From Alcanivorax sp. DP30 (GTDB taxonomy: Bacteria > Pseudomonadota > Gammaproteobacteria > Pseudomonadales > Alcanivoracaceae): 64,000 bases of DNA. Both the position numbers and the translations under genes were made by a program. Numbering within the stretch: position 1 is the stretch's first letter; each line of letters starts with the position of its first letter. The notes below the pieces were generated by a model. The model made no database searches. It was given only the letters and a program-made list of their open reading frames with translations, and was not told the DNA's origin. Location: NCBI RefSeq assembly GCF_009882945.1, contig NZ_WTUY01000004.1:148858-212857 (forward strand), in the 5' to 3' direction. Positions 1 through 64,000 of this stretch are shown here, one piece after another.

Positions 1-97
1 GCCCGGCTCACCGAGCAAATTTTTGATGGCGGCTTTTTTGCGCTTTCCGCAAAAAAGGTGACAGCGGAAATTTGTCCGGTGCAGCCGTTTGTTAGAG
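1..97 (-). repeat. attC site of an integron cassette (left end cut by the window)
   Basis: This is an imperfect palindrome ending in GTTAGAG at 91-97. The outer arm starting at base 1 pairs with 62-95: CGGCT-CACC-GA in the left arm faces CGGCTGCACCGGA in the reverse complement of the right arm. The extra bases lie only on the right (plus-strand) side, which is the extrahelical-base signature of attC and sets the cassette orientation as minus strand. The sequence is closely similar to the attC at 1266-1370. The TAA stop of the adjoining gene is made by the TTA of its core box. Confidence 0.8.
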
Positions 98-628
98 CAT
101 GCCTGCATTTCGTAATAATGTTGCCGCACCAATTGCCTTCCGAACGGCGGCTCCAATTTCTGAGTGCTTACGTCCATTGGATATTGAGCAAAGTGCCTTC
201 AGCTCTTTTTCATTGCTGATTCTTGGGGCTGCCTCAATATTAATGGCTGAATTTACCGTTCTTACATAGACATAAATGCACTTTTTTTCAAATGCCTTAC
301 CTGTCTTAGCGCCAGAAGCTTTATAGGCGCTCCAGTCGTCAAGTTTTAACTTTGACAAGCCCTGATCATTTTTCATACGGAATGCCAATAATTTGTCGCA
401 GAGAGCCAAGCCTAAAGCTTCGTCTGTAGCGTTTGCATCAAGAACAACCGGATCTCCAAACTCAGAAATTCCGGCAATCGAGCACACAATGAACTTGTCT
501 TCGTTGTACAGGTATAGAGCCGCGCGCAGCTCGGTTCCGAGCCTCGCCTTAGCGTCAGTAATCTCCCGAGTGGATTGATCAGGCAATACCCTCATGCGTC
601 TCTTTTTCCTAAATAAATTCTCCAACAT
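92..628 (-). CDS. Integron cassette protein, hypothetical (178 aa)
   Basis: I do not recognise this protein. It starts MLENLFRKKRR, a basic N-terminus without a convincing signal peptide or membrane helix, and continues as a mixed alpha/beta soluble protein. I chose the ATG at 626-628, just after the attC core, because an upstream in-frame start at 652 would lie inside the attC palindrome (635-715). The stop TAA lies in the attC core box at 91-97, so CDS plus attC form one complete mobile cassette read on the minus strand. The surrounding sequence is visibly poorer in GC than the core genes after 2592, as is usual for cassettes. Its function cannot be inferred from sequence or context. Confidence 0.75.
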   Translation of the reverse strand: MLENLFRKKRRMRVLPDQSTREITDAKARLGTELRAALYLYNEDKFIVCSIAGISEFGDPVVLDANATDEALGLALCDKLLAFRMKNDQGLSKLKLDDWSAYKASGAKTGKAFEKKCIYVYVRTVNSAINIEAAPRISNEKELKALCSISNGRKHSEIGAAVRKAIGAATLLRNAGML

Positions 629-634
629 TGTGCG

Positions 635-715
635 CTCTAACGCCCGCAGCACGCGCGGCTTTGTAGTGGCGAAGCCGCAACGAAAAAGCCGTCGCCGTGC
701 CTGCGCTTGTTAACT
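635..715 (-). repeat. attC site of an integron cassette
   Basis: This 81-bp imperfect palindrome runs from CTCTAAC (635-641) to GTTAACT (709-715). The left arm CGCAG-CACG-CG-CGGCTTT faces CGCAGGCACGGCGACGGCTTT in the reverse complement of the right arm, so three single bases are unpaired, all on the right side. The loop holds a second small inverted repeat (GGCTT/AAGCC). The asymmetry gives the same minus-strand orientation as the neighbouring cassettes. Confidence 0.85.
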
Positions 716-970
716 ATGACTGGAAACCAACTTGGTACATTCATCGATAATTTCCGGAATACAGTTTTCTGCCGTGATGCCTATATTTTCATGGTCGTGT
801 TGTTCGTGCGCAAGAAGACCAAATGCTGCCAGCTCAGTTGGCCAATCAAGATCACGGTTGATTTCTCCGAGCTTGGCACAACCAATGTTAGGGTCAATGT
901 CACCCGCCAATATTTTTTTAGCAATTTTCAACGCATCAGCTAACATTTCGATTTTCTCAGTTTCGTCCAT
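710..970 (-). CDS. Integron cassette protein, hypothetical (86 aa)
   Basis: This is a small acidic protein starting MDETEKIEMLADALKIAKK, largely helical by composition, with a GLLAHEQHDHE segment in the middle and no signal peptide. The start ATG (968-970) is 14 nt after the attC core at 984-990, and the TAA stop is formed by the next attC core (709-715). Gene and palindrome therefore make a compact cassette. Short acidic helical cassette proteins are often immunity or antitoxin-like, but nothing here proves that. The overlapping plus-strand reading frames at 707-989 are rejected because they would read into the attC. Confidence 0.75.
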   Translation of the reverse strand: MDETEKIEMLADALKIAKKILAGDIDPNIGCAKLGEINRDLDWPTELAAFGLLAHEQHDHENIGITAENCIPEIIDECTKLVSSHS

Positions 971-983
971 AGCTTGCTTTTAC

Positions 984-1041
984 AGTTAACGCTGCGAGCA
1001 GCGGCGCGTGTTTTTGCGTCCGCTGCCTTGCCTGGTTAAGT
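984..1041 (-). repeat. Short attC site of an integron cassette
   Basis: This 58-bp imperfect palindrome runs from AGTTAAC (984-990) to GTTAAGT (1035-1041), the latter matching GTTRRRY perfectly. GCGA-GCAGCGG-CGC on the left faces GCAAGGCAGCGGACGC in the reverse complement of the right, again with extra bases on the right side only. Its length is near the minimum seen for attC sites. Confidence 0.75.
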
Positions 1042-1060
1042 GGCGATACACCCACCCTAC

Positions 1061-1267
1061 CTAAGGGCACGATGTGAGCCTGCGAACCAGAGCTGAATTT
1101 TGGCACCCGCAAGAACTGAAGACTTGAAGATACCCCCAACCTGAAATGTGGCCGCCCACAACGAACGGGAACACCGAGCCACAACCTATTATTTTTCTAA
1201 CGGCACCCAGTTGCTCGCTCATGGCACCGACTTGGAAGCTTACGCTGCCATAAAAAAGCAGAGCCAT
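1061..1267 (-). CDS. Possible small cassette ORF (68 aa)
   Basis: This is the only reading frame that fits the cassette between the attC sites at 984-1041 and 1266-1370. Its ATG overlaps the ATTTAAC core box, as is common for cassette genes, and it stops at 1061, 20 nt before the next attC. The product (MALLFYGSVSFQVGAM...) is uncharged and slightly hydrophobic, with several Cys and Gly, and resembles nothing I know. The cassette may instead be non-coding or carry a promoter only. Confidence is low because the length is close to chance. Confidence 0.35.
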   Translation of the reverse strand: MALLFYGSVSFQVGAMSEQLGAVRKIIGCGSVFPFVVGGHISGWGYLQVFSSCGCQNSALVRRLTSCP

Positions 1268-1370
1268 TTAACGCTCAGCTCACCGAGTAAATTTGCGATG
1301 GCGGCTTTTGTGCGCAATTATGCACAAAAGATGACAGCGAAAATTTATCCGGTGCAGCTGATTGTTATGT
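1266..1370 (-). repeat. attC site of an integron cassette
   Basis: This 105-bp palindrome is bounded by ATTTAAC (1266-1272, a perfect RYYYAAC box) and GTTATGT (1364-1370). The arm CAGCT-CACC-GAGTAAATTT faces CAGCTGCACCGGATAAATTT in the reverse complement of the right arm. Its sequence is nearly the same as the attC at 1-97, so at least two cassettes here carry one attC subtype, as in sedentary chromosomal integrons. Confidence 0.85.
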
Positions 1371-1742
1371 GACCCCTTGGCTTGATAAAACACTTCTAAC
1401 TTGCTCTTCATTCTCAGCATATTCCTCTACAAGATAACCGATCAAATCCTCGACGCTTCTGCCTACCTCTCTGACCTCATCCAGACCATCAACGCAGTAA
1501 ACAACGAAAACAGGCGTCGCCCCGTCAAAATAGAACCCTGTTATTGTGTGGTCTGACTCCCACAGAGGCGTTACGTCCAGGCCAGACGGATAAAAAGCTT
1601 CCGACTCAAGGTAATACTTTGGCTCATTGCATCTGAACTCCAGATCTTCGTGAACAAACTCACCTCGAGTAAGCTTCAATAACGCACTCGTCAAATTAAG
1701 CTTACTGATTTTAAGTTTTCTGTCGTGCTCAGAAGCCCTCAT
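1365..1742 (-). CDS. Integron cassette protein, hypothetical (125 aa)
   Basis: This is an acidic soluble protein. The N-terminal third is basic (MRASEHDRKLKISKL); the rest is rich in Glu/Asp with a hydrophobic strand pair (TITGFYFDGATPVFVVYCVDGL) and ends in an acidic helix. The layout is reminiscent of small SUKH/SMI1-type immunity proteins, but this is only an impression. The ATG follows a G/TTATGT junction at 1759-1765, which is the upstream cassette boundary, and the stop is formed by the attC core at 1364-1370. It is the most upstream (first) recognisable cassette of the array. Confidence 0.75.
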   Translation of the reverse strand: MRASEHDRKLKISKLNLTSALLKLTRGEFVHEDLEFRCNEPKYYLESEAFYPSGLDVTPLWESDHTITGFYFDGATPVFVVYCVDGLDEVREVGRSVEDLIGYLVEEYAENEEQVRSVLSSQGVT

Positions 1743-1758
1743 GGCACCCTGCCTTTAC

Positions 1759-1830
1759 ACATAACAGCGTATTCAGTCGAACGGTTCGACATATCTTTTT
1801 TCGACATAATTCTTAATGGACCAAAGGGCA
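1759..1830 (-). other. Upstream end of the cassette array, possible attI-like region
   Basis: ACATAAC (1759-1765) is a core box identical to that of the attC at 1364-1370, but no palindromic partner follows on its right, so it is not an attC. The adjoining sequence holds two direct copies of TATGTCGAA (minus strand, about 1783-1805) and an inverted repeat GTCGAAC/GTTCGAC (1776-1790). attI sites have a single core box plus direct repeats, so this could be attI or a decayed one. No integrase gene follows in the 800 bp where it would be expected. Confidence 0.35.
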
Positions 1831-2590
1831 CATATCCGAAAAGCACTTTACTTTCAGCACCTTAACGAGCAAACGCGAGACTTTCTCGTCTGGCAAAACT
1901 CGAACGTGCGGCTTATTTCCGGGAATCAGGTGCACTTAACCGCTTCACATGACTTATTAAAATCACTTTATATCAACCGGTTAGCTTTTTCTGTAAGTCA
2001 TATCCTACAAAGATTAGGACCCATCTGTTGAGCACGACCCGCGCCATCATTTAAATATCGTGCTTCGGAATAAATACGCCAACGACATCCACACAGCATC
2101 CTCCCCGTTAGAGTGAGTCGAGGAACGGAGCCCTGTGACGGCGCAGAGCAAAAAACCTGTCTGAGCGGAGCGAGTCTTTTTTGCGTCCGTCACAGGGCGA
2201 GTACCGGAGTGTGCCCGCGAAGCGGGTCGAACGGAGTCGGGGCAAGGGGGCGGAAGCGGGGGTTTGCAAAACATGTTTTGCCCGCTGGAGCGCCATTCCC
2301 ATACCGGGGAATGGCCGGAATGCCAGAGGGGTGTCGCGTAGCACCCCTTTGGGCCCGTCCGGCGAGGACACTCACGGTTATCGGTTCGATGGCATCACAG
2401 GTTGGCAGCAAGCCATCCAGGCGGGGACCACCATCACCGCAGGTTCGCACCTCGAGAGGTGCTCCTACAGCAACCCAGACCTCCAATGAACCAGGCCCAG
2501 ACCACGCGGCGCATGGCGCCTACAAGAACGCCCCCTCTGTGGGTTACAATGTCTCCCCTTATGCACAGTTACTGACCATTACGAGGTTCC
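1831..2590. other. Noncoding, hairpin-rich stretch between cassette array and ilvD
   Basis: I see no credible gene here; a 71-codon frame at 1816-2031 has no RBS or recognisable product. Bases 2131-2353 hold five inverted repeats in close succession. CCCTGTGACGG pairs with CCGTCACAGGG (2131-2141/2187-2197), with an inner GCAAAAAA/TTTTTTGC pair. GCCCGC/GCGGGT lies at 2213-2227. GCAAAACATGTTTTGC lies at 2266-2281. CCATTCCC pairs with GGGAATGG (2293-2314). AGGGGTG/CACCCCT lies within 2323-2353. A REP copy follows at 2442-2470. A TACAAT at 2545-2550 may be the -10 box of ilvD. Confidence 0.6.
2442..2470 (-). repeat. REP-like element, CTCGAG-core family (copy 1)
   Basis: Read on the minus strand this is CTGTAGGAGCACCTCTCGAG followed by GTGCGAACC, the same family as the copies at 7715, 21817 and 21936. 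The CACCTCTCGAGGTG core is self-complementary and can fold into a small hairpin. It lies in noncoding DNA. Confidence 0.75.
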
Positions 2591-2591
2591 C

Positions 2592-4439
2592 ATGCCGCAG
2601 TATCGCTCCCGTACCACCACCCATGGCCGCAATATGGCCGGCGCCCGTGCCCTGTGGCGCGCCACGGGCATGAAGGACGGTGACTTCGGCAAGCCGATTA
2701 TTGCCATCGCCAACTCTTTTACCCAGTTCGTGCCCGGTCACGTGCACCTGAAGGACATGGGGCAGCTGGTGGCCGGCGAGGTAGAGAAGGCCGGCGGGAT
2801 CGCCAAGGAATTCAACACCATTGCGGTGGATGACGGCATCGCCATGGGCCACGACGGGATGCTCTACTCCCTGCCCAGCCGCGACATCATTGCCGATTCC
2901 GTGGAGTACATGGCCAACGCCCACTGCGCCGACGCGCTGGTGTGCATTTCCAACTGCGACAAGATCACCCCCGGCATGCTGATGGCCGCCATGCGCCTGA
3001 ACATCCCGGTGATCTTCGTCTCCGGCGGCCCCATGGAAGCGGGCAAGACCAAGCTGGCCGAGGGCAAGCTGGATCTGGTGGACGCCATGGTGATGGCAGC
3101 GGATGACAGCGTGGACGACGAGACGCTCAACGAGGTGGAGCGCTCCGCGTGTCCCACCTGTGGATCCTGCTCCGGCATGTTCACCGCCAACTCCATGAAC
3201 TGCCTGACCGAAGCCCTGGGCCTGTCCCTGCCGGGCAACGGTTCCCTGCTGGCCACCCACGCCGACCGCCGCGAGCTGTTCCTGGAAGCGGGCCGTCGCA
3301 TCGTGGATATCACCCGACGCTATTACGAGCAGGACGAGGAAGCGTTGTTGCCGCGCAATATCGCCACCGTGCAGGCGTTCGAGAACGCCATGAGTCTGGA
3401 CATCGCCATGGGCGGGTCCACCAACACCGTCCTGCACTTGCTGGCGGCGGCCCTGGAAGGGGAAGTGGACTTCACCATGGAAGACATCGACCGCCTGAGC
3501 CGCAAGGTGCCGTGCCTGTCCAAGGTGGCGCCGGCCACCCAGAAATACCACATGGAAGATGTGCACCGCGCCGGTGGCGTGATGGGCATCCTTGGGGAGC
3601 TGGACCGCGCCGGGCTGCTGCACCGCGACATCCCCATGGTGCATTCGGCCACCGTGGCGGAGGCACTGGAGCATTACGACATCATGCGCACCCAGGATGA
3701 GGGCGTGCGCAAGATGTTTACCGCTGGCCCTGCCGGCATCCCTACCCAGACCGCCTTCAGCCAGGACACCCGCTGGGAGAGCCTGGATGATGACCGCGAG
3801 AACGGCTGCATCCGCAACTACGAGCATGCCTACAGCAAGGACGGTGGCCTCGCCGTACTCTACGGCAATATCGCCGAGCGCGGCTGCATCGTGAAAACCG
3901 CGGGTGTCGACGACTCGATCCTTACCTTCACCGGCCGTGCGCGGGTGTTCGAATCCCAGGATTCTGCGGTGCGCGCCATCCTTGGCGATCAGATCGTGGC
4001 TGGTGACGTGGTGGTGATCCGCTATGAAGGCCCGAAAGGTGGCCCGGGCATGCAGGAAATGCTCTACCCCACCAGCTACCTGAAATCCAAGGGGCTGGGC
4101 AAGCAGTGTGCCCTGCTCACCGATGGCCGTTTCTCCGGCGGCACCTCTGGCCTGTCCATCGGCCATGCATCTCCGGAAGCTGCCGAGGGCGGCGCCATTG
4201 CCCTGGTGGAAGAAGGCGACACCATTGCCATCGATATCCCCAACCGCACCATCAACCTGGATATCACCAATGAGGAGCTGGCCCACCGCCGCACGCACAT
4301 GGAAAACCGTGGCAAGCTGGCCTTCAAACCCAAGGAAATTCGTCCGCGCCGGGTTTCCACCGCGCTGAAGGCCTACGCGGCCCTGACCACCAGTGCCGAC
4401 CGGGGTGCAGTTCGGGATCTCAGCCAGATCGGCGATTGA
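2592..4439 (+). CDS. ilvD: Dihydroxy-acid dehydratase
   Basis: This enzyme dehydrates 2,3-dihydroxy-isovalerate and 2,3-dihydroxy-3-methylvalerate to the 2-oxo acids, the third shared step of isoleucine/valine synthesis in the cytosol. Its 615 aa match the E. coli enzyme nearly end to end. Visible motifs are the [18 protein letters not shown] start, D80-D81 (Mg2+ site), C122 in SNCDK and C193 in TCGSCSGM, which with an early Cys bind the Fe-S cluster, and the C-terminal [20 protein letters not shown] motif. It stands alone, with a strong rho-independent terminator just after the stop. The large open frames on the opposite strand are shadows of this GC-rich gene. Confidence 0.98.
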
Positions 4440-4451
4440 TCTGCACGCCAG

Positions 4452-4480
4452 AAAAGGCGGCCTCAGGGCCGCCTTTTTTG
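4452..4480 (+). terminator. Rho-independent terminator of ilvD
   Basis: The stem AAGGCGGCC/GGCCGCCTT has a short loop and is followed by TTTTTT, beginning 12 nt after the ilvD stop codon. Confidence 0.9.
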
Positions 4481-4592
4481 TGCTCACAGTTACGGCCCGA
4501 CCAACCCCGGAGGTTTCACGCGAACAGCAGACAACGCCACGCCCCCTGCTTTTAATTGTTTTCACGGATTCACAGCGAGGGCTTGCGTTATA

Positions 4593-4606
4593 GTCGAACG
4601 ATCGAC
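4593..4606. promoter_or_regulatory. Palindrome GTCGA-ACGA-TCGAC before the DsbA-like gene (possible operator)
   Basis: An inverted repeat with 5-bp arms (GTCGA/TCGAC) overlaps a TATAGT sequence (4590-4595) 35-50 nt upstream of the start at 4640. Its size and place fit a TetR- or MerR-type operator. A similar repeat (GTCGAAC/GTTCGAC) occurs at 1776-1790. The regulator is not encoded nearby. Confidence 0.4.
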
Positions 4607-4639
4607 AACACCTCCCCTGCCGAAGGAGCAGCCAACCGC

Positions 4640-5962
4640 ATGAGCCTCAAACACAAGCTGATGCCCCTGTTTGCCCGCCTGATCACCAGTGAGGGCCTGC
4701 AACAGTTCCGTCGCAGACTACTGGAGTGGCGTCGCGTGCTGCGCCGCCAACCCCACCAGGCCACGTTCTACTTCCGCATTGATGACCCTTACTCGGTGCT
4801 GATGGCCCAGGTGCTACCCCGGTTTGCCCGCCACTTCGGCATTCAGATCACCCCGAAAGTGGTGCTGTATCTGGACCAGCAGATGTACCCTGCCGCCGAC
4901 ATGCTCGCCGAGCTGGCTCCGCGGGATGCACGCCAACTGGCACAGCTGCACGACCTGAGTTTTCCGCAAGATTGGCAGCTGCCCCAGCGGGAAGTCAGCC
5001 TCGCAGCCACCCGCTGTCTGCTGCGTCACGAAAAGGATGAGCGCTTCTGGAGCCTGGCGGCAGCGCTGTCAGAGGCGCTGTGGCGCCATGACCATGACAG
5101 GCTGGAAGCCTTGCTCAGCGAACATGGACAGATGCCCGCCGACCGGGCTCAACTGGCCCTGGAGGCCCGTCGCGACCAGTTTCTCAACGATGGCCATTAT
5201 CTCACCGGTACCCTGCTCTATCAGGGCGAATGGTACTGGAGCGTGGAGCGCCTGGATCATCTCGGTCGTCGGCTCAATGAGCTTGGTCTTGGCACACGGG
5301 ACTGGCCGCTTCCCTATGGCCGCGCCAAACGGGCCTTGCTCACTCGCAGCGAAGCGTCCCTGAAAGGCAAGCCGCTGGTACTGTTCTTTTCATTCCGCAG
5401 CCCCTACTCCTACATCGCCCTGTCGCGCACCTACGCGCTGGCGGATCACTACGGGCTGGACCTGAAGATCCGCCCGGTGCTACCCATGGTGATGCGCGGC
5501 CTGAGCGTACCGAAGGAAAAACGTTTCTACATTCTCAAGGACGCCGCCCGTGAAGCCCGCCTGCACGATGTGCCCTTTGGCCGGGTGTGCGATCCGGTGG
5601 GTGCCGGGGTGGAACGCTGCATGGCCCTGTGGCCCTTTGCCGAAAAGGAAGGACGCTTGCGCGAATGGTTACGCGCTGCCGCCACCGGCATCTGGAGCCA
5701 GGGGATCAATGCCGCCAGCGATGGCGGTCTGAAATTCCTGGTGGAGAATGCCGGCCTCGACTGGAACCGGGCGCGGCGCTGGCTCGACGACGACAGCTGG
5801 CGCGACCGCGCCGAGGATAATCGCAGCGCTATGATGGCAGCGGGCAGCTGGGGCGTGCCCAGCTTTATGACGCAAGATGACATGGTATGGGGGCAGGATC
5901 GTTTTGCGATAATCGAGCGTAGCCTGCTAGCCTCGGTCTCACGAGAACGCGACGGCGGTTAA
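4640..5962 (+). CDS. Tandem DsbA-fold protein, 2-hydroxychromene-2-carboxylate isomerase-like (440 aa)
   Basis: The protein holds two thioredoxin-fold DsbA/HCCA-isomerase domains in a row. The first starts at residue ~45 (TFYFRIDDPYSVLMAQVLPRF) and the second at ~240 (LVLFFSFRSPYSYIALSRTY). No CxxC is present, so it is not a disulfide oxidase. The SPYSY motif is typical of the isomerase/glutathione-S-transferase-kappa branch, whose members act on glutathione conjugates or aromatic intermediates. There is no clear signal peptide, so a cytosolic location is likely. I chose the ATG at 4640 because AAGGAG lies 11 nt upstream; the longer frame from 4556 would run through the promoter. A tandem duplicate in one chain is less common than single-domain members. 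The substrate is unknown. Confidence 0.75.
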   Translation: MSLKHKLMPLFARLITSEGLQQFRRRLLEWRRVLRRQPHQATFYFRIDDPYSVLMAQVLPRFARHFGIQITPKVVLYLDQQMYPAADMLAELAPRDARQLAQLHDLSFPQDWQLPQREVSLAATRCLLRHEKDERFWSLAAALSEALWRHDHDRLEALLSEHGQMPADRAQLALEARRDQFLNDGHYLTGTLLYQGEWYWSVERLDHLGRRLNELGLGTRDWPLPYGRAKRALLTRSEASLKGKPLVLFFSFRSPYSYIALSRTYALADHYGLDLKIRPVLPMVMRGLSVPKEKRFYILKDAAREARLHDVPFGRVCDPVGAGVERCMALWPFAEKEGRLREWLRAAATGIWSQGINAASDGGLKFLVENAGLDWNRARRWLDDDSWRDRAEDNRSAMMAAGSWGVPSFMTQDDMVWGQDRFAIIERSLLASVSRERDGG

Positions 5963-6006
5963 GATAGTCTGCCGAAGCGGGTTTGGTGGCCGCGGCGGCG
6001 GGGCAG

Positions 6007-6153
6007 AGTTGAAAGTTCAAGGTTTAAAAGCGCGGAAAGGGTTTATCGAAGTTTCAAATGCCCTGCCCACGCACCATACCCGTGAAGCGCGGAGCGTCAG
6101 AGCTGGAAATCGCAGGCTCTTTCTTCGCGTTTCAACATGAAACTTTGAACTGC
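6007..6153. repeat. Heptad-armed inverted repeat element 1 (word GTTNAAA)
   Basis: The left arm at 6007-6034 reads AGTTGAA, AGTTCAA, GGTTTAA, AAGCGCG. The right arm at about 6125-6153 is its inverted counterpart, CGCG followed by TTTCAAC, ATGAAAC, TTTGAAC. The two arms are about 90 bp apart, between the DsbA-like gene and the MAPEG gene. The 7-nt period is weaker here than in other copies. Confidence 0.6.
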
Positions 6154-6207
6154 TCCTGTCTCCACCTTCCTGCCCCCAAGAACATTTAAAAAACCAAGGA
6201 GAACCTC

Positions 6208-6594
6208 ATGACCATTGCTTACTGGTGCGTGCTTGCCGCTATCTTTCTGCCCTACCTGTCCACCGGCATCGCCAAGTTTCAGGGCGGATTCGGCCCCAAA
6301 CAGAACCACAATCCTCGCGAGTTTCTGGAAACCCTTGAGGGAAGCCGCAAGCGCGCGCACTGGGCCCAGCAAAACGGTTTTGAGGTCACACCGGCCTTTG
6401 CAGCCGCAGTGATCATTGCTCATATGGCGGCCACGGCGCCGCAGGGCACTATCGACGGCATCGCACTGGCCTTCGTCCTCAGCCGGGTCATGTTCACCGT
6501 CTGCTATGTGGCCGACTGGGCCAGCGCACGCACCCTGGTCTGGGCCTTCGGCATGGGCTGTATCGTAGCCCTGTTTGTGGGTGTGGGCGGTTAA
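6208..6594 (+). CDS. MAPEG-family membrane protein (128 aa)
   Basis: This small integral membrane protein has about four hydrophobic helices (residues ~3-20, 60-78, 80-100, 108-127) and the polar loop NPREFLETLEGSRKRAHWAQQNGFE, which matches bacterial members of the MAPEG group (membrane-associated proteins in eicosanoid and glutathione metabolism). Such proteins are often glutathione-dependent transferases or peroxidases; the bacterial substrates are mostly unknown. AAGGAG sits 8 nt before the ATG. A glutathione link would fit the upstream HCCA-isomerase-like neighbour, but that is inference. Confidence 0.75.
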   Translation: MTIAYWCVLAAIFLPYLSTGIAKFQGGFGPKQNHNPREFLETLEGSRKRAHWAQQNGFEVTPAFAAAVIIAHMAATAPQGTIDGIALAFVLSRVMFTVCYVADWASARTLVWAFGMGCIVALFVGVGG

Positions 6595-6600
6595 ACGCAG

Positions 6601-6694
6601 TTTCGAGTTGCAAGCGGCGAGTTTCGAAAAGCAGACCCCGGAGAACCCTCTGTATTTTTTGCTTTTCGCTACTCGCGTTTCGTAACTCGCAACG
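6601..6694. repeat. Heptad-armed inverted repeat element 2 (word TCGNAAC)
   Basis: The left arm at 6601-6628 reads TTTCGAG, TTGCAAG, CGGCGAG, TTTCGAA. The right arm at 6667-6694 reads TCGCTAC, TCGCGTT, TCGTAAC, TCGCAAC, the reverse-complement pattern. The spacer is about 38 bp. The element starts 6 nt after the MAPEG stop and ends 15 nt before the next start. Confidence 0.8.
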
Positions 6695-6709
6695 CATACC
6701 TACCTGCTG

Positions 6710-7702
6710 ATGACCACATTCACCATCACCGTCAACGGCAAGGACACCTTCCCCTGCCGTGCAGAGCAGAAGATTATTGAAGCCGGCCAGCAGGCCGGCT
6801 TCAGCTTTCCCACGGCCTGCCGAAATGGCAACTGCCTGCGCTGCGAAGGCGGATTGACCTCTGGTCACGTTCTGCAAAAAAACCACACCATTCATGCGGG
6901 CGATGCCGGCAGCACTCAGGTGCTATACTGCGTTGCCTATCCCTTGAGCGATTGCGAGATTAGCGTGACAGATGTGACGGCCCCCGGCGAACTGCCGGTG
7001 CATACCCTCAATTGCCAGATCGTCCGGATTGAGTCTCTCAATCACGATGTTAGCCGTGCCTGGTTACAGCTGCCCGCTGGCAAGCGTATCCACTGGCATG
7101 CGGGGCAGTACCTGATGCTGAACCTGCATGGCGAGTGCTATCCATTCTCCATCGCCAATGCCTGCCAGGGGCGCCAGATCGAGCTGCACATCCGCCACGG
7201 CGACGACAACAGCGCCGCCCAGGACATCATGGCCAGCCTGAACAGCGACAGCACGGTCAGCGTCACCCTGCCCGCCGGCATTCGTTTTATTGATCAGGCG
7301 CCTGACCAGCCGGTGTGGTTCATCTGTGGCTCCACCGGTTTTGCACCGGTAAAGGCCATGATCGAACGACTGGTGGCGCTGGATTTCCAGCAACCCGTAC
7401 GGCTGTTCTGGGGAGCCCGGACAACCCAGGATCTTTACCTGCCTGATCTGCCGGGGCAATGGACGGAAGAGCTGAAGGACTTCGAAGGCACTACCGCCCT
7501 GTCCGACATGCAGCACCCGGATCACCAACAAGGCCTGGTGCACGAAGCCGCCCTCGCCGCCCTCAGCGAACCGCATCTGCCCCTGTTCTTCCTCGGTGGG
7601 TCCCCGCCCATGGCATGGGCCGTGTTTGATGCGCTGGTGGAAGAAGGCGTCCCCGCTAACAACATTCACTGCGACGTGTTCGATTACGCACCCCGGGATT
7701 GA
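6710..7702 (+). CDS. 2Fe-2S ferredoxin/FAD NAD(P)H reductase (330 aa)
   Basis: This is a cytosolic electron-transfer flavoprotein. Residues 1-90 form a plant-type ferredoxin with C-x4-C-x2-C (CRNGNCLRC, residues ~37-45) and a later Cys in VLYCVAYP. Residues ~100-200 form the FAD domain (YPFSIANA) and ~205-330 the NAD(P)H domain (WFICGSTGFAPVKAMIE; LGGSPPMAW). The order matches the reductase components of phenol/toluene monooxygenases and the CDP-6-deoxyhexose reductase type; it probably passes electrons from NAD(P)H to an oxygenase. No oxygenase gene is adjacent, so its partner is unknown. No clear ribosome-binding site precedes the ATG, which lies 15 nt after a heptad element. Confidence 0.88.
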   Translation: MTTFTITVNGKDTFPCRAEQKIIEAGQQAGFSFPTACRNGNCLRCEGGLTSGHVLQKNHTIHAGDAGSTQVLYCVAYPLSDCEISVTDVTAPGELPVHTLNCQIVRIESLNHDVSRAWLQLPAGKRIHWHAGQYLMLNLHGECYPFSIANACQGRQIELHIRHGDDNSAAQDIMASLNSDSTVSVTLPAGIRFIDQAPDQPVWFICGSTGFAPVKAMIERLVALDFQQPVRLFWGARTTQDLYLPDLPGQWTEELKDFEGTTALSDMQHPDHQQGLVHEAALAALSEPHLPLFFLGGSPPMAWAVFDALVEEGVPANNIHCDVFDYAPRD

Positions 7703-7714
7703 CCCCCCTTTTTT

Positions 7715-7744
7715 CTGTAGGAGTTCCTCTCGAGGGACGAACCG
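7715..7744 (+). repeat. REP-like element, CTCGAG-core family (copy 2)
   Basis: CTGTAGGAGTTCCTCTCGAG followed by GGACGAACCG differs by a few bases from the copies at 2442, 21817 and 21936. It lies 12 nt after the reductase stop codon. Confidence 0.75.
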
Positions 7745-7811
7745 CGCGAAGCGTCAAATCCAGGGCATTACGGGAGACAAGTTGTGAAAACCCTTCAACC
7801 GTGGTGTTTCT

Positions 7812-7850
7812 TGCTTTTCGAAACTTGCTCCTCGTAACTCGCATTTTTCG
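7812..7850 (-). repeat. Single heptad arm (element 3, word TCGNAAC)
   Basis: The units GCTTTTC, GAAACTT, GCTCCTC, GTAACTC, GCATTTT match the right arm of the element at 6601-6694. A terminator with the GCCGC/GCGGC core follows at 7896. I see no clear facing left arm. Confidence 0.5.
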
Positions 7851-7895
7851 CCTGGAGGCAGGCTCCTGCGGCAACACCGGACGATGCACCAAAAC

Positions 7896-7928
7896 AAAAA
7901 AGCCGCACCCTTGGGCGCGGCTTTTTTT
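7896..7928. terminator. Bidirectional terminator between the reductase gene and hemY
   Basis: AAAAAAGCCGC-ACCC-TT-GGGCGCGGCTTTTTTT forms a stem with A/T tracts on both sides, so it can end transcription from either of the two convergent genes. The GCCGC(G)CCC core is the one seen inside several heptad elements. Confidence 0.9.
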
Positions 7929-7957
7929 CTCGTGTTACATGAAGCGTGATGCGTCTC

Positions 7958-9184
7958 TTAAAGCGCCTTGTCCGGCAACGGCAACGCCGGCAACTCACCC
8001 TGCAGGTTTTCCAGACGCTTTTCAAAAGTCTTCATGGCCTTGGTGGAATCGCCCAGGGCCTGATAAAGCCGGGAAAGTTCAGCCAGGGCAGTAGCACTCT
8101 GGCTGGAATTGGCGGCCGCTTCGAAGAAGCCCTGCGCCTTGCCCCACAACCGTGCTTTCAGTGCCACACGCCCTGCGGTAATCAGTACCGCCGCATTGCC
8201 CGGACGCTGTTCCAGCCAGCGTTCCAGCACCTGCAAAAGATCATCCGGAGAGACATCATCAATCGCTTCCAGCACCGGCGGTAAACGATCATCCCACTGC
8301 ATCTCCAGCTGTTCGCGAACCAGATTAAGGGCGCCCTTGCCTCCTCCCAACTGGGCGAGAAAGCCGGTATAACGCGCAACCATGGCCGGGTCATTCTTGA
8401 GCTGAACCGGCACATCCTTCCAGAGCTTGCGCAGCTCCTCGCGGCGGCTGTCCGCATCATTGAAGCCTGGCTTGCGCGCAGTCTCCTGCAGCAGTGCCAG
8501 CCAGGCACGGCGCTCCCGGCGGGACTCTCCGTCACCGAAGGCACGCTTGAGACGCGGCATCAGTTTGCACAGGGCCGTCCAGTCCTTCTGGCTTTCCAGC
8601 ACCTGCGCATAGGTACGCAGAATGCGCTTGTTACGCGGTGCCATGTCCGCCAGCACCTTCAATTCCTGGCGCGCCTGGTCCGGGTAGCCATCGTCGAGGG
8701 CAAAACGGGCTTTCATCAGCCCCGCCACCAGACGGCCACGTTGATCACTGCCGGCCTTTTCCAGATAGCGCTGAGAGGCATCAATATTGTCCTGCTCCTG
8801 GGCCGCTTCAGCGGCCAGCAGCCAGGCGAGCAGAGGCCAATCGCCGTCTTCACCCGCCGCCACCAGCAGGCGCTCGGATTTTTCCAGTTCGCCATCCACC
8901 AGCTGCAGAAAACCACTGCGAAGACGACGTGAGGCTACCGATTTTTTCCAGCGGCTGGTCGCACGAACCGGTTCCAGTGCATTCCATGCGGCGTTACCCA
9001 GCAGGGTTAATACCACCAGCGCCACGGCCGAAGCGATCAGCATCAACACCACAAAACCCAGCGTGGCATCCATGGAGAAATCATCCCGGATCACCAGCAC
9101 ATAGCCTGAGTCCGCCGCCATCCAGCGCCCCATCACCAAAGCGGCGACCAGCGCGGCAACGACCAGCAGAACTATTTTCTTCAT
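7958..9184 (-). CDS. hemY: HemY protein, heme-biosynthesis-associated TPR protein
   Basis: This 408-aa inner-membrane protein has two N-terminal transmembrane helices (residues ~3-20 and ~42-62) followed by helical TPR-like repeats (e.g. LLAWLLAAEAAQEQDNIDASQRYLEKA). It matches the gammaproteobacterial HemY_N/TPR family encoded at the end of the hemCDXY cluster, not the protoporphyrinogen oxidase that bears the same name in Bacillus. Its role is thought to be organising late heme-synthesis enzymes, but no reaction is established. Its ATG overlaps the hemX stop by 4 nt, so the two are translationally coupled. A bidirectional terminator follows. Confidence 0.93.
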   Translation of the reverse strand: MKKIVLLVVAALVAALVMGRWMAADSGYVLVIRDDFSMDATLGFVVLMLIASAVALVVLTLLGNAAWNALEPVRATSRWKKSVASRRLRSGFLQLVDGELEKSERLLVAAGEDGDWPLLAWLLAAEAAQEQDNIDASQRYLEKAGSDQRGRLVAGLMKARFALDDGYPDQARQELKVLADMAPRNKRILRTYAQVLESQKDWTALCKLMPRLKRAFGDGESRRERRAWLALLQETARKPGFNDADSRREELRKLWKDVPVQLKNDPAMVARYTGFLAQLGGGKGALNLVREQLEMQWDDRLPPVLEAIDDVSPDDLLQVLERWLEQRPGNAAVLITAGRVALKARLWGKAQGFFEAAANSSQSATALAELSRLYQALGDSTKAMKTFEKRLENLQGELPALPLPDKAL

Positions 9185-10146
9185 GCGTCACCTTCCTTGC
9201 GCTTGAGGGCTTCGATGGCAGCCAGCCCGGCGCCAATCTCGGGCAGCACATAGGCCACCTGACGTCCGCCCATTTCCGCAATCACATCACGCATGTGAGA
9301 GGCACGAGGATCGTCGTTGCGGAACCACTGCTTGAGGGTCAACTCGGCATTGGCAAGAGCCTGCTGATACGCTTGCCCACGGCCCTGCATCAGGGCCAGT
9401 TGGGCCTGCTGCAGACTGCCATCCAGAGTCAGGCGGACCAATGAAGCCTGCTCGGCGGACAACGGTAAGGGCACTTGCCCTTCGTGATGGCGTATGTTCA
9501 CCGGCATCCGATCCAGCAAGTCTTGCCACCAGGGCTGACTGATGTCCGGCAAATCCCGTTCCGGCGGCGCCTCTTCCGTCGGTACCGCCAACTCGGCAAC
9601 GGTCTGGCGCAGCGCCCCCAGTTGCAGGACCATGCCCTGCACATCCACCTTGCCGGCGCGACTCAGCTTATCCATGTCCACGGCCAGGGCCTGACGGGCA
9701 GGCAATACGGAAGGATCATCAAGACGTGCGAGCACGTTGTCGGCCGCCTCCAGCAAGCGGCGAGCCGCCATGGCATCCTGGGTAAGTAGCAGACGCTGAC
9801 TGGCCAGACTCGCCAAGGCACGCGCTTCGTTGATAAGCCAGAGTTTCTGGCCACCGGTCTTCATGTCGGTGAGGATCGCCTGATCCTTGATTCTCTGGGC
9901 AGCCTGTTCCGATTGTTTTTTCTCAAACGCAGCCAGGGCGCCTTGCACTTCGCTACGCTGGGTAGCCATCTCGGCCTTTAGCGTTTCCATCCGGCCGACC
10001 ACATCCGCCTTGTCGGCCTCCAGACGCTGATACTCCTGCCAGCCCCACCACGCGCCGGCTGCGATCGCTGCGACAAGAATCAGAATAACGAGCACCAGCC
10101 AACGGGCCGCTCCGGTCTGGCGGGAAAAAAGACGGTCCTGCGTCAT
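9181..10146 (-). CDS. hemX: HemX-like uroporphyrinogen-III C-methyltransferase-family protein
   Basis: This 321-aa protein has one N-terminal transmembrane helix (WLVLVILILVAAIAAGAWWGW, residues ~15-35), a coiled coil (residues ~40-95, alternating E/K/Q/A) and a helical C-terminal domain. It belongs to the HemX family of hemCDX(Y) operons. The family is often annotated as a methyltransferase, but no SAM-binding motif is visible, so a structural role beside HemY is more likely. It lies about 100 nt after hemD and overlaps hemY by 4 nt. Confidence 0.92.
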   Translation of the reverse strand: MTQDRLFSRQTGAARWLVLVILILVAAIAAGAWWGWQEYQRLEADKADVVGRMETLKAEMATQRSEVQGALAAFEKKQSEQAAQRIKDQAILTDMKTGGQKLWLINEARALASLASQRLLLTQDAMAARRLLEAADNVLARLDDPSVLPARQALAVDMDKLSRAGKVDVQGMVLQLGALRQTVAELAVPTEEAPPERDLPDISQPWWQDLLDRMPVNIRHHEGQVPLPLSAEQASLVRLTLDGSLQQAQLALMQGRGQAYQQALANAELTLKQWFRNDDPRASHMRDVIAEMGGRQVAYVLPEIGAGLAAIEALKRKEGDA

Positions 10147-10248
10147 GACAGCTCCATATTCTGTTTTCTGATTATCGGTAAGGGCGACACTTCAAAAACC
10201 TTAATGGGGGCAAGGCCTTGTGTCCATTAAACAATGTAATGTGTTGCG

Positions 10249-10959
10249 TCAGGTCTGTTCAGGCACTACCGGCAGGGCAGACTGCATATCTTCATCATGG
10301 GCGCTGGCCGCCACCCGGATCTCGCCACCAAATTGCCCGGCAACAGCCTCGGCCACGCGCTCCCCCGCGGCCACAATGCCACACCCTGCGGGCACATAAT
10401 CTGAGAGCGCACGCCAGCTGTCCACACTGGTGACCATGATCCAGTCACACCCCGCAGGCACCTGAAAATGCGGATTGGGCAAGCGTCGATAGAACGGCAG
10501 CGCTGTCACCTCGGCACCGCGATCGGTCAGCGTGTTCGCGAGCAATTCCCGACCACTGTCACCACGACAGATAAGCACTTTTTTCTCGGTCAGATCCTGC
10601 AGGCTGGGCAAGGCAAGCACCGCCTCGCTATTGAATCCCTGCTCGGGCCGTTCCCCCTGAAGGTGCCAGGCCTCCAGCTCTGCCGCCGTGGCCCGGCCCA
10701 CGGCCAGCCAGTGCACGCCTACCGGCCACTGGGGCCACAGGTCTGCCATGGCGGTCAGCGCCAGCCGCGCCGCATTGGCGCTGGCAAAAAACACCGCATG
10801 GAACAGATCCAGATCCATCAACACCCGGCGAGTGTCACCGTCCACCGGAAGCGGCTCAATCACCAGAGCGGGAGAATGTGCCGCCTGATAACCCGCTTTC
10901 TGCAAGGCATCCATCAATGCCTGCTGCTGACCTGCCGGGCGGGTGACCAGAATCTGCAT
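10249..10959 (-). CDS. hemD: Uroporphyrinogen-III synthase
   Basis: This enzyme cyclises hydroxymethylbilane to uroporphyrinogen III with inversion of ring D, the branch point for heme and siroheme, in the cytosol. The 236-aa protein starts MQILVTRPAGQQQALMDAL, the usual VTRP start, and contains FASANAARL, VGRATAAEL and MVTSVDSWRAL, which match the conserved positions of this otherwise divergent two-domain family. It starts 2 nt after hemC. Confidence 0.93.
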   Translation of the reverse strand: MQILVTRPAGQQQALMDALQKAGYQAAHSPALVIEPLPVDGDTRRVLMDLDLFHAVFFASANAARLALTAMADLWPQWPVGVHWLAVGRATAAELEAWHLQGERPEQGFNSEAVLALPSLQDLTEKKVLICRGDSGRELLANTLTDRGAEVTALPFYRRLPNPHFQVPAGCDWIMVTSVDSWRALSDYVPAGCGIVAAGERVAEAVAGQFGGEIRVAASAHDEDMQSALPVVPEQT

Positions 10960-10961
10960 GA

Positions 10962-11894
10962 TTAGTGACGGTCGTACAGGGCCTTGAGGATCGCATCGGC
11001 CCCCTGCCCCAGCAGCTCTTCAGCCAGACGGACGCCCAGCTTTGCGCCCTCACTCCGGTGGGCACGGCCTTCGGCATGCAGCACCCGGCTGCCGTCTTCC
11101 TCAGCCACCAACGCGCGCATCCACAGTTCATTCCCTTCCAGCAGGGCAAACCCGGCGATCGGCACCTGACAGCCCCCTTCCAGGCGACGATTCATGGCAC
11201 GCTCGGCGACCACCCGGTCCCAGGTGTCCGCATCGCTGAGCGGGCTCAGCAGTTCGATGGTGCGATCGTCCCCTTCACGACATTCAATGCCCACAGCACC
11301 CTGGCCCACGGCAGGCAGGGATTCTTCCGGGGGCATCTCGTAACGGATGCGCTCATGCATCTCCAGACGCTTGAGACCCGCGGCCGCCAGGATAATGGCA
11401 TCGAACTCACCGGCATCAAGCTTGCCCAGACGGGTCTGTACATTGCCACGCAGGCTTTTCACCACCAGGTCGGGCCGGTTGGCCTTCACCTGTGCCTGAC
11501 GACGCAGGCTGGAGGTGCCCACGCAGGCGCCCTGGGGCAGCGCGGACAAACTTTCGAAGGTGTTGGACACAAAGGCATCGCGGGGGTCTTCCCGCTCACA
11601 AATCACCGGCAGCACAAAGCCTGCCGGCAGCTCCATGGGCACATCCTTCATGGAATGCACGGCGATGTCCGCACGGCCATCCATCATCGCCTCTTCCAGC
11701 TCCTTAACAAACAGCCCCTTGCCACCGATCTTGGCCAGCGGGGTATCGAGGATCTTGTCCCCCTGCGTCTTGATCCGCACCAGTTCCACACTCAACCCGT
11801 CATGCAGACTTTCCAGACGCTGCTGCACATACTCGGCCTGCCAGATGGCCAGCGGGCTGGAACGGGTGGCGATACGCAAGATTTCGCGGGACAT
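10962..11894 (-). CDS. hemC: Porphobilinogen deaminase (hydroxymethylbilane synthase)
   Basis: This enzyme joins four porphobilinogens into hydroxymethylbilane. The 310-aa sequence shows the typical [18 protein letters not shown] start, [11 protein letters not shown] (residues ~77-86), [10 protein letters not shown] (126-135), the arginine-rich [14 protein letters not shown] and C242 in EGGCQVPI, the residue that carries the dipyrromethane cofactor. It is the first gene of hemC-hemD-hemX-hemY. A heptad element with a strong hairpin lies directly upstream and separates the operon from the TRL-like gene. Confidence 0.98.
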
Positions 11895-11943
11895 GGGGGA
11901 TCCTGTTGTTCAAATGAAAAGCTAGTTTACAGGAAAAGCAGCG

Positions 11944-12188
11944 GCAAGCTTCAAGCTGCAAGCTACAACGCGCCGTAAAGGATGGTGTTTGCTTCACGTT
12001 TTGGGCCGCGTCCCTACACGCCGAGCAAGCCGGAGAGGCTGAATAAAAAGCCACAAGACCACTCACCCGGATCGAGACCTACTCTTTTTAAACGACCGGG
12101 GCCGCGCCCAGATTCTGGACGCGGCCCCGGTGTTGCAGCCCGCACAAGCCTCAATGCCGCGTTGTAGCTTGAAGCTTGAAGCTCGTAG
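11944..12188. repeat. Heptad-armed inverted repeat element 4 (word CAAGCTN) with central hairpin
   Basis: The left arm at 11944-11971 reads GCAAGCT, TCAAGCT, GCAAGCT, ACAACGC. The right arm at 12161-12188 reads GTTGTAG, CTTGAAG, CTTGAAG, CTCGTAG, the reverse-complement pattern. Together with the hairpin at 12095-12131 it fills the roughly 300-bp gap between hemC and the TRL-like gene, where I see no coding capacity. Confidence 0.85.
12095..12131. terminator. GC-rich hairpin inside heptad element 4
   Basis: ACCGGGGCCGCG-CCCAGA faces TCTGG-ACGCGGCCCCGGT with a 2-nt loop, about 17 pairs with two flaws. TTTTTAAA precedes it on the left, so it would terminate leftward transcription from the TRL-like gene. 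Confidence 0.65.
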
Positions 12189-12197
12189 CTGTCTTTA

Positions 12198-12509
12198 TCA
12201 GTTGCCGTACACCACCACTGTATATTCCGCCAGCACCCCGAAGAAGTTCTGCGCTTCGTAATCCACATGATGGATTTCGGTGATGCCACCGTTGCGGGCG
12301 GCGGTCTGGATGGTGGCATCGCCGGAGGCGATCAGGCCAAGGATGGAACGGGTGGAAGCACGGCCCACGCGGGTCGGTTTCTCAGTGGAGGCAGTTGCCG
12401 TCAGCGGCGCCTTCACATTGGCATACAGCAGACCGGATACCGGCATGGTGGCAGTGGCACAGCCACTGAGCAGCACGGCACTGGCGAGCAGCATAAGTAA
12501 TTTTTTCAT
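12198..12509 (-). CDS. TRL-like family lipoprotein (103 aa)
   Basis: The protein has a lipoprotein signal (MKKLLMLLASAVLLSGCA, lipobox LSGC) followed by GLLYANVKAPLTAT, SILGLIASGDATIQTAARNGGITEIHHVDYEAQNFFG and YTVVVYGN. These match the TRL-like (PF13146) pattern of small secreted lipoproteins of unknown function. It is probably anchored to the outer membrane or periplasmic face. It lies alone between algR and hemC in the same direction, bounded on the left by a heptad element. Confidence in the family is fair; its role is unknown. Confidence 0.78.
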   Translation of the reverse strand: MKKLLMLLASAVLLSGCATATMPVSGLLYANVKAPLTATASTEKPTRVGRASTRSILGLIASGDATIQTAARNGGITEIHHVDYEAQNFFGVLAEYTVVVYGN

Positions 12510-12617
12510 GGCGTTTTTCCTGTTGTTGTTATTTGAGGCAATTCTTTGGGCAACCCCCAGCAGAGCCCAAGGCTAGCATGACCGGGCAAGCCTGTTAATT
12601 ACCCGATCTGTCACCCT

Positions 12618-13358
12618 CTAAAGACTCTGCAGCACCTTGCGCAGGCCAGCCACATGGCGGCGGCTAACCGTGAGACGCTCATCAATACCACGTAGCCGCA
12701 CCTGATGATGACCGGCCGTCGCCAGTTCCATCCCCTCGATATACCGCAGCGCTACCAGCGCATTGCGGTGAATCCGCACAAATTGCTCGCCAAATTCCGT
12801 TTCCAGGTCCTTGAGGGTTTCGTCAATCAGCACTTCACCCTCACTGAAACAAACGGTGACGTACTTCTGGTCGGCCAGGAAATAGCGCACGTCATCCACC
12901 GGCACCAGCTCCAGCCCCCGATGGGTGCGGGCACTGATATGACCCCGGCGACGGGGTTTGTCCTCGCTGACTTCCCGGCCCAGCTCTGCCAGCTGCACCC
13001 GGTTCAGGGTCCGCGCCTTGGACAGGGCCATCTCCAGGTCACTGAGACTGACCGGCTTGAGCAGGTAGTCCACCGCATGAACCTTGAAGGCCTGCAGGGC
13101 GTGCTCATCATAGGCGGTACAGAAGATCAGCGCCGGCGGATTGTCGATCTTGCTGAGATGCTCGGCCGACTCCATGCCATCCATTTCCGGCATGCGAATA
13201 TCCATCAGGACCACGTCCGGGCGATGCTCCTGGGCCTGCTCAATGGCTTCACGTCCATTGGCCGCTTCGGCAACCACTTCCACGTTGTCGGCTTTCTCGA
13301 CCAAACGCTTCAGTCGATCCCGGGCCAGCTGTTCATCATCACACACTAGTACCCGCAT
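12618..13358 (-). CDS. algR: LytTR-type response regulator, AlgR-like
   Basis: This 246-aa DNA-binding regulator has a receiver domain (residues 1-~115; phosphoacceptor D53 in VVLMDIRMP, DD at 7-8, K in YLLKPV) and a LytTR DNA-binding domain (~140-246; ISARTHRGLELVPVDDVRYFLADQKYV, FVRIHRNALVAL). In Pseudomonas the orthologue AlgR controls alginate, type IV pili and virulence, next to hemC as here. It is encoded 12 nt after the sensor kinase gene, so the pair is co-transcribed. Confidence 0.93.
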   Translation of the reverse strand: MRVLVCDDEQLARDRLKRLVEKADNVEVVAEAANGREAIEQAQEHRPDVVLMDIRMPEMDGMESAEHLSKIDNPPALIFCTAYDEHALQAFKVHAVDYLLKPVSLSDLEMALSKARTLNRVQLAELGREVSEDKPRRRGHISARTHRGLELVPVDDVRYFLADQKYVTVCFSEGEVLIDETLKDLETEFGEQFVRIHRNALVALRYIEGMELATAGHHQVRLRGIDERLTVSRRHVAGLRKVLQSL

Positions 13359-13370
13359 AATTTTCGTCCC

Positions 13371-14411
13371 TTATCGTTGCAGCGGATATCGAATCTCGAT
13401 CTCATATTCTTTTTCTTGTGGTGTGGCTTCCACCACCACTTGATCACCATACAGGGCTTCCAGACGATGGCGAATATTCTCCAGCGCCATGCGGTTACCC
13501 TTGTGATGACCATCGCCGGAAGGCTTGGGATTGCTTACCGACAACACCAGCATTCCGTCCGCTTCCACGGCACGGATGGTCACCAGACCTCCCGCAGCCA
13601 ATGGTTGAATACCATGATAAATGGCATTTTCGAGCAAGGGTTGCAAGGTTAACAGTGGAATTGACACCCCTGCGGCATCCACCTGAATGTCCCACCCTAC
13701 CTGAAGACGGTCGCCCATGCGGAGCTGTTCGATGTGGATATAGCGTCGGCACAACTCCAGCTCATCTTCCAGCGACGCCGCTGTCCCAGTGCTTTTCAGG
13801 CTGGCACGGAACAATACAGAGAGATCTTCCACCACCTGCTCAGCGGCATCTGGATCCACCGCGATCAGGCTGGAAATGATATTCATGGAATTGAACAGGA
13901 AATGGGGGCGAATCCGCGACTGCAGGGCCTGGATCCGTGACTGCAGCTCCGCTTGCCCTTTTTGCCGCAATTGCTCCTGGACATAGAAATAGCGCATCAC
14001 CAGCCCGGTGATGATGGCCGCAATCAAGCCGTTGACCAGGGTTTCCCCATTGAACAGCGGCACCGCTGACAGGATACCTTCCACCCAACCCATCACAGCG
14101 TTGGCGATGACACTGAAAACCAGCGTATCCACCACCACCAGCAACACCACCGCAACGGCGGCCAAATCCGGAGAAAGACGATTGAGGCGGGGGCGAAGCT
14201 GGCACACCAGGGCTGCCGAGGTCAGGCCTACCCACTGCACAAACAAGGAAGTGCTCGCCAGTCTGGCCAGGCTGAAATCATCGTAATAGGTGGCAACCAG
14301 CGTCACCACCAACGCCAGCAGTTCCCCCACCACCACCACCACCAGCACCGCACGGGCGCTGCACAAATCCGGCAGAAAGCTTGAGGAGGGCTGCTCTTCC
14401 GTGGCCGCCAT
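13371..14411 (-). CDS. algZ: LytS/AlgZ (FimS)-type sensor histidine kinase
   Basis: This 346-aa inner-membrane kinase has about four transmembrane helices in residues ~20-150, then the His_kinase motif SRIRPHFLFNSMNIISSLIAVD with the phosphoacceptor-region His, and an ATPase domain (LLTLQPLLENAIYHGIQPL; GNRMALENIRHRLEALYG). The N box and the glycine-poor G boxes are typical of the LytS group. It is the partner of the AlgR-like regulator encoded 12 nt downstream. It is divergent from argH, as in Pseudomonas. The signal sensed is unknown. Confidence 0.92.
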   Translation of the reverse strand: MAATEEQPSSSFLPDLCSARAVLVVVVVGELLALVVTLVATYYDDFSLARLASTSLFVQWVGLTSAALVCQLRPRLNRLSPDLAAVAVVLLVVVDTLVFSVIANAVMGWVEGILSAVPLFNGETLVNGLIAAIITGLVMRYFYVQEQLRQKGQAELQSRIQALQSRIRPHFLFNSMNIISSLIAVDPDAAEQVVEDLSVLFRASLKSTGTAASLEDELELCRRYIHIEQLRMGDRLQVGWDIQVDAAGVSIPLLTLQPLLENAIYHGIQPLAAGGLVTIRAVEADGMLVLSVSNPKPSGDGHHKGNRMALENIRHRLEALYGDQVVVEATPQEKEYEIEIRYPLQR

Positions 14412-14589
14412 TCCTGCTCCTTGTCAGTAGAAATTATGAGTCTTCAAACACTTATACCTGAACATCGCTTCAGCCCCAAGGGATTGTTTTCAGGCGCCAC
14501 CGCATCATCACGGGAGCATCTGCCTGCACTCAGTTATTCAGGGAGCCCCCTGTCCCTGCTATACTGCGCGCCCGCAATTCCGGCTTTAG

Positions 14590-16005
14590 ATGAGCAAGAC
14601 GATGACTGACAAGCAGCAGAACAAACTCTGGGGCGGCCGCTTCAGCGAATCCACCGACCAGTTCGTGCAGGAATTCACCGCCAGCGTGAATTTCGACCAG
14701 CGCATGTATCGTCAGGACATCTTTGGCTCCCAGGCCCACGCCACCATGTTGGCGGAAGTGGGTGTGCTCACCGAGGAAGAACGCGACGCCATCATCAATG
14801 GCCTGGCGGAAATCCAGAAGGAGATCGAAGCCGGCGAATTCCAGTGGTCCGTGGCCCTGGAAGACGTGCACATGAACATCGAGGCGCGCCTCACTGACAA
14901 GATTGGCATCACCGGCAAGAAGCTGCACACCGGCCGCAGCCGTAACGACCAGGTGGCCACGGATATTCGCCTCTGGCTACGTGACGAAATGCTGATCATG
15001 GAAGAGCAGTACCTGTACCTGATGCAGGGTCTGCTGAACCTGGCCGAACGCGAAGCCGCCACCATCATGCCCGGCTTTACCCATCTTCAGACGGCTCAGC
15101 CGGTGACCTTTGGCCACCATCTGCTGGCCTGGTTCGAGATGCTCAAGCGTGACCGCGAGCGCCTGCTCGACTGCAAGAAGCGGGTCAACCGCATGCCGCT
15201 GGGCGCCGCCGCGCTTGCCGGCACCACCTATCCGATCAACCGCCAGCGCACTGCCGAGCTGCTCGGTTTTGACGGCGTCTGCGAGAACTCCCTGGATGCA
15301 GTCAGCGATCGCGACTTTGCCATTGAATTTTGTGCCCTGGCTGCGCTGACCATGACCCACCTGTCACGGATCAGTGAAGAACTGGTGCTGTGGACCAGCG
15401 CCCAGTTCAACTTTATCAACCTGCCCGATCGTTTCTGCACCGGCAGCTCCATCATGCCGCAGAAGAAAAACCCGGACGTCCCTGAGCTGGTGCGCGGCAA
15501 GACCGGCCGCGTCAACGGCCACCTGATCAGCCTGCTGACCCTGATGAAGTCGCAACCGCTGGCCTACAACAAGGACAACCAGGAAGACAAAGAACCGCTG
15601 TACGATGCTGTGGACACCATCAAGGGCAGTCTGCGTGCCTTTGGTGACATGATCCCGGCGCTGGAACCCAACCGTGAGGTCATGCGCGAAGCGGCCCGTC
15701 GCGGCTTTGCCACCGCCACCGATCTGGCCGATTACCTGGTACGCAAGGGTATCGCCTTCCGAGATTCCCACGAGATCGTCGGCAAGGCCGTGGCCTACGG
15801 CGTGGAGAAGAAGAAAGACCTGGGTGACATGTCCCTGTCCGAACTCAAGCAGTTCAGCGACCAGATCGAGGACGATGTATTCGAAGTGCTGACACTGGAA
15901 GGCTCCGTGAGTGCCCGTAACCACATCGGTGGCACTGCCCCGGATCAGGTGCGTGCCGCCGTTGCCCGCGCCCGCGAAGCACTGGACAATACCGGTAACG
16001 CCTGA
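14590..16005 (+). CDS. argH: Argininosuccinate lyase
   Basis: This enzyme splits argininosuccinate into arginine and fumarate, the last step of arginine synthesis. The 471-aa sequence has the signature [12 protein letters not shown] (residues ~283-294), the [16 protein letters not shown] region, [20 protein letters not shown] and the catalytic H in THLQ. Two in-frame starts (14590 and 14602) are possible; the family motif KLWGGRFSE follows either. A TATACT (-10) lies at 14560-14565. An inverted repeat (ATGCCCGCC/GGCGGGCAT, 16010-16032) follows the stop and may partly end transcription. Confidence 0.98.
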
Positions 16006-16093
16006 GTGCATGCCCGCCTTGATGGCGGGCATCTGATATTCCCGGCGGAGATGGTTGCGGCCATTTCCGCCCTACCTTATTCGGAGCCGGATA

Positions 16094-16252
16094 ATGCGTG
16101 TTTCCGCCCTGTTCCTGCTTGCCCTGCTGGCCGGTTGTGGCCAGAAAGGCCCACTGTATTTTGCGCCCGATGAGCCTGTGCAGCCGGCCGCCGAACAGCC
16201 CGCTCAAGCCCCCGCTGACGATGCTCAGCAAGATGACGACCAACAGGACTGA
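16094..16252 (+). CDS. lptM: LPS-assembly lipoprotein LptM (YifL-like), 52 aa
   Basis: This tiny outer-membrane lipoprotein starts MRVSALFLLALLAGC with the lipobox LAGC, followed by GQKGPLYFAP, the hallmark of the YifL/LptM family, and an acidic Pro/Ala/Asp/Gln-rich tail. In E. coli LptM helps the LPS translocon LptD/E mature its disulfides. I took the ATG at 16094 because GGAG precedes it and the signal peptide starts there. It lies 2 nt before lysA, as in Pseudomonas (lppL-lysA). Confidence 0.9.
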   Translation: MRVSALFLLALLAGCGQKGPLYFAPDEPVQPAAEQPAQAPADDAQQDDDQQD

Positions 16253-16254
16253 TC

Positions 16255-17496
16255 ATGGACCCCTTTCAGTACCGCGACGGTGAATTGTTTGCCGAAGAGC
16301 TGCCCGTAGAACAACTGGCGGATCGCTTTGGCACGCCCCTTTACCTCTATTCTCGGGCCGCCCTGGAGCGTCATTATCAGGCTTTCGATGAAGCCTTCGG
16401 CGACCACCCGCACCAGGTCTGCTATGCGGTGAAAGCCAACTCCAACCTGGCGGTGCTGAATGTTCTCGCCCGCCAGGGCGCCGGCTTCGACATCGTTTCC
16501 GGCGGCGAACTGGAGCGGGTACTGCGTGCCGGCGGCGAACCGGACAAGATCGTTTTCTCCGGCGTTGGCAAAACCGCCGCGGAAATGGCTGCCGCCCTCA
16601 AGGTCGGCATTCACTGCTTCAATGTGGAATCCGCCGCCGAACTGGAACTGCTCAATCTGGTGGCTGGCGAGCTGGACATGGAAGCGCCCATTTCCATCCG
16701 TGTAAACCCGGACGTGGATGCCCAGACCCACCCGTACATTTCCACCGGCCTGAAAGACAACAAGTTCGGAGTGGACATCAACAAGGCCCCGGCCCTGTAC
16801 CAGCGCGCCCACGAGATGCCGCACATCCGCATTCTCGGCATCGACTGTCACATCGGCAGCCAGCTCACCAGTCTCGACCCGTTCGAAGACGCCCTGGAGC
16901 GGGTGCTGAAGCTGCTGGAACAACTGCAGAAACTGGGTATCGAGATTCACCATCTGGATCTCGGTGGCGGCCTTGGCGTGACCTACGATGACGAGACTCC
17001 GCCAGATCGTGCAGCCTATGTGCAGGCCCTGCTCAAGCACATCCCCGGGGATCTGCCGGTACACATTGAACCAGGCCGATCCATTGCCGCCAACGCCGGC
17101 CTGTTCATCACCAAGGTGCTGTTCCTCAAGCCCACCGAACACAAGAATTTCGCCATTGTCGACGGCGCCATGAACGACCTGATTCGTCCCAGCCTGTACT
17201 CCGCCTGGCAGAACATCGTGCCGGTAAAACCCCACGATGCAGACTGCCGCACCTGGGACATCGTTGGCCCGGTATGTGAAACCGGCGACTTCCTGGGCAA
17301 GGACCGCGCCCTGTCCCTGGAAACCGGCGACCTGCTCGCCGTGCGCAGTGCCGGGGCCTACGGCTTCGCCATGGCCAGCAACTACAACAGCCGCAACCGC
17401 CCCGCCGAAATCATGGTGGATGGCGACCAGGCCTTTGTGGTGCGCCAGCGAGAAACCTTTGAGGAGCAGCTCAAGCTGGAGTCACTTCTTCCGTAA
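16255..17496 (+). CDS. lysA: Diaminopimelate decarboxylase
   Basis: This enzyme converts meso-diaminopimelate to L-lysine. The 413-aa sequence is a fold-III PLP enzyme with the cofactor lysine K60 in CYAVKANSNL, the HIGSQLTSLDPF loop, GGGLGVTYDDETPP and EPGRSIAANAG (phosphate-binding), and the C-terminal catalytic CETGDFLGKDR plus GAYGFAMASNYNSR. In related genomes dapF follows directly. Here dapF is 4.5 kb away (22053), separated by an inserted module. A strong hairpin terminator follows at 17561. Confidence 0.98.
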   Translation: MDPFQYRDGELFAEELPVEQLADRFGTPLYLYSRAALERHYQAFDEAFGDHPHQVCYAVKANSNLAVLNVLARQGAGFDIVSGGELERVLRAGGEPDKIVFSGVGKTAAEMAAALKVGIHCFNVESAAELELLNLVAGELDMEAPISIRVNPDVDAQTHPYISTGLKDNKFGVDINKAPALYQRAHEMPHIRILGIDCHIGSQLTSLDPFEDALERVLKLLEQLQKLGIEIHHLDLGGGLGVTYDDETPPDRAAYVQALLKHIPGDLPVHIEPGRSIAANAGLFITKVLFLKPTEHKNFAIVDGAMNDLIRPSLYSAWQNIVPVKPHDADCRTWDIVGPVCETGDFLGKDRALSLETGDLLAVRSAGAYGFAMASNYNSRNRPAEIMVDGDQAFVVRQRETFEEQLKLESLLP

Positions 17497-17560
17497 AGAG
17501 ACGCAACATGCTGGACGCTCACGCAACAACGCGGAAACGGTTGGGCGCTGACAGCAACGC

Positions 17561-17598
17561 AAGAGGCCGCGCCCGGATGCCGGGTGCGGCCTCTTTGT
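17561..17598 (+). terminator. Terminator after lysA
   Basis: AAGAGGCCGCGCCCGG/CCGGGTGCGGCCTCTT forms a 16-bp stem with one mismatch and a 3-nt loop, followed by a short TTTG. The core is the same GGCCGCGCCC hairpin found inside heptad elements. Confidence 0.75.
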
Positions 17599-17616
17599 AT
17601 GGGGACAGGCATATCC

Positions 17617-17700
17617 GTGGGAGCGATCGCTTGCCATGCCCTCCGGGTGCGACCGCGCCCCCTTTCCAGCCAAAGACCGCGGTCGAACGACCGCTCCCAC
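17617..17700. repeat. Inverted REP pair (GTGGGAGCG type)
   Basis: GTGGGAGCGATCGC at 17617-17630 faces GCGGTCG-AACGACCGCTCCCAC at 17679-17700, with GTGCGACCGC in between. This resembles Pseudomonas-type REP/BIME sequences built on GTGGGAGCGG. It fills the gap between the lysA terminator and the barrel gene. Confidence 0.65.
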
Positions 17701-17760
17701 AGTGCAAACAGGTGCGAGATTTGTGCTTAACTTGCATCTCAGTCACTTCTCACTCTGATC

Positions 17761-18750
17761 ATGACAAGACACCTCTTCCTGCTCGCTCTCCTTGCCGCTG
17801 TCGCCGCCCCGTCCCGGGCTGCAACACCGCTGGACAAGGTGATCCGCCTTAGCCTGGCAGAAAGCTATGTCACCGCCATCCTGCTCAATGGCGGCGATGC
17901 GGTGCGCTTTGGTTTCTGGGATTTTGACCCGAACAATTTCATCGGTCTGGAAGATGAAAATCTGGGCTCACTGGAAGCTCAGCAACTGCGTCAGCGTCTC
18001 TCTACCCTCTCGATTCCCTACACTTGGAGCACCCCGCTGGGGGAGGACAGCAACACCCTGGTGTTGGGTGTCAAGGCCGCTTACCTGGGCCAGCGACAGG
18101 AAACCCAGATCGTCAGCTCCGACATGAGTACCGTGGACGCCATCGACAGCTCAATCACGACGTTGACGCTGGGCGGTGAAGTTCGGCACCGGCTTAATGG
18201 CTATGTGGGGCTGGCCGCCGGACTGAATCTGAACTGGCAGCGCTATCGCAATCGCACCGACTTCAACACCCCCGAATCCCAGGCGCTGGCTCCGCTATTT
18301 GACGGCTTGATCACCAACTATTCCGCCAACGCCTGGCAGGCAGAGCCCCATGTCCGTGCCACCTGGTTTGTGGGCGGAAGGGATGCCGAACTGAAGCTGA
18401 TCAGCAGCCTGCACTACATGCACGGCCGCACCTTCGACACCGGCGAAACCGCCCACGATGTGCAACCGGAAGCCTGGTACTGGTCCAACAGCGCCCGCTG
18501 GCGCCACCCCTATGTCACCCAAATCCTGCCCGGCCAGAATGTCTGGCTGCAGGCCTCACGGTATGATCTGGGTGGCGATCTGGATGGCCCGCTGGGCAAC
18601 CATTACTACTATGAGGCAGGGGTTGGCTGGCTGCTGGATATACGCAAGATGAATATCCCCTTCGTAGACAACGTGGGCATCGGCATCAACCTGAACTACG
18701 GCAGCGCGCTGCGCGGCGGCACCCTGGTGTTGCTTTTCAACGAAGAATAA
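17761..18750 (+). CDS. Predicted outer-membrane beta-barrel protein (329 aa)
   Basis: A signal peptide (MTRHLFLLALLAAVAAPSRA, cleavage after ~20) is followed by alternating amphipathic strands rich in Tyr, Trp and Gly (NTLVLGVKAAYLGQR; YVGLAAGLNLNWQRY; PHVRATWFVGG; HYYYEAGVGWLLDI; GIGINLNYGSALRGG). It resembles the solitary autotransporter-barrel family (Omp_AT) in size and pattern, but I cannot confirm the family. The last residues are LLFNEE rather than a C-terminal aromatic. It stands between a REP pair and the convergent nhaC-like gene. Function unknown. Confidence 0.6.
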   Translation: MTRHLFLLALLAAVAAPSRAATPLDKVIRLSLAESYVTAILLNGGDAVRFGFWDFDPNNFIGLEDENLGSLEAQQLRQRLSTLSIPYTWSTPLGEDSNTLVLGVKAAYLGQRQETQIVSSDMSTVDAIDSSITTLTLGGEVRHRLNGYVGLAAGLNLNWQRYRNRTDFNTPESQALAPLFDGLITNYSANAWQAEPHVRATWFVGGRDAELKLISSLHYMHGRTFDTGETAHDVQPEAWYWSNSARWRHPYVTQILPGQNVWLQASRYDLGGDLDGPLGNHYYYEAGVGWLLDIRKMNIPFVDNVGIGINLNYGSALRGGTLVLLFNEE

Positions 18751-18776
18751 CCACCGCCCTGCAGTTCACAGACCCG

Positions 18777-20264
18777 TTATTGCTGTGCAGCTCTCACCGC
18801 AGGCGGTTCCAGCCTGAGCACCTTGATACCTAGCCAGGCATACACCAGTGCCAGCACCGGATTGATCAGGTTGAAAAACGCGAAGAAGAGATAGTCTGTC
18901 ACGGGCACCAACAGCACCGACTGCATGTAGGCGCCACAGGTGTTCCAGGGAATCAGCGGGCTGGTGATGGTGCCGCCGTCTTCCAGGGCACGGGACAGGT
19001 TCACCGGCGCCAGCCCCTGGCGCTCATACTCCTCGCGGAACATGCGCCCCGGCATGATGATGGAAATGTACTGGTCGGCGGTGAGGATATTGCTGCCAAG
19101 ACAGGTGCCCAGGGTGGCGGTAATCAGACCGGCCGCTCCTTTCACCATGCCCAGCAAGCCCTCAATCAGGCGCGCCAGTAGTCCGGCTTTTTCCATTACC
19201 GCGCCAAAGGTCATGGCGCACATAATCAGCCAGACGGTGTTCATCATGGAGGCCATGCCGCCGCCGGAGAGCAGGTCATTGAGCGCGGCATCACCGGCAT
19301 CCACGTTGATACCGGCAAAGAAGGTCTGCCAGATCACCTGCAGGGTCTGTTGCCAACCCGGATCGGCCACCCCAGCCTGCACGGCAATGGCATCCTGCTG
19401 GAATAGCAGCGCCCAGACACCGCCCACCAACGCACCAATAAAAATGGCCGGCAGGGCCGGCATGCGCTTGAGTGCCATGAACAACAACAGCCCCAGCGGT
19501 AGCAGATGGATGATGGAGATATGGAACTGGCTCTCCAGTCCAGCCAGTAACGGCGCGATACGATCCACACCGGTTGCAGGAATTTCCGTGTTCAGGCCCA
19601 TTACCAGAAAGATCAGCAGCGCAATGACAATGGAGGGCACCGTGGTCCACAGCATCAGCCTGATGTGCTCGAACAGTTCGGAACCGGCCACCGCCGGCGC
19701 CAGGTTGGTGGTTTCAGACAGGGGGGAAATCTTGTCACCGAAATAGGCCCCGGACACTACCGCCCCAGCGGCCACCGGCAGGGATAACCCCAGCCCGCTG
19801 GCCACACCGATCAGCGCCACACCCACGGTGGCAGCCACGGTCCAGCTGGAGCCGATGCTCAGGGCGATGATCGCGCAGATCAGGCAGGCAGCCGCATAGA
19901 ACAGCGACGGGTTCATCAACTCGAGGCCGAAATAAATCAGGGACGGTACGATGCCTGCCAGCCGCCAGGTGCCGATCAGGGCACCCACCATCAGCAGTAT
20001 CAGAATGGCGCCCAGCGCCACCGAGATACCCTGAATCATGGCGGTTTCCAGTTCCCGCCAGGTCAGGCCGTTCTTCAAACCGATCAGCGAGGCAAGACCG
20101 GCGCAAAACAACAGGGCAATCTGGTTGGGACCGTAGGACGCATCATCGCCATACAGATACACCGCCGCCGCCAGCAGGCTGATCAGCACAAGGATCGGGA
20201 ACAGGGCATCCACAAGGGAAGGGCGGCGGATTCGGGTCTCGGTCATGGCGGCGCTTTCTGTCAT
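18777..20264 (-). CDS. NhaC-family Na+/H+ antiporter (495 aa)
   Basis: This inner-membrane protein has about 11-12 hydrophobic helices. It shows the NhaC/IT-superfamily features SSWTVAATVGVALIGVASGLG, GAVVSGAYFGDKISPLSETTNLAPAVAG, LGTCLGSNILTADQYISIIMPGRMF and PLIPWNTCGAYM. It probably exchanges cytosolic Na+ for protons; some relatives instead swap malate/lactate, which cannot be excluded. I chose the ATG at 20264, since the longer frame needs a TTG start with no ribosome-binding site. It belongs to the module that separates lysA from dapF. Confidence 0.88.
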   Translation of the reverse strand: MTESAAMTETRIRRPSLVDALFPILVLISLLAAAVYLYGDDASYGPNQIALLFCAGLASLIGLKNGLTWRELETAMIQGISVALGAILILLMVGALIGTWRLAGIVPSLIYFGLELMNPSLFYAAACLICAIIALSIGSSWTVAATVGVALIGVASGLGLSLPVAAGAVVSGAYFGDKISPLSETTNLAPAVAGSELFEHIRLMLWTTVPSIVIALLIFLVMGLNTEIPATGVDRIAPLLAGLESQFHISIIHLLPLGLLLFMALKRMPALPAIFIGALVGGVWALLFQQDAIAVQAGVADPGWQQTLQVIWQTFFAGINVDAGDAALNDLLSGGGMASMMNTVWLIMCAMTFGAVMEKAGLLARLIEGLLGMVKGAAGLITATLGTCLGSNILTADQYISIIMPGRMFREEYERQGLAPVNLSRALEDGGTITSPLIPWNTCGAYMQSVLLVPVTDYLFFAFFNLINPVLALVYAWLGIKVLRLEPPAVRAAQQ

Positions 20265-20395
20265 GGAGTCATCACTACGATGCTTCCGGTTATACGCTTC
20301 CGGCAAGCAGTAAGCACTTACCGGGGCGCAGAAAACGGCGCAGTCTACCAGCGCTCACAAGCCCGTGCAGCGCCGACCGTCGGAGACTGGTGGTG

Positions 20396-20899
20396 TCAGA
20401 ACGAGGCCGTGCGTGCCAGGGTATTCAGGGCATCGCCGTCCAGCCGGTAACGGATCCACTCCGACTGGGGCTCGGCCCCCAGGCTCTGGTAGAACTCGAT
20501 GGCCGGGGTGTTCCAGTCCAGCACGCTCCACTCAAAACGGCCACAGCCCTGCTGCACGGCAATGGCGGCCAGCCGGGCCAGCAGCGCCTTGCCGAGCCCG
20601 GCCCCACGGCAAGTGGGCTCCACAAACAGGTCTTCCAGGTAGAGGCCGTTGCGCCCCTGCCAGGTGGAATAATTGAAGAAGTAGATGGCCATGCCCACTA
20701 GCCGCCCTTCCTGTTCGGCCACAATGGCATGGGCGGTGGCGCCGTCATCAAACAGGGTGGCCGCCAGCTGGGTCTCGCCCGTCTCTACCTGATCCTCGGC
20801 TTTTTCATAGCGGGCCAGCTCGCGAATCAGCCGCAGCAATTCTGCCGCATCGTCCCGGCGAGCCTCTCTCAACTGCGCGCCACCCTGCTCCACACTCAT
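20396..20899 (-). CDS. GNAT acetyltransferase, spermidine/diamine N-acetyltransferase-like (167 aa)
   Basis: The GNAT fold is complete: strand-helix AEDQVETGETQLAATLF, IYFFNYSTWQGRNGLYLEDLFVEPTCRGAGLGKALL (acetyl-CoA pyrophosphate loop RGAGLGK) and the C-terminal FEWSVLDWNTPAIEFYQSLGA. The NYSTW...GLYLEDLFV segment is typical of the SSAT-like branch that acetylates polyamines or thialysine. It is cytosolic. Its ATG overlaps the rlmJ stop by 4 nt, so it is translated from the same message. Confidence 0.88.
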   Translation of the reverse strand: MSVEQGGAQLREARRDDAAELLRLIRELARYEKAEDQVETGETQLAATLFDDGATAHAIVAEQEGRLVGMAIYFFNYSTWQGRNGLYLEDLFVEPTCRGAGLGKALLARLAAIAVQQGCGRFEWSVLDWNTPAIEFYQSLGAEPQSEWIRYRLDGDALNTLARTASF

Positions 20900-21744
20900 G
20901 TGGGGGCTTCATCCGTGAGCTGACGCACCAGGGTGTGGCCTTCCGGATCACACAGCAACTTCTTCAAAACCGGCATGGCCTGAGCCATGTGCTGGGCCAG
21001 GGTATAGGGCGGGTTGATCACCAACATGCCCGACCCGGTCATACCGCGGCCGGAGGCGTCCGGGCGCACACACAATTCCAGACGCAGCATGTTGGGGATC
21101 TCGGCCTTCATGAACTGACGAAGGAAGGATTCGGTGCGGTTGCGATCCATCACCGGGTACCAGATGGCATAGGTCGCGGTGCTCCACCGTTCCATGGCCA
21201 TGCGCAGGGCCGGGAGCATTTCCCGGTAATCCTTCTCCAGCTCGTAGGATGGGTCTATCAGCACCATGCCGCGGCGATGCTCCGGCGGCAGCATGGCCTT
21301 GAAACCCTGCCAGGCATCCATCTTTTCCACTCGCACGCGCTTGTCTTTGGCAAAGCGCTTTTGCAGCAGATCCACATCGGTGGTGTGCAGCTCGGTGCAT
21401 TGCAGCCGGTCCTGTTCACGGAGCAGGCTGGCGGCGATCTGCGGCGACCCGGGGTACTCCATCAACTTGCCCACCGGGTTGAGCTGCTTGATCAGATTCA
21501 CATACTGGTCGATCACCCCAATCTCGGTGCGCTGATCGATCAGGCGGGCGATACCGTCGCGGTATTCGCCGGTCTTCTGCATGTGATCACTGTTGATCAG
21601 GTAACTGCCCGCGCCACTGTGGGTATCGTGCACCGTGAAGGGCTTATCCTTCTTTTTCAGGTACTCGATGATGGCAATCTGCACGATGTGCTTGAGGACA
21701 TCGGCAAAGTTGCCGGCGTGATAGCTGTGGCGGTAGGAAAGCAT
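20896..21744 (-). CDS. rlmJ: 23S rRNA (adenine(2030)-N6)-methyltransferase
   Basis: This enzyme methylates A2030 of 23S rRNA with SAM. Its 282 aa (E. coli 280) start MLSYRHSYHAGNFADVLKHIV, the exact family start, with HSGAGSY (SAM site) and VLIDPSYE (catalytic DPxY-type motif) visible. A longer frame reaching 21894 runs through a REP pair and is rejected. It is followed by an overlapping GNAT gene, a pairing I do not know to be conserved. Confidence 0.95.
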   Translation of the reverse strand: MLSYRHSYHAGNFADVLKHIVQIAIIEYLKKKDKPFTVHDTHSGAGSYLINSDHMQKTGEYRDGIARLIDQRTEIGVIDQYVNLIKQLNPVGKLMEYPGSPQIAASLLREQDRLQCTELHTTDVDLLQKRFAKDKRVRVEKMDAWQGFKAMLPPEHRRGMVLIDPSYELEKDYREMLPALRMAMERWSTATYAIWYPVMDRNRTESFLRQFMKAEIPNMLRLELCVRPDASGRGMTGSGMLVINPPYTLAQHMAQAMPVLKKLLCDPEGHTLVRQLTDEAPT

Positions 21745-21816
21745 GATGGCTGCCTGAAATAGTGTAGGGGCGCATTGTACACCCAACGGCACGATAATCC
21801 TCTGGCTACGAAGCAC

Positions 21817-21851
21817 CTGTAGGAGTGCCTCTCGAGGCGCGAACCCGAGCC
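21817..21851 (+). repeat. REP-like element, CTCGAG-core family (copy 3)
   Basis: CTGTAGGAGTGCCTCTCGAG, then GCGCGAACCCGAGCC. This copy faces the copy at 21936-21970 head to head; together they fill the 308-bp gap between the divergent genes rlmJ and dapF, which has no other visible content. Confidence 0.85.
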
Positions 21852-21935
21852 CAAGCAAGGGAAGGAGTTTGAGCGTGGTTATCCCCTTTATCAATGCACC
21901 TTGGGTTGTGTTGTCTGATGCTTCTCCTTCGCCAA

Positions 21936-21970
21936 GGCTCGGGTTCGCGCCTCGAGAGGCACTCCTGCAG
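21936..21970 (-). repeat. REP-like element, CTCGAG-core family (copy 4)
   Basis: This is an inverted copy of 21817-21851 (two or three differences over 35 bp, e.g. CTGCAGGAG for CTGTAGGAG), so the pair can form a long cruciform with an 84-bp loop, a BIME-like arrangement. Confidence 0.85.
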
Positions 21971-22052
21971 GTGGCAATAACAAGACGCCGCCCCCTGACG
22001 CCGCCCGCCAGCCGGAGTACAATGGACTTTTAACCTGTACCGGACACCAGCA

Positions 22053-22904
22053 ATGAACCTGCGTTTCACCAAAATGCACGGCCTTGGCAACGATTTCATG
22101 GTGATTGATGGCATCAATCAACCACTGCCAGAGGACGGCCTGCCGTTTCCTGCCGACGAAATTCGTCGCCTTGGCAGTCGCCATTTCGGCGTCGGGTTCG
22201 ACCAGATGCTGATCGTCCAGCCGGCCCGGGGCGGCGAAGCCGACTTCCGCTACCGCATCCTTAATGCGGATGGGTCGGAAGTCAGCCAGTGCGGCAACGG
22301 CGCGCGCTGCTTTGCCCTCTTTGTCCGTGATCAGGGCCTGAGTGACAAGCAGGAGGTGGTGGTGGAAACCGCCGCCGGCCTGATGACGCTCACTATCACC
22401 CCGGATGAACAGGTGACCGTGGACATGGGCGCCCCACGCTGGGCACCGGATGCCATCCCCATGACCACCAAAGCCGAGGCCGACAGCTACTTTCTGGTCT
22501 CCGGCACCCAAGCCTGGGAAGTGGGTGCAGTAGGCCTTGGCAATCCGCACTGCACCCTGCTGGTGGAAAACGTGGACACCGCCCCGGTGGAAACCGTGGG
22601 GCCGATTCTGGAAAGCCACGAGCAGTTCCCGGAGCGGGTCAATGTGGGTTTCATGCAGGTGATCAACCGCAACGAGGTGCGCCTGCGGGTGTATGAGCGA
22701 GGCGCTGGCGAAACCCTGGCCTGTGGCTCCGGCGCCTGCGCCGCTGTGGTGATCGGTCAGCGTCGCGGCGTCCTGGATCAGCAAGTCACCGTGCATCTTC
22801 CCGGCGGCAGTTTGCAGATCGAATATGCCGGAACCGGTGGCATTCGGATGACAGGCCCCGCCAGCCATGTCTATGATGGCAACATTGAGATCAAGACTGA
22901 CTGA
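22053..22904 (+). CDS. dapF: Diaminopimelate epimerase
   Basis: This enzyme interconverts LL- and meso-diaminopimelate for lysine and peptidoglycan without a cofactor. The 283-aa sequence has both catalytic cysteines, C80 in SQCGNGARC and C224 in ACGSGACAA, plus the start MNLRFTKMHGLGNDFMVID. It is followed by DUF484 and xerC as in other gammaproteobacteria, but is detached from lysA here. Confidence 0.98.
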   Translation: MNLRFTKMHGLGNDFMVIDGINQPLPEDGLPFPADEIRRLGSRHFGVGFDQMLIVQPARGGEADFRYRILNADGSEVSQCGNGARCFALFVRDQGLSDKQEVVVETAAGLMTLTITPDEQVTVDMGAPRWAPDAIPMTTKAEADSYFLVSGTQAWEVGAVGLGNPHCTLLVENVDTAPVETVGPILESHEQFPERVNVGFMQVINRNEVRLRVYERGAGETLACGSGACAAVVIGQRRGVLDQQVTVHLPGGSLQIEYAGTGGIRMTGPASHVYDGNIEIKTD

Positions 22905-22942
22905 ATCCGCACAGACGGACCCCACCAGCACAGGATAGACAG

Positions 22943-23668
22943 ATGACGGATCACAGCCCGGTAAGCGCCGATCAGGTGGCCGCCTATTTGCGCGACAACC
23001 CGGAATTCTTCGAACAGCGCCCGGAGCTGCTGGAACTGATCCGGCTACCGGATTCCAAAGGGGACGCCGTCTCCCTGCTGGAACGTCAGGCTTCTATCCT
23101 GCGCGAGCGCAACACCGAGCTGCGAGACCGTCTCAACGGCCTGCTCGACGTGGCCCGTGAAAACGACCATCTCTTCGACAAGACCCGCAGACTGACCCTG
23201 AGCCTGCTGGAAGCCCGCAGCGCAGAGAAACTGTTCCGCAACCTGCTTACCAGCCTCGCTGATGACTTCCGCAGTGACCGCGTTTCGCTGATGCTCTACG
23301 ATCGCGAAGTGCCCATTCTCGGCGATCTGCGCAACCAGATCCGCTGTGTGGACAGCACCGCCCTGCCCCAGGCGCTCAACCATCTGCTGCGCAACGGCAA
23401 GGCCGTGTGTGGCGCCATGCGCCAGGAAGAGATGGAAGCCCTGTTCAAGGATCACGCCACCGATATTCGCTCCGCCGCCATGGTGCCGCTGGAATATCAG
23501 GGCCGGCTCGGCCTGCTGGCCATTGGCAGCAAGAGCGCCATGCACTTCCGCAGTTCCCTGGGCACCTTGTTCATTACCCATATCGGCCAGGTGCTTAGCC
23601 GCCGTCTGCACGAAGTGTTGCGTCAGTACCCGCATCAGGCAGCCAAAAAATCAATTAATAGTGAATAA
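22943..23668 (+). CDS. DUF484 family protein (241 aa)
   Basis: This conserved partner of dapF and xerC has an N-terminal helical part (DQVAAYLRDNPEFFEQRPELLELIRLPDSKGDAVSLLERQ), a coiled coil (residues ~50-85) and a GAF-like C-terminal domain (SLMLYDREVP; AAMVPLEYQGRLGLLAIGSKSAMHF). It is cytosolic and its biochemical role is unknown. The last residues (SINSE, then TAA) are encoded by the left arm of heptad element 5, so the natural C-terminus has been replaced or extended by the repeat. Confidence 0.92.
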   Translation: MTDHSPVSADQVAAYLRDNPEFFEQRPELLELIRLPDSKGDAVSLLERQASILRERNTELRDRLNGLLDVARENDHLFDKTRRLTLSLLEARSAEKLFRNLLTSLADDFRSDRVSLMLYDREVPILGDLRNQIRCVDSTALPQALNHLLRNGKAVCGAMRQEEMEALFKDHATDIRSAAMVPLEYQGRLGLLAIGSKSAMHFRSSLGTLFITHIGQVLSRRLHEVLRQYPHQAAKKSINSE

Positions 23669-23733
23669 TCAATAATGAATAGTGAAAAGAACGGCGCTTC
23701 TGACGTTATTAATTATTCACTATTAACTATTCA
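23655..23733. repeat. Heptad-armed inverted repeat element 5 (word TGAATAA), inside coding sequence
   Basis: The left arm reads TTAATAG, TGAATAA, TCAATAA, TGAATAG, TGAAAAG (23655-23689). The right arm reads TTATTAA, TTATTCA, CTATTAA, CTATTCA (23706-23733). The left arm supplies the stop codon of DUF484 and the start codon of xerC; the right arm is translated as part of XerC. The AT content contrasts sharply with the flanking GC-rich genes. Confidence 0.9.
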
Positions 23734-24619
23734 TTCTTTTCTCAAGCACCTTGAGTCTGAACGGCGGCTTTCACCGCATACGGTCAGCAATTATCAGCGA
23801 GATCTGAAAGAGGCCTCTCGGATATTGGGGTCCCGCGACTGGGCGGACATTACCGTACATGACATTCGCTCACTGGTGGCCACGCTCCACCGCCAGGGAA
23901 AAGGCGGCAAGACCATCGCGCGCCTGCTTTCCACACTCCGAACGTTCTACCGGTATTTGATGCGTGAAGGCATCGCCAAAGACAATCCGGTAATCGATGT
24001 TCGCGCCCCCAAGAGTGGCAAGCGCCTGCCCAAGGCACTGGACGCGGATCAGGTGACCCAACTACTGGATGCCGGCACCGACAAGGGCGACCCACTGAGC
24101 CTGCGAGACCAGGCCATCATGGAGCTGTTCTATGCCTGTGGTCTGCGATTGGCGGAGTTGCTGAGCCTGAACCTGGACAGTATCGACATGTCCGCCGCGC
24201 AATTGCTGGTGACAGGCAAAGGCAACAAGACCCGCCAGCTGCCCATGGGCAAACCCGCCGTCACCGCCCTCAAGCGCTGGCTCAAGGCCCGCACCCTGTT
24301 CGTCAAGGACAGCACCGAGAATGCGGTTTTTCTCAGCAAGCATGGCAAGCGGCTGTCGCCCTCCAGCGTCCAGCAACGCCTCAAGCGCCATGCTCTGGAG
24401 CGCGGGCTGGATGACCACCTGCATCCCCACAAGCTGCGCCACTCCTTTGCTACCCATCTGCTGGAATCCTCCGGCGACCTGCGCGCCGTCCAGGAACTGC
24501 TCGGCCACGCCGACCTGGCCACCACCCAGGTCTATACCCATCTGGATTTTCAGCATCTGGCCCAGGTGTACGACGGGGCACATCCAAGAGCACAGAGAAA
24601 AAAAGACGAAGAGGAATAG
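23675..24619 (+). CDS. xerC: Tyrosine recombinase XerC
   Basis: XerC with XerD resolves chromosome dimers at dif. The 314-aa protein has the N-terminal SAM-like core (FLKHLESERRLSPHTVSNYQRDL) and the catalytic set R (ACGLRLAELL), K (TGKGNKTRQLP), HxxR (HKLRHSFATHLL), H (LLGHADL) and nucleophile Y (TTQVYTHLDF). The only usable start is the ATG at 23675, which lies in heptad element 5. Residues 1 to ~20 (MNSEKNGASDVINYSLLTI) are encoded by the repeat and replace the family's usual short N-terminus. No Shine-Dalgarno is visible. The catalytic domain is intact. Confidence 0.95.
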   Translation: MNSEKNGASDVINYSLLTIHSFLKHLESERRLSPHTVSNYQRDLKEASRILGSRDWADITVHDIRSLVATLHRQGKGGKTIARLLSTLRTFYRYLMREGIAKDNPVIDVRAPKSGKRLPKALDADQVTQLLDAGTDKGDPLSLRDQAIMELFYACGLRLAELLSLNLDSIDMSAAQLLVTGKGNKTRQLPMGKPAVTALKRWLKARTLFVKDSTENAVFLSKHGKRLSPSSVQQRLKRHALERGLDDHLHPHKLRHSFATHLLESSGDLRAVQELLGHADLATTQVYTHLDFQHLAQVYDGAHPRAQRKKDEEE

Positions 24620-24780
24620 CCTCACTATCGGGAACCCCGCCCCCCATACCCGAACCCTGATCAGGGCACCGAGCCCAAAAGCGCCATTCGATCAATTACC
24701 CGATACCCAAAACCCGGCAACTATTCCCTATCCCCGAATCCAGTCGTAGCTCGTAGCTCGTAGCTCACCACTCGCCGCTC
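24610..24780. repeat. Compound heptad region 6 between xerC and ubiD
   Basis: At 24746-24780 there are three exact GTAGCTC units followed by ACCACTC and GCCGCTC. Just before, at about 24695-24740, a different word appears (TACCCGA, TACCCAA, AACCCGG, then TCCCTAT, CCCCGAA). A looser CCC-containing series begins at about 24625. Two words therefore lie side by side. A TATACT (24794-24799) serves as the likely -10 box for ubiD. Confidence 0.65.
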
Positions 24781-24840
24781 ACCCCCAGCCTGCTATACTC
24801 GCATCAAACCTTTCTGGTTACCCTGTCTACAAGGAACACC

Positions 24841-26313
24841 ATGAAATACCGCGACCTGCGAGACTTCATTAGCCAGCTGGAACAGCTCGGCGAACTCAAA
24901 CGCATCACCGTACCGGTGGACCCCAAGCTGGAGATGACCGAAATCTGCGATCGCACCCTGCGTGCCGGCGGACCCGCCCTGCTGTTTGAAAATCCAGTGG
25001 GCTTTGGCACCCCGGTACTGGGGAATCTGTTTGGCACCGAGCGACGGGTCGCTCTGGGCATGGGCCGTGATTCGGTGGAGGAACTGCGCGAGCTGGGTGA
25101 GCTATTGGCCTTCCTCAAGGAACCGGAGCCCCCCAAGGGGTTTCGTGATGCCTGGGAAAAACTGCCGGTATTTCGCAAGGTGCTGAGCATGTCGCCCAAG
25201 GTATCCAGCAGCGGCCCCTGTCAGGACAAGGTACTGGAAGGCGACGCGGTAGACCTGTATCAACTGCCCATCCAGACCTGCTGGCCCGGCGATGCCGGTC
25301 CGCTTATCACCTGGCCACTGGTGATTACCCGCGGCCCTCACAAGGAACGCCAGAACCTGGGCATCTACCGTCAGCAGTTGATCGGCCGCAACAAGCTGAT
25401 CATGCGTTGGCTCAGCCATCGCGGTGGGGCACTGGATTTCCAGGAATGGCAGCAGGAACATCCCGGTGAGCCCTTCCCCATCTCGGTGGCGCTTGGCGCC
25501 GACCCGGCCACCATTCTTGGTGCCGTGACCCCGGTGCCGGACACCCTCAGCGAATATGCGTTTGCCGGGCTGCTACGCGGCTCCAAAACCGAGCTGGTGA
25601 AATGTATCGGTAACGACCTGCAGGTACCCGCCAGTGCCGAATTCGTCCTCGAGGGTCACATTTACCCGGATGAAATGGCCGACGAAGGCCCGTTCGGGGA
25701 CCACACCGGCTACTACAATGAAGTGGAACGTTTCCCGGTCTTCACCGTCGAACGCATTACCCACCGCCGCGACCCGATCTACCACAGCACTTACACCGGC
25801 CGACCACCGGATGAGCCCGCCGTCCTCGGCGTGGCCATGAATGAAATCTTTGTGCCGATTTTGAAGAAACAGTTTCCGGAAATCGTGGACTTTTATCTGC
25901 CCCCGGAAGGCTGTTCCTACCGCATGGCGGTGGTGACCATGAAGAAGCAATACCCCGGCCACGCCAAGCGCGTGATGATGGGGGTGTGGTCCTTCCTGCG
26001 CCAGTTCATGTACACCAAGTTCGTGATCGTTTGCGACGACGACGTGAATGCCCGCGACTGGAAGGATGTGATGTGGGCCATTACCACCCGCATGGACCCT
26101 GCCCGGGATACGGTATTGGTAGAAAACACCCCCATCGACTATCTCGACTTCGCCTCCCCGGTGGCCGGCCTGGGTTCCAAGATGGGCATGGATGCCACCA
26201 GCAAGATGCCCGGCGAAACCTCGCGAGAATGGGGCCGAGCCATCAGCATGGACAAGGCTGTGAAGGAGAAGGTGGATGAGATGTGGGCCAGTCTAGGAAT
26301 GAATAATGAATAG
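24841..26313 (+). CDS. ubiD: 4-hydroxy-3-polyprenylbenzoate decarboxylase UbiD
   Basis: This enzyme decarboxylates 4-hydroxy-3-octaprenylbenzoate in ubiquinone synthesis using prenylated FMN. The 490-aa sequence starts [22 protein letters not shown] and contains the prFMN/metal-binding region ([18 protein letters not shown]) and the catalytic E-R-E elements in [14 protein letters not shown]-type sequence ([21 protein letters not shown]). The last codons (MNNE, then TAG) lie in heptad element 7. The UbiX partner is not in the window. Confidence 0.97.
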
Positions 26314-26449
26314 TTAATAACGCGCGAACCCGGTCCTGATAGCCTTAAGCGCAAGAAGCCGCGACCAAACCATGGGCGCGGCCTCTTAGGTCTCAATACG
26401 GATTGAATCAGTTCCGCGACGTTATTAATTATTCACTATTAACTATTAA
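26300..26449. repeat. Heptad-armed inverted repeat element 7 (word TGAATAA) with central hairpin
   Basis: The left arm reads TGAATAA, TGAATAG, TTAATAA (26300-26320). The right arm reads TTATTAA, TTATTCA, CTATTAA, CTATTAA (26422-26449). The GC-rich hairpin at 26353-26387 sits in the middle. The right arm is almost the same as those of elements 5 and 11. Confidence 0.9.
26353..26387 (+). terminator. GC-rich hairpin inside heptad element 7, likely ubiD terminator
   Basis: AAGAAGCCGCG-ACC faces GGGCGCGGCCTCTT with a short loop, followed by weakly T-rich DNA. The core matches the hairpins at 17561, 54052 and 57990. Confidence 0.65.
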
Positions 26450-26491
26450 TTGCCTTTCTTGTACCATGGTGCCAAACAATAACATGGATGA

Positions 26492-27856
26492 ATGATGGCA
26501 CTTCTCGACTCCATTGACCGACGCGGCTTTCTGAAAGCACTGGGCAGCGCAGGTGCGCTGAGCGCGATGGCTCCGCAGACGCTGCTTGCTGACACCGCAG
26601 AGCCCGCCGCCCCGTGGCAAAACTGGTCGGGCAATCAGCAGGCCACCCCTGATCAGTTACTGTTCCCGCGGGATGAAAAAACCCTGCGTGACGCCGTCAC
26701 CGCCAGCACCGGCACGCTGCGCGCCTTTGGCGGCAGCCATTCCTTTAGTGGCATTGTTCCCACCAATGACACCCTGATTTCCCTTGAGGCCATGGCCGGG
26801 CTGCGTGACCAGCAAGACAACCTGTTCACCTGGGGCGCTGGCACCCGGTTAGGCATGGCCAGCGCACAGGCTTATTCTCTTGGCCACAGCTTTACCAATG
26901 AGCCGGACATCAATCTGCAATCACTGGCCGGCGCCATTGCCACCAGTACCCATGGTACCGGCAGCAAACTGACCAGCTTGTCCGGACAAGTGGAAGCACT
27001 CACTCTGATGCTGCCCAGCGGTGAAACCCTGCATCTGGACAAGAAAGATGGCGACCATTTTCTGGCCGCCTGTTGCAGCGTCGGCGCACTCGGCATCGTC
27101 ACCGACATCACCTTCCGCCATGAACCCGCCTATCGCCTCAAGGAACACACCTGGACGTTGCCCCTGCGCGAGGCCATGGATTTTGTCGAAAAGGAAAAAG
27201 ACAACCTTCGCCATATCGAGTTTTTCGCCTTCCCGCTGGGCAACCAGGCCATCGTCAAGACCATGGAAGTCACCGACGATCCCCAGGACAGTCCGCCCCG
27301 GGAAGATGACAACGAACTGCTGGAAACCATCTGCAAGGTAGCCATGCATGCGGGCTGGCTGACACCCTCCCTGCAAAAACTGGTCACCCTGTTTGTGGAA
27401 GACAGCACTTTTGTGAGCGGCTCCCCTACCGTTTATGGCAACCGCCGCACGGTACGTTTCAACGAAATGGAATACACCGTTGCAGCACAAGACGGCATGG
27501 CCTGCCTGGAAGAGGTCTGTGACACCCTGCGCAAGGAAGACATCAATGTGTTCTTCCCCATCGAGTTCCGCTATGTCGGCCGTGATGACCGACTGCTCTC
27601 CATGTTCCATGAACGCGATGGTGCCAGCCTGTCGATTCATCAATATTTCGCGCAAGACTACCAGAAGGTATTTGCACCGGTGGAGCCCATTCTGAACCGC
27701 TACGCCGGTCGCCCCCATTGGGGCAAGCTGCACAACCTGACCCGCCAGGAGCTGGCCGAGCTATACCCGGCCTTCGATCGCTTTCAGGCGGTGCGCCGTG
27801 AACTGGATCCGCAGGGCAGGATGTTGAATCCGCATTTGATGCGGCTGTTTACGTGA
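26492..27856 (+). CDS. Tat-exported FAD-binding D-arabinono-1,4-lactone oxidase-like protein (454 aa)
   Basis: The N-terminus has a twin-arginine signal (DRRGFLKALGSAGALSAMAP), so the folded flavoprotein is probably exported to the periplasm. An FAD-binding (PCMH/VAO-type) domain follows (LRAFGGSHSFSGIVPTNDTL; INLQSLAGAIATSTHGTGS), then the D-arabinono-1,4-lactone oxidase domain (PIEFRYVGRDDRLLSMFHERDGASLSIHQY; HWGKLHNLTRQELAELYPAFDRF). Family members oxidise sugar lactones or alditols with O2. The substrate here is unknown. The neighbour downstream is another RR-signal enzyme, which suggests a shared periplasmic pathway. Start codons at 26492 and 26495 are both possible. Confidence 0.9.
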   Translation: MMALLDSIDRRGFLKALGSAGALSAMAPQTLLADTAEPAAPWQNWSGNQQATPDQLLFPRDEKTLRDAVTASTGTLRAFGGSHSFSGIVPTNDTLISLEAMAGLRDQQDNLFTWGAGTRLGMASAQAYSLGHSFTNEPDINLQSLAGAIATSTHGTGSKLTSLSGQVEALTLMLPSGETLHLDKKDGDHFLAACCSVGALGIVTDITFRHEPAYRLKEHTWTLPLREAMDFVEKEKDNLRHIEFFAFPLGNQAIVKTMEVTDDPQDSPPREDDNELLETICKVAMHAGWLTPSLQKLVTLFVEDSTFVSGSPTVYGNRRTVRFNEMEYTVAAQDGMACLEEVCDTLRKEDINVFFPIEFRYVGRDDRLLSMFHERDGASLSIHQYFAQDYQKVFAPVEPILNRYAGRPHWGKLHNLTRQELAELYPAFDRFQAVRRELDPQGRMLNPHLMRLFT

Positions 27857-27932
27857 CAATGCGTTCGACCAAAGAGGGCGGAGACAAGCATCCACCTATT
27901 TCTGCGCTGCGAACCACACTCTGGGGTAACAG

Positions 27933-29213
27933 ATGAAACGCCGAGGATTTCTTATCGGGCTGGGCGCCCTTGCCGCGGGTGGCTGGCTACTGCGCCCGGA
28001 CAACAAGGGAGCGCCCCATGCGGCCTATTTCCAGGGCATCAATGACACCCTGAAAACCACCGGGCCGGGCCGGCCAGTGATGCTGGTGGACCGCCAGCGT
28101 CTGGCCGATAACTGCCAGACCCTGATGACGCTTCTGCCCAGCCGCTGCAACTTGCGGATTGTCGCCAAGTCACTGCCCAGTGTGCCGTTGATTCAGGACG
28201 TCATGACACACACCGGCACCAACCGGGTAATGGTTTTTCACCAGCCCTTCATGAATGCGCTTGCCGAGGCACAACCCGATTGCGACATGCTGCTGGGCAA
28301 GCCCATGCCAATACAGGCTGCGCGACAGTTTTATCGGGAATTGGAGAACGCCAGCGGCTTTGATGCTGACCAACAGCTGCAGTGGCTCATCGATGGCCTG
28401 CCCCGGCTGGAACAGTATCTGGCCCTGGCCCGCGAGCAAAATCGGCAGCTGCGAATCAACGTGGAAATCGATGTGGGCCTGCACCGGGGCGGCCTTACCG
28501 ATCCTCAGCAGCTGGACGCCCTCCTGGCGTTGATTGCCGCCAATCCTGAGCACCTGATTTTCAGCGGCTTCATGGGCTACGACGCCCATGTAGGCAAACT
28601 GCCGGCCTTTATCCAGAACGCCGACGAGGGCCACCGGGAAACCGAGGCGATTTACCAATCCTACATCGAACGCCTCTACAGCCAGGCGCCGCAGTATCAG
28701 CAGCAGACGCTGTGCTTCAACGGCGCAGGCAGCCCGACACTGGCGCTCTATGACAACGACACGGTACTCAATGAACTCAGTGCGGGCTCCTGTCTGGTGA
28801 AAGCCACGGACTTCGACCTGCCCCTGCTGGATGGATTCCAGCCCGCCGTGTTCATTGCCGCCCCGGTGATCAAATCCCTGCCCGGACTGGCCATGCCGGG
28901 CCCGCTGCCACTCGGAAGCCTCTGGAAAGCGTGGGATACGAATCGTCAGCACACTTACTTTGTCTACGGCGGATACTGGAAAGCAGAACCGGTGTCTCCA
29001 GCGGGAATTCAGGCCAACCCGGTGTACGGCGTCAGCAGCAACCAGATGATGTACAACGGCAGCAACGAAACGGCCCTGAACATGGACGACCAGATTTTTT
29101 TCCGCCCCACCCAGAGTGAATTCGTACTGCTGCAGTTCGGCGATCTGGCGGTCTGGGAGCACGACAGCATCAGCGAATGGTGGCCGGTGCTGCCCCAGGG
29201 AGCCGGCGCCTGA
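27933..29213 (+). CDS. Exported fold-III PLP enzyme, DSD1/D-threonine aldolase-like (426 aa)
   Basis: The N-terminal MKRRGFLIGLGALAAGGWLL is a Tat-like signal or anchor. The alanine-racemase-fold barrel follows, with the PLP lysine in LRIVAKSLPSVPL (residue ~73) and INVEIDVGLHRGG, and a D-serine-dehydratase-like C-terminal domain (NGAGSPTLALY; ELSAGSCLVKATDFD; NQMMYNGSN). Relatives cleave D-threonine or dehydrate D-serine in the cytosol. An exported version is unusual, because PLP must be inserted before export, which is consistent with Tat. It starts 76 nt after the lactone oxidase and is likely co-transcribed with it. Confidence 0.85.
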   Translation: MKRRGFLIGLGALAAGGWLLRPDNKGAPHAAYFQGINDTLKTTGPGRPVMLVDRQRLADNCQTLMTLLPSRCNLRIVAKSLPSVPLIQDVMTHTGTNRVMVFHQPFMNALAEAQPDCDMLLGKPMPIQAARQFYRELENASGFDADQQLQWLIDGLPRLEQYLALAREQNRQLRINVEIDVGLHRGGLTDPQQLDALLALIAANPEHLIFSGFMGYDAHVGKLPAFIQNADEGHRETEAIYQSYIERLYSQAPQYQQQTLCFNGAGSPTLALYDNDTVLNELSAGSCLVKATDFDLPLLDGFQPAVFIAAPVIKSLPGLAMPGPLPLGSLWKAWDTNRQHTYFVYGGYWKAEPVSPAGIQANPVYGVSSNQMMYNGSNETALNMDDQIFFRPTQSEFVLLQFGDLAVWEHDSISEWWPVLPQGAGA

Positions 29214-29293
29214 CGATCGCCTTTCCGTGCCGGGAACATGTTGGCCAAACAGGGCTCTAACAGGGAGAGACATCCACTCAAGGACGTTCATTC

Positions 29294-29653
29294 ATGAAAA
29301 CCCTGATGGCAGCCGCCCTGCTGATACTGGCAGCGTCCGCCAGTGCCGATAGCGACATGCTGCACAGCAGCGCAGACATTTCTGCCCATACCGCCGCAGG
29401 CACACCGGTGCAGTTGAAAGGCGAAATCCTCCAGTCGCTTGGCAACGACCGCTATCTGCTACGCGACCGCGAGGGCAGAATTGAAATCCAGCTACCAGGC
29501 AAACTCACCGCCGGACAAACCCTGGACCCGGGTACCCGGCTAACCATTTCCGGCGAGGTCGAACAGACGTCGACCCACCCTCGGGTAGACGCCCACAAGC
29601 TCCACTCCCTGAAAAGCGCCATCAACCCGGCGTCATCGACGATCAGTTACTGA
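29294..29653 (+). CDS. YgiW/YdeI-type BOF (bacterial OB-fold) periplasmic protein (119 aa)
   Basis: A signal peptide (MKTLMAAALLILAASASA) is followed by a single OB fold: VQLKGEILQSLGNDRYLLRDREGRIEIQLPGKL...GTRLTISGEVEQTSTHPRVDAHKL. This matches the YgiW/YdeI/OmdA stress-tolerance family, small periplasmic proteins linked to peroxide, cadmium and peptide resistance. It lies 80 nt after the PLP enzyme in the same direction. Confidence 0.85.
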   Translation: MKTLMAAALLILAASASADSDMLHSSADISAHTAAGTPVQLKGEILQSLGNDRYLLRDREGRIEIQLPGKLTAGQTLDPGTRLTISGEVEQTSTHPRVDAHKLHSLKSAINPASSTISY

Positions 29654-29964
29654 GAGGGACGCCCTCGCACTGGAAGCGGATTAAACGACGTACAACATGC
29701 TCTCCGCCCTTGTGTCTGGTGCAAGATGCCCCCCGCCCGCCCCTATTCCCCTCTTCGGGGGAACCCTCAAGCCACTGACAAAATCAGGACAGATCATTTT
29801 CCAATGCGATTCACTTCCATTGGATATCAACATGTTACCCGCCCACCCCCACCGCCGCAGGCCACTGCAAACGATGACATTGACCACTGGCACAGTTTCG
29901 TTGTAGCTTTACCCTGTTCACACAGATAGAACAAGAAGACCCGGAAAGTGAAGAGAGCACAGCC
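29654..29964. other. Intergenic region, no gene seen
   Basis: This region of 311 bp has one small hairpin (TTCCCC/GGGGAA around TCTTC, 29746-29763) and a TTGACC at 29880-29885 that could be the -35 box of the following gene. The short open frames have no ribosome-binding site or recognisable product. Confidence 0.5.
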
Positions 29965-30885
29965 ATGACTACAGCCCAGCGTCATCTGTTAAAACCTCGT
30001 AAAGTGGAGTTCGACTTCGCGTCCACGCCACTGCACTGGTTACGCAACGATCCCTTCTCCACCCACATCATCAACGGTATCCACATGCTGCTGCCCGCCG
30101 GCGAACTGTGGTTTTGCCGGGTCTATAACCAGGCGCTGCCGCTAGTGACCGATGAGGCGTTACGGGAAGACGTTAAGGGCTTTATCCGCCAGGAAGCGAT
30201 TCACTCGCGCCAGCACAGCAAGGCACAGACTTATCTGGAAGCCCATGGATTGAGCGTTGACTACGTACAGCGTGCGGAGTGGTTGTTCGACACCATTCTC
30301 GGAGATGCGCCCTTCGGGATGAAATTCCTGAAACAGCGGGCCTGGGAAAAACAATGGCTGATTCTGCGAGTAGGGCTGATTGCGGCCATCGAGCATTTCA
30401 CCGGCGTACTGGGACAGTGGGCCATGGACAACGACACCTGGGAAGAAAATGGCGATGCCGCCATGGTGGACCTGTTCAAGTGGCACCTGGCCGAAGAAGT
30501 GGAACATCGCACCGTCGCCTTCGATCTGTTCGAACACCTGTGCAAGAGCGAACTGGGCTTCTATGTCAGCCGTCAGGCACTGATGGCCATCGTCTTCCCG
30601 TTGTTCCTGTATTTCATCTCCGAAGGGGGCCGTAGCCTGGCCAAACAAGATCCGGATCCAGAAGCACGCCGTATTGGCCGCATGCTGCTTCCCCGCATCC
30701 TGCTTGAGCTGCAGAAGGTCGGAACGCGAACCCGCAACGTCCCCACCTTCTCATTACTGCTGCGCGCCACCGCCCGCTGGGTCTCCCCCCGCTTCCACCC
30801 GATCGACGAAGGAGACACTGAACAAGCGCTGGCCTACCTGGCCCGATCCCCCGCCGCACAGGCTGCGGCAGCAATGAACGCCTGA
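29965..30885 (+). CDS. PF10118-type predicted metal-dependent hydrolase (306 aa)
   Basis: This helical cytosolic protein starts RKVEFDFASTPLHWLRNDPFSTHIINGIHMLLPAGELWFCRVYNQALP. It carries repeated Glu/His motifs (RQEAIHSRQHSKAQ, residues ~73-86; AIEHFTGVLGQW; HLAEEVEHRTVAFDLFEHL), which together resemble a ferritin-like di-metal site and match the PF10118 family. The reaction is not established; members often sit near lipid or hydrocarbon oxidation genes. A second family member is encoded at 36125-37054, also beside oxidative enzymes. Confidence 0.85.
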   Translation: MTTAQRHLLKPRKVEFDFASTPLHWLRNDPFSTHIINGIHMLLPAGELWFCRVYNQALPLVTDEALREDVKGFIRQEAIHSRQHSKAQTYLEAHGLSVDYVQRAEWLFDTILGDAPFGMKFLKQRAWEKQWLILRVGLIAAIEHFTGVLGQWAMDNDTWEENGDAAMVDLFKWHLAEEVEHRTVAFDLFEHLCKSELGFYVSRQALMAIVFPLFLYFISEGGRSLAKQDPDPEARRIGRMLLPRILLELQKVGTRTRNVPTFSLLLRATARWVSPRFHPIDEGDTEQALAYLARSPAAQAAAAMNA

Positions 30886-30908
30886 CAGCCGTAACCCGGC
30901 CTCCGGCA

Positions 30909-32393
30909 TCAAATGTCCGGAGTCTTGTCGAACCAGGGCGCAGCTTGCTCAAGCTGCGCCGCCAGCGACAGCAGCTTGCCTTCGTCGCCATGGGCACCCA
31001 CGAACTGGGAGCCCAGCGGCAAGCCTGCCTCGGTCCAGTGCAACGGCACCGACATGGCCGGCACACCGGTGACGTTGGCAAACTGGGTAAACGGCATGTA
31101 CTTGAAATTCTCCAGCGCCATCTGCTCAATCATGCCGGTTTTCATCAACAGCTTTTCTCCGCCCACCTTGAGCAGCATCTTCAGCGCATTCTGCTGCCAC
31201 ATTGGTGTCGCCATGGCACCGATGCCCGCTGGCGGCATGGCCAGTGTTGGCGTCAGCCAGAAATCATACTGTTCCAGGAAAGCATCCATCGCGATCATGT
31301 ATTGCTGCCAGCGGGACTGACACTTCACATATTCATGGGCAGGGGTTGCGCGCCCAAAGGCCGCGATGGCAAGGGTGTCCAGTTCGAAACCCTCATCGCC
31401 ACAGCCAGTGAGTGCCTTCACCTCATCCACTTCCGCCGCGCACTGCCCGAACCAGACTGTCAGCCAATCCATACACATCTGTTTGGCGTCCATTTGCGGC
31501 TCGGCCTCTTCCACTTCATGGCCCAGATCCCGCAACAGCGCAACGGTTTTTTCCACGGCCTTCACCGCCTCAGGATCCACCTCTTTGCCCAGCGGAGAGC
31601 GCGTAGAGAAACCAATGCGCAGACGTCCCGGCTTGCCACTACCCGCCACCACATAACGCTGTTCCGGTGGCGCGATATGGAACAGGCTGCCACGCTCATC
31701 CCCCTGCTCCAGGTCCAGCAACAAGGCACTGTCACGCACTGAGCGGGTGACCACATGATTCACCGCAATACCGTGCATGGCTTCGGTAAACGTGGGTCCC
31801 CATGGCGTACGCCCACGACCCGGCTTGAGACCAAAAAGCCCACAACAGGCAGCGGGAATACGGATACTGCCACCGCCATCATTGGCACCAGCCAACGGGA
31901 CAACACCAGCAGCAACCATGGCCGCGGAACCACCGGAAGAACCACCCGGCGTGTGGCCGGTATTCCAGGGGTTGCGCGCCGGACCAAAAGAGTCGGGCTC
32001 AGTGATACCCTTGGCACCGAACTCCGGGGTGTTAGTGCGACCAAACGGCACCAGCCCGGCCTGCTTCCAGCGTGCAACCAGCGTTGAATCCTGCTCGGCA
32101 CGAATGTCATGTTGTTTGCGCGCCTTGTTGCCCCGGTAGTCCGGCTGTCCGCCTATCTCCTGAAACAGATCCTTCACCAGCATTGGCACCCCGGCCAAGG
32201 GCCCACTCAGAGAGGCAGCCGCACGTTGGCGCGCCATCTCATAGAGTGGAATGATCAGGCCATTCAATTGCGGGTTGACCGCCTCCGCCCTGGCAATTGC
32301 CAGCTCCAGCAATTCACTGGCGGTCACCTCCCCTTTGTTAACCAATTCCGCCAGGCCAATGGCATCAAACTTTCGGTATTCTTCGAATTTCAT
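30909..32393 (-). CDS. Amidase, amidase-signature family (494 aa)
   Basis: This is a Ser-cisSer-Lys hydrolase of amides. The catalytic Lys lies in VPMLVKDLFQEIGG, and the cis-Ser and nucleophile Ser in GGSSGGSAAMVAAGVVPLAGANDGGGSIRIPA. The substrate is unknown; the length fits aryl- or acylamidases rather than GatA, and no gatB/C is near. I chose the ATG at 32393 because AGGAG lies 5 nt upstream, whereas the longer frame starting at 32438 has none. It is divergent from the dehydrogenase-like gene at 32538. Confidence 0.92.
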   Translation of the reverse strand: MKFEEYRKFDAIGLAELVNKGEVTASELLELAIARAEAVNPQLNGLIIPLYEMARQRAAASLSGPLAGVPMLVKDLFQEIGGQPDYRGNKARKQHDIRAEQDSTLVARWKQAGLVPFGRTNTPEFGAKGITEPDSFGPARNPWNTGHTPGGSSGGSAAMVAAGVVPLAGANDGGGSIRIPAACCGLFGLKPGRGRTPWGPTFTEAMHGIAVNHVVTRSVRDSALLLDLEQGDERGSLFHIAPPEQRYVVAGSGKPGRLRIGFSTRSPLGKEVDPEAVKAVEKTVALLRDLGHEVEEAEPQMDAKQMCMDWLTVWFGQCAAEVDEVKALTGCGDEGFELDTLAIAAFGRATPAHEYVKCQSRWQQYMIAMDAFLEQYDFWLTPTLAMPPAGIGAMATPMWQQNALKMLLKVGGEKLLMKTGMIEQMALENFKYMPFTQFANVTGVPAMSVPLHWTEAGLPLGSQFVGAHGDEGKLLSLAAQLEQAAPWFDKTPDI

Positions 32394-32537
32394 GAAAACT
32401 CCTGCTCTCCCATTATTGCCAAACCGGAACGGCAGCAACCGCTTTACTGTGGCATAGTCAGCGCTTCAATATGTGCCAAATTGTTAACGCCTGACGCTCG
32501 ACATTAGCGCAATAGCACACTGTGCAGAGGGGAGAAG

Positions 32538-33548
32538 ATGAAAGCCATCGGGTTCAATCAACCGCGTACCATTGATGACGTTCATGCGCTGGAAGATATT
32601 CAGCTGGATTTGCCCAGCCCCGGCCCGCGGGATCTGCTGATATCGGTACAGGCAGTATCCGTGAATCCCATCGACACGAAACTTCGCCAGCGGCCGCTGG
32701 AGCAGCCCGGCTACCGTGTTCTGGGTTTTGATGCGGCAGGCGTGGTGGAATCCGTAGGCAGCGAGGTAACGGGCTTCAAGAAAGGGGATCGGGTCTGGTA
32801 TGCCGGGGCGGTTCAGCGCCAGGGCAGTAACGCCGAACATCAATGCGTGGACGAACGGCTGGTGGCCCGAAAGCCGGACAGCCTGGGCATGCAGGAAGCA
32901 GCAGCACTACCGCTCACCGCACTCACCGCCTGGGAAGCACTGGAGGATCAACTGGGTTTTCGGCCCGGGGAGTGCAACGGCAAAACCCTGTTGGTAATTG
33001 GCGGCGCCGGTGGGGTGGGCTCCATCGCCATCCAGTTGGCAGCCCGACACTTTGGCCTGCGTGTGATCGCGACGGCCGGGCGCGAGACCTCCGCCAACTG
33101 GTGTGAAGCCATGGGGGCCCATGCGCTGGTGGATTACCGCGAACCGCTCCTGCCTCAACTGGAAGCACTCGGGGCGCCCCAGGTGGACGGCATTTTCATC
33201 ACCCAGAACCTGGATCACTACTGGCAAACCGCCTGCCAGGCCATCGCCCCGCTGGGCGGCATCTGTGCCATCGTCGACGCCCGCGGACCGCTGGACCTGA
33301 ACCCGCTCAAGGCAAAAAGCGCCCGCTTCTGCTGGGAATTTATGTTCACCCGCGCCATGTTCGCCCAGGACATGCAACGTCAGGGCGACATCCTTAGACA
33401 ACTTGCCGAGCTGGTGGATACTGGCACGATTCAAACCACGCTTAGCGAAGGCATGGGGCCGATCAACGCCGAAAACCTGAAAGCCGCCCATCGACGCCTG
33501 GAGGAAGGGAATACGATCGGCAAGCTGGTGTTGGCGGGCTGGGAATAA
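32538..33548 (+). CDS. MDR-superfamily zinc-type alcohol dehydrogenase-like / NADPH:quinone oxidoreductase (336 aa)
   Basis: The protein has a GroES-like N-terminal domain (SVQAVSVNPIDTKLRQRP; VLGFDAAGVVESVGSEV) and a Rossmann domain with VIGGAGGVGSIAIQLAARHFGLRVIATAG. Zinc-binding cysteines are absent, so it belongs to the zinc-independent quinone-oxidoreductase/enone-reductase branch that reduces quinones or activated alkenes with NADPH. GAGGGGAGA-type ribosome-binding sequence precedes the ATG. An imperfect hairpin lies after it (33602-33639). Confidence 0.9.
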   Translation: MKAIGFNQPRTIDDVHALEDIQLDLPSPGPRDLLISVQAVSVNPIDTKLRQRPLEQPGYRVLGFDAAGVVESVGSEVTGFKKGDRVWYAGAVQRQGSNAEHQCVDERLVARKPDSLGMQEAAALPLTALTAWEALEDQLGFRPGECNGKTLLVIGGAGGVGSIAIQLAARHFGLRVIATAGRETSANWCEAMGAHALVDYREPLLPQLEALGAPQVDGIFITQNLDHYWQTACQAIAPLGGICAIVDARGPLDLNPLKAKSARFCWEFMFTRAMFAQDMQRQGDILRQLAELVDTGTIQTTLSEGMGPINAENLKAAHRRLEEGNTIGKLVLAGWE

Positions 33549-33601
33549 GTCGGGCTTGCCCCCACGCATTACCCCTGCATTGGCGGCGGTCTATTCAGAG
33601 C

Positions 33602-33639
33602 AGCACCACGGCATCCCGATAGAGGGATACCGTAGTGCC
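33602..33639. terminator. Hairpin between the dehydrogenase-like gene and the monooxygenase gene
   Basis: CACCACGGCATCCC faces GGGATACCGTAGTG around a short loop. There is no T tract, so it is a weak candidate terminator between the two convergent genes. Confidence 0.4.
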
Positions 33640-33711
33640 AAAGGACTCATACGGGCAGCAGCCCCTCATGCACTACCATGTATTGAGGGGCCGTGACGCC
33701 TGTCGCCAGGA

Positions 33712-35235
33712 TCAGGCAGCGTCCTGCTTTTCGCTCACGCCGTATTGCACGTCGTAGTCAGACAGGCTGAATGCGCTCAGGCGTTTTTTCAGCTCAGCCA
33801 GCGACCACGGCCAGGCGGCAAAGTTGCGGCCGTTCTGATCCAGGTAATAGCTCTTGCAGCCACCGCTGTTGAACACGGTGCCTTTCAGATGCTTCTGCAC
33901 TTTGTCGTTGTGACGCTGCAACACGCCCGGATTAATCGCCAGACGACTAATGCCCTTCGCCTTGATCTTCTTCAGGCCATCAATGATGTAATCCAGCTGC
34001 GCTTCGGCCAGGCCGATAAAGGAGTCATACACCAGCACGTTCGGGCCCAGCACCAGGAACGCGTTGGGCACATCTTTCATGGTGGCGCCAAGATAGGCTT
34101 CCGGCGACGTATCCTTCCACAGGTCAGACAGACGCTCGCCGTTGGCATTGATGACTTTGCGGCCAATCGGCGGATGAGACACCTCGAAGCCGGTACCCCA
34201 GATAATCACATCCACTTCGTGCCGCTCACCATTGGCAGCAATCACCGTGTTGCCTTCTACTTCCACCAGGCCATGAGGAATCAGATTGGCGTTATCCGCC
34301 TGTAGGGCAGGGTAATAGTTGTTAGCGAACAGAATGCGCTTACAGCCCAGCGTAAAGTCCGGCGTTACGGCCTTGCGCAGGGTCTTGTCTTTCACCTGAA
34401 CACGCAGCAGCTGTTTGGCGGCGGTGCTCACCGGCTTCAGCGCCACGGGATTACGCAAGCCGAAGTTGATCACGTTCAGGGATTGCGCCACGGCCTTGCG
34501 CCAGGTTTTCTGAATCACCGGCAGTTTTTCAATCAGCTGTTTGCTGTTGTCACCCAGATTCATGTCCGGCTTGGGCAACACCCAGGGGGCGGTGCGCTGG
34601 AACACGTGCAGCTCTTTCACCTTTGGCTGAATCTGCGGTACAAACTGGATCGCCGATGCGCCCGTGCCGATCACCGCCACACGCTTTCCTGTCAGATCAT
34701 AATCGTGGTTCCACTTGGCTGAGTGGAACATTTCACCTTTGAACGTATCCAGTCCGGGCAGATTGGGGATCTGGGCTTCAGTGATCGGACCGGTGGCGAA
34801 TACCACGGTGCGTGCCAGCGTCTGGGACGGCTTGCCATTGGTGGTGGTGTCCAGTACCCACAGGTGACGCGCCTCATCCCACTGGGCATTGTCCAGTTCA
34901 GTGCCGAACTCGATCAGCTCTTCAATACCAAACTCCTTGCTGACCCCTTCCAGGTACTCAAGGATTTCTGGCTGACGAGCAAACAGGTGGCTCCATTTGC
35001 TGCTTGGCGCAAAGGAAAACGAATACAGGGAAGACGGCACATCACAGCCGCACCCCGGGTAGGTATTCTCGCGCCATGTGCCACCCACGCGATTGGCTTT
35101 CTCGATAATCTTGAAATCGTGATAGCCCTCTTTCTTCATTTTGTACGCGGCACAAATACCGGAAATACCGGCACCCACGATAAAGCTGTCGTAAACTTTG
35201 GCCTCAGTGGCCTTGGTCTTTTTTGCTGCTGCCAT
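33712..35235 (-). CDS. Baeyer-Villiger-type flavin monooxygenase (507 aa)
   Basis: This NADPH- and FAD-dependent enzyme inserts oxygen into ketones or related substrates. Motifs in order are FIVGAGISGICAAYKM (FAD Rossmann), ANRVGGTWRENTYPGCGCDVP, the Baeyer-Villiger fingerprint FKGEMFHSAKW (FxGxxxHxxxW) and VAVIGTGASAIQFVPQI (NADPH Rossmann), plus IIWGTGF near residue ~380. It is the third gene of an apparent operon: PF10118 hydrolase, SDR, monooxygenase, 15 nt after the SDR gene. An SDR making ketones from secondary alcohols, followed by this enzyme and a hydrolase, would make a chemically sensible route; this is inference. It is not AlmA-like in its start region. Confidence 0.92.
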   Translation of the reverse strand: MAAAKKTKATEAKVYDSFIVGAGISGICAAYKMKKEGYHDFKIIEKANRVGGTWRENTYPGCGCDVPSSLYSFSFAPSSKWSHLFARQPEILEYLEGVSKEFGIEELIEFGTELDNAQWDEARHLWVLDTTTNGKPSQTLARTVVFATGPITEAQIPNLPGLDTFKGEMFHSAKWNHDYDLTGKRVAVIGTGASAIQFVPQIQPKVKELHVFQRTAPWVLPKPDMNLGDNSKQLIEKLPVIQKTWRKAVAQSLNVINFGLRNPVALKPVSTAAKQLLRVQVKDKTLRKAVTPDFTLGCKRILFANNYYPALQADNANLIPHGLVEVEGNTVIAANGERHEVDVIIWGTGFEVSHPPIGRKVINANGERLSDLWKDTSPEAYLGATMKDVPNAFLVLGPNVLVYDSFIGLAEAQLDYIIDGLKKIKAKGISRLAINPGVLQRHNDKVQKHLKGTVFNSGGCKSYYLDQNGRNFAAWPWSLAELKKRLSAFSLSDYDVQYGVSEKQDAA

Positions 35236-35250
35236 GAGAAAAAACCTCTA

Positions 35251-36090
35251 TCAATTCTTCACAAACCGGTACGAAAAACCGAGCAAATCGGCATACAGGT
35301 TTGGCGATACGCGCTTCATCACCCAGAACAACTTGGCGTCGACCTGGGGAGTGGTGTACAGCTCACCCTTGTCGAGACGGTTCAGGGTCAGCTTGGCCAC
35401 GGAGTCACTGGTAGTCATGGCGTAGTTCATCAACGCATGGTCAGCCAGTTTGGAGTAACGATCCGGAATACGGCCATCTTTGATGATATTGGTGGGCACC
35501 AGGGTCGGGCACAGTACGTTGACCTTGATGTTGTCCCGCTTGAGCTCCGCATACAGCGTTTCCGACAAGGCACGCACACCGGCCTTGGTCACGTTGTAGG
35601 CACTCATTTCCGGTGCAGCAGTGTACGATGCCGCTGAGGCCACATTGATGATCGCGCCGCGGCCTTGCTTCTTGAAGCCCGGCACAAAGTAATGGCACCC
35701 ATGGACAACACCCCACAGGTTCACATCCATCACCCATTTCCAGTCTTTCAGGCTCAGTTCATCAAACTTTCCGCCGATGCCGACACCGGCATTATTGATC
35801 ACCAGCGTGACCGGCTCTCCGAGCAGCTCTTCAGCCTGCTTGGCCAGTTTTTCCACCTGCTCCGCGCTGCCCACATCGCACGCCACCGCATAGGCCGTGC
35901 CACCGGCTTCTTCGATCAGGGCAGCGGTTTCTTCCGCACTTTCCAGTTTCAGGTCAGCACACACGACGGCACTGTTACGGCGAGCCAGCTCCAGAGCAAA
36001 GCTGCGACCGATGCCGCTACCGGCACCAGTGACTACCGCATAGCCGTTATAACTCGGCTTGCTGGAACGAAACTTGAGAATATTCAGCAT
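35251..36090 (-). CDS. Short-chain dehydrogenase/reductase (279 aa)
   Basis: This is a classical SDR with TGAGSGIG (cofactor loop, residues ~25-32), CADLKLESAE (Asp selecting NAD+), NNAGVGIGG, and the catalytic S and YNVTK (SAASYTAAPEMSAYNVTKAG). It is related to enzymes acting on alcohols or ketones of aliphatic substrates. I chose the ATG at 36090, where the fold starts; a longer frame overlaps the preceding gene. It lies 34 nt after the PF10118 gene and 15 nt before the monooxygenase gene, so co-transcription is likely. Confidence 0.92.
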   Translation of the reverse strand: MLNILKFRSSKPSYNGYAVVTGAGSGIGRSFALELARRNSAVVCADLKLESAEETAALIEEAGGTAYAVACDVGSAEQVEKLAKQAEELLGEPVTLVINNAGVGIGGKFDELSLKDWKWVMDVNLWGVVHGCHYFVPGFKKQGRGAIINVASAASYTAAPEMSAYNVTKAGVRALSETLYAELKRDNIKVNVLCPTLVPTNIIKDGRIPDRYSKLADHALMNYAMTTSDSVAKLTLNRLDKGELYTTPQVDAKLFWVMKRVSPNLYADLLGFSYRFVKN

Positions 36091-36124
36091 GAATTTCACC
36101 CATCCAGGTAACGTATTTTTTTGC

Positions 36125-37054
36125 TCAGGCGCGCTTGCCCGGTACAAATTCCTTGGTCAGATACGGCGTCAGCAACCCGGTTTTCGGGTGCAGAAGCTTC
36201 TCCTTGTAATACTCCAGATAGGCAGTGGTGTCGTGATCGCTGGGATGAAAGTCACGACGGGTGTAATCCAGAATGTGCTTGATGGTGCTGCCGTAGACGC
36301 CCTCTTTCGGGCCAGCCAGCATCGCCAGGCTTCGACGTACATCTTTCCAGTAGCGGGGGCTGATCAGATTACGCGGTTTACGCATTACCGGAATCACTGA
36401 GGCAGCAACCGGTATCAGGAAAACAATGGTGAACGCCGCCAGCACAAACCCGCGCATACGCAGGGCATAATCACCAGACAACTCCTGGAACACATCGTAT
36501 GCCACGTCCTTATGCTCGGACTCTTCCAGCATATGCCACATCCACAGGGCACGCTGCTTCTCATCCATGGACTCATAGAAGATGTCCTCGTGCTTCATCA
36601 TGTACTCCGCCAGCACCGCGGTGAAATGCTCAATGCCCGCCATCAATGACAGCTGCATGCGGTTGGACAGTTTCTTGAAGCCGTGCTCGAACACCTTGTC
36701 CGCAAGGAAGCGGTACAGGCCCACAGGAAAACGGTGCTTGGCCAGCACATCGTTGAACTCATTGTGCATCTTGGAGTGGATGGCTTCCTGACCGATCAGG
36801 GCAGTGACCAGACGCTTGAGCTCCGGATCTTTTACAAACTGACGGTGGTAACGGGCCGTATCGATTACCAGATCTTCACCAAACGTCAGAAAGATAGACA
36901 GCGCTTCAAAATACGCTGACGCCAGCTCGGTATTTCTGAAAAAAGTATCGTCCAGCTCCCGGGGATCGAACTTAAAATCCATATGCCGAATGGGCATCTC
37001 ATAGTTCTTCTGGGTGCTTTTCGGTACGTACTGATGAATTGTTGCAGTTGTCAT
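36125..37054 (-). CDS. PF10118-type predicted metal-dependent hydrolase, second copy (309 aa)
   Basis: The same family as the gene at 29965 is evident from MDFKFDPRELDDTFFRNTELASAYFEALSIFLTFGEDLVIDTAR, GQEAIHSKMHNEFND, IEHFTAVLAEYMMKH and MWHMLEESEHKDVAYDVFQEL. Those Glu/His motifs suggest a di-metal helical site. Helices near residues ~205-225 are hydrophobic (VLAAFTIVFLIPVAASVIPV), so it may touch the membrane. It leads the operon with the SDR and monooxygenase genes. Upstream, CAAGCGTTTG-like near-palindromic DNA at about 37158-37171 could be an operator for a TetR-type regulator not seen here. Confidence 0.85.
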   Translation of the reverse strand: MTTATIHQYVPKSTQKNYEMPIRHMDFKFDPRELDDTFFRNTELASAYFEALSIFLTFGEDLVIDTARYHRQFVKDPELKRLVTALIGQEAIHSKMHNEFNDVLAKHRFPVGLYRFLADKVFEHGFKKLSNRMQLSLMAGIEHFTAVLAEYMMKHEDIFYESMDEKQRALWMWHMLEESEHKDVAYDVFQELSGDYALRMRGFVLAAFTIVFLIPVAASVIPVMRKPRNLISPRYWKDVRRSLAMLAGPKEGVYGSTIKHILDYTRRDFHPSDHDTTAYLEYYKEKLLHPKTGLLTPYLTKEFVPGKRA

Positions 37055-37310
37055 GTCGGCTCACCTGAGTCCGTTGAAGGCACATGGCTGGCGGGTCTGG
37101 GAGCGCACAAGAGCGCACCCGCCAACTGTTACATTGATGAGTGACACAATAAAGCAAACGCTTGTTCGGGTTCAATTCGGATTAAAGTGCCGAAAGGCTG
37201 GAGGCGAGAGACCTGAAAGAATAACGATGCCGCCCCGCCACAGGCATGCGCCCGCAGCGGGAAGGAAGGAAAGCCGTTTTGATGTTTGGATTTTGGCGCA
37301 GGCGCGGGAA

Positions 37311-37874
37311 CTATTCCGCTGGCGCTTTTACGCCCCAAAGGCCGCCCAGGCTGCTGAGGGCGGAGCTTGCCACCCCTTCACCACCGAGAAAACCGAGGAT
37401 CTTGGGGGCAAACTGACTGATCATGTCCGGACTCAGGCCCAAAGCGCTGAACACCTTGCCAACCCCTTCCAGGCTGGAAATATTGCCCAGCATACTGCTG
37501 GCCAGACCGCTACCTTCTCCTCCAAGCAGGGAATCCAGCCCCGGCACCTTGGAAAGAATACCGCCGAACTGATCGGCAGACAGATTGTTCTTGGCCATGG
37601 CCAACAGGGCACCGGCACCGCCTGCTGCTTGCTTCTGGGTGACGCCCAGATCGGTAGTCAGACTATCCACCAGGGCCTGCGCCTCACCGCTGACCGCAAC
37701 TCCGCTATCCAGGGCGCCACTGGCAGCACCCATGCCTTCATTGGCTTTTTGGGAAGCACTGTCCACCGCAGTATTGGCCGAGTCGGTCAGCTTCTTGAAA
37801 TCAAAGGCCTGCGCCGGCCCACTGGCAGCCATGGCCAGCACCGAACCCAACATCACAACCTGTAGCTTGTTCAT
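37311..37874 (-). CDS. DUF2780 family exported protein (187 aa)
   Basis: A signal peptide (MNKLQVVMLGSVLAMAASGPAQA) is followed by small-residue-rich helices: SLTTDLGVTQKQAAGGAGALLAMAKNNLSADQFGGILSKVPGLDSLLG and MISQFAPKILGFLGGEGVASSALSSLGGLW. This matches DUF2780 (VcgC/VcgE-like), periplasmic proteins of unknown role. It is a single gene with a 250-bp noncoding leader to the previous operon. Confidence 0.82.
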   Translation of the reverse strand: MNKLQVVMLGSVLAMAASGPAQAFDFKKLTDSANTAVDSASQKANEGMGAASGALDSGVAVSGEAQALVDSLTTDLGVTQKQAAGGAGALLAMAKNNLSADQFGGILSKVPGLDSLLGGEGSGLASSMLGNISSLEGVGKVFSALGLSPDMISQFAPKILGFLGGEGVASSALSSLGGLWGVKAPAE

Positions 37875-37901
37875 CCTTAGTCTCCCTATTAACCGTTCGC
37901 T

Positions 37902-38516
37902 TCATGCGTCCGGCACATTGTATTCAAAACGCGGCAGATGCCATCCAAAACGTATTGCCAACAGGCGTACAGAAAACCCGCTGACCACAGTGACCAGTAC
38001 CGCCAACCACTCCGGGACCAGCCAATGCAGCAGTGCCAGATACAGCACCGCGGCACCCAATGATACTACTGCATAGAGCTCCTTCTGGAACACCAGCGGC
38101 ACCCGGTTACACAACAAATCCCGGATCACGCCGCCGAACATCCCGGTGATCAGGCCGGCCAGCGCCGCCACCGGGGCCCCCAACTCCATGCCCAAAGCGA
38201 CCTGGGCGCCAATCACGGTAAACGCCATCAGGCCCAATGCATCCAGAGCCAGAAACAGGTTTCGCAACCGGGACATATACGGTGCAATCCAGGTGGCCAC
38301 CAGCGCCGCCAGGGTGGTCAGCAGCAGGTATTCAGGGTGGGCAATCCAGGTGAGCGGATAATGTCCGAGCAGGATATCGCGTACCGAACCACCCCCAAAA
38401 GCAGTCACGGAGGCGATCATTACCACCCCGAACAGATCCATCTTGAGACGGCCTGCGGCAAGGGCGCCGGTCATGGCTTCGGCGGTGATTCCGATCAGAT
38501 ACAAGGTTATCAGCAT
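37902..38516 (-). CDS. UPF0126 / TRIC-type membrane channel family protein (204 aa)
   Basis: There are seven hydrophobic helices arranged as two repeated halves, each with a Gly-rich DxxGxxxFAxxxA-type pattern (MTGALAAGRLKMDLFGVVMIASVTAFGGGSVRDILLG and DALGLMAFTVIGAQVALGMELGAPVAALAGLITGMFGGVIRDLLC). This is the prokaryotic trimeric intracellular cation channel family (YicG/YadS-like); some members pass K+ or glycine. Inner-membrane location is certain, the substrate is not. Confidence 0.88.
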   Translation of the reverse strand: MLITLYLIGITAEAMTGALAAGRLKMDLFGVVMIASVTAFGGGSVRDILLGHYPLTWIAHPEYLLLTTLAALVATWIAPYMSRLRNLFLALDALGLMAFTVIGAQVALGMELGAPVAALAGLITGMFGGVIRDLLCNRVPLVFQKELYAVVSLGAAVLYLALLHWLVPEWLAVLVTVVSGFSVRLLAIRFGWHLPRFEYNVPDA

Positions 38517-38579
38517 GCGCCCTCCATGTTGGCATCAGGGCTGGCCGGCAGACCCCGGGCATGAAGTTAGAACAGAGGG

Positions 38580-39419
38580 TCAGGCCCGACGAATGCGGTC
38601 TTTCTCAATAGTGATCTTGCGGGCCTTGTAAAGCCCGCCAATGGCCTGCTTGAAGGCGTTCTTGCTGCAGCGGAAGGCATCGAAGATCGCCTCCGGGGAG
38701 CTCTTGTCTCCCAGCGGCAATTCACCACCGGCCTGCTCCAGTGCGGCCATGACCTGCTCACTCAGTGCATCACTCTTGGCCGCACCCGGGGCATTCAGGG
38801 ACAAGCTCAACTTGCCGTCTTCGCGCAGGCGCTGCACATAACCGGTGACGCGCTGGCCGTGCTTGAGCGGTGCACGCAGTTCCTTGCGGGCAATCATGCC
38901 CCAGTAGCGGTTATTGACCACCATCTTCCAGCCCAGATCGGTTTCCCGGGCCGCAATCAAGGTGACTTCATCGCCCTGCTGAAATTCATCACAGGTATCT
39001 TTCATGAACCGGTCCAGCTTGGCGCTGGCCAGCAGACGACCTTCCCGGTCGGTGGTCACAATCACCAGCACGCGCCCACCTGGACGCAGCGGCCCGGTTT
39101 GCTCAGCAAACGGCAGCAGCAGATCCTTGGGCATGCCCCAGTCAAGAAAAGCGCCCAGCTTGCTGGTGGATACCACACCCAGGGTTGCCACCTCGCCTCG
39201 CAAGACCTTGGGCGCCTTCACCGATGCCATGACACTGCCCTGACCATCGTTGTACAGCGTAACCAGCACACTGTCCCCAGGCGCCAGATCACCGGCTTCG
39301 CGGCTCGGCAGCAACACATCGCCCAAACTCCCGCCATCCAGCAACAGTCCGTTACGTACCGCCCGAATCACTTCCAGCGAATAGCGACGGCCAAGCGTCA
39401 GAGAGGACGATTCAGTCAT
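38580..39419 (-). CDS. CvfB-family S1 RNA-binding protein (279 aa)
   Basis: Several S1-like OB domains (residues ~5-60, 65-125: GVVSTSKLGAFLDWGMPKDLLLPF, and ~140-210) are followed by a winged-helix domain (PEAIFDAFRCSKNAFKQAIGGLYKARKITIEKDRIR). This matches CvfB/YitL proteins, which bind RNA or ribosomes and affect virulence gene expression in Gram-positives. It is cytosolic. The ATG at 39419 (MTESSSLTLGRRY) is preferred over a longer frame at 39506 with an unlikely Arg/Pro-rich leader. Confidence 0.9.
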   Translation of the reverse strand: MTESSSLTLGRRYSLEVIRAVRNGLLLDGGSLGDVLLPSREAGDLAPGDSVLVTLYNDGQGSVMASVKAPKVLRGEVATLGVVSTSKLGAFLDWGMPKDLLLPFAEQTGPLRPGGRVLVIVTTDREGRLLASAKLDRFMKDTCDEFQQGDEVTLIAARETDLGWKMVVNNRYWGMIARKELRAPLKHGQRVTGYVQRLREDGKLSLSLNAPGAAKSDALSEQVMAALEQAGGELPLGDKSSPEAIFDAFRCSKNAFKQAIGGLYKARKITIEKDRIRRA

Positions 39420-39533
39420 AAAAAAGCTCACTTGCCGGAGAGTGCAGACCAGATCTTGGACTGGCCGGAATCGCGGGCTCGGCGGTTTCGGTGACTCCGC
39501 CCTCACCCGCGGTGTTGCGTGGTGCGTCTCTTT

Positions 39534-40070
39534 TTACCACATCAGATCATCAGGAATCGGGAAATCCTTGTACGGATCATCGTCATCCACTTCCTGATTG
39601 CCGCGTTCGTTCAACAGCAGCACCGCCTGCTCATCACGCTGGCGGATCTTTTCCGCCACCACGGTGGGCACCAGCTCATAACCGTCGCCAAGCGCCACAA
39701 TGGCAATCTGTCCACGCTCCAGCTGTTGCTGCTGCTTGGCGGTTACCCAAGCCTTCTTGATCTTCTTGTCCTGCACAAACTGGAATGCCACATCACCCTT
39801 GCTGCGATCGATCCGGCTCTGCTCGGTCATCTGCTTGATCTGCGCAGCAATTTCCTTCTTTTCACGCTCAGCCTTGCGTTCTGCCTCCAGCTTGCGATCC
39901 GCTTCCGCCTGTTCTTCACGCAACCGGCGAGCCCGCTCGGCAGGATCTTCCAGATCAATCTCACCACGCTTGGCCTTGTTGACCTCTTCGCGCTTCTGCT
40001 GCTTGGCCTTGCGGGCCTTTTTCTTGTCTGCCAGACCGGCCTTCATCAACTGTTCTTGCAGGGAGCTCAT
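39534..40070 (-). CDS. DUF2058 (YaiL-like) nucleoprotein/polynucleotide-associated protein (178 aa)
   Basis: This highly charged protein starts MSSLQEQLMKAGLADKKKARKAKQQKREE, the standard DUF2058 start. A long Lys/Arg/Glu coiled coil (residues ~15-85) follows, then the globular end (FQFVQDKKIKKAWVTAKQQQQLERGQIAIVALGDGYELVP; DPYKDFPIPDDLMW). The family is associated with nucleic acids or ribosomes; the precise role is unknown. Confidence 0.9.
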   Translation of the reverse strand: MSSLQEQLMKAGLADKKKARKAKQQKREEVNKAKRGEIDLEDPAERARRLREEQAEADRKLEAERKAEREKKEIAAQIKQMTEQSRIDRSKGDVAFQFVQDKKIKKAWVTAKQQQQLERGQIAIVALGDGYELVPTVVAEKIRQRDEQAVLLLNERGNQEVDDDDPYKDFPIPDDLMW

Positions 40071-40148
40071 GCGGATCTCTCGTTCATTCGGTGTGGTGAC
40101 TTATCGTAGGTCGGAAACTGGCGAAAGGAAATCGCCGCAGCTGCCGCC

Positions 40149-40709
40149 CTATGGCCTGGTCAACGGTGTGGCCGGTGGTGTTCCCAGCAACGGCTGGGCA
40201 CGACTAAAACGGGCATCGTAGCCCGGCTGCCAGGGGAACACCCCCTTGGGGTCCGGCCACACCATCTGCAATGCAGGGTAAGGGGCCGGCAGGCTCTGAT
40301 AAAACCAGTTGGCAAAGCCCAGGTATTCCTTGTAGTGAGGAAAGGCCACAGGCAGAAACATGACCTCCAGACCATCGGCAATATCGCTGTAAAGACGATA
40401 CGGCTGATAGGGCTTGTTGAGCCCGCGGATACGCACCGCCGCACTGTCCAGCAGCCGGCTGGCCAACGAATCCTTGAGCCCCACCACAATCAGTTCCGGG
40501 TGATTCAGATTAAGGAAATGCCCGACGCTGAAGGTATAACCGGGCTGGCCATCACCGCCGGCGACGGCAAAGTGGTGCCACCCCTTGCGCTGGATATCCG
40601 CAAGCAGCGCTTCGTCTTCCGTATCTTCCGGGGCCGGATAACGGAATTTTCCTGGCATTTCTTCGAGAAACATGTGGCTGTCTGACTCCGTGGGGCGGGG
40701 GTTACCCAT
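40149..40709 (-). CDS. DUF4262 domain protein (186 aa)
   Basis: The central part GWHHFAVAGGDGQPGYTFSVGHFLNLNHPELIVVGL matches the DUF4262 pattern (small cytosolic proteins of unknown function). The rest contains FLPVAFPHYKEYLGFANWFY and DPKGVFPWQPGYDARF. I took the ATG at 40709, the first Met compatible with the domain boundary; the 289-aa version would run across the promoter of the divergent barrel gene. Confidence 0.72.
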   Translation of the reverse strand: MGNPRPTESDSHMFLEEMPGKFRYPAPEDTEDEALLADIQRKGWHHFAVAGGDGQPGYTFSVGHFLNLNHPELIVVGLKDSLASRLLDSAAVRIRGLNKPYQPYRLYSDIADGLEVMFLPVAFPHYKEYLGFANWFYQSLPAPYPALQMVWPDPKGVFPWQPGYDARFSRAQPLLGTPPATPLTRP

Positions 40710-40811
40710 GTCTTGTTCGCCGGGCCAGTTTAACAGAAAGCAGGCGGACTTGGCGCCCCGACCACTTGCTGCGCTACACTCCAGAACACAGCCTCTTCCC
40801 AGGGATCGATC

Positions 40812-41552
40812 ATGAAACGGACACTCTTCGCCACCTGCACCCTGCTTGCCTGCTCGGCACTCCATGCCGCCCCCGGTCTGTCCATCTACGGCGGGGGGTA
40901 TAACTGGGATACGGATTTCTCCGGCACGGTTTCGTCCGGCGGCGCCAACATCGATGTGGAAGACGACCTGGGCATGGGCAAGGCCGACCAGAGCGTTATC
41001 TGGCTGGGACTCGAACACGCCGTTCCGCTAATTCCCAATGCCCGCATCCGCTACTTTGATCTCTACGAATCCGCCAGCAACCGTATTCAGCGGAGCTTCG
41101 AATTCAACGGCCAGACCTATTTGGCCAGCACCCGGGTGGATAGCGAGCTGGAGCTGGACATGCTGGAAGGCACCCTTTACTACTCGCCCATCGACAGCAA
41201 CCTGAAGCTGGATCTGGGGCTGACCATCCGCCACATTGATGGCTTCATCCGTCTCAACAGCATTATTGCCGACTCCCGATTGGATATTGACGAGATACTG
41301 CCGCTGGCCCATGGCGCTGTCAGGTTCGACATACCGGGTACCGGGGCCTACGTGGGCGGCGAACTGAATGCGATCAAATACGACGGTTCGTCCATGAGCG
41401 ACTACAACGCCCGGGTGGGCTGGCGATCTGACTTTCTGCTGGGCGTGGAAGTGGGCTACAGCCAGATAAGCCTGGACCTGGATAACGTCAGCCAGCTGAC
41501 CACCGAACTGGATATGGGCGGTCCGTACCTGGCCCTGTCGCTGGGCTTTTAA
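40812..41552 (+). CDS. TIGR04219-type outer-membrane beta-barrel protein, copy A (246 aa)
   Basis: A signal peptide (MKRTLFATCTLLACSALHA) is followed by GLSIYGGGYNWDTDFSGTVSSGGANIDVEDDLGMG and WLGLEHAVPLIPNARIRYFDL, the hallmark order of the TIGR04219 family. Strands continue to the final aromatic residue (GGPYLALSLGF), as needed for BAM recognition. The function is unknown. A paralogue follows after 2 nt, so the pair is one transcript. Confidence 0.85.
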   Translation: MKRTLFATCTLLACSALHAAPGLSIYGGGYNWDTDFSGTVSSGGANIDVEDDLGMGKADQSVIWLGLEHAVPLIPNARIRYFDLYESASNRIQRSFEFNGQTYLASTRVDSELELDMLEGTLYYSPIDSNLKLDLGLTIRHIDGFIRLNSIIADSRLDIDEILPLAHGAVRFDIPGTGAYVGGELNAIKYDGSSMSDYNARVGWRSDFLLGVEVGYSQISLDLDNVSQLTTELDMGGPYLALSLGF

Positions 41553-41554
41553 TC

Positions 41555-42307
41555 GTGGCCCTTGCACGTGTTGCCCTCGGGATCGCCACCACAGTCTGTG
41601 TTTGCGCCCAGGCCAACGCCGCCGCTCAGATCAGCGCCGGCGCCTACAACTGGAACAGTGAACTGGAGGGTACTGTCGCCTCCGGGGCAGCAGCCCTGGA
41701 TCTGGATGATGATCTCGGTTTCGGTTATTCCCGCCAGACCGGTGCCATGCTGCAACTGCAACATGCTGCTGCCCTGCTGCCCCAGGTTAGCCTGCGTTAC
41801 CTGTCTCTCCGGGAAAACAGCCAGGCACTGCCAGGCCAGTCCCTGGCGTTTGACAGCGAGACCTTCCCAGCCGGGCAACCCCTGCACAGTGATCTGGAAC
41901 TGGGCATCCTGGACGGCACCCTGTATTACGCGTTTCCCCAAGAACATGGTCTACGGCTGGATGCCGGTCTGACAGTACGCAATCTGGATGGCGAGCTGAT
42001 ACTGGAATCAAACTCCCGTCAGGGGCAGCAAGCGATTGAGGACACCCTCCCCCAGCTCCATCTTGCCGCCCATTACCCCTTTCGCCTGCTATCCGACAAC
42101 GCCTATCTCGGCGCAGAGGTTAACGGTGTCTATCTGAAAGATGATCAAGTGACCGACTTCACACTAAAAGCCGGGTGGCGCAGTGATTTTCTGTTCGGGG
42201 TGGAAGTGGGCTTTAACCAGATGTTCGTCAAGCTGGACGACGATTCCGACAGCGCCATCGACCTGAAATTCGGCGGGCCCTATCTGGCCCTGACACTGAA
42301 TTTCTGA
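41555..42307 (+). CDS. TIGR04219-type outer-membrane beta-barrel protein, copy B (250 aa)
   Basis: This is a tandem paralogue of copy A with the same landmarks (AGAYNWNSELEGTVASGAAALDLDDDLGFG; QLQHAAALLPQVSLRYLSL; LRLDAGLTVRNLDGELIL; GWRSDFLFGVEVGFNQM; GGPYLALTLNF, ending in Phe). It starts with GTG 2 nt after the stop of copy A, with the signal peptide VALARVALGIATTVCVCAQANA. Divergence between the copies is clear, so the duplication is not recent. Confidence 0.82.
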   Translation: MALARVALGIATTVCVCAQANAAAQISAGAYNWNSELEGTVASGAAALDLDDDLGFGYSRQTGAMLQLQHAAALLPQVSLRYLSLRENSQALPGQSLAFDSETFPAGQPLHSDLELGILDGTLYYAFPQEHGLRLDAGLTVRNLDGELILESNSRQGQQAIEDTLPQLHLAAHYPFRLLSDNAYLGAEVNGVYLKDDQVTDFTLKAGWRSDFLFGVEVGFNQMFVKLDDDSDSAIDLKFGGPYLALTLNF

Positions 42308-42317
42308 GGCATTACCG

Positions 42318-43193
42318 TTACAGCACACGCTGCAGCTCGGTGATGCGCTGGTCCTTATCGTCCCAGAGCTCACTCACCCACTGCTGGACTTCCGCCCTGA
42401 ACACCGGGTCATCCTGATAGTCACTGCGCCACAGGGCGGGCTCCAGCGGACGGGTCTGCACATCAACGACCACGTGACTCACCCTGCCACAGAGCAACTC
42501 CCAGAACCCCGGCGGCTTGCCTTGCGGATACACAATCGTCACGTCCAGCAACGCATCCAGGTTATCCCCCAGCGCGGCCATCACAAATGCCACACCGCCG
42601 GCCTTGGGCTTGAGCAAATGGGTATAAGGGGATTGCTGGGCCTGTTGCTTGGCCGCTGTAAACCGGGTGCCTTCCAGGAAGTTCACCACCGTCACTGGAA
42701 TACCCTGAAACTTTTCACAGGCACGACGGGTAATCTCAAGATCCTTGCCTTTCAGCTCGGGGTGTTTATCAAGAACCGCCTTGCTGTAGCGCTTCATGAA
42801 CGGATAATCCAGCGCCCAGAATGCCAACCCCAGGAACGGCACCCAGATCAGCTCTTTCTTGAGGAAGAATTTGAAATAGGGCGTCTTGCGATTAAACGTT
42901 TCCACCAGAGCCGGAATATCCACCCAGGACTGATGATTACTGACCACCAGATAGGAGGTGTCCTGGCGCAGGTTTTCCACCCCACGGATATCCCAATGGG
43001 TGGGCGTCATCAGGGCAAAGATAGCCTTGCAGATTTCCGCCCAGGTTTCGGCAATCCACATCACCACCCGGGAACAGAACCGGCGCCAGCCAGTACCGGG
43101 CAAGACCTTGAGAAGGGCCACAATCATCATGGGGCCGATCAGCACCAGCGTATTGATCAGTAACAGCAGTACCGTCGTGATTCCCCGAACCAT
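42318..43193 (-). CDS. PlsC/YihG-type membrane acyltransferase (291 aa)
   Basis: An N-terminal membrane helix (TTVLLLLINTLVLIGPMMIVALL) is followed by the acyltransferase motifs NHQSWVD (NHx4D, residues ~86-92), FKFFLKKELIWVPFLG, FLEGTR (motif III) and KAGGVAFVM. It matches YihG-like inner-membrane acyltransferases, which transfer acyl groups to lysophospholipids. It is convergent with the barrel pair and lies 72 nt after the parC stop in the same direction. Confidence 0.9.
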   Translation of the reverse strand: MVRGITTVLLLLINTLVLIGPMMIVALLKVLPGTGWRRFCSRVVMWIAETWAEICKAIFALMTPTHWDIRGVENLRQDTSYLVVSNHQSWVDIPALVETFNRKTPYFKFFLKKELIWVPFLGLAFWALDYPFMKRYSKAVLDKHPELKGKDLEITRRACEKFQGIPVTVVNFLEGTRFTAAKQQAQQSPYTHLLKPKAGGVAFVMAALGDNLDALLDVTIVYPQGKPPGFWELLCGRVSHVVVDVQTRPLEPALWRSDYQDDPVFRAEVQQWVSELWDDKDQRITELQRVL

Positions 43194-43265
43194 GCCCTTG
43201 TCCTCTGCCTCTATCCTGACCGCTCACTGCCTCGTGTGATTGCCGGCCCGCAGGCCGGCACAACC

Positions 43266-45509
43266 TCACTCGCTGTCCTTGCGTTCTACTGCCATGCTAT
43301 CCACGTTCTGGAAACCCCGTGGCAGCTTGGCACCACGTCGGCCACGCTCACCGTAATAGTGTTCCAGATCGCTGGGTTTGAGCGTCAGATGACGCCTGCC
43401 GGCAAAGATGGTGAGCGAATCCTGCGGCCCCACCACCTGCACATCCTGGACGAACTCTTCGCGGGCCTGCACCCGGGCCGAGGGCACCGACATCATCTTG
43501 TTACCCTTGCCGCGCATCATTTCCGGCAGCTCCTTCACCGGGAATACCAGCAATCGGCCTTCGTTGGATACCAGGGCGATCAAATCCTCTGCCGTGCTGG
43601 CAATGGGTTGCGGTGGCAGTACCCGGCCACCCTTGGGCACGCTAAGCACGGTCTTCCCGGCCTTCTTGTTGGCTAGTAGATCCCCGTAGCGCACCACGAA
43701 GCCATAACCGGCATCCGTGCTCATCAGGAAGGCATCTTTGTCCTTGCCCATCACTGCCGCCATGAAGCTGGCACCGGAAGGCGGACTCACCCGCCCGGAC
43801 AGGGGCTCACCCTGCCCCCGTGCACTGGGCAGCGTGTGCGCCAGTACGGAATAACTGCGGCCGGTACTGTCGAGGAAACACACCGGCTGGTTGGATTTGC
43901 CCTTCGCCGATGCCTTGTACTTGTCTCCCGCCTTGTAACTCAGGCCTTCCACATCCACATCGTGGCCCTTGGCGGCACGCACCCAACCCTTTTCGGACAG
44001 AACGACGGTGACCGGATCTGCACTGACCAGATCGGTTTCATCCAGGGCGGCGGCAGCATCACGTTCCACCAGCGGCGAGCGACGATCATCGCCATATTTT
44101 TCTGCGTCTTCCTTGAGCTCTTTGGCCACCAGCTTTTTCATTTTGGCGGTGGAACCCAGTGTCGCTTCCAGCTTTTCACGCTCTTCGTTGAGCTCATCCT
44201 GCTCGCCACGGATTTTCATTTCCTCGAGCTTGGCCAGGTGGCGCAACTTCAGTTCGAGGATGGCTTCCGCCTGCCGATCGGAAATGCCAAAGCGCTCCAT
44301 CAGCACCGGCTTGGGTGCATCTTCGGTACGGATGATGTGAATCACTTCATCAATATTGAGGAAAGCAACCAGCAAGCCTTCAAGGATATGCAGGCGATCG
44401 AGCACCTTGTCGAGACGGTGCTGAAGGCGACGACGCACAGTGACCATTCTGAACTGCAGCCATTCATTAAGAATGGTATCCAGGCTCTTCACCTGTGGCC
44501 GGCCATCGATGCCGATCATGTTCAGGTTCACCCGGTAGTTCTTTTCCAGATCCGTGGTGGCGAACAGGTGACTCATCAACTGTTCCACATCCACCCGGTT
44601 TGAACGTGGCGTGATCACCAGACGGGTCGGGTTTTCATGATCGGATTCATCACGAAGATCGCTGACCATGGGCAGCTTCTTCTTGTTCATCTGATCGGCG
44701 ATCTGCTCCAGCACCTTGGCACCGGATACCTGGTAAGGCAGCGCGGTAACAACAATGTCGCCATCCTCCCGCTCATACACGGCGCGCTGCTTCAGTGATC
44801 CCTTGCCCTCCGCGTACATGCGAATGATGTCATTCTGCGGGGTGATCACTTCGGCTTCGGTGGGGAAATCCGGCCCCTGGATGAACTCCATCAGGTCATC
44901 CAGGGACGCACCTGGATCCTTCAGTAGATGAATACAGGCGTTGGCCACTTCGCGCAGATTATGGGGCGGAATATCCGTGCTCATGCCCACCGCGATACCG
45001 GTGGTGCCATTGAGCAACACATTGGGCAGCCGTGCCGGCAGCATTTTCGGCTCTTCCATGGTGCCGTCGAAGTTCGGCAACCATTCCACCGTACCCTGAC
45101 CCAGCTCGGAGAGCAGCACTTCCGCATAAGGCGCAAGCTTGGATTCGGTGTAACGCATGGCGGCGAACGACTTGGGATCATCCGCGCTGCCCCAGTTGCC
45201 CTGCCCATCCACCAGCGGATAGCGGTAACTGAACGGCTGCGCCATCAGCACCATGGCTTCGTAACAGGCCGAATCACCGTGAGGGTGATACTTACCCAGC
45301 ACATCACCCACGGTACGGGCTGACTTCTTGTGCTTCGCGGTGGACTTTAATCCCAGCTCGCTCATGGCGTACACAATACGCCGCTGCACCGGCTTGAGAC
45401 CGTCGCCAATGTTCGGCAGCGCCCGGTCGAGAATCACGTACATGGAATAATCCAGATACGCTTTTTCGGTGTATTCCCTTAAGGGAAAACTTTCAAATTC
45501 TTCTGCCAT
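43266..45509 (-). CDS. parC: DNA topoisomerase IV subunit A
   Basis: This is the breakage-rejoining subunit that decatenates daughter chromosomes with ParE. The 747-aa sequence starts [26 protein letters not shown], with [10 protein letters not shown] (quinolone region; S80 and E84 are the susceptible forms) and catalytic Y120 in AAMRYTESK. The C-terminal beta-pinwheel blades follow from ~500. It is the last gene of the thiC-to-parC run and is separated from parE by heptad element 8. Confidence 0.98.
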
Positions 45510-45532
45510 TTTTGCTCGCTATATTCGCTCAG

Positions 45533-45611
45533 GTCTGACGTCGGACATCTGCAGTCGAACGCCAGGACCGGTTATTCTTTTGTGTCAGACGTCCGACATC
45601 AGACGCCCGAC
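45533..45611. repeat. Heptad-armed inverted repeat element 8 (word GTCTGAC), between parE and parC
   Basis: The left arm reads GTCTGAC, GTCGGAC, ATCTGCA, GTCGAAC, GCCAGGA (45533-45567). The right arm reads GTCAGAC, GTCCGAC, ATCAGAC, GCCCGAC (45584-45611). The spacer is 16 bp. Each unit is close to GTC-N-GAC, an odd palindrome. Confidence 0.9.
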
Positions 45612-45623
45612 CTGCCGCAGGCA

Positions 45624-47513
<1,890 letters not shown>

Positions 47514-47529
47514 TTATCTTGAATTCAGG

Positions 47530-47599
47530 GTCTGACGTCGGAAGTCAGGCGACAGACAAACAGTTTGTAGCGTCAGACTTCAGACATCCGACGTCAGAC
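47530..47599. repeat. Heptad-armed inverted repeat element 9 (word GTCTGAC), between yqiA and parE
   Basis: The left arm reads GTCTGAC, GTCGGAA, GTCAGGC, GACAGAC (47530-47557). The right arm reads GTCAGAC, TTCAGAC, ATCCGAC, GTCAGAC (47572-47599). The right arm encodes the end of YqiA (SLTSDV, then TGA). Confidence 0.9.
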
Positions 47600-48173
47600 T
47601 TACACCACAAAACCGCAGTATCAGCGGTATGAAGGCGTCAAAGTTATCAAAGCCGTGGCTTCCACCCAAGCCACAATAGCGGTGGCAGTCGCCATAATAG
47701 TCCCAGCCGTCTTCCCAGTTGAGGGTTTCGTCCCCGGTCTGGGTGAGCAGCAACAGGTTTTCCGGCTGCGAAATGTCCGCCACTTCGTAGCGGCGCAGGG
47801 CCTCCAGCCAGGCGGGATCAAATTCCCAGGCCTCGCCGGTGTGATAGTTATGCTGGATACCTGTGTATTTGTCCAGTAGTAGCCAGGGACGAACAGCAGG
47901 ATTCAGGACCACCGCCTTCAGATCATGATGCTCAGCCAGCCAGGTGGCGTAGAAACCGCCCAGCGACGAGCCCAGCAACGCCACCGGCCCGGCCGAGGCA
48001 ATGGCTGCATCCAGCTCGGCCATGGCCTCACGGGGCGAGGGCGGCAATGCCGGGGCAATCAACCGTTCCGCGCAACCCGCCCGCTCGAACACCTCGCGCA
48101 GCAGGCCGGCCTTGTGGGAGGCAGGGGAACTGTTGAAGCCGTGAATATAGAGGAGGGAGATTTCGGAGGCCAT
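47580..48173 (-). CDS. yqiA: YqiA-type alpha/beta-hydrolase esterase (197 aa)
   Basis: This small cytosolic esterase of the UPF0227 kind has LLYIHGFNSSPASHKA, the nucleophile Ser in LLGSSLGGFYATWLAEHH, the Asp in LLLLTQTGDETLNW and the His in GGSHGFDNF. It is conserved between cpdA and parE in gammaproteobacteria. I took the ATG at 48173; the 4-residue longer form starts with TTG. The last residues (LTSDV) come from heptad element 9 and are the same as in the unrelated oxidoreductase at 55491. Confidence 0.92.
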   Translation of the reverse strand: MASEISLLYIHGFNSSPASHKAGLLREVFERAGCAERLIAPALPPSPREAMAELDAAIASAGPVALLGSSLGGFYATWLAEHHDLKAVVLNPAVRPWLLLDKYTGIQHNYHTGEAWEFDPAWLEALRRYEVADISQPENLLLLTQTGDETLNWEDGWDYYGDCHRYCGLGGSHGFDNFDAFIPLILRFCGVSLTSDV

Positions 48174-48185
48174 GGGAAGAACCAA

Positions 48186-48275
48186 GTGATAATTGAGAAT
48201 GGATAATTGATAACGAAAGAGCCTCGCAGGCCCCGGACACGTTGTCCATTATCAATTCAGGATTCGGGATTTCCA
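48186..48275. repeat. Heptad-armed inverted repeat element 10 (word TTGATAA), between cpdA and yqiA
   Basis: The left arm reads GTGATAA, TTGAGAA, TGGATAA, TTGATAA (48186-48213). The right arm reads GTTGTCC, ATTATCA, ATTCAGG, ATTCGGG, ATTTCCA (48241-48275). A further fragment (CTATCAA, TTATCAA, TTAATCA; about 48427-48447) overlaps the cpdA stop codon. Confidence 0.85.
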
Positions 48276-48295
48276 GGAAACCTCGGGGACACTCC

Positions 48296-48418
48296 CGTCA
48301 TCCCGAAGCTATTCGCTGCGCCCCTCCGGGGCCAGACTTCGCTTTGCGGTGCAGGCTCTCCTTGCTGGAGGCCGCATTGCTTCGCAGGCGGAGATGCTGG
48401 ATCAAGTCCGGCATGACG
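48296..48418. repeat. Small inverted-repeat-bounded element, about 120 bp
   Basis: CGTCATCCCG at the left end faces CCGGCATGACG at the right end, with GGATCAAGTCCGG next to it. Short noncoding modules of this GTCATNCCGG...GATCAAG kind are known as dispersed repeats in several proteobacteria. It sits inside the cpdA-yqiA gap beside heptad element 10. Confidence 0.5.
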
Positions 48419-48444
48419 TTTCCAGGCTATCAATTATCAATTAA

Positions 48445-49251
48445 TCAGTAGCCCTTCACCGAGAAATCCACCTCAAAGGTGATGCCTTCCACGCGGCTAA
48501 CGCCGGTATCGATGCGGCCGTCAGCATGAAGGTCCAGCCAGCGGTAACCGGGATTTGTATCATCCACGGCAAAGTCTTCGCTGAACGGCTTGAACTGCAC
48601 ACAGGTACTGGGCACGGCCATCATGCGGACACCGTTGCGCTCGCTATCGTATTCCTGGTGCACATGGCCCCAGATGATCGCCCGCACACGCGGATGCCGG
48701 TCAATGACGTCGAAGAACTTGTTCGCGCTACCCACCACTTGGGTATCCAGCCAGGCACAGCCCATGGGCACCGGATGGTGATGCAGGCACACCATCAGGT
48801 GCTCGCCTTTGGCGTTGGCCAAGGCATCATCGAGGAATTTCAGGTCTTCATCGAACAGTTCGCCGGGGACTTCGCCAGGAATGGTGGAGTCCAGCATGAC
48901 GATTGTCCAGTGATCCAGCTCCAGCACACAGGGACTCATCCTGTCCCGCTGGGCATGCAGCGCCTCCAGCATGGGGGCGGGCTTGTCGTGATTGCCCTCC
49001 AGCCAGTACACCGGCACCTGGAAGGTGCTCAGGGCATCATCCAGTCGCTGATAGGATTCAAAGGAAGCATCCTGGGACAAATCCCCGGTCGCCAGTATCA
49101 GATCCGGATTGGGCTGTTCCTTGCGGATCAGCTCCAGAACCTTGTCCAGGCTAAACTGGGTATTGAGGCCCAAAAGCTTGCCACTGACATCGGCAAACAA
49201 GTGGCAGTCCGATAACTGCACAATTCGAAGGGGCTGCAACTGCTGCGTCAA
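48445..49251 (-). CDS. cpdA: 3',5'-cyclic-AMP phosphodiesterase CpdA
   Basis: This enzyme hydrolyses cAMP and thereby tunes CRP/Vfr signalling. The 268-aa metallophosphoesterase carries metal-binding motifs LSDCHLF, LATGDLSQD, LEGNHD (GNHD), CLHHHPVPMG and IWGHVHQEY, in the right order. In related genomes cpdA is part of the nudF-yqiB-cpdA-yqiA-parE run, as here. A 214-bp leader with an inverted repeat (TGACC/GGTCA, 49331-49345) may carry its own promoter. Confidence 0.96.
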   Translation of the reverse strand: MTQQLQPLRIVQLSDCHLFADVSGKLLGLNTQFSLDKVLELIRKEQPNPDLILATGDLSQDASFESYQRLDDALSTFQVPVYWLEGNHDKPAPMLEALHAQRDRMSPCVLELDHWTIVMLDSTIPGEVPGELFDEDLKFLDDALANAKGEHLMVCLHHHPVPMGCAWLDTQVVGSANKFFDVIDRHPRVRAIIWGHVHQEYDSERNGVRMMAVPSTCVQFKPFSEDFAVDDTNPGYRWLDLHADGRIDTGVSRVEGITFEVDFSVKGY

Positions 49252-49465
49252 ATCCCCGCTCCCGTGACCATACTCTTTATTCCATCTTGTGGGGGAGGCC
49301 GACCCTCCCTGGCGTCCCCGTTACGCCGCCTGACCATTTTGGTCAGCACATTCACTTATAACCAAGATGATGGCACTTTTCTAGGCAACAACACCCATAC
49401 CCTGAAATGGTTACCAATTCTCCACAATTGATACTGTCAGTGATTGCTTAGCGCCACAATCCGTG

Positions 49466-49920
49466 TCAGTCACCGGAAACCTGCTGTCGCCAGTGCATCC
49501 CGGCATCCCGGCCATGGTCGTGAACATGCCGCAGCCATTCCGCGAGGAAACCGTTCCACTGGGCCTTTTCGTCGCGCTGATGCATGTGGCGATTCGGGTA
49601 GGTGTAGCGGGCGGCGACCCGCCGAAAAGGGCGCGCCTCGGTAACTTCCGCCAGACGCGCATCGTGATACAGGCGCACCGTTAGCCGGGAGGCCGGCAGC
49701 ACCGCCAGCAACTCCTGATCTTCAAGGCGAACCGTGGTGGTATAGGGAGAACGCTCCAGCACTCGCAGGTGCAGAGTGTGGGGATGATGTTCATGGCCAA
49801 GCTCAACCGCCAGGCTATCCTTGTCTCCCAGGGCCTTCATCAACGGCATCATGCGTGCATAGTTTTCCTCGCACTGGGTCATCAATGCGCGAAAATCGAG
49901 ACGATAGCGGCCCCGTCGGC

Positions 49921-49924
<4 letters not shown>
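49466..49924 (-). CDS. yqiB: DUF1249 (YqiB-like) protein (152 aa)
   Basis: This is a conserved cytosolic protein of unknown function. RYRLDFRALMTQCEENYARMMPL and LTVRLYHDARLAEV...ARYTYPNRHMHQRDEKAQWNGFLAEWLRHV match YqiB closely. I set the start at the GTG at 49924, which overlaps the nudF stop by 4 nt (GTGA); the family's N-terminus begins there, and longer versions only translate the nudF frame's shadow. Confidence 0.9.
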
Positions 49925-52500
<2,576 letters not shown>

Positions 52501-52589
52501 CCGCATTCCCGGACCGCAAAAGTCACTATCAATTTCTAAACCAGCCGGTACTATAATTGGCTGACAACGACAGGAAAGAGTGCCCCAGA

Positions 52590-54020
52590 ATGAAGCGCAG
52601 CCCCAGCAAGTCCCTTGTATTCATGCTGACCGCCCTGGCCAGCTCCGTTAATGCCGCCGATCTGGTTGACGTGGCCAATGCCGCCTGGAGCTATGACGGT
52701 ACCTGGCGCGCCGCCCGCATGAACTGGAACGCAGACCAGCAACTGCTGGTGCAAGGTCGGGCCGCCCTCTTTCCCACCGTGTCTGCCAGCTATGGGCGCT
52801 ACGACAACAAGCAGGAAATCGAGGACATCAACTTCGACCAGAACTACGGCAGCGAGGTCAGCACCTTCACCCTGGCCCAGCCTCTGTTCCGTGTAGATGC
52901 CTGGTACGGGTACAAGGAAGCCAAGTCCAGCACCGATGTGGCGCATGCAAACTTTGAACAGGCCCGGCAGGATTTCGTCCTCCGCGTCGCCCAGGGCTAC
53001 TTCGGCGTGCTGCGCGCCTGGGATACCTGGGTGTCCGCCAAGGCCGAAGAGAAAGCCATTGGCCGCCAGCTGGAACAGACCCGGGAACGCTTCGATGTGG
53101 GCCTGGTACCGGCCACCGATGTGGAAGAAGCCCAGGCCACCTATGACCTGACCCAGGTGAACCTGATCGTGGCACGCCAGCAGTACGAAATTGCCCGCGA
53201 CCAGCTGGAAACCCTCACCGGCCAGCAGTGGGAAAGTCTGGCCGAACTGCGCGAAAACCTGCCCATGGAAGGCCCGCAACCTGCCGCCATGGATGACTGG
53301 ATCGAGAAAGCCAAGGCGGAAAACCCCCAGGTGCGCGCAGCCCGCTACAACACCGAACTCACCGAGAACACCGCCAAACGCCAGCTGGGTGCAATGATGC
53401 CCCAGGTGCAGCTGGTGGCTCAGTATCAACACTCCCACCTGTCCCCGGATGAAGATCCGGCAGTGACAGGCACCGGCACCACCGGTGGCAGAAACTCCCT
53501 GTACGACACCCAGAACCGTCAGATCGGCATTGAAGTCAGCATGCCTTTGTTCCAGGGGGGTGGCTTGAACAGCCGTCGCAAGGAAGCCTACCTGCGCGCC
53601 GATGCAGCAGACTACCAGTACGACCAGACCCTGCGTAACGCGGTTCAGCAGACCCGCAACGCCTACCGCACCGTGGAAGCCGATGCCCTGCGCATCAAGG
53701 CCCGCGAACAGGCCATTCGCTCCACCCGCTCCGCCCTGGATGCCACCCAGTCCGGGTATGAAGTGGGCACCCGTAACGTGGTCGACGTACTCAACGCCCA
53801 GCGCGCCCTGTTCGCCGCCGAGCGTGACTATGCCAACGCCCGCTACGACTACATCGTCGATTCCCTGACCCTGAAATCCAGCACCGGCGACCTCCACCAG
53901 GGCGACCTGGCCGCAGTGAACCAGTGGCTCTCTACCGATGAGACCCTGAACCTTTATCAGCCGGACCTGGAAGGCAAGAGTGAAGAGATGATGGAAGAGA
54001 ATTCAGTTAATAATGAATAA
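52590..54020 (+). CDS. tolC: TolC-family outer-membrane channel protein
   Basis: This is the trimeric outer-membrane exit duct for type I secretion and RND efflux. A signal peptide (MKRSPSKSLVFMLTALASSVNA) is followed by two repeats of the outer-membrane efflux protein domain (residues ~30-215 and ~235-430), each with long helices (e.g. RVAQGYFGVLRAWDTWVSAKAEEKAIGRQLEQT; RNAYRTVEADALRIKAREQAIRSTRSALDATQSGYEVGTRNVVDVLNAQ). The divergent thiC shares its leader region. The C-terminal SVNNE and the stop lie in heptad element 11. Confidence 0.95.
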   Translation: MKRSPSKSLVFMLTALASSVNAADLVDVANAAWSYDGTWRAARMNWNADQQLLVQGRAALFPTVSASYGRYDNKQEIEDINFDQNYGSEVSTFTLAQPLFRVDAWYGYKEAKSSTDVAHANFEQARQDFVLRVAQGYFGVLRAWDTWVSAKAEEKAIGRQLEQTRERFDVGLVPATDVEEAQATYDLTQVNLIVARQQYEIARDQLETLTGQQWESLAELRENLPMEGPQPAAMDDWIEKAKAENPQVRAARYNTELTENTAKRQLGAMMPQVQLVAQYQHSHLSPDEDPAVTGTGTTGGRNSLYDTQNRQIGIEVSMPLFQGGGLNSRRKEAYLRADAADYQYDQTLRNAVQQTRNAYRTVEADALRIKAREQAIRSTRSALDATQSGYEVGTRNVVDVLNAQRALFAAERDYANARYDYIVDSLTLKSSTGDLHQGDLAAVNQWLSTDETLNLYQPDLEGKSEEMMEENSVNNE

Positions 54021-54145
54021 CGGCGCGAACAAGCGCCGGATTGACGTAAAAAAAGAGGCCGCGCCCATCCCATGGGCGCGGCCTCTTTGCCTTCAGAACA
54101 AGGGCTTTAGTTATTAATTATTCATTATCAACTATTAATTGATCC
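54007..54145. repeat. Heptad-armed inverted repeat element 11 (word TGAATAA) with central hairpin
   Basis: The left arm reads TTAATAA, TGAATAA, CGGCGCG (54007-54027). The right arm reads TTATTAA, TTATTCA, TTATCAA, CTATTAA (54111-54138). The left arm carries the tolC stop and the right arm the waaA stop, so two convergent genes both end inside the element. Central hairpin at 54052-54088. Confidence 0.92.
54052..54088. terminator. Bidirectional terminator between tolC and waaA (17-bp perfect stem)
   Basis: AAAGAGGCCGCGCCCAT faces ATGGGCGCGGCCTCTTT with a 3-nt loop and A/T tracts on both sides. It is the best-preserved member of the GGCCGCGCCC hairpin set. Confidence 0.92.
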
Positions 54146-55400
54146 CCAACTGTTCACTGATCAAACCCAGCCCCTTCTCAAGCGCCCCCCGATTGGCTTC
54201 CACCACCGCGGCGGCGGCCTGCCCCTGTTGACGGCAACGCTCGGCATCGTCAAACAGCGCCAACAGGGTGGTTGCCAGCTCTTGCTCATTATTGACAACC
54301 GACAACCCGCCGGCATCATCCAGCAACCGGGAAATGGCGGTGAAGTTGTGCAAATGAGGGCCGGTGAGGACCGGCTTTTCCCACGCGGCAGGCTCGAGAA
54401 GATTATGACCACCCACCGGCACCAGAGAGCCACCCACAAAGGCCAGGTCCGCCGTGCCGAACAGCATCAGCAATTCCCCCATGGTGTCGGCCAGATAAAC
54501 CTGCACGTCCGCCGGAGAGGCTTCTGCACTGCGGCGGGCCAGGCTCAAGCCCTTGCCGCGAATCTGTGCGGCCACATCATTGAATCGTTCCGGGTGGCGA
54601 GGCACCAGCACCAGCAGGGTATCCGGATGGCTGGCCAATACCTGTTGATGGGCCGCCAGCACCGGTTCGTCTTCACCGGGATGGGTGCTGGCCGCAATCC
54701 ATACCCGACGCTCGCCCATCTGTGCACGCAGCGCAGCCGACCGGTCACGCAACACAGCATCCAGCGTCATGTCGAACTTCACGCTGCCAATGGCATGCAC
54801 TCGTTCCGGCCATGCCCCCAACGCCACATAGCGCTCCGCCTCCACCGGAGTCTGCACCGCCAGCGCATCGAACTGCGCCATCATCGGCCGCACCAGTCGC
54901 GGCAACTTGCCGTAGCCCCGATAGCTTTTTTCGGACAAGCGCCCGTTCATCAGCATCAGTTTCGCGCCATGGCACTTCACTGCCGCACACAGGTTCGGCC
55001 ACAGCTCGGTTTCCAATACCACCACCAGCTGCGGATCAAATGCTTTCATGAAACGATTCAGTGCACCGGGAACTTCCCAAGGGCAATACACATGGCTCAC
55101 CCGATCACCAAACAGGGCCTTTACCCGTTCAGAGCCTGTGGGCGTCGTGGTGGTCACCAGCAAGGGCGTGTCCGGATGATCCGTCAGCAACCGCTCTATC
55201 AGGGGAGCCGCGGCAAGGGTTTCGCCTACGGATACCGCATGTACCCAGAGGCTGTTCCTCAGCGTGCCGGGGCGATACCCCCACGCCATGCGCTCAGCCC
55301 AGCGTTGACGATAAGCTGGAGCCTTGCGGCCGCGTAGCCACAAGCGCAGGAACAAAAACGGCAGGAGCAGATACCAGAGGGCAGAGTAAAAGGTACGCAT
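54135..55400 (-). CDS. waaA: 3-deoxy-D-manno-octulosonic acid (Kdo) transferase
   Basis: This enzyme adds Kdo to lipid IVA at the inner membrane during LPS synthesis. The 421-aa protein has an N-terminal anchor (LWYLLLPFLFLRLWLRGR), GYRPGTLRNSLWVHAVSVGETLAAAPLI, LVTTTTPTGSERVKALFG, VLETELWPNLCAAVKCHGAKLMLMNGRLSEKS and FVGGSLVPVGGHNLLEPAAWEKPV, the typical order. I took the ATG at 55400; the longer frame reads into heptad DNA (MSDTRSP). The last residues (LGIN) come from element 11. Confidence 0.96.
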   Translation of the reverse strand: MRTFYSALWYLLLPFLFLRLWLRGRKAPAYRQRWAERMAWGYRPGTLRNSLWVHAVSVGETLAAAPLIERLLTDHPDTPLLVTTTTPTGSERVKALFGDRVSHVYCPWEVPGALNRFMKAFDPQLVVVLETELWPNLCAAVKCHGAKLMLMNGRLSEKSYRGYGKLPRLVRPMMAQFDALAVQTPVEAERYVALGAWPERVHAIGSVKFDMTLDAVLRDRSAALRAQMGERRVWIAASTHPGEDEPVLAAHQQVLASHPDTLLVLVPRHPERFNDVAAQIRGKGLSLARRSAEASPADVQVYLADTMGELLMLFGTADLAFVGGSLVPVGGHNLLEPAAWEKPVLTGPHLHNFTAISRLLDDAGGLSVVNNEQELATTLLALFDDAERCRQQGQAAAAVVEANRGALEKGLGLISEQLGIN

Positions 55401-55412
55401 AGGGCTTCTTGT

Positions 55413-55447
55413 GTCTGACATAGGACGCCGGACGTCTGCCGCCCGAC
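55413..55447. repeat. Single heptad arm (element 12, word GTCTGAC) between waaA and the FAD oxidoreductase gene
   Basis: Units GTCTGAC, ATAGGAC, GCCGGAC, GTCTGCC, GCCCGAC lie in the shared leader of two divergent genes. I see no facing arm. A -10-like TATGCTAGCAT region follows at 55451-55464. Confidence 0.8.
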
Positions 55448-55490
55448 CCGTCTATGCTAGCATAGCCGCACAGATCAACGATGGTGTTCC

Positions 55491-56708
55491 ATGAGCAACC
55501 CAACACTAAAACCTGATGTACTGATTTTTGGTGGCGGTATCGCCGGGCTGTGGCTGATCAACCGCCTGAATGCGGCCGGCTACCAGTGCCTGCTGCTGGA
55601 AAGCGCCACCCTTGGCGGCGATCAGACCCTGGCCAGCCAGGGCATTATTCATGGCGGCCTCAAGTACGCCTTGAGCGGCAGCCTGTCCAGCGAGTCGGAA
55701 TCCATTGCCGCCATGCCGGACCGCTGGCGCGCCGCCATGGCAGGGGACGACCCGGTGGATCTGCGCAACCTGAAGGTCCTCAGCGACACCCAACATATGT
55801 GGTCCAGCGGCTCCGTGGCCTCGCGGATGACCAATTTTTTCGCCAGCAAGATGCTGCGCGGGCGCATCGACAAGCTGAAGCGAACCGACTTCCCTTCCGC
55901 ACTGGCGGACAAGGCATTCAAAGGCAACGTCTACAAACTGGACGATCTGGTGATCAACACCGAGTCCCTGATCGACACCCTGAGCGCCCCGGTCCGTGAC
56001 CGCCTGCTCGCCTTCGATACTGACCGCGACACCCTGGAATGGAATGACAACGGGCTGGCCAGTTGCACCCTCAACGGAATTCGCATCGAACCCAAACTGA
56101 CCCTGCTGGCCGCTGGCAATGGCAATCCTGCATTACTTGAGCAGGCCCACAAGGCGCATCTGCTGGAAGACGAAAACAGCCAGCTGCGCCCCCTGAAAAT
56201 GCTGCTGGTCAAACATGACCTTGGCCATCGTCTCTATGCTCATTGCGTCGGCACCAGCAACAAGCCGGTACTCACCGTCACCACCCATGACTGCCCCGAT
56301 GGCAAGCTGGTGTGGTACCTGGGCGGCGACCTTGCCGAACAGGGCGTGGAGCGTACCGACGAGGAGCAGTTGGCCGCCGGCCGCGAAGAACTGAACAAGC
56401 TGTTCCCGTGGCTGGATTTCAGCAAGGCACAACTGGCGACCCTCGACGTGGTAAGGGCCGAACCGAAACAGCAGAATCTGGTAAAACCGGATAACGCCTA
56501 TGCTCGCCGGGATAAAAATCTGATCATCTCCTGGCCCACCAAACTGACCCTGGCTCCGGATCTGGGCGACCGGGTGATGGCGCTGGTGGAAGAGAGCGGA
56601 TTGCAGCCAGGCGAACCGTTTACTGTACCGGCAGAACTCGAGCGGGCACCGCTGGGCACGCCGTACTGGCATCGGTGTTTTGAAGAAGGTCTGACGTCTG
56701 ACGTCTGA
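55491..56708 (+). CDS. FAD-dependent oxidoreductase, DAO family (405 aa)
   Basis: A dinucleotide-binding start (PDVLIFGGGIAGLWLINRLNAAGYQCLLLES) and LGGDQTLASQGIIHGGLKYALSG mark a DAO-type (glycine oxidase/glycerol-3-phosphate dehydrogenase-like) flavoprotein. The substrate domain is not recognisable and the substrate is unknown. It is likely cytosolic. The final residues (EEGLTSDV) and stop are made by heptad element 13. An aldo/keto reductase gene follows 78 nt later, so both may serve one redox pathway. Confidence 0.8.
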   Translation: MSNPTLKPDVLIFGGGIAGLWLINRLNAAGYQCLLLESATLGGDQTLASQGIIHGGLKYALSGSLSSESESIAAMPDRWRAAMAGDDPVDLRNLKVLSDTQHMWSSGSVASRMTNFFASKMLRGRIDKLKRTDFPSALADKAFKGNVYKLDDLVINTESLIDTLSAPVRDRLLAFDTDRDTLEWNDNGLASCTLNGIRIEPKLTLLAAGNGNPALLEQAHKAHLLEDENSQLRPLKMLLVKHDLGHRLYAHCVGTSNKPVLTVTTHDCPDGKLVWYLGGDLAEQGVERTDEEQLAAGREELNKLFPWLDFSKAQLATLDVVRAEPKQQNLVKPDNAYARRDKNLIISWPTKLTLAPDLGDRVMALVEESGLQPGEPFTVPAELERAPLGTPYWHRCFEEGLTSDV

Positions 56709-56765
56709 CGTCTGACGCCAGCATAGTCCTAATTTTCTTCTGACGTCCGACTTCCGACGTCAGAC
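56689..56765. repeat. Heptad-armed inverted repeat element 13 (word GTCTGAC, four perfect units)
   Basis: The left arm is GTCTGAC four times without error plus GCCAGCA (56689-56723). The right arm is TTCTGAC, GTCCGAC, TTCCGAC, GTCAGAC (56738-56765). The perfect left arm overlaps the end of the oxidoreductase gene; it appears the youngest of the elements. Confidence 0.95.
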
Positions 56766-56786
56766 TTGTTTATCAGGGGTTCATTC

Positions 56787-57578
56787 ATGGCTTTCATGCG
56801 CCCGCTGGGCAACACAGGTTTGACCGTCAGCGCCCTGGGGCTCGGCACGGTAAAGATCGGCCGTGACAAGGGGGTAAAGTACCCTAATGGCTTCACCATT
56901 CCCGACGATGCTGCGGTCATCGAGCTGCTGGCCCGGGCCCGGGATCTGGGTATCAATCTGGTGGACACCGCCCCCGCCTATGGCCACAGCGAAGAACGGC
57001 TGGGCAAGCTGCTCACCCAACGGCAGGACTGGGTGATTGTTACCAAGGTGGGCGAGGAATTTGATAACGACAGCGGCGAAAGCCGTTTCGATTTTTCCCC
57101 GGAGTACGTGCGCACTTCCGTGGAACGCAGTCTGAAAAGACTGAACACCGACTACCTGGATTGCGTGCTGGTGCATTCCGACGGCAATGACATGGCCATC
57201 ATTGAGCAGGGCACCCTGGACGTCCTCAATGATCTGAAAAAAGCAGGACTGATTCGCGCCACCGGCATGTCCACCAAGACCGTGGAAGGCGGCATCGCCA
57301 CCCTGCAGCAGGCAGACGTGGCCATGGTCACCTACAACCTTCAGCACCTTGGCGAAGTGCCGGTCATCGATCATGCCGCCGCTCACCAGAAAGGCATCCT
57401 GATCAAGAAAGCCTTCGCCAGTGGTCATCTGGCCGATGACATTGTCGACCCGGTGCAGGAAAGTCTGAACCAGATCCTTGGCACCTCAGGTGTAGGCAGT
57501 ATCATTGCCGGCACCATCAACCCGAAACACCTGCAGGAAAATGTGGCCAAAGCCCGCCTCGCCTGCAGCGAAGAATAA
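56787..57578 (+). CDS. Aldo/keto reductase (263 aa)
   Basis: An (alpha/beta)8-barrel NADPH-dependent oxidoreductase with the catalytic set D and Y in LVDTAPAYGHSEERLG, K in VIVTKVGEEF, and H in CVLVHSDGNDMA. The cofactor site is in SIIAGTINPKHLQENVA. The ATG at 56787 has AGGGGT upstream; the earlier ATG at 56766 has none. It probably reduces aldehydes or ketones; the substrate is unknown. A small secreted protein gene follows with 17 nt between. Confidence 0.9.
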   Translation: MAFMRPLGNTGLTVSALGLGTVKIGRDKGVKYPNGFTIPDDAAVIELLARARDLGINLVDTAPAYGHSEERLGKLLTQRQDWVIVTKVGEEFDNDSGESRFDFSPEYVRTSVERSLKRLNTDYLDCVLVHSDGNDMAIIEQGTLDVLNDLKKAGLIRATGMSTKTVEGGIATLQQADVAMVTYNLQHLGEVPVIDHAAAHQKGILIKKAFASGHLADDIVDPVQESLNQILGTSGVGSIIAGTINPKHLQENVAKARLACSEE

Positions 57579-57595
57579 TGACAGGAACTCCCGCC

Positions 57596-57925
57596 ATGCG
57601 TTTTGCCCTCATTGCCACTCTTGTTGCCTTCACGTCCCTCGCCCAGGCCAACGATGTTCAGCTGTTACGGGAAGCTCCGCAAAGCTGCGAAGAAAAAGGC
57701 GAAGTCACCATCACCACCGGCAGCAAGTTTCAGGGCATGATCTTCAGCGACGCCTGGATCAACAACAATGCCAGCAAGAAAATCAGGAAAGCCATCAAGA
57801 AAGCCGGCGGCAACGTGGGCGTCATCAGCGACCGCCGTGAGTTCCTGATGGAAAGCCAGTTCCGCGGCCTGGAGAGAATTGAGCTGGATGCCTGGGCGTG
57901 GAAGTGCGAAGAAAAGGACGATTGA
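57596..57925 (+). CDS. Small exported protein with two cysteines, unknown family (109 aa)
   Basis: A signal peptide (MRFALIATLVAFTSLAQA) is followed by a ~90-aa domain with one Cys near the start (APQSCEEKGEV) and one near the end (DAWAWKCEEKDD), suitable for a disulfide. Between them lie a basic helix (NNASKKIRKAIKKAGGNVGVIS) and short strands. The pattern Cys-x2-KG...GGNVGVI...Cys recalls the periplasmic RcsF/DUF4156 fold, but I cannot confirm this. I took the second ATG (57596), which has AGGAA upstream; the first is an overlap with the reductase stop. Confidence 0.6.
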   Translation: MRFALIATLVAFTSLAQANDVQLLREAPQSCEEKGEVTITTGSKFQGMIFSDAWINNNASKKIRKAIKKAGGNVGVISDRREFLMESQFRGLERIELDAWAWKCEEKDD

Positions 57926-58090
57926 GCTACAAGCCTCAAGCCGCAAGCTACAACGCGGCATAAATCCCCTGATTAATTCCAACATCTCAGCCGCGCCCAA
58001 ACCATTGAGCGCGGCCTCAATGCTTGAGGACACATGCCAAACCGGCCCGTGTTGCAGCTTGTAGCTTGCTGACCTATAAGCTCGAAGCTA
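57924..58090. repeat. Heptad-armed inverted repeat element 14 (word GCNNCAA) with central hairpin
   Basis: The left arm reads GAGCTAC, AAGCCTC, AAGCCGC, AAGCTAC, AACGCGG (57924-57958). The right arm reads GTTGCAG, CTTGTAG, CTTGCTG, then AGCTCGA, AGCTAC (58051-58090). A hairpin GCCGCGC/GCGCGGC is at 57990-58015. The right arm encodes the end of the patatin gene (VASSL). Confidence 0.85.
57990..58015. terminator. GC-rich hairpin inside heptad element 14
   Basis: GCCGCGC pairs with GCGCGGC over a 12-nt loop, with CTCA/TGAG-type extension. It lies between two convergent genes, but no T tract follows, so terminator strength is doubtful. Confidence 0.5.
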
Positions 58091-58925
58091 CTTTTGTGCC
58101 TACTCCCATCGCCTCCATGCCCGCCCAATGCCCCTGCTGATACCCCACTTCCAGCTTTCTCGCATTGGTGGTCAGGCGGCTGACCGGGAAATCTTCCGGT
58201 GGCGCAATCACAGTAAGTCGACAATCGCCTGGCGGATTGGCGATGAACGCCAGCGAATCATTGTAGGCATCAGTGCGATTGACCATGGCCTCGTACAACG
58301 CGGGCATATCCCTGACCCAGGGCTTGAGCAGGGGAGTCAGGGCACTGGGTTTCTTGCGGTAGCCCTGGTGTCGGGACAGCACCACAGTGATCTCCCGTGC
58401 ACCCTGCTCATAGGCCCAGCGCACCGGAATGGAGTCGGCCAGCCCACCATCGGTCATGGCATGCCCGTTCACGGTGGGAAAATCCCGGTAGGCAAAGGGG
58501 ATGGAACAGGAAGCCGTCATGACCTCGTTGAGGTTCTCAGGCCGGGTCTGAAAGTAATGCGCCGTGCCTTTTTCCACTGAGGTAGTCACCACCCACAGCG
58601 GCACCTGCCGCTGCCAATGCCGTTCCAGCGCCAACGGCACATCCTCGAGAGACTGGTGCCACAGCCAGTGCACGTCACACAGATGACCGCCGGCCATGAA
58701 GCGCTGCCAGTTGATAAAGTCAGGCCGACAGGCATGGTCAGTGATGATCGTCCTGCTACGGCCATGGTCTCCCGCCAGATAACCAATCAGATTGGTAGAA
58801 CCCGCGGACACACCAACCGCAAAATCGAAGTCCTGATAGTCGCATTCCAGAAACGCATCCAGTACCCCGGCAGCAAAAATGCCGCGCATGGCACCACCCT
58901 CTACTACCAAAGCACGCTGACTCAC
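58074..58925 (-). CDS. Patatin-like phospholipase (283 aa)
   Basis: This lipid acyl hydrolase has the oxyanion motif EGGAMRG, the nucleophile elbow GVSAGS and the dyad Asp in DGGLADSIP. It resembles YjjU-type cytosolic patatins. I set the start at GTG 58925 (VSQRALVVEGGAMRG), since GGAGGAG lies 5 nt upstream; the ATG at 58976 has no such site. The C-terminal VASSL is encoded by heptad element 14. Confidence 0.88.
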   Translation of the reverse strand: MSQRALVVEGGAMRGIFAAGVLDAFLECDYQDFDFAVGVSAGSTNLIGYLAGDHGRSRTIITDHACRPDFINWQRFMAGGHLCDVHWLWHQSLEDVPLALERHWQRQVPLWVVTTSVEKGTAHYFQTRPENLNEVMTASCSIPFAYRDFPTVNGHAMTDGGLADSIPVRWAYEQGAREITVVLSRHQGYRKKPSALTPLLKPWVRDMPALYEAMVNRTDAYNDSLAFIANPPGDCRLTVIAPPEDFPVSRLTTNARKLEVGYQQGHWAGMEAMGVGTKVASSL

Positions 58926-59212
58926 AACGCTCCTCCTGCTGTCTGACTGAACCTGATCTCCACGCAACCATGCCAAAGTGCTGCACGCAGCGGAAATAGA
59001 ATGGCGCTGTTTCAGCCATCAATTACGGCAATGCCATACGAGGCAGCAGCCGCAATGCACCACGCCGCTTCCATGGCCACAGGGCGTGCTGCACCGTTGC
59101 AGCGCAGACGCATCAGGTTGGCGCATTCAGAATCGCCGATCCGTCCCCAAGCAAACAAGGAAACACTGATTAATTATTGTAAAAACAAGGCATTAAAAAA
59201 ACTCCAGCAGAC
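58926..59212. other. Noncoding leader of the allophanate hydrolase gene
   Basis: This stretch of ~290 bp has no credible gene. It contains GCTGCA-CCGT-TGCAGC (about 59089-59104) and other TGCACC/GGTGC-like pieces, which could be NtrC-type enhancer sites at a suitable distance from the sigma-54 promoter, and an AT-rich zone (59165-59205) suited to DNA bending. Confidence 0.4.
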
Positions 59213-59228
59213 TGGCACCCCGCTTGCA
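59213..59228 (+). promoter_or_regulatory. Sigma-54 (RpoN) promoter of the allophanate hydrolase gene
   Basis: TGGCACCCCGCTTGCA has the invariant GG and GC exactly 10 nt apart and matches the -24/-12 consensus TGGCACNNNNNTTGCA. Transcription would start near 59239, about 33 nt before the ATG. This predicts NtrC-dependent expression under nitrogen limitation. Confidence 0.85.
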
Positions 59229-59245
59229 CAAGTAGGCATACAAAC

Positions 59246-59255
59246 TTGTATACAA
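59246..59255. promoter_or_regulatory. Perfect palindrome TTGTATACAA, likely operator for the GntR-type regulator
   Basis: This is a 10-bp perfect palindrome directly after the predicted sigma-54 start site and 16 nt before the ATG, with a half-like GCATACAAA just upstream. FCD-type GntR regulators commonly bind (T)TGTATACAA-like sites, and such a regulator is encoded at 61180. A repressor bound here would block transcription. Confidence 0.7.
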
Positions 59256-59271
59256 CCAGGTGTGCGAAACA

Positions 59272-61065
59272 ATGATCGGCTGGACTCTGGAAAAATGGCA
59301 GGCTGCCTACCGCAGCGGGGAGCTCACCCCGGCGCAGGCGATGAAACAACTGGCAACCGCATTGCACGACAGCGAACGTGCCTTGTGGATCCACCTGCTG
59401 GATGAGTCCTCGCTGGTTGCCCAGGCAGAAGCACTTACCGATCCGACTCTGCCCTTGTACGGCATTCCCTTCGCTGTGAAGGACAACATCGACGTGGCCG
59501 GCATGCCCACCACCGCCGCCTGCCCCGCCTTTGCCTATACCCCGGAAGAAGATGCCAGCGCCGTTCGCCTGCTACGCGAAGCCGGCGCCATCGTGGTGGG
59601 CAAGACCAACCTGGATCAGTTTGCCACCGGCCTGGTGGGCACCCGTTCACCCTATGGCGAAGCACCCAACCCATTCAACCCGGATTACCTCAGTGGCGGT
59701 TCCAGTTCCGGTTCCGCAGTAGCCGTAAGCAGCGGCCTGGTGCCATTTGCACTGGGCACCGATACCGCCGGCTCCGGTCGGGTACCGGCTGCCTTTACCA
59801 ATACTGTCGGCCTGAAACCCACCCGCGGCGCGGTGAGCACCAAAGGCGTCGTGCCGGCCTGCCGCACTCTGGATTGTGTCAGTGTATTTGCCCTCGACGT
59901 CACCGATGCGCAAACCATTTACCACCTGATCGGCCAGTTCGACAACGCAGATGCCTACAGCCGAGCCGCACCAAGCCTGCAAAACCAGGGCCTTCCCTCA
60001 CGCCCCAGGCTCGGCATTCCCAAGGATCTGCCCTGGTTCGGCGACGATCAGGCAAAAGCTCTGTGGGAACGCAACCTGGCGGCCATGAGTGATATCGCCG
60101 AGCTGGTGCCGGTGGACACCACGGTGCTGCAGGATGCGGCCGCCCTCCTCTACCAGGGCCCCTGGGTGGCGGAGCGATTCACCGTGGCTGAATCGCTGCT
60201 GACAGAACAACCGGATGCCGTGCTGCCGGTAATCCGCAACATTCTTGAACCTGCCGCGGGCATTACTGCCACGGACAGCTTTCGTGCCCAATACCAACTG
60301 GCCGAACTCAAACGGCAATCGGAACAACTGATGTGTCAGGTAGACGCCCTGCTGTTGCCTACCACTCCAGGCATCTATACCCGTGCAGCGGTCAATGCCG
60401 ATCCGATCACTCTCAACAGCCAGCTGGGCACCTGGACCAACTTCGTCAACTTGCTGGACATGTGTGCCCTGGCACTGCCTGGTGGTTTACGGGAAGACGG
60501 GCTGCCCGGCGGCATCACGTTGATCGGTGACGCCTGGCAGGATCATGCACTGGCAGAGTTCGGCCGCCGCTGGCAGCGCCACCACCCCTGGCAGGCCGGC
60601 GCCACCGGGCAAATGCTGGCGCAGCCCGACAGTGTCGCGGCCAACGACGACCAGGCAGACACCATCAGCGTGGCAGTGGTGGGTGCCCACCTCACAGGTA
60701 TGCCCCTCAACAGTCAGCTCACTGAACGTCAGGCTGTGCTGCTGGAAGCCACCCACACTGCATCCTGCTACCGGCTTTATGCCCTGGCCAACACGGTTCC
60801 CCCCAAACCCGGCCTGATCCGCAATGACAAGGACGGCGGCGACAGCATTCCCATTGAACTGTGGCAAATGCCCGTGGAGCACTTCGGCAGCTTTGTCGGA
60901 CTGATCCCGGCGCCACTGGGTATTGGCAGCCTGGAAACCGTGGATGGCCGCTGGGTGAAAGGGTTTATCTGTGAGCCCTGGGCCATTGATGACGCCACTG
61001 ACATCACCGCACTTGGCGGCTGGAGAAATTACATCGCCCAGCTGAAAAAGAAGGAGACACTGTAA
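59272..61065 (+). CDS. atzF: Allophanate hydrolase
   Basis: This enzyme hydrolyses allophanate to two ammonia and CO2, the second half of urea-carboxylase-dependent urea use. The 597-aa protein has the amidase-signature domain (catalytic K in IPFAVKDNID; Ser-cisSer in YLSGGSSSGSAVAVS; TDTAGSGRVPAAF) and the extra C-terminal domain typical of AtzF/DUR1 (VAVVGAHLTGMPLNSQLTERQAVLLEATHTASCYRLYAL; DGRWVKGFICE). I chose the ATG at 59272; GTG at 59260 has no Shine-Dalgarno. It is controlled by a sigma-54 promoter and a GntR-type operator. Its usual partner, urea carboxylase, is not here, and a stub of such a gene follows it. Confidence 0.95.
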   Translation: MIGWTLEKWQAAYRSGELTPAQAMKQLATALHDSERALWIHLLDESSLVAQAEALTDPTLPLYGIPFAVKDNIDVAGMPTTAACPAFAYTPEEDASAVRLLREAGAIVVGKTNLDQFATGLVGTRSPYGEAPNPFNPDYLSGGSSSGSAVAVSSGLVPFALGTDTAGSGRVPAAFTNTVGLKPTRGAVSTKGVVPACRTLDCVSVFALDVTDAQTIYHLIGQFDNADAYSRAAPSLQNQGLPSRPRLGIPKDLPWFGDDQAKALWERNLAAMSDIAELVPVDTTVLQDAAALLYQGPWVAERFTVAESLLTEQPDAVLPVIRNILEPAAGITATDSFRAQYQLAELKRQSEQLMCQVDALLLPTTPGIYTRAAVNADPITLNSQLGTWTNFVNLLDMCALALPGGLREDGLPGGITLIGDAWQDHALAEFGRRWQRHHPWQAGATGQMLAQPDSVAANDDQADTISVAVVGAHLTGMPLNSQLTERQAVLLEATHTASCYRLYALANTVPPKPGLIRNDKDGGDSIPIELWQMPVEHFGSFVGLIPAPLGIGSLETVDGRWVKGFICEPWAIDDATDITALGGWRNYIAQLKKKETL

Positions 61066-61121
61066 TGTTGAAGAAAGTGCTGATCGAGTCCGCCATATCG
61101 GGGACCGGGGTGACAACCTGA
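61065..61121 (+). pseudogene. Remnant of a biotin-carboxylase-type gene start (probably urea carboxylase)
   Basis: An ATG overlaps the atzF stop (TAATG), preceded by AAGGAG, and opens an 18-codon frame MLKKVLIESAISGTGVTT. MLKKVLI is the usual start of biotin-carboxylase-domain enzymes (M-x-KVLIANRG), and urea carboxylase is the normal neighbour of allophanate hydrolase. After residue 7 the similarity stops, which suggests a deletion. This is inference from seven residues and the context. Confidence 0.5.
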
Positions 61122-61179
61122 TCAGCGCCAACGTCTCGACGCGACAGGTGGAAGAAGACGTCACGACCAAGGATCCGCA

Positions 61180-61905
61180 ATGAGCCGTGCAGCGAAGAAA
61201 ACTGAAAATCTGGCAGACCGAATTTACCTGCAACTCAAGAAGGACATTTTTGATTTCCGCCTGATGCCCGGTGACCGTTTTAGTGAAAACGAAATCGCCG
61301 AGCGCATGGGCGCCTCACGTACCCCCGTGCGTGAGGCGCTGTTCCGCCTGCAACGTGAATGCTATGTGGATGTGTTGCATCGCAGCGGCTGGCAGGTCAA
61401 GCCTTTCGATTTCAAGTATTTCGAAGAACTCTACGACGTGCGCACCATCCTTGAGTGCGCGGCCGTGCGCAAACTCTGCGAGGAGCACAGTGACCTCAGC
61501 AATCTGGAGGAGCTGGTGGCCCTGTGGTGCGTACCAGCAGAACAACACCTCGACGATGGGCGAGTGGTGAGCGGCATGGATGAGCACTTCCATGAACAAC
61601 TGGTCGCAGCCGCCGGCAACGATGAAATGGCACGCATTCATCATGACCTGACCGAACGATTACGCATCATCCGGCGTCTGGACTTTACCAAGCCGACCAG
61701 AGTGGCGGCCACCTATCACGAGCATCGGGCCGTGCTGGAAGCCATCCTGCATCGCCGTGCGGAGCAGGCCCAGAGGCTGCTGCGGACCCACATCGAGGAA
61801 TCCCGAAATGCAGTACGCAAGATAACCGTTCACATGCTGCACGAGGCCAATACACGTGGTGAGCGCCAAGCCGGCGAGAACAAAGAAATGACTTCAGCGG
61901 GATAG
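61180..61905 (+). CDS. GntR-family (FCD/FadR-type) transcriptional regulator (241 aa)
   Basis: The N-terminal winged helix (LADRIYLQLKKDIFDFRLMPGDRFSENEIAERMGASRTPVREALFRLQRECYV) is followed by an FCD ligand-binding domain (residues ~85-220) with the metal-binding set D in DEHFHEQLVAAAGN and His in TYHEHRAVLEAILHRR and RTHIEESRNAV. Such regulators sense small carboxylates. Position and the TTGTATACAA operator before atzF suggest that it controls the urea/allophanate genes. Confidence 0.92.
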   Translation: MSRAAKKTENLADRIYLQLKKDIFDFRLMPGDRFSENEIAERMGASRTPVREALFRLQRECYVDVLHRSGWQVKPFDFKYFEELYDVRTILECAAVRKLCEEHSDLSNLEELVALWCVPAEQHLDDGRVVSGMDEHFHEQLVAAAGNDEMARIHHDLTERLRIIRRLDFTKPTRVAATYHEHRAVLEAILHRRAEQAQRLLRTHIEESRNAVRKITVHMLHEANTRGERQAGENKEMTSAG

Positions 61906-62205
61906 GATCAGTACTCAAACGCGCACAAACCATCTGCGCCAAACAGCAGCATCCAAACAGGGAGACACCGTCTTGAACCGCAAGGGGAAACGGCCATGCG
62001 AAAATGCGCTGGACTGTCTGCTTGACGAGCTTGCGCGAAGCGCTTCGTTGATCCATGGCGAGGAAGAAGTGGAGGCGATGGTGGGCATCAGCACCTTTCG
62101 GGCATTCTTGATTTTGCCGTTTTGTTTGAGGCTGACAATGTGACTATCATCACCCTCGTCATTTCCACCTAGTAGCGAGCCAATACCTTCGAGGATTTTG
62201 ATTTC
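61906..62205. other. Intergenic region, one doubtful short frame
   Basis: A 56-codon frame from a TTG at 61973 (after GGGAG) to 62143 encodes a Cys-containing peptide (MNRKGKRPCENALDCLLDELARS at its start) that I do not recognise. It may be a decayed end of another gene of the lost urea cluster. No repeats or terminators are evident. Confidence 0.35.
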
Positions 62206-63123
62206 ATGATCCAGCGACTCACCCAACTCTTCCCGCTCTGGGCGCTGCTATTCTCCCTTCTGGCGTACTGGCAACCGCAATGGCTTGTCGGCGGCAAACC
62301 CGCCATCGTGCCGCTGCTCATGCTGATCATGTTCGGCATGGGGCTGTCACTGAGCTGGGCGGATTTCCGTCGGGTCTTCAAACGGCCCGGGGTGATTGGG
62401 CTGGGGGTGCTACTGCAATACAGTCTGATGCCGCTGATCGCCTGGGGCATCGCCACCGCACTGCAACTGCCGCAGGAACTTCTCATTGGTCTGGTGTTGG
62501 TCGGCGCCTGCCCCGGCGGCACTGCTTCCAATGTGATTGCCTATCTGGCCAAAGCCAACGTCGCCCTATCCGTCGCCATTACCTTTGCCTCTACTCTGGT
62601 CGCCGTGGCAGCAACGCCGTTGCTGACCTGGCTTTATCTGGGCGAACGCATTCCCGTCCCGGTGGATGGCATGCTGCTGTCACTGGTGCAGATCGTGGTG
62701 ATTCCAGTGGTCGTGGGCAGCGCCCTCAACACGTTCCTGCAGCAACAACTGACGCCTCTACGGGAGGTTTTCCCACTGGTGTCCGTGGCCGCCATTGTGG
62801 TCGTCATCGGGATCATTGTGGCGCTGAATCAGGGGCGCATCGGAGAGGCTGGTATGGCTGTGTTTGTGGCGGTGGCGCTGCATAACGGGCTGGGATTGTT
62901 GAGCGGGTACGGCATCGCCCGGCTATTACGATTGGACCGCCAGACCGCCCGCACCCTCGCCATTGAGGTGGGCATGCAGAACTCCGGACTGGGCGTCGCC
63001 CTGGCCATCAAGCACTTCACGCCTCTGGCCGCTCTGCCGGGAGCCCTGTTCAGCGTCTGGCACAATCTGTCCGGGTCGCTGTTGGCCACGTTCTGGCAGC
63101 GCACCGCCAAGACCGACCCGTAG
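62206..63123 (+). CDS. Bile acid:sodium symporter (BASS) family transporter (305 aa)
   Basis: This inner-membrane protein has nine or ten helices. The BASS core motif VGACPGGTASNVIAYLAKANVALSVAIT lies at residues ~103-130 and the second crossover GMQNSGLGVALAIKHF at ~258-275. Bacterial BASS proteins take up organic anions (pantothenate, pyruvate and others) with Na+; the substrate is unknown here. It is convergent with pdxH, which begins 14 nt beyond its stop. Confidence 0.93.
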   Translation: MIQRLTQLFPLWALLFSLLAYWQPQWLVGGKPAIVPLLMLIMFGMGLSLSWADFRRVFKRPGVIGLGVLLQYSLMPLIAWGIATALQLPQELLIGLVLVGACPGGTASNVIAYLAKANVALSVAITFASTLVAVAATPLLTWLYLGERIPVPVDGMLLSLVQIVVIPVVVGSALNTFLQQQLTPLREVFPLVSVAAIVVVIGIIVALNQGRIGEAGMAVFVAVALHNGLGLLSGYGIARLLRLDRQTARTLAIEVGMQNSGLGVALAIKHFTPLAALPGALFSVWHNLSGSLLATFWQRTAKTDP

Positions 63124-63137
63124 CCGCAGCGAGCCCC

Positions 63138-63767
63138 TTATGGGGCCAGCCGCTCAATCGTCCAGTCACCATTCGCCTGTTTGCGATAACGATAACGGTC
63201 GTGCAAACGACTGGGGCGGCCATGCCAGAACTGGATTTCTGTGGGAATGATCCGATAGCCCCCCCATTGTTCGGGCCGTGGCACCGGCGCAAGGGGGAAT
63301 TCCTTTTCCAGACGCTCCACTTCCTCTTCCAGCCATTCCCGGCTTACCGGCTGGCTCTGCGGAGAAATGGCCGCGCTGATCTGGCTGGCATGGGGCCGGG
63401 AAGCAAAGTAGCTATCTGATTCTTCCGGGTCCACTTTGTGTGCTTCACCGATGACAATCATCTGCCGATCAAAAGGCTGCCAGAACATGGTGAACGACAC
63501 CTTCGGATTGACGGCTATCTCGCTACCCTTGCGACTGTCGTAATGGGTAAAGAAGGTAAACCCGTTGCCTTCAACCCCTTTCAGCAGCACCACTCGGGAG
63601 GACGGCTGGCCGTCTTCGCTGACCGTGGCCAGCGTCATGGCATTGGGCAAAGGCAACCCCGCCTCGATGGCTTCGTCCACCCAACGGCGGGCCTGCTCAA
63701 GGGGATCATCGTGGAGCGAGGCTTCTGTCAGCCCTTCTGCGTGGTATTCTTCGCGTACATCTTTCAT
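63138..63767 (-). CDS. pdxH: Pyridoxamine/pyridoxine 5'-phosphate oxidase
   Basis: This FMN enzyme makes pyridoxal 5'-phosphate. The 209-aa protein starts MKDVREEYHAEGLTEASLHDDPLEQARRWVDEAI and has PNAMTLATVSEDGQPSSRVVLLKG, FFTHYDSRKGSEI, ASRPHASQISAAISPQSQ and the C-terminal WGGYRIIPTEIQFWHGRPSRLHDRYRY. All conserved FMN and PLP contacts appear present. The ATG at 63767 is the family start. Confidence 0.97.
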   Translation of the reverse strand: MKDVREEYHAEGLTEASLHDDPLEQARRWVDEAIEAGLPLPNAMTLATVSEDGQPSSRVVLLKGVEGNGFTFFTHYDSRKGSEIAVNPKVSFTMFWQPFDRQMIVIGEAHKVDPEESDSYFASRPHASQISAAISPQSQPVSREWLEEEVERLEKEFPLAPVPRPEQWGGYRIIPTEIQFWHGRPSRLHDRYRYRKQANGDWTIERLAP

Positions 63768-63846
63768 GGTTTTTCCGACGACCTGTAATACGTGACAACA
63801 GTATAGCGCCGCGACCGTGAAGGACACGAACCGGGATCAAGACTGC

Positions 63847-64000
63847 ATGCTGGACACCTCCGAAGAAAACCGCCGTCGCCATTCACTGGATCCACATGAG
63901 CCAGTATGGCTGTTCGGGTATGGCTCCCTGATCTACAAGGCGGACTTCCCGTATCTGGAACGTCAGCCAGCGTTCATTACTGGCTGGGCCCGGCGCTTCT
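63847..64000 (+). CDS. ChaC-like gamma-glutamylcyclotransferase, 5' part only
   Basis: The visible N-terminus, MLDTSEENRRRHSLDP, leads into EPVWLFGYGSLIYKADFPYLERQPAFITGWARRF. The YGSLI motif and the following region are typical of ChaC-type enzymes that degrade glutathione to 5-oxoproline and Cys-Gly. The gene runs off the right edge of the window. A GTG at 63817 in the same frame is an alternative start. It is divergent from pdxH. Confidence 0.85.
   Translation, partial: MLDTSEENRRRHSLDPHEPVWLFGYGSLIYKADFPYLERQPAFITGWARRF

Follow-up and report, generated by a model that had tools for sequence, protein, structure and literature searches.

Integrons are usually seen as one integrase gene, one attI site and one cassette array lying side by side, and arrays that lack an integrase are usually taken as debris. 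Sedentary chromosomal integrons of the Vibrio type possess an IntI of the VchIntIA family, an attI and attC-bounded cassettes of one orientation, lie in the chromosome and are variable in content, and all of these features recur in Alcanivorax. In contrast to the Vibrio superintegron type, however, the Alcanivorax cassettes are split over about ten short arrays at distinct loci. Every array has an attI to itself, and just one of them lies beside intI. CALINs, which also have several attC sites and no integrase nearby, have been proposed to be degraded integrons (PMC9024848); the array studied here differs from such a degraded integron in that it keeps a conserved attI and its genome keeps an intact IntI. 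More than one attI copy per integrase is known from the delta-attI-type cassettes of mobile integrons, which are functional with IntI1 (PMC12901181), but there attI pieces replace attC within one mobile array, whereas in Alcanivorax complete attI modules stand at the head of separate arrays in the chromosome. A literature search outside subscription journals found no report of several attI-headed chromosomal arrays per genome and none of Alcanivorax integrons, which does not in itself prove novelty.

The window analyzed is a stretch of 64,000 nucleotides (C22:148858-212857, in coordinates of the source contig) from a genome of 3.62 Mb, and the array enters it from the left. From the argA side to window position 1765, about 11 attC sites (some assigned by eye) are found over 5.8 kb; the array does not stop at the left end of the window but crosses a 26-N assembly gap (C22:148832-148857) that abuts position 1, and its terminal attC (C22:144820-144920) adjoins argA. 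The array is larger than in the original prediction, made from the window alone, of at least four cassettes. Because a stricter attC heuristic missed sites with an extrahelical base, a covariance model was used instead (R1; 32 seeds from the genus, 18 pairs, one extrahelical base). Of the four minus-strand attC sites that had been proposed, R1 finds three at E-values of 2e-6 to 3e-8, at 634-716 (41.4 bits, E = 3.3e-8), at 983-1042 (58-60 bp; 34.7 bits, E = 2.2e-6) and at 1265-1371 (the attC of the first cassette; 40.0 bits, E = 8.1e-8), and the palindromes are thus attC sites. Three of the 32 seeds (WARR_389, WARR_1044 and WARR_1818) were taken from the window array, so the seed sites match R1 partly by construction; 983-1042 is a non-seed site. 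The fourth site (1-97, minus strand) is genuine and truncated, its R' arm having been lost in the gap; in two blocks it is 86-87% identical to 1273-1367, which bears out the claim that the attC sites at 1-97 and 1266-1370 are near copies. All R1 matches in the window lie on the minus strand and show the R''/R' cores, the L arms and the extrahelical base of integron attC sites, and the sizes and orientation of the sites and the polarity of the array were correctly described. A scan against Rfam gave no match.

The minus-strand cassette ORFs at 92-652 (186 aa), 710-970 (86 aa, its stop codon within the attC core box) and 1365-1742 (125 aa, in the first cassette) belong to no Pfam family, and a short minus-strand cassette of about 220 bp (1043-1264) holds only a doubtful 68-aa ORF. 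Farther left, beyond the window, one cassette encodes TPR repeats and another a DUF2199 domain (Pfam). The flanking host genes are ilvD (2592-4439, plus strand) and, outside the window, argA; the array occupies a chromosomal locus between these two genes and is therefore not a mobile integron.

The array is headed by an attI, which the original prediction had missed. Upstream of intI elsewhere in the genome lies the attI ATGTCGAAAAAAGATATGTCGAACGATTCGACTGAATACGCTGTTATG, followed by cassettes, and this sequence recurs on the minus strand at window positions 1762-1813 (attI core of type A, AGAATTATGTCGAAAAAAGATATGTCGAACCGTTCGACTGAATACGCTGTTA; 66.3 bits with the attI-core model R2), exactly where the first cassette starts, and therefore the window array is attI-headed. 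The two attI sites are 94.5% identical over 55 bp, and their similarity stops precisely where crossover is expected, at G^TTA between 1765 and 1764. Next to the window attI, a conserved upstream module (1814-2040, minus strand) is, in the module alignment, the counterpart of the intergenic region between intI and attI, and it shows 88% identity over 316 bp with the same locus in A. profundi. The module contains a conserved box, CTTTGTAGGATATGACTTACAGAAAAAGCTAACCGGTTGATATAAAGTG (1964-2012, minus strand), which is common to A, B and D modules and is a candidate Pc promoter or operator. We regard the box as a probable promoter of the cassettes or its control site; a scan of the module with the sigma-70 consensus gave no convincing minus-strand promoter, the scan itself being uninformative. 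The attI core also contains a perfect inverted repeat, GTCGAAC-G-GTTCGAC (window 1776-1790), which is followed by a T run on the plus strand and scores as terminator-like.

For the orientation of the array an integrase had been expected to its right, and the absence of one before ilvD had been pointed out; we sought an intI remnant at 1766-2591 and found none. No integrase lies beside the array, as had been stated, but a profile search of the whole genome finds an intact one elsewhere, which had gone unseen. The sole integron integrase of the genome (C22:939240-940178) is of intact length, scores 392 bits against TIGR02249 (cutoff 265) and lies near gcvP on the same contig, 790 kb from the window array. 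Its alignment with V. cholerae IntI4 (PDB 2a3v; E = 2e-84) covers the full length and shows that it has the tyrosine-recombinase residues R, K, H, R, H and Y; the enzyme is 97-99% identical to its relatives in A. nanhaiticus 19-m-6 and Alcanivorax sp. S6407. In this genome, intI is adjacent to an attI and an array only at the gcvP locus and not at the window array. The attC scores in the intI-linked array are weak (15.8-17.0 bits with R1), and an IS3-family element (L015 948-2290; C22:940948-942290) splits the attC of the first cassette there. In other species, many arrays contain near-identical IS3-like copies of 1.3 kb, and this element was left out of the cassette counts. A tyrosine recombinase within the window (24035-24556) is of the Xer type and not IntI, its scores with the IntI model being only 76 and 58 bits. 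Among 17 Alcanivorax genomes, four possess arrays and no IntI above the cutoff. In G004 the IntI match is split (C1:3088080-3090244, L098), with about 1.2 kb between residues 46-314 and 3-46; an insertion has probably disrupted the gene.

To what extent such attI modules occur in the genus is evident from several searches. A similarity search with the window region gave matches in 16 of the 17 Alcanivorax genomes, up to five per genome, and R2 found 87 sites in all 17, most of them followed by attC sites in the expected orientation. Over 195 genomes at the order level, R2 matched two Alcanivorax genomes and gave only one marginal match in the other 193. Two further types, D and E, which head attC arrays that had first seemed to be without attI, were found by comparing the DNA upstream of the first attC. 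With all five types there are 143 modules in the 17 Alcanivorax genomes, ranging from 4 to 12 per genome, and about 11 in the source genome, where four types are represented (A 3, B 1, C 2, D 5). When the 150 best attC sites are considered, a module is found upstream in the same strand and no more than 8 kb away in 137 cases, and an opposite-strand module in no case, the chance expectation being roughly 0.9% per attC; most of the remaining 13 lie near contig ends, as judged by eye from their positions. In the source genome, at least one attC is found downstream of nine or ten of the 11 modules. The module at C21:122119 has only one weak attC downstream, and the type D module at C22:674093-674315 (L160) has no detectable one, which makes it either an empty or a dead attI. 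That mobile elements had spread the module was considered and rejected, as no match was found in 72,556 plasmids, 50,697 phages or viral contigs.

The window array probably belongs, as one of several cassette arrays, to a dispersed chromosomal integron, in which a single IntI would serve many attI sites in trans. It is a genuine integron array with strong anatomy and a plausible, putative function in trans. With at least two attC sites and the integrase 790 kb away, the array fits the working definition of the CALIN-type array that had been proposed, and IntegronFinder would label it so because attI sites outside class 1 go undetected (PMC9024848). Since it has an attI of its own, the genome has an intact IntI and attI-headed arrays are found genus-wide, it is best regarded as an integrase-distant array of a multi-site integron and not simply as an orphan cluster; loss of the integrase, the other possibility raised in the original prediction, is not favored, given the array's own attI and an IntI of 392 bits in the genome.

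In this dispersed integron, the single intI near gcvP would supply the integrase for many attI sites. These lie at fixed chromosomal positions, argA-ilvD among them, and every one of them has a conserved module upstream. IntI would act in trans: at each attI it would insert circular cassettes at G^TT by way of their folded attC, and it would excise cassettes through attC x attC recombination; each attI would therefore head a short, changing array, whose first cassettes would probably be read from a promoter in the upstream module. The data establish the anatomy, the homology of the attI sites, their colocalization and common orientation with attC across the genus, the conserved loci, the turnover of cassettes and their sharing between arrays at exact boundaries; present trans action at the remote sites, acceptance of several attI types by one IntI and the promoter role of the module are what we infer. 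Recombination by IntI at the window attI itself would have only indirect support, from cassette turnover and exactly bounded shared cassettes seen at remote sites other than this one. Somewhat less firmly, we favor the view that each genome has 5-12 conserved attI loci, of up to four types, where the cassettes are maintained and rearranged through one intI, that several cassettes would be promoter-proximal at once, and that loci may switch type. Selectivity for the cognate attI is usual among IntI enzymes, whereas a genome here may contain as many as four attI types and a single IntI; some of the sites may therefore be dead. Cassette exchange could also take place by attC x attC recombination only, or similar modules could recombine homologously. 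Provided that attI remains functional in arrays distant from intI, many 'CALINs' may be active and would have been overlooked, as searches for attI are confined to class 1. Several newly captured cassettes would then be expressible in parallel, and expression would not be confined to the leading cassettes of a single array. The several attI types of Alcanivorax and its related integrases should make it a tractable system for attI specificity, trans action and the spread of attI copies.

Comparisons between species show fixed loci with changing cassettes. The attI loci are syntenic across species and most positions are kept, whereas the cassettes are not. The module tree groups mostly by locus, the nearest neighbor being at the same locus for 27 of 38 modules. 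The argA-ilvD interval is conserved in the genus, and the module in it is of type A in the source genome, A. profundi and G001, of type D in G004, G011 and G016, and of type E in DG881 and A. nanhaiticus; in G009 almost nothing lies between the conserved flanks. Moreover, a cassette that comes first after the attI in one of G007 and G014 lies 2 kb deeper in the other (98.1% identity), as expected if cassettes are added at attI. Remote and intI-linked arrays of one genome have single cassettes in common, bounded exactly by GTT, in G007 (L103 and L105; 97.2% over 395 bp), G014 (93.6%) and G006 (97%), as do two D-headed arrays of G004 (99.7%); such cassettes are also common to different species. 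In G012, a cassette that immediately follows a remote attI matches a cassette within the intI array of G014 at 97.4% identity. A block of 1,151 bp that is identical between L097 and L133 of G004 (100%) was rejected as cassette evidence because its flanks are not cassette boundaries and its ORF appears transposase-like by eye.

It could also be argued that the remote attI arrays are a fossil record, that is, integrons that have lost intI and are now decaying as CALINs without any integrase action, which we regard as unlikely. A relic origin is suggested by A. borkumensis, in which intI fragments lie beside four of the five type-A attI sites (L087, L088, L089 and L090) and no intact IntI is present (G001, which we take to be A. 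borkumensis SK2). The fragments derive from different parts of intI (N-terminal, middle or C-terminal) and three of them are at equal distance from attI, which suggests repeated copying followed by independent decay; the four sites also cluster together in the module tree. These results suggest that intI-attI modules were copied and that intI was lost afterwards. In other species no intI remnant is left, and what persists is the module that corresponds to the intI-attI intergenic region. In the dispersed-integron reading, too, the attI copies are most likely copied intI-attI modules that have kept attI and lost intI. The five attI types likewise suggest several past integrases, and the fewer attC sites in genomes without IntI would fit decay, a suggestive difference only (p ~0.07) that is confounded by assembly quality. 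Against a loss of integrase action speak, however, attI cores that are far more conserved than the adjacent DNA: in remote pairs at the same locus the core is 89% identical, compared with 57% in the adjacent 128 bp, a contrast that is partly biased because the sites were found by attI similarity, unlike the D modules, which were found from attC first. The sister species DG881 and NORP25 differ wholly in their cassettes at another remote locus, where the attI is unchanged and the flanks are 96.3% (upstream) and 95.7% (downstream) identical, and the cassette blocks of 6.9 and 4.8 kb have nothing in common. Cassettes that are 97-99.7% identical with exact GTT boundaries across remote arrays, and the lack of an intI remnant at most remote sites, also argue against mere decay. 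Thus the conserved attI sites and the dynamic relatives speak against degraded remnants, and the A. borkumensis fragments speak for a relic origin.

Very improbable is an origin at a non-classical genomic site (attG) into which cassettes were inserted off target, by which the array would be merely integron-like. Such insertion has been described in literature cited in PMC12901181, it likewise places cassettes at chromosomal positions away from intI, and integrase-less clusters are common (PMC9024848); the entry site here, however, is not a divergent genomic site but a conserved 52-bp attI with its upstream module, common to the intI locus and tens of sites in the genus, a homology that already contradicts this reading. 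That pieces of one array were scaffolded into several places is hardly credible: N-gaps and contig ends do fall in arrays and attI sites (contigs of G005 begin inside attI), but single-contig genomes of about 3.1-4.0 Mb (G001, G004 and G012) show the same dispersed sites, and the host gene order around each site is conserved between species.

The argA-ilvD interval also carries an extragenic repeat of the GTTAGAGTGAGTCGAGGAACGGAG ... GGTGATGCCATC type, inverted copies of which lie on both sides of the array (window 2108-2460 and L013 15540-15790). Several copies of the same repeat are found in the argA-ilvD interval of G012 (L129).
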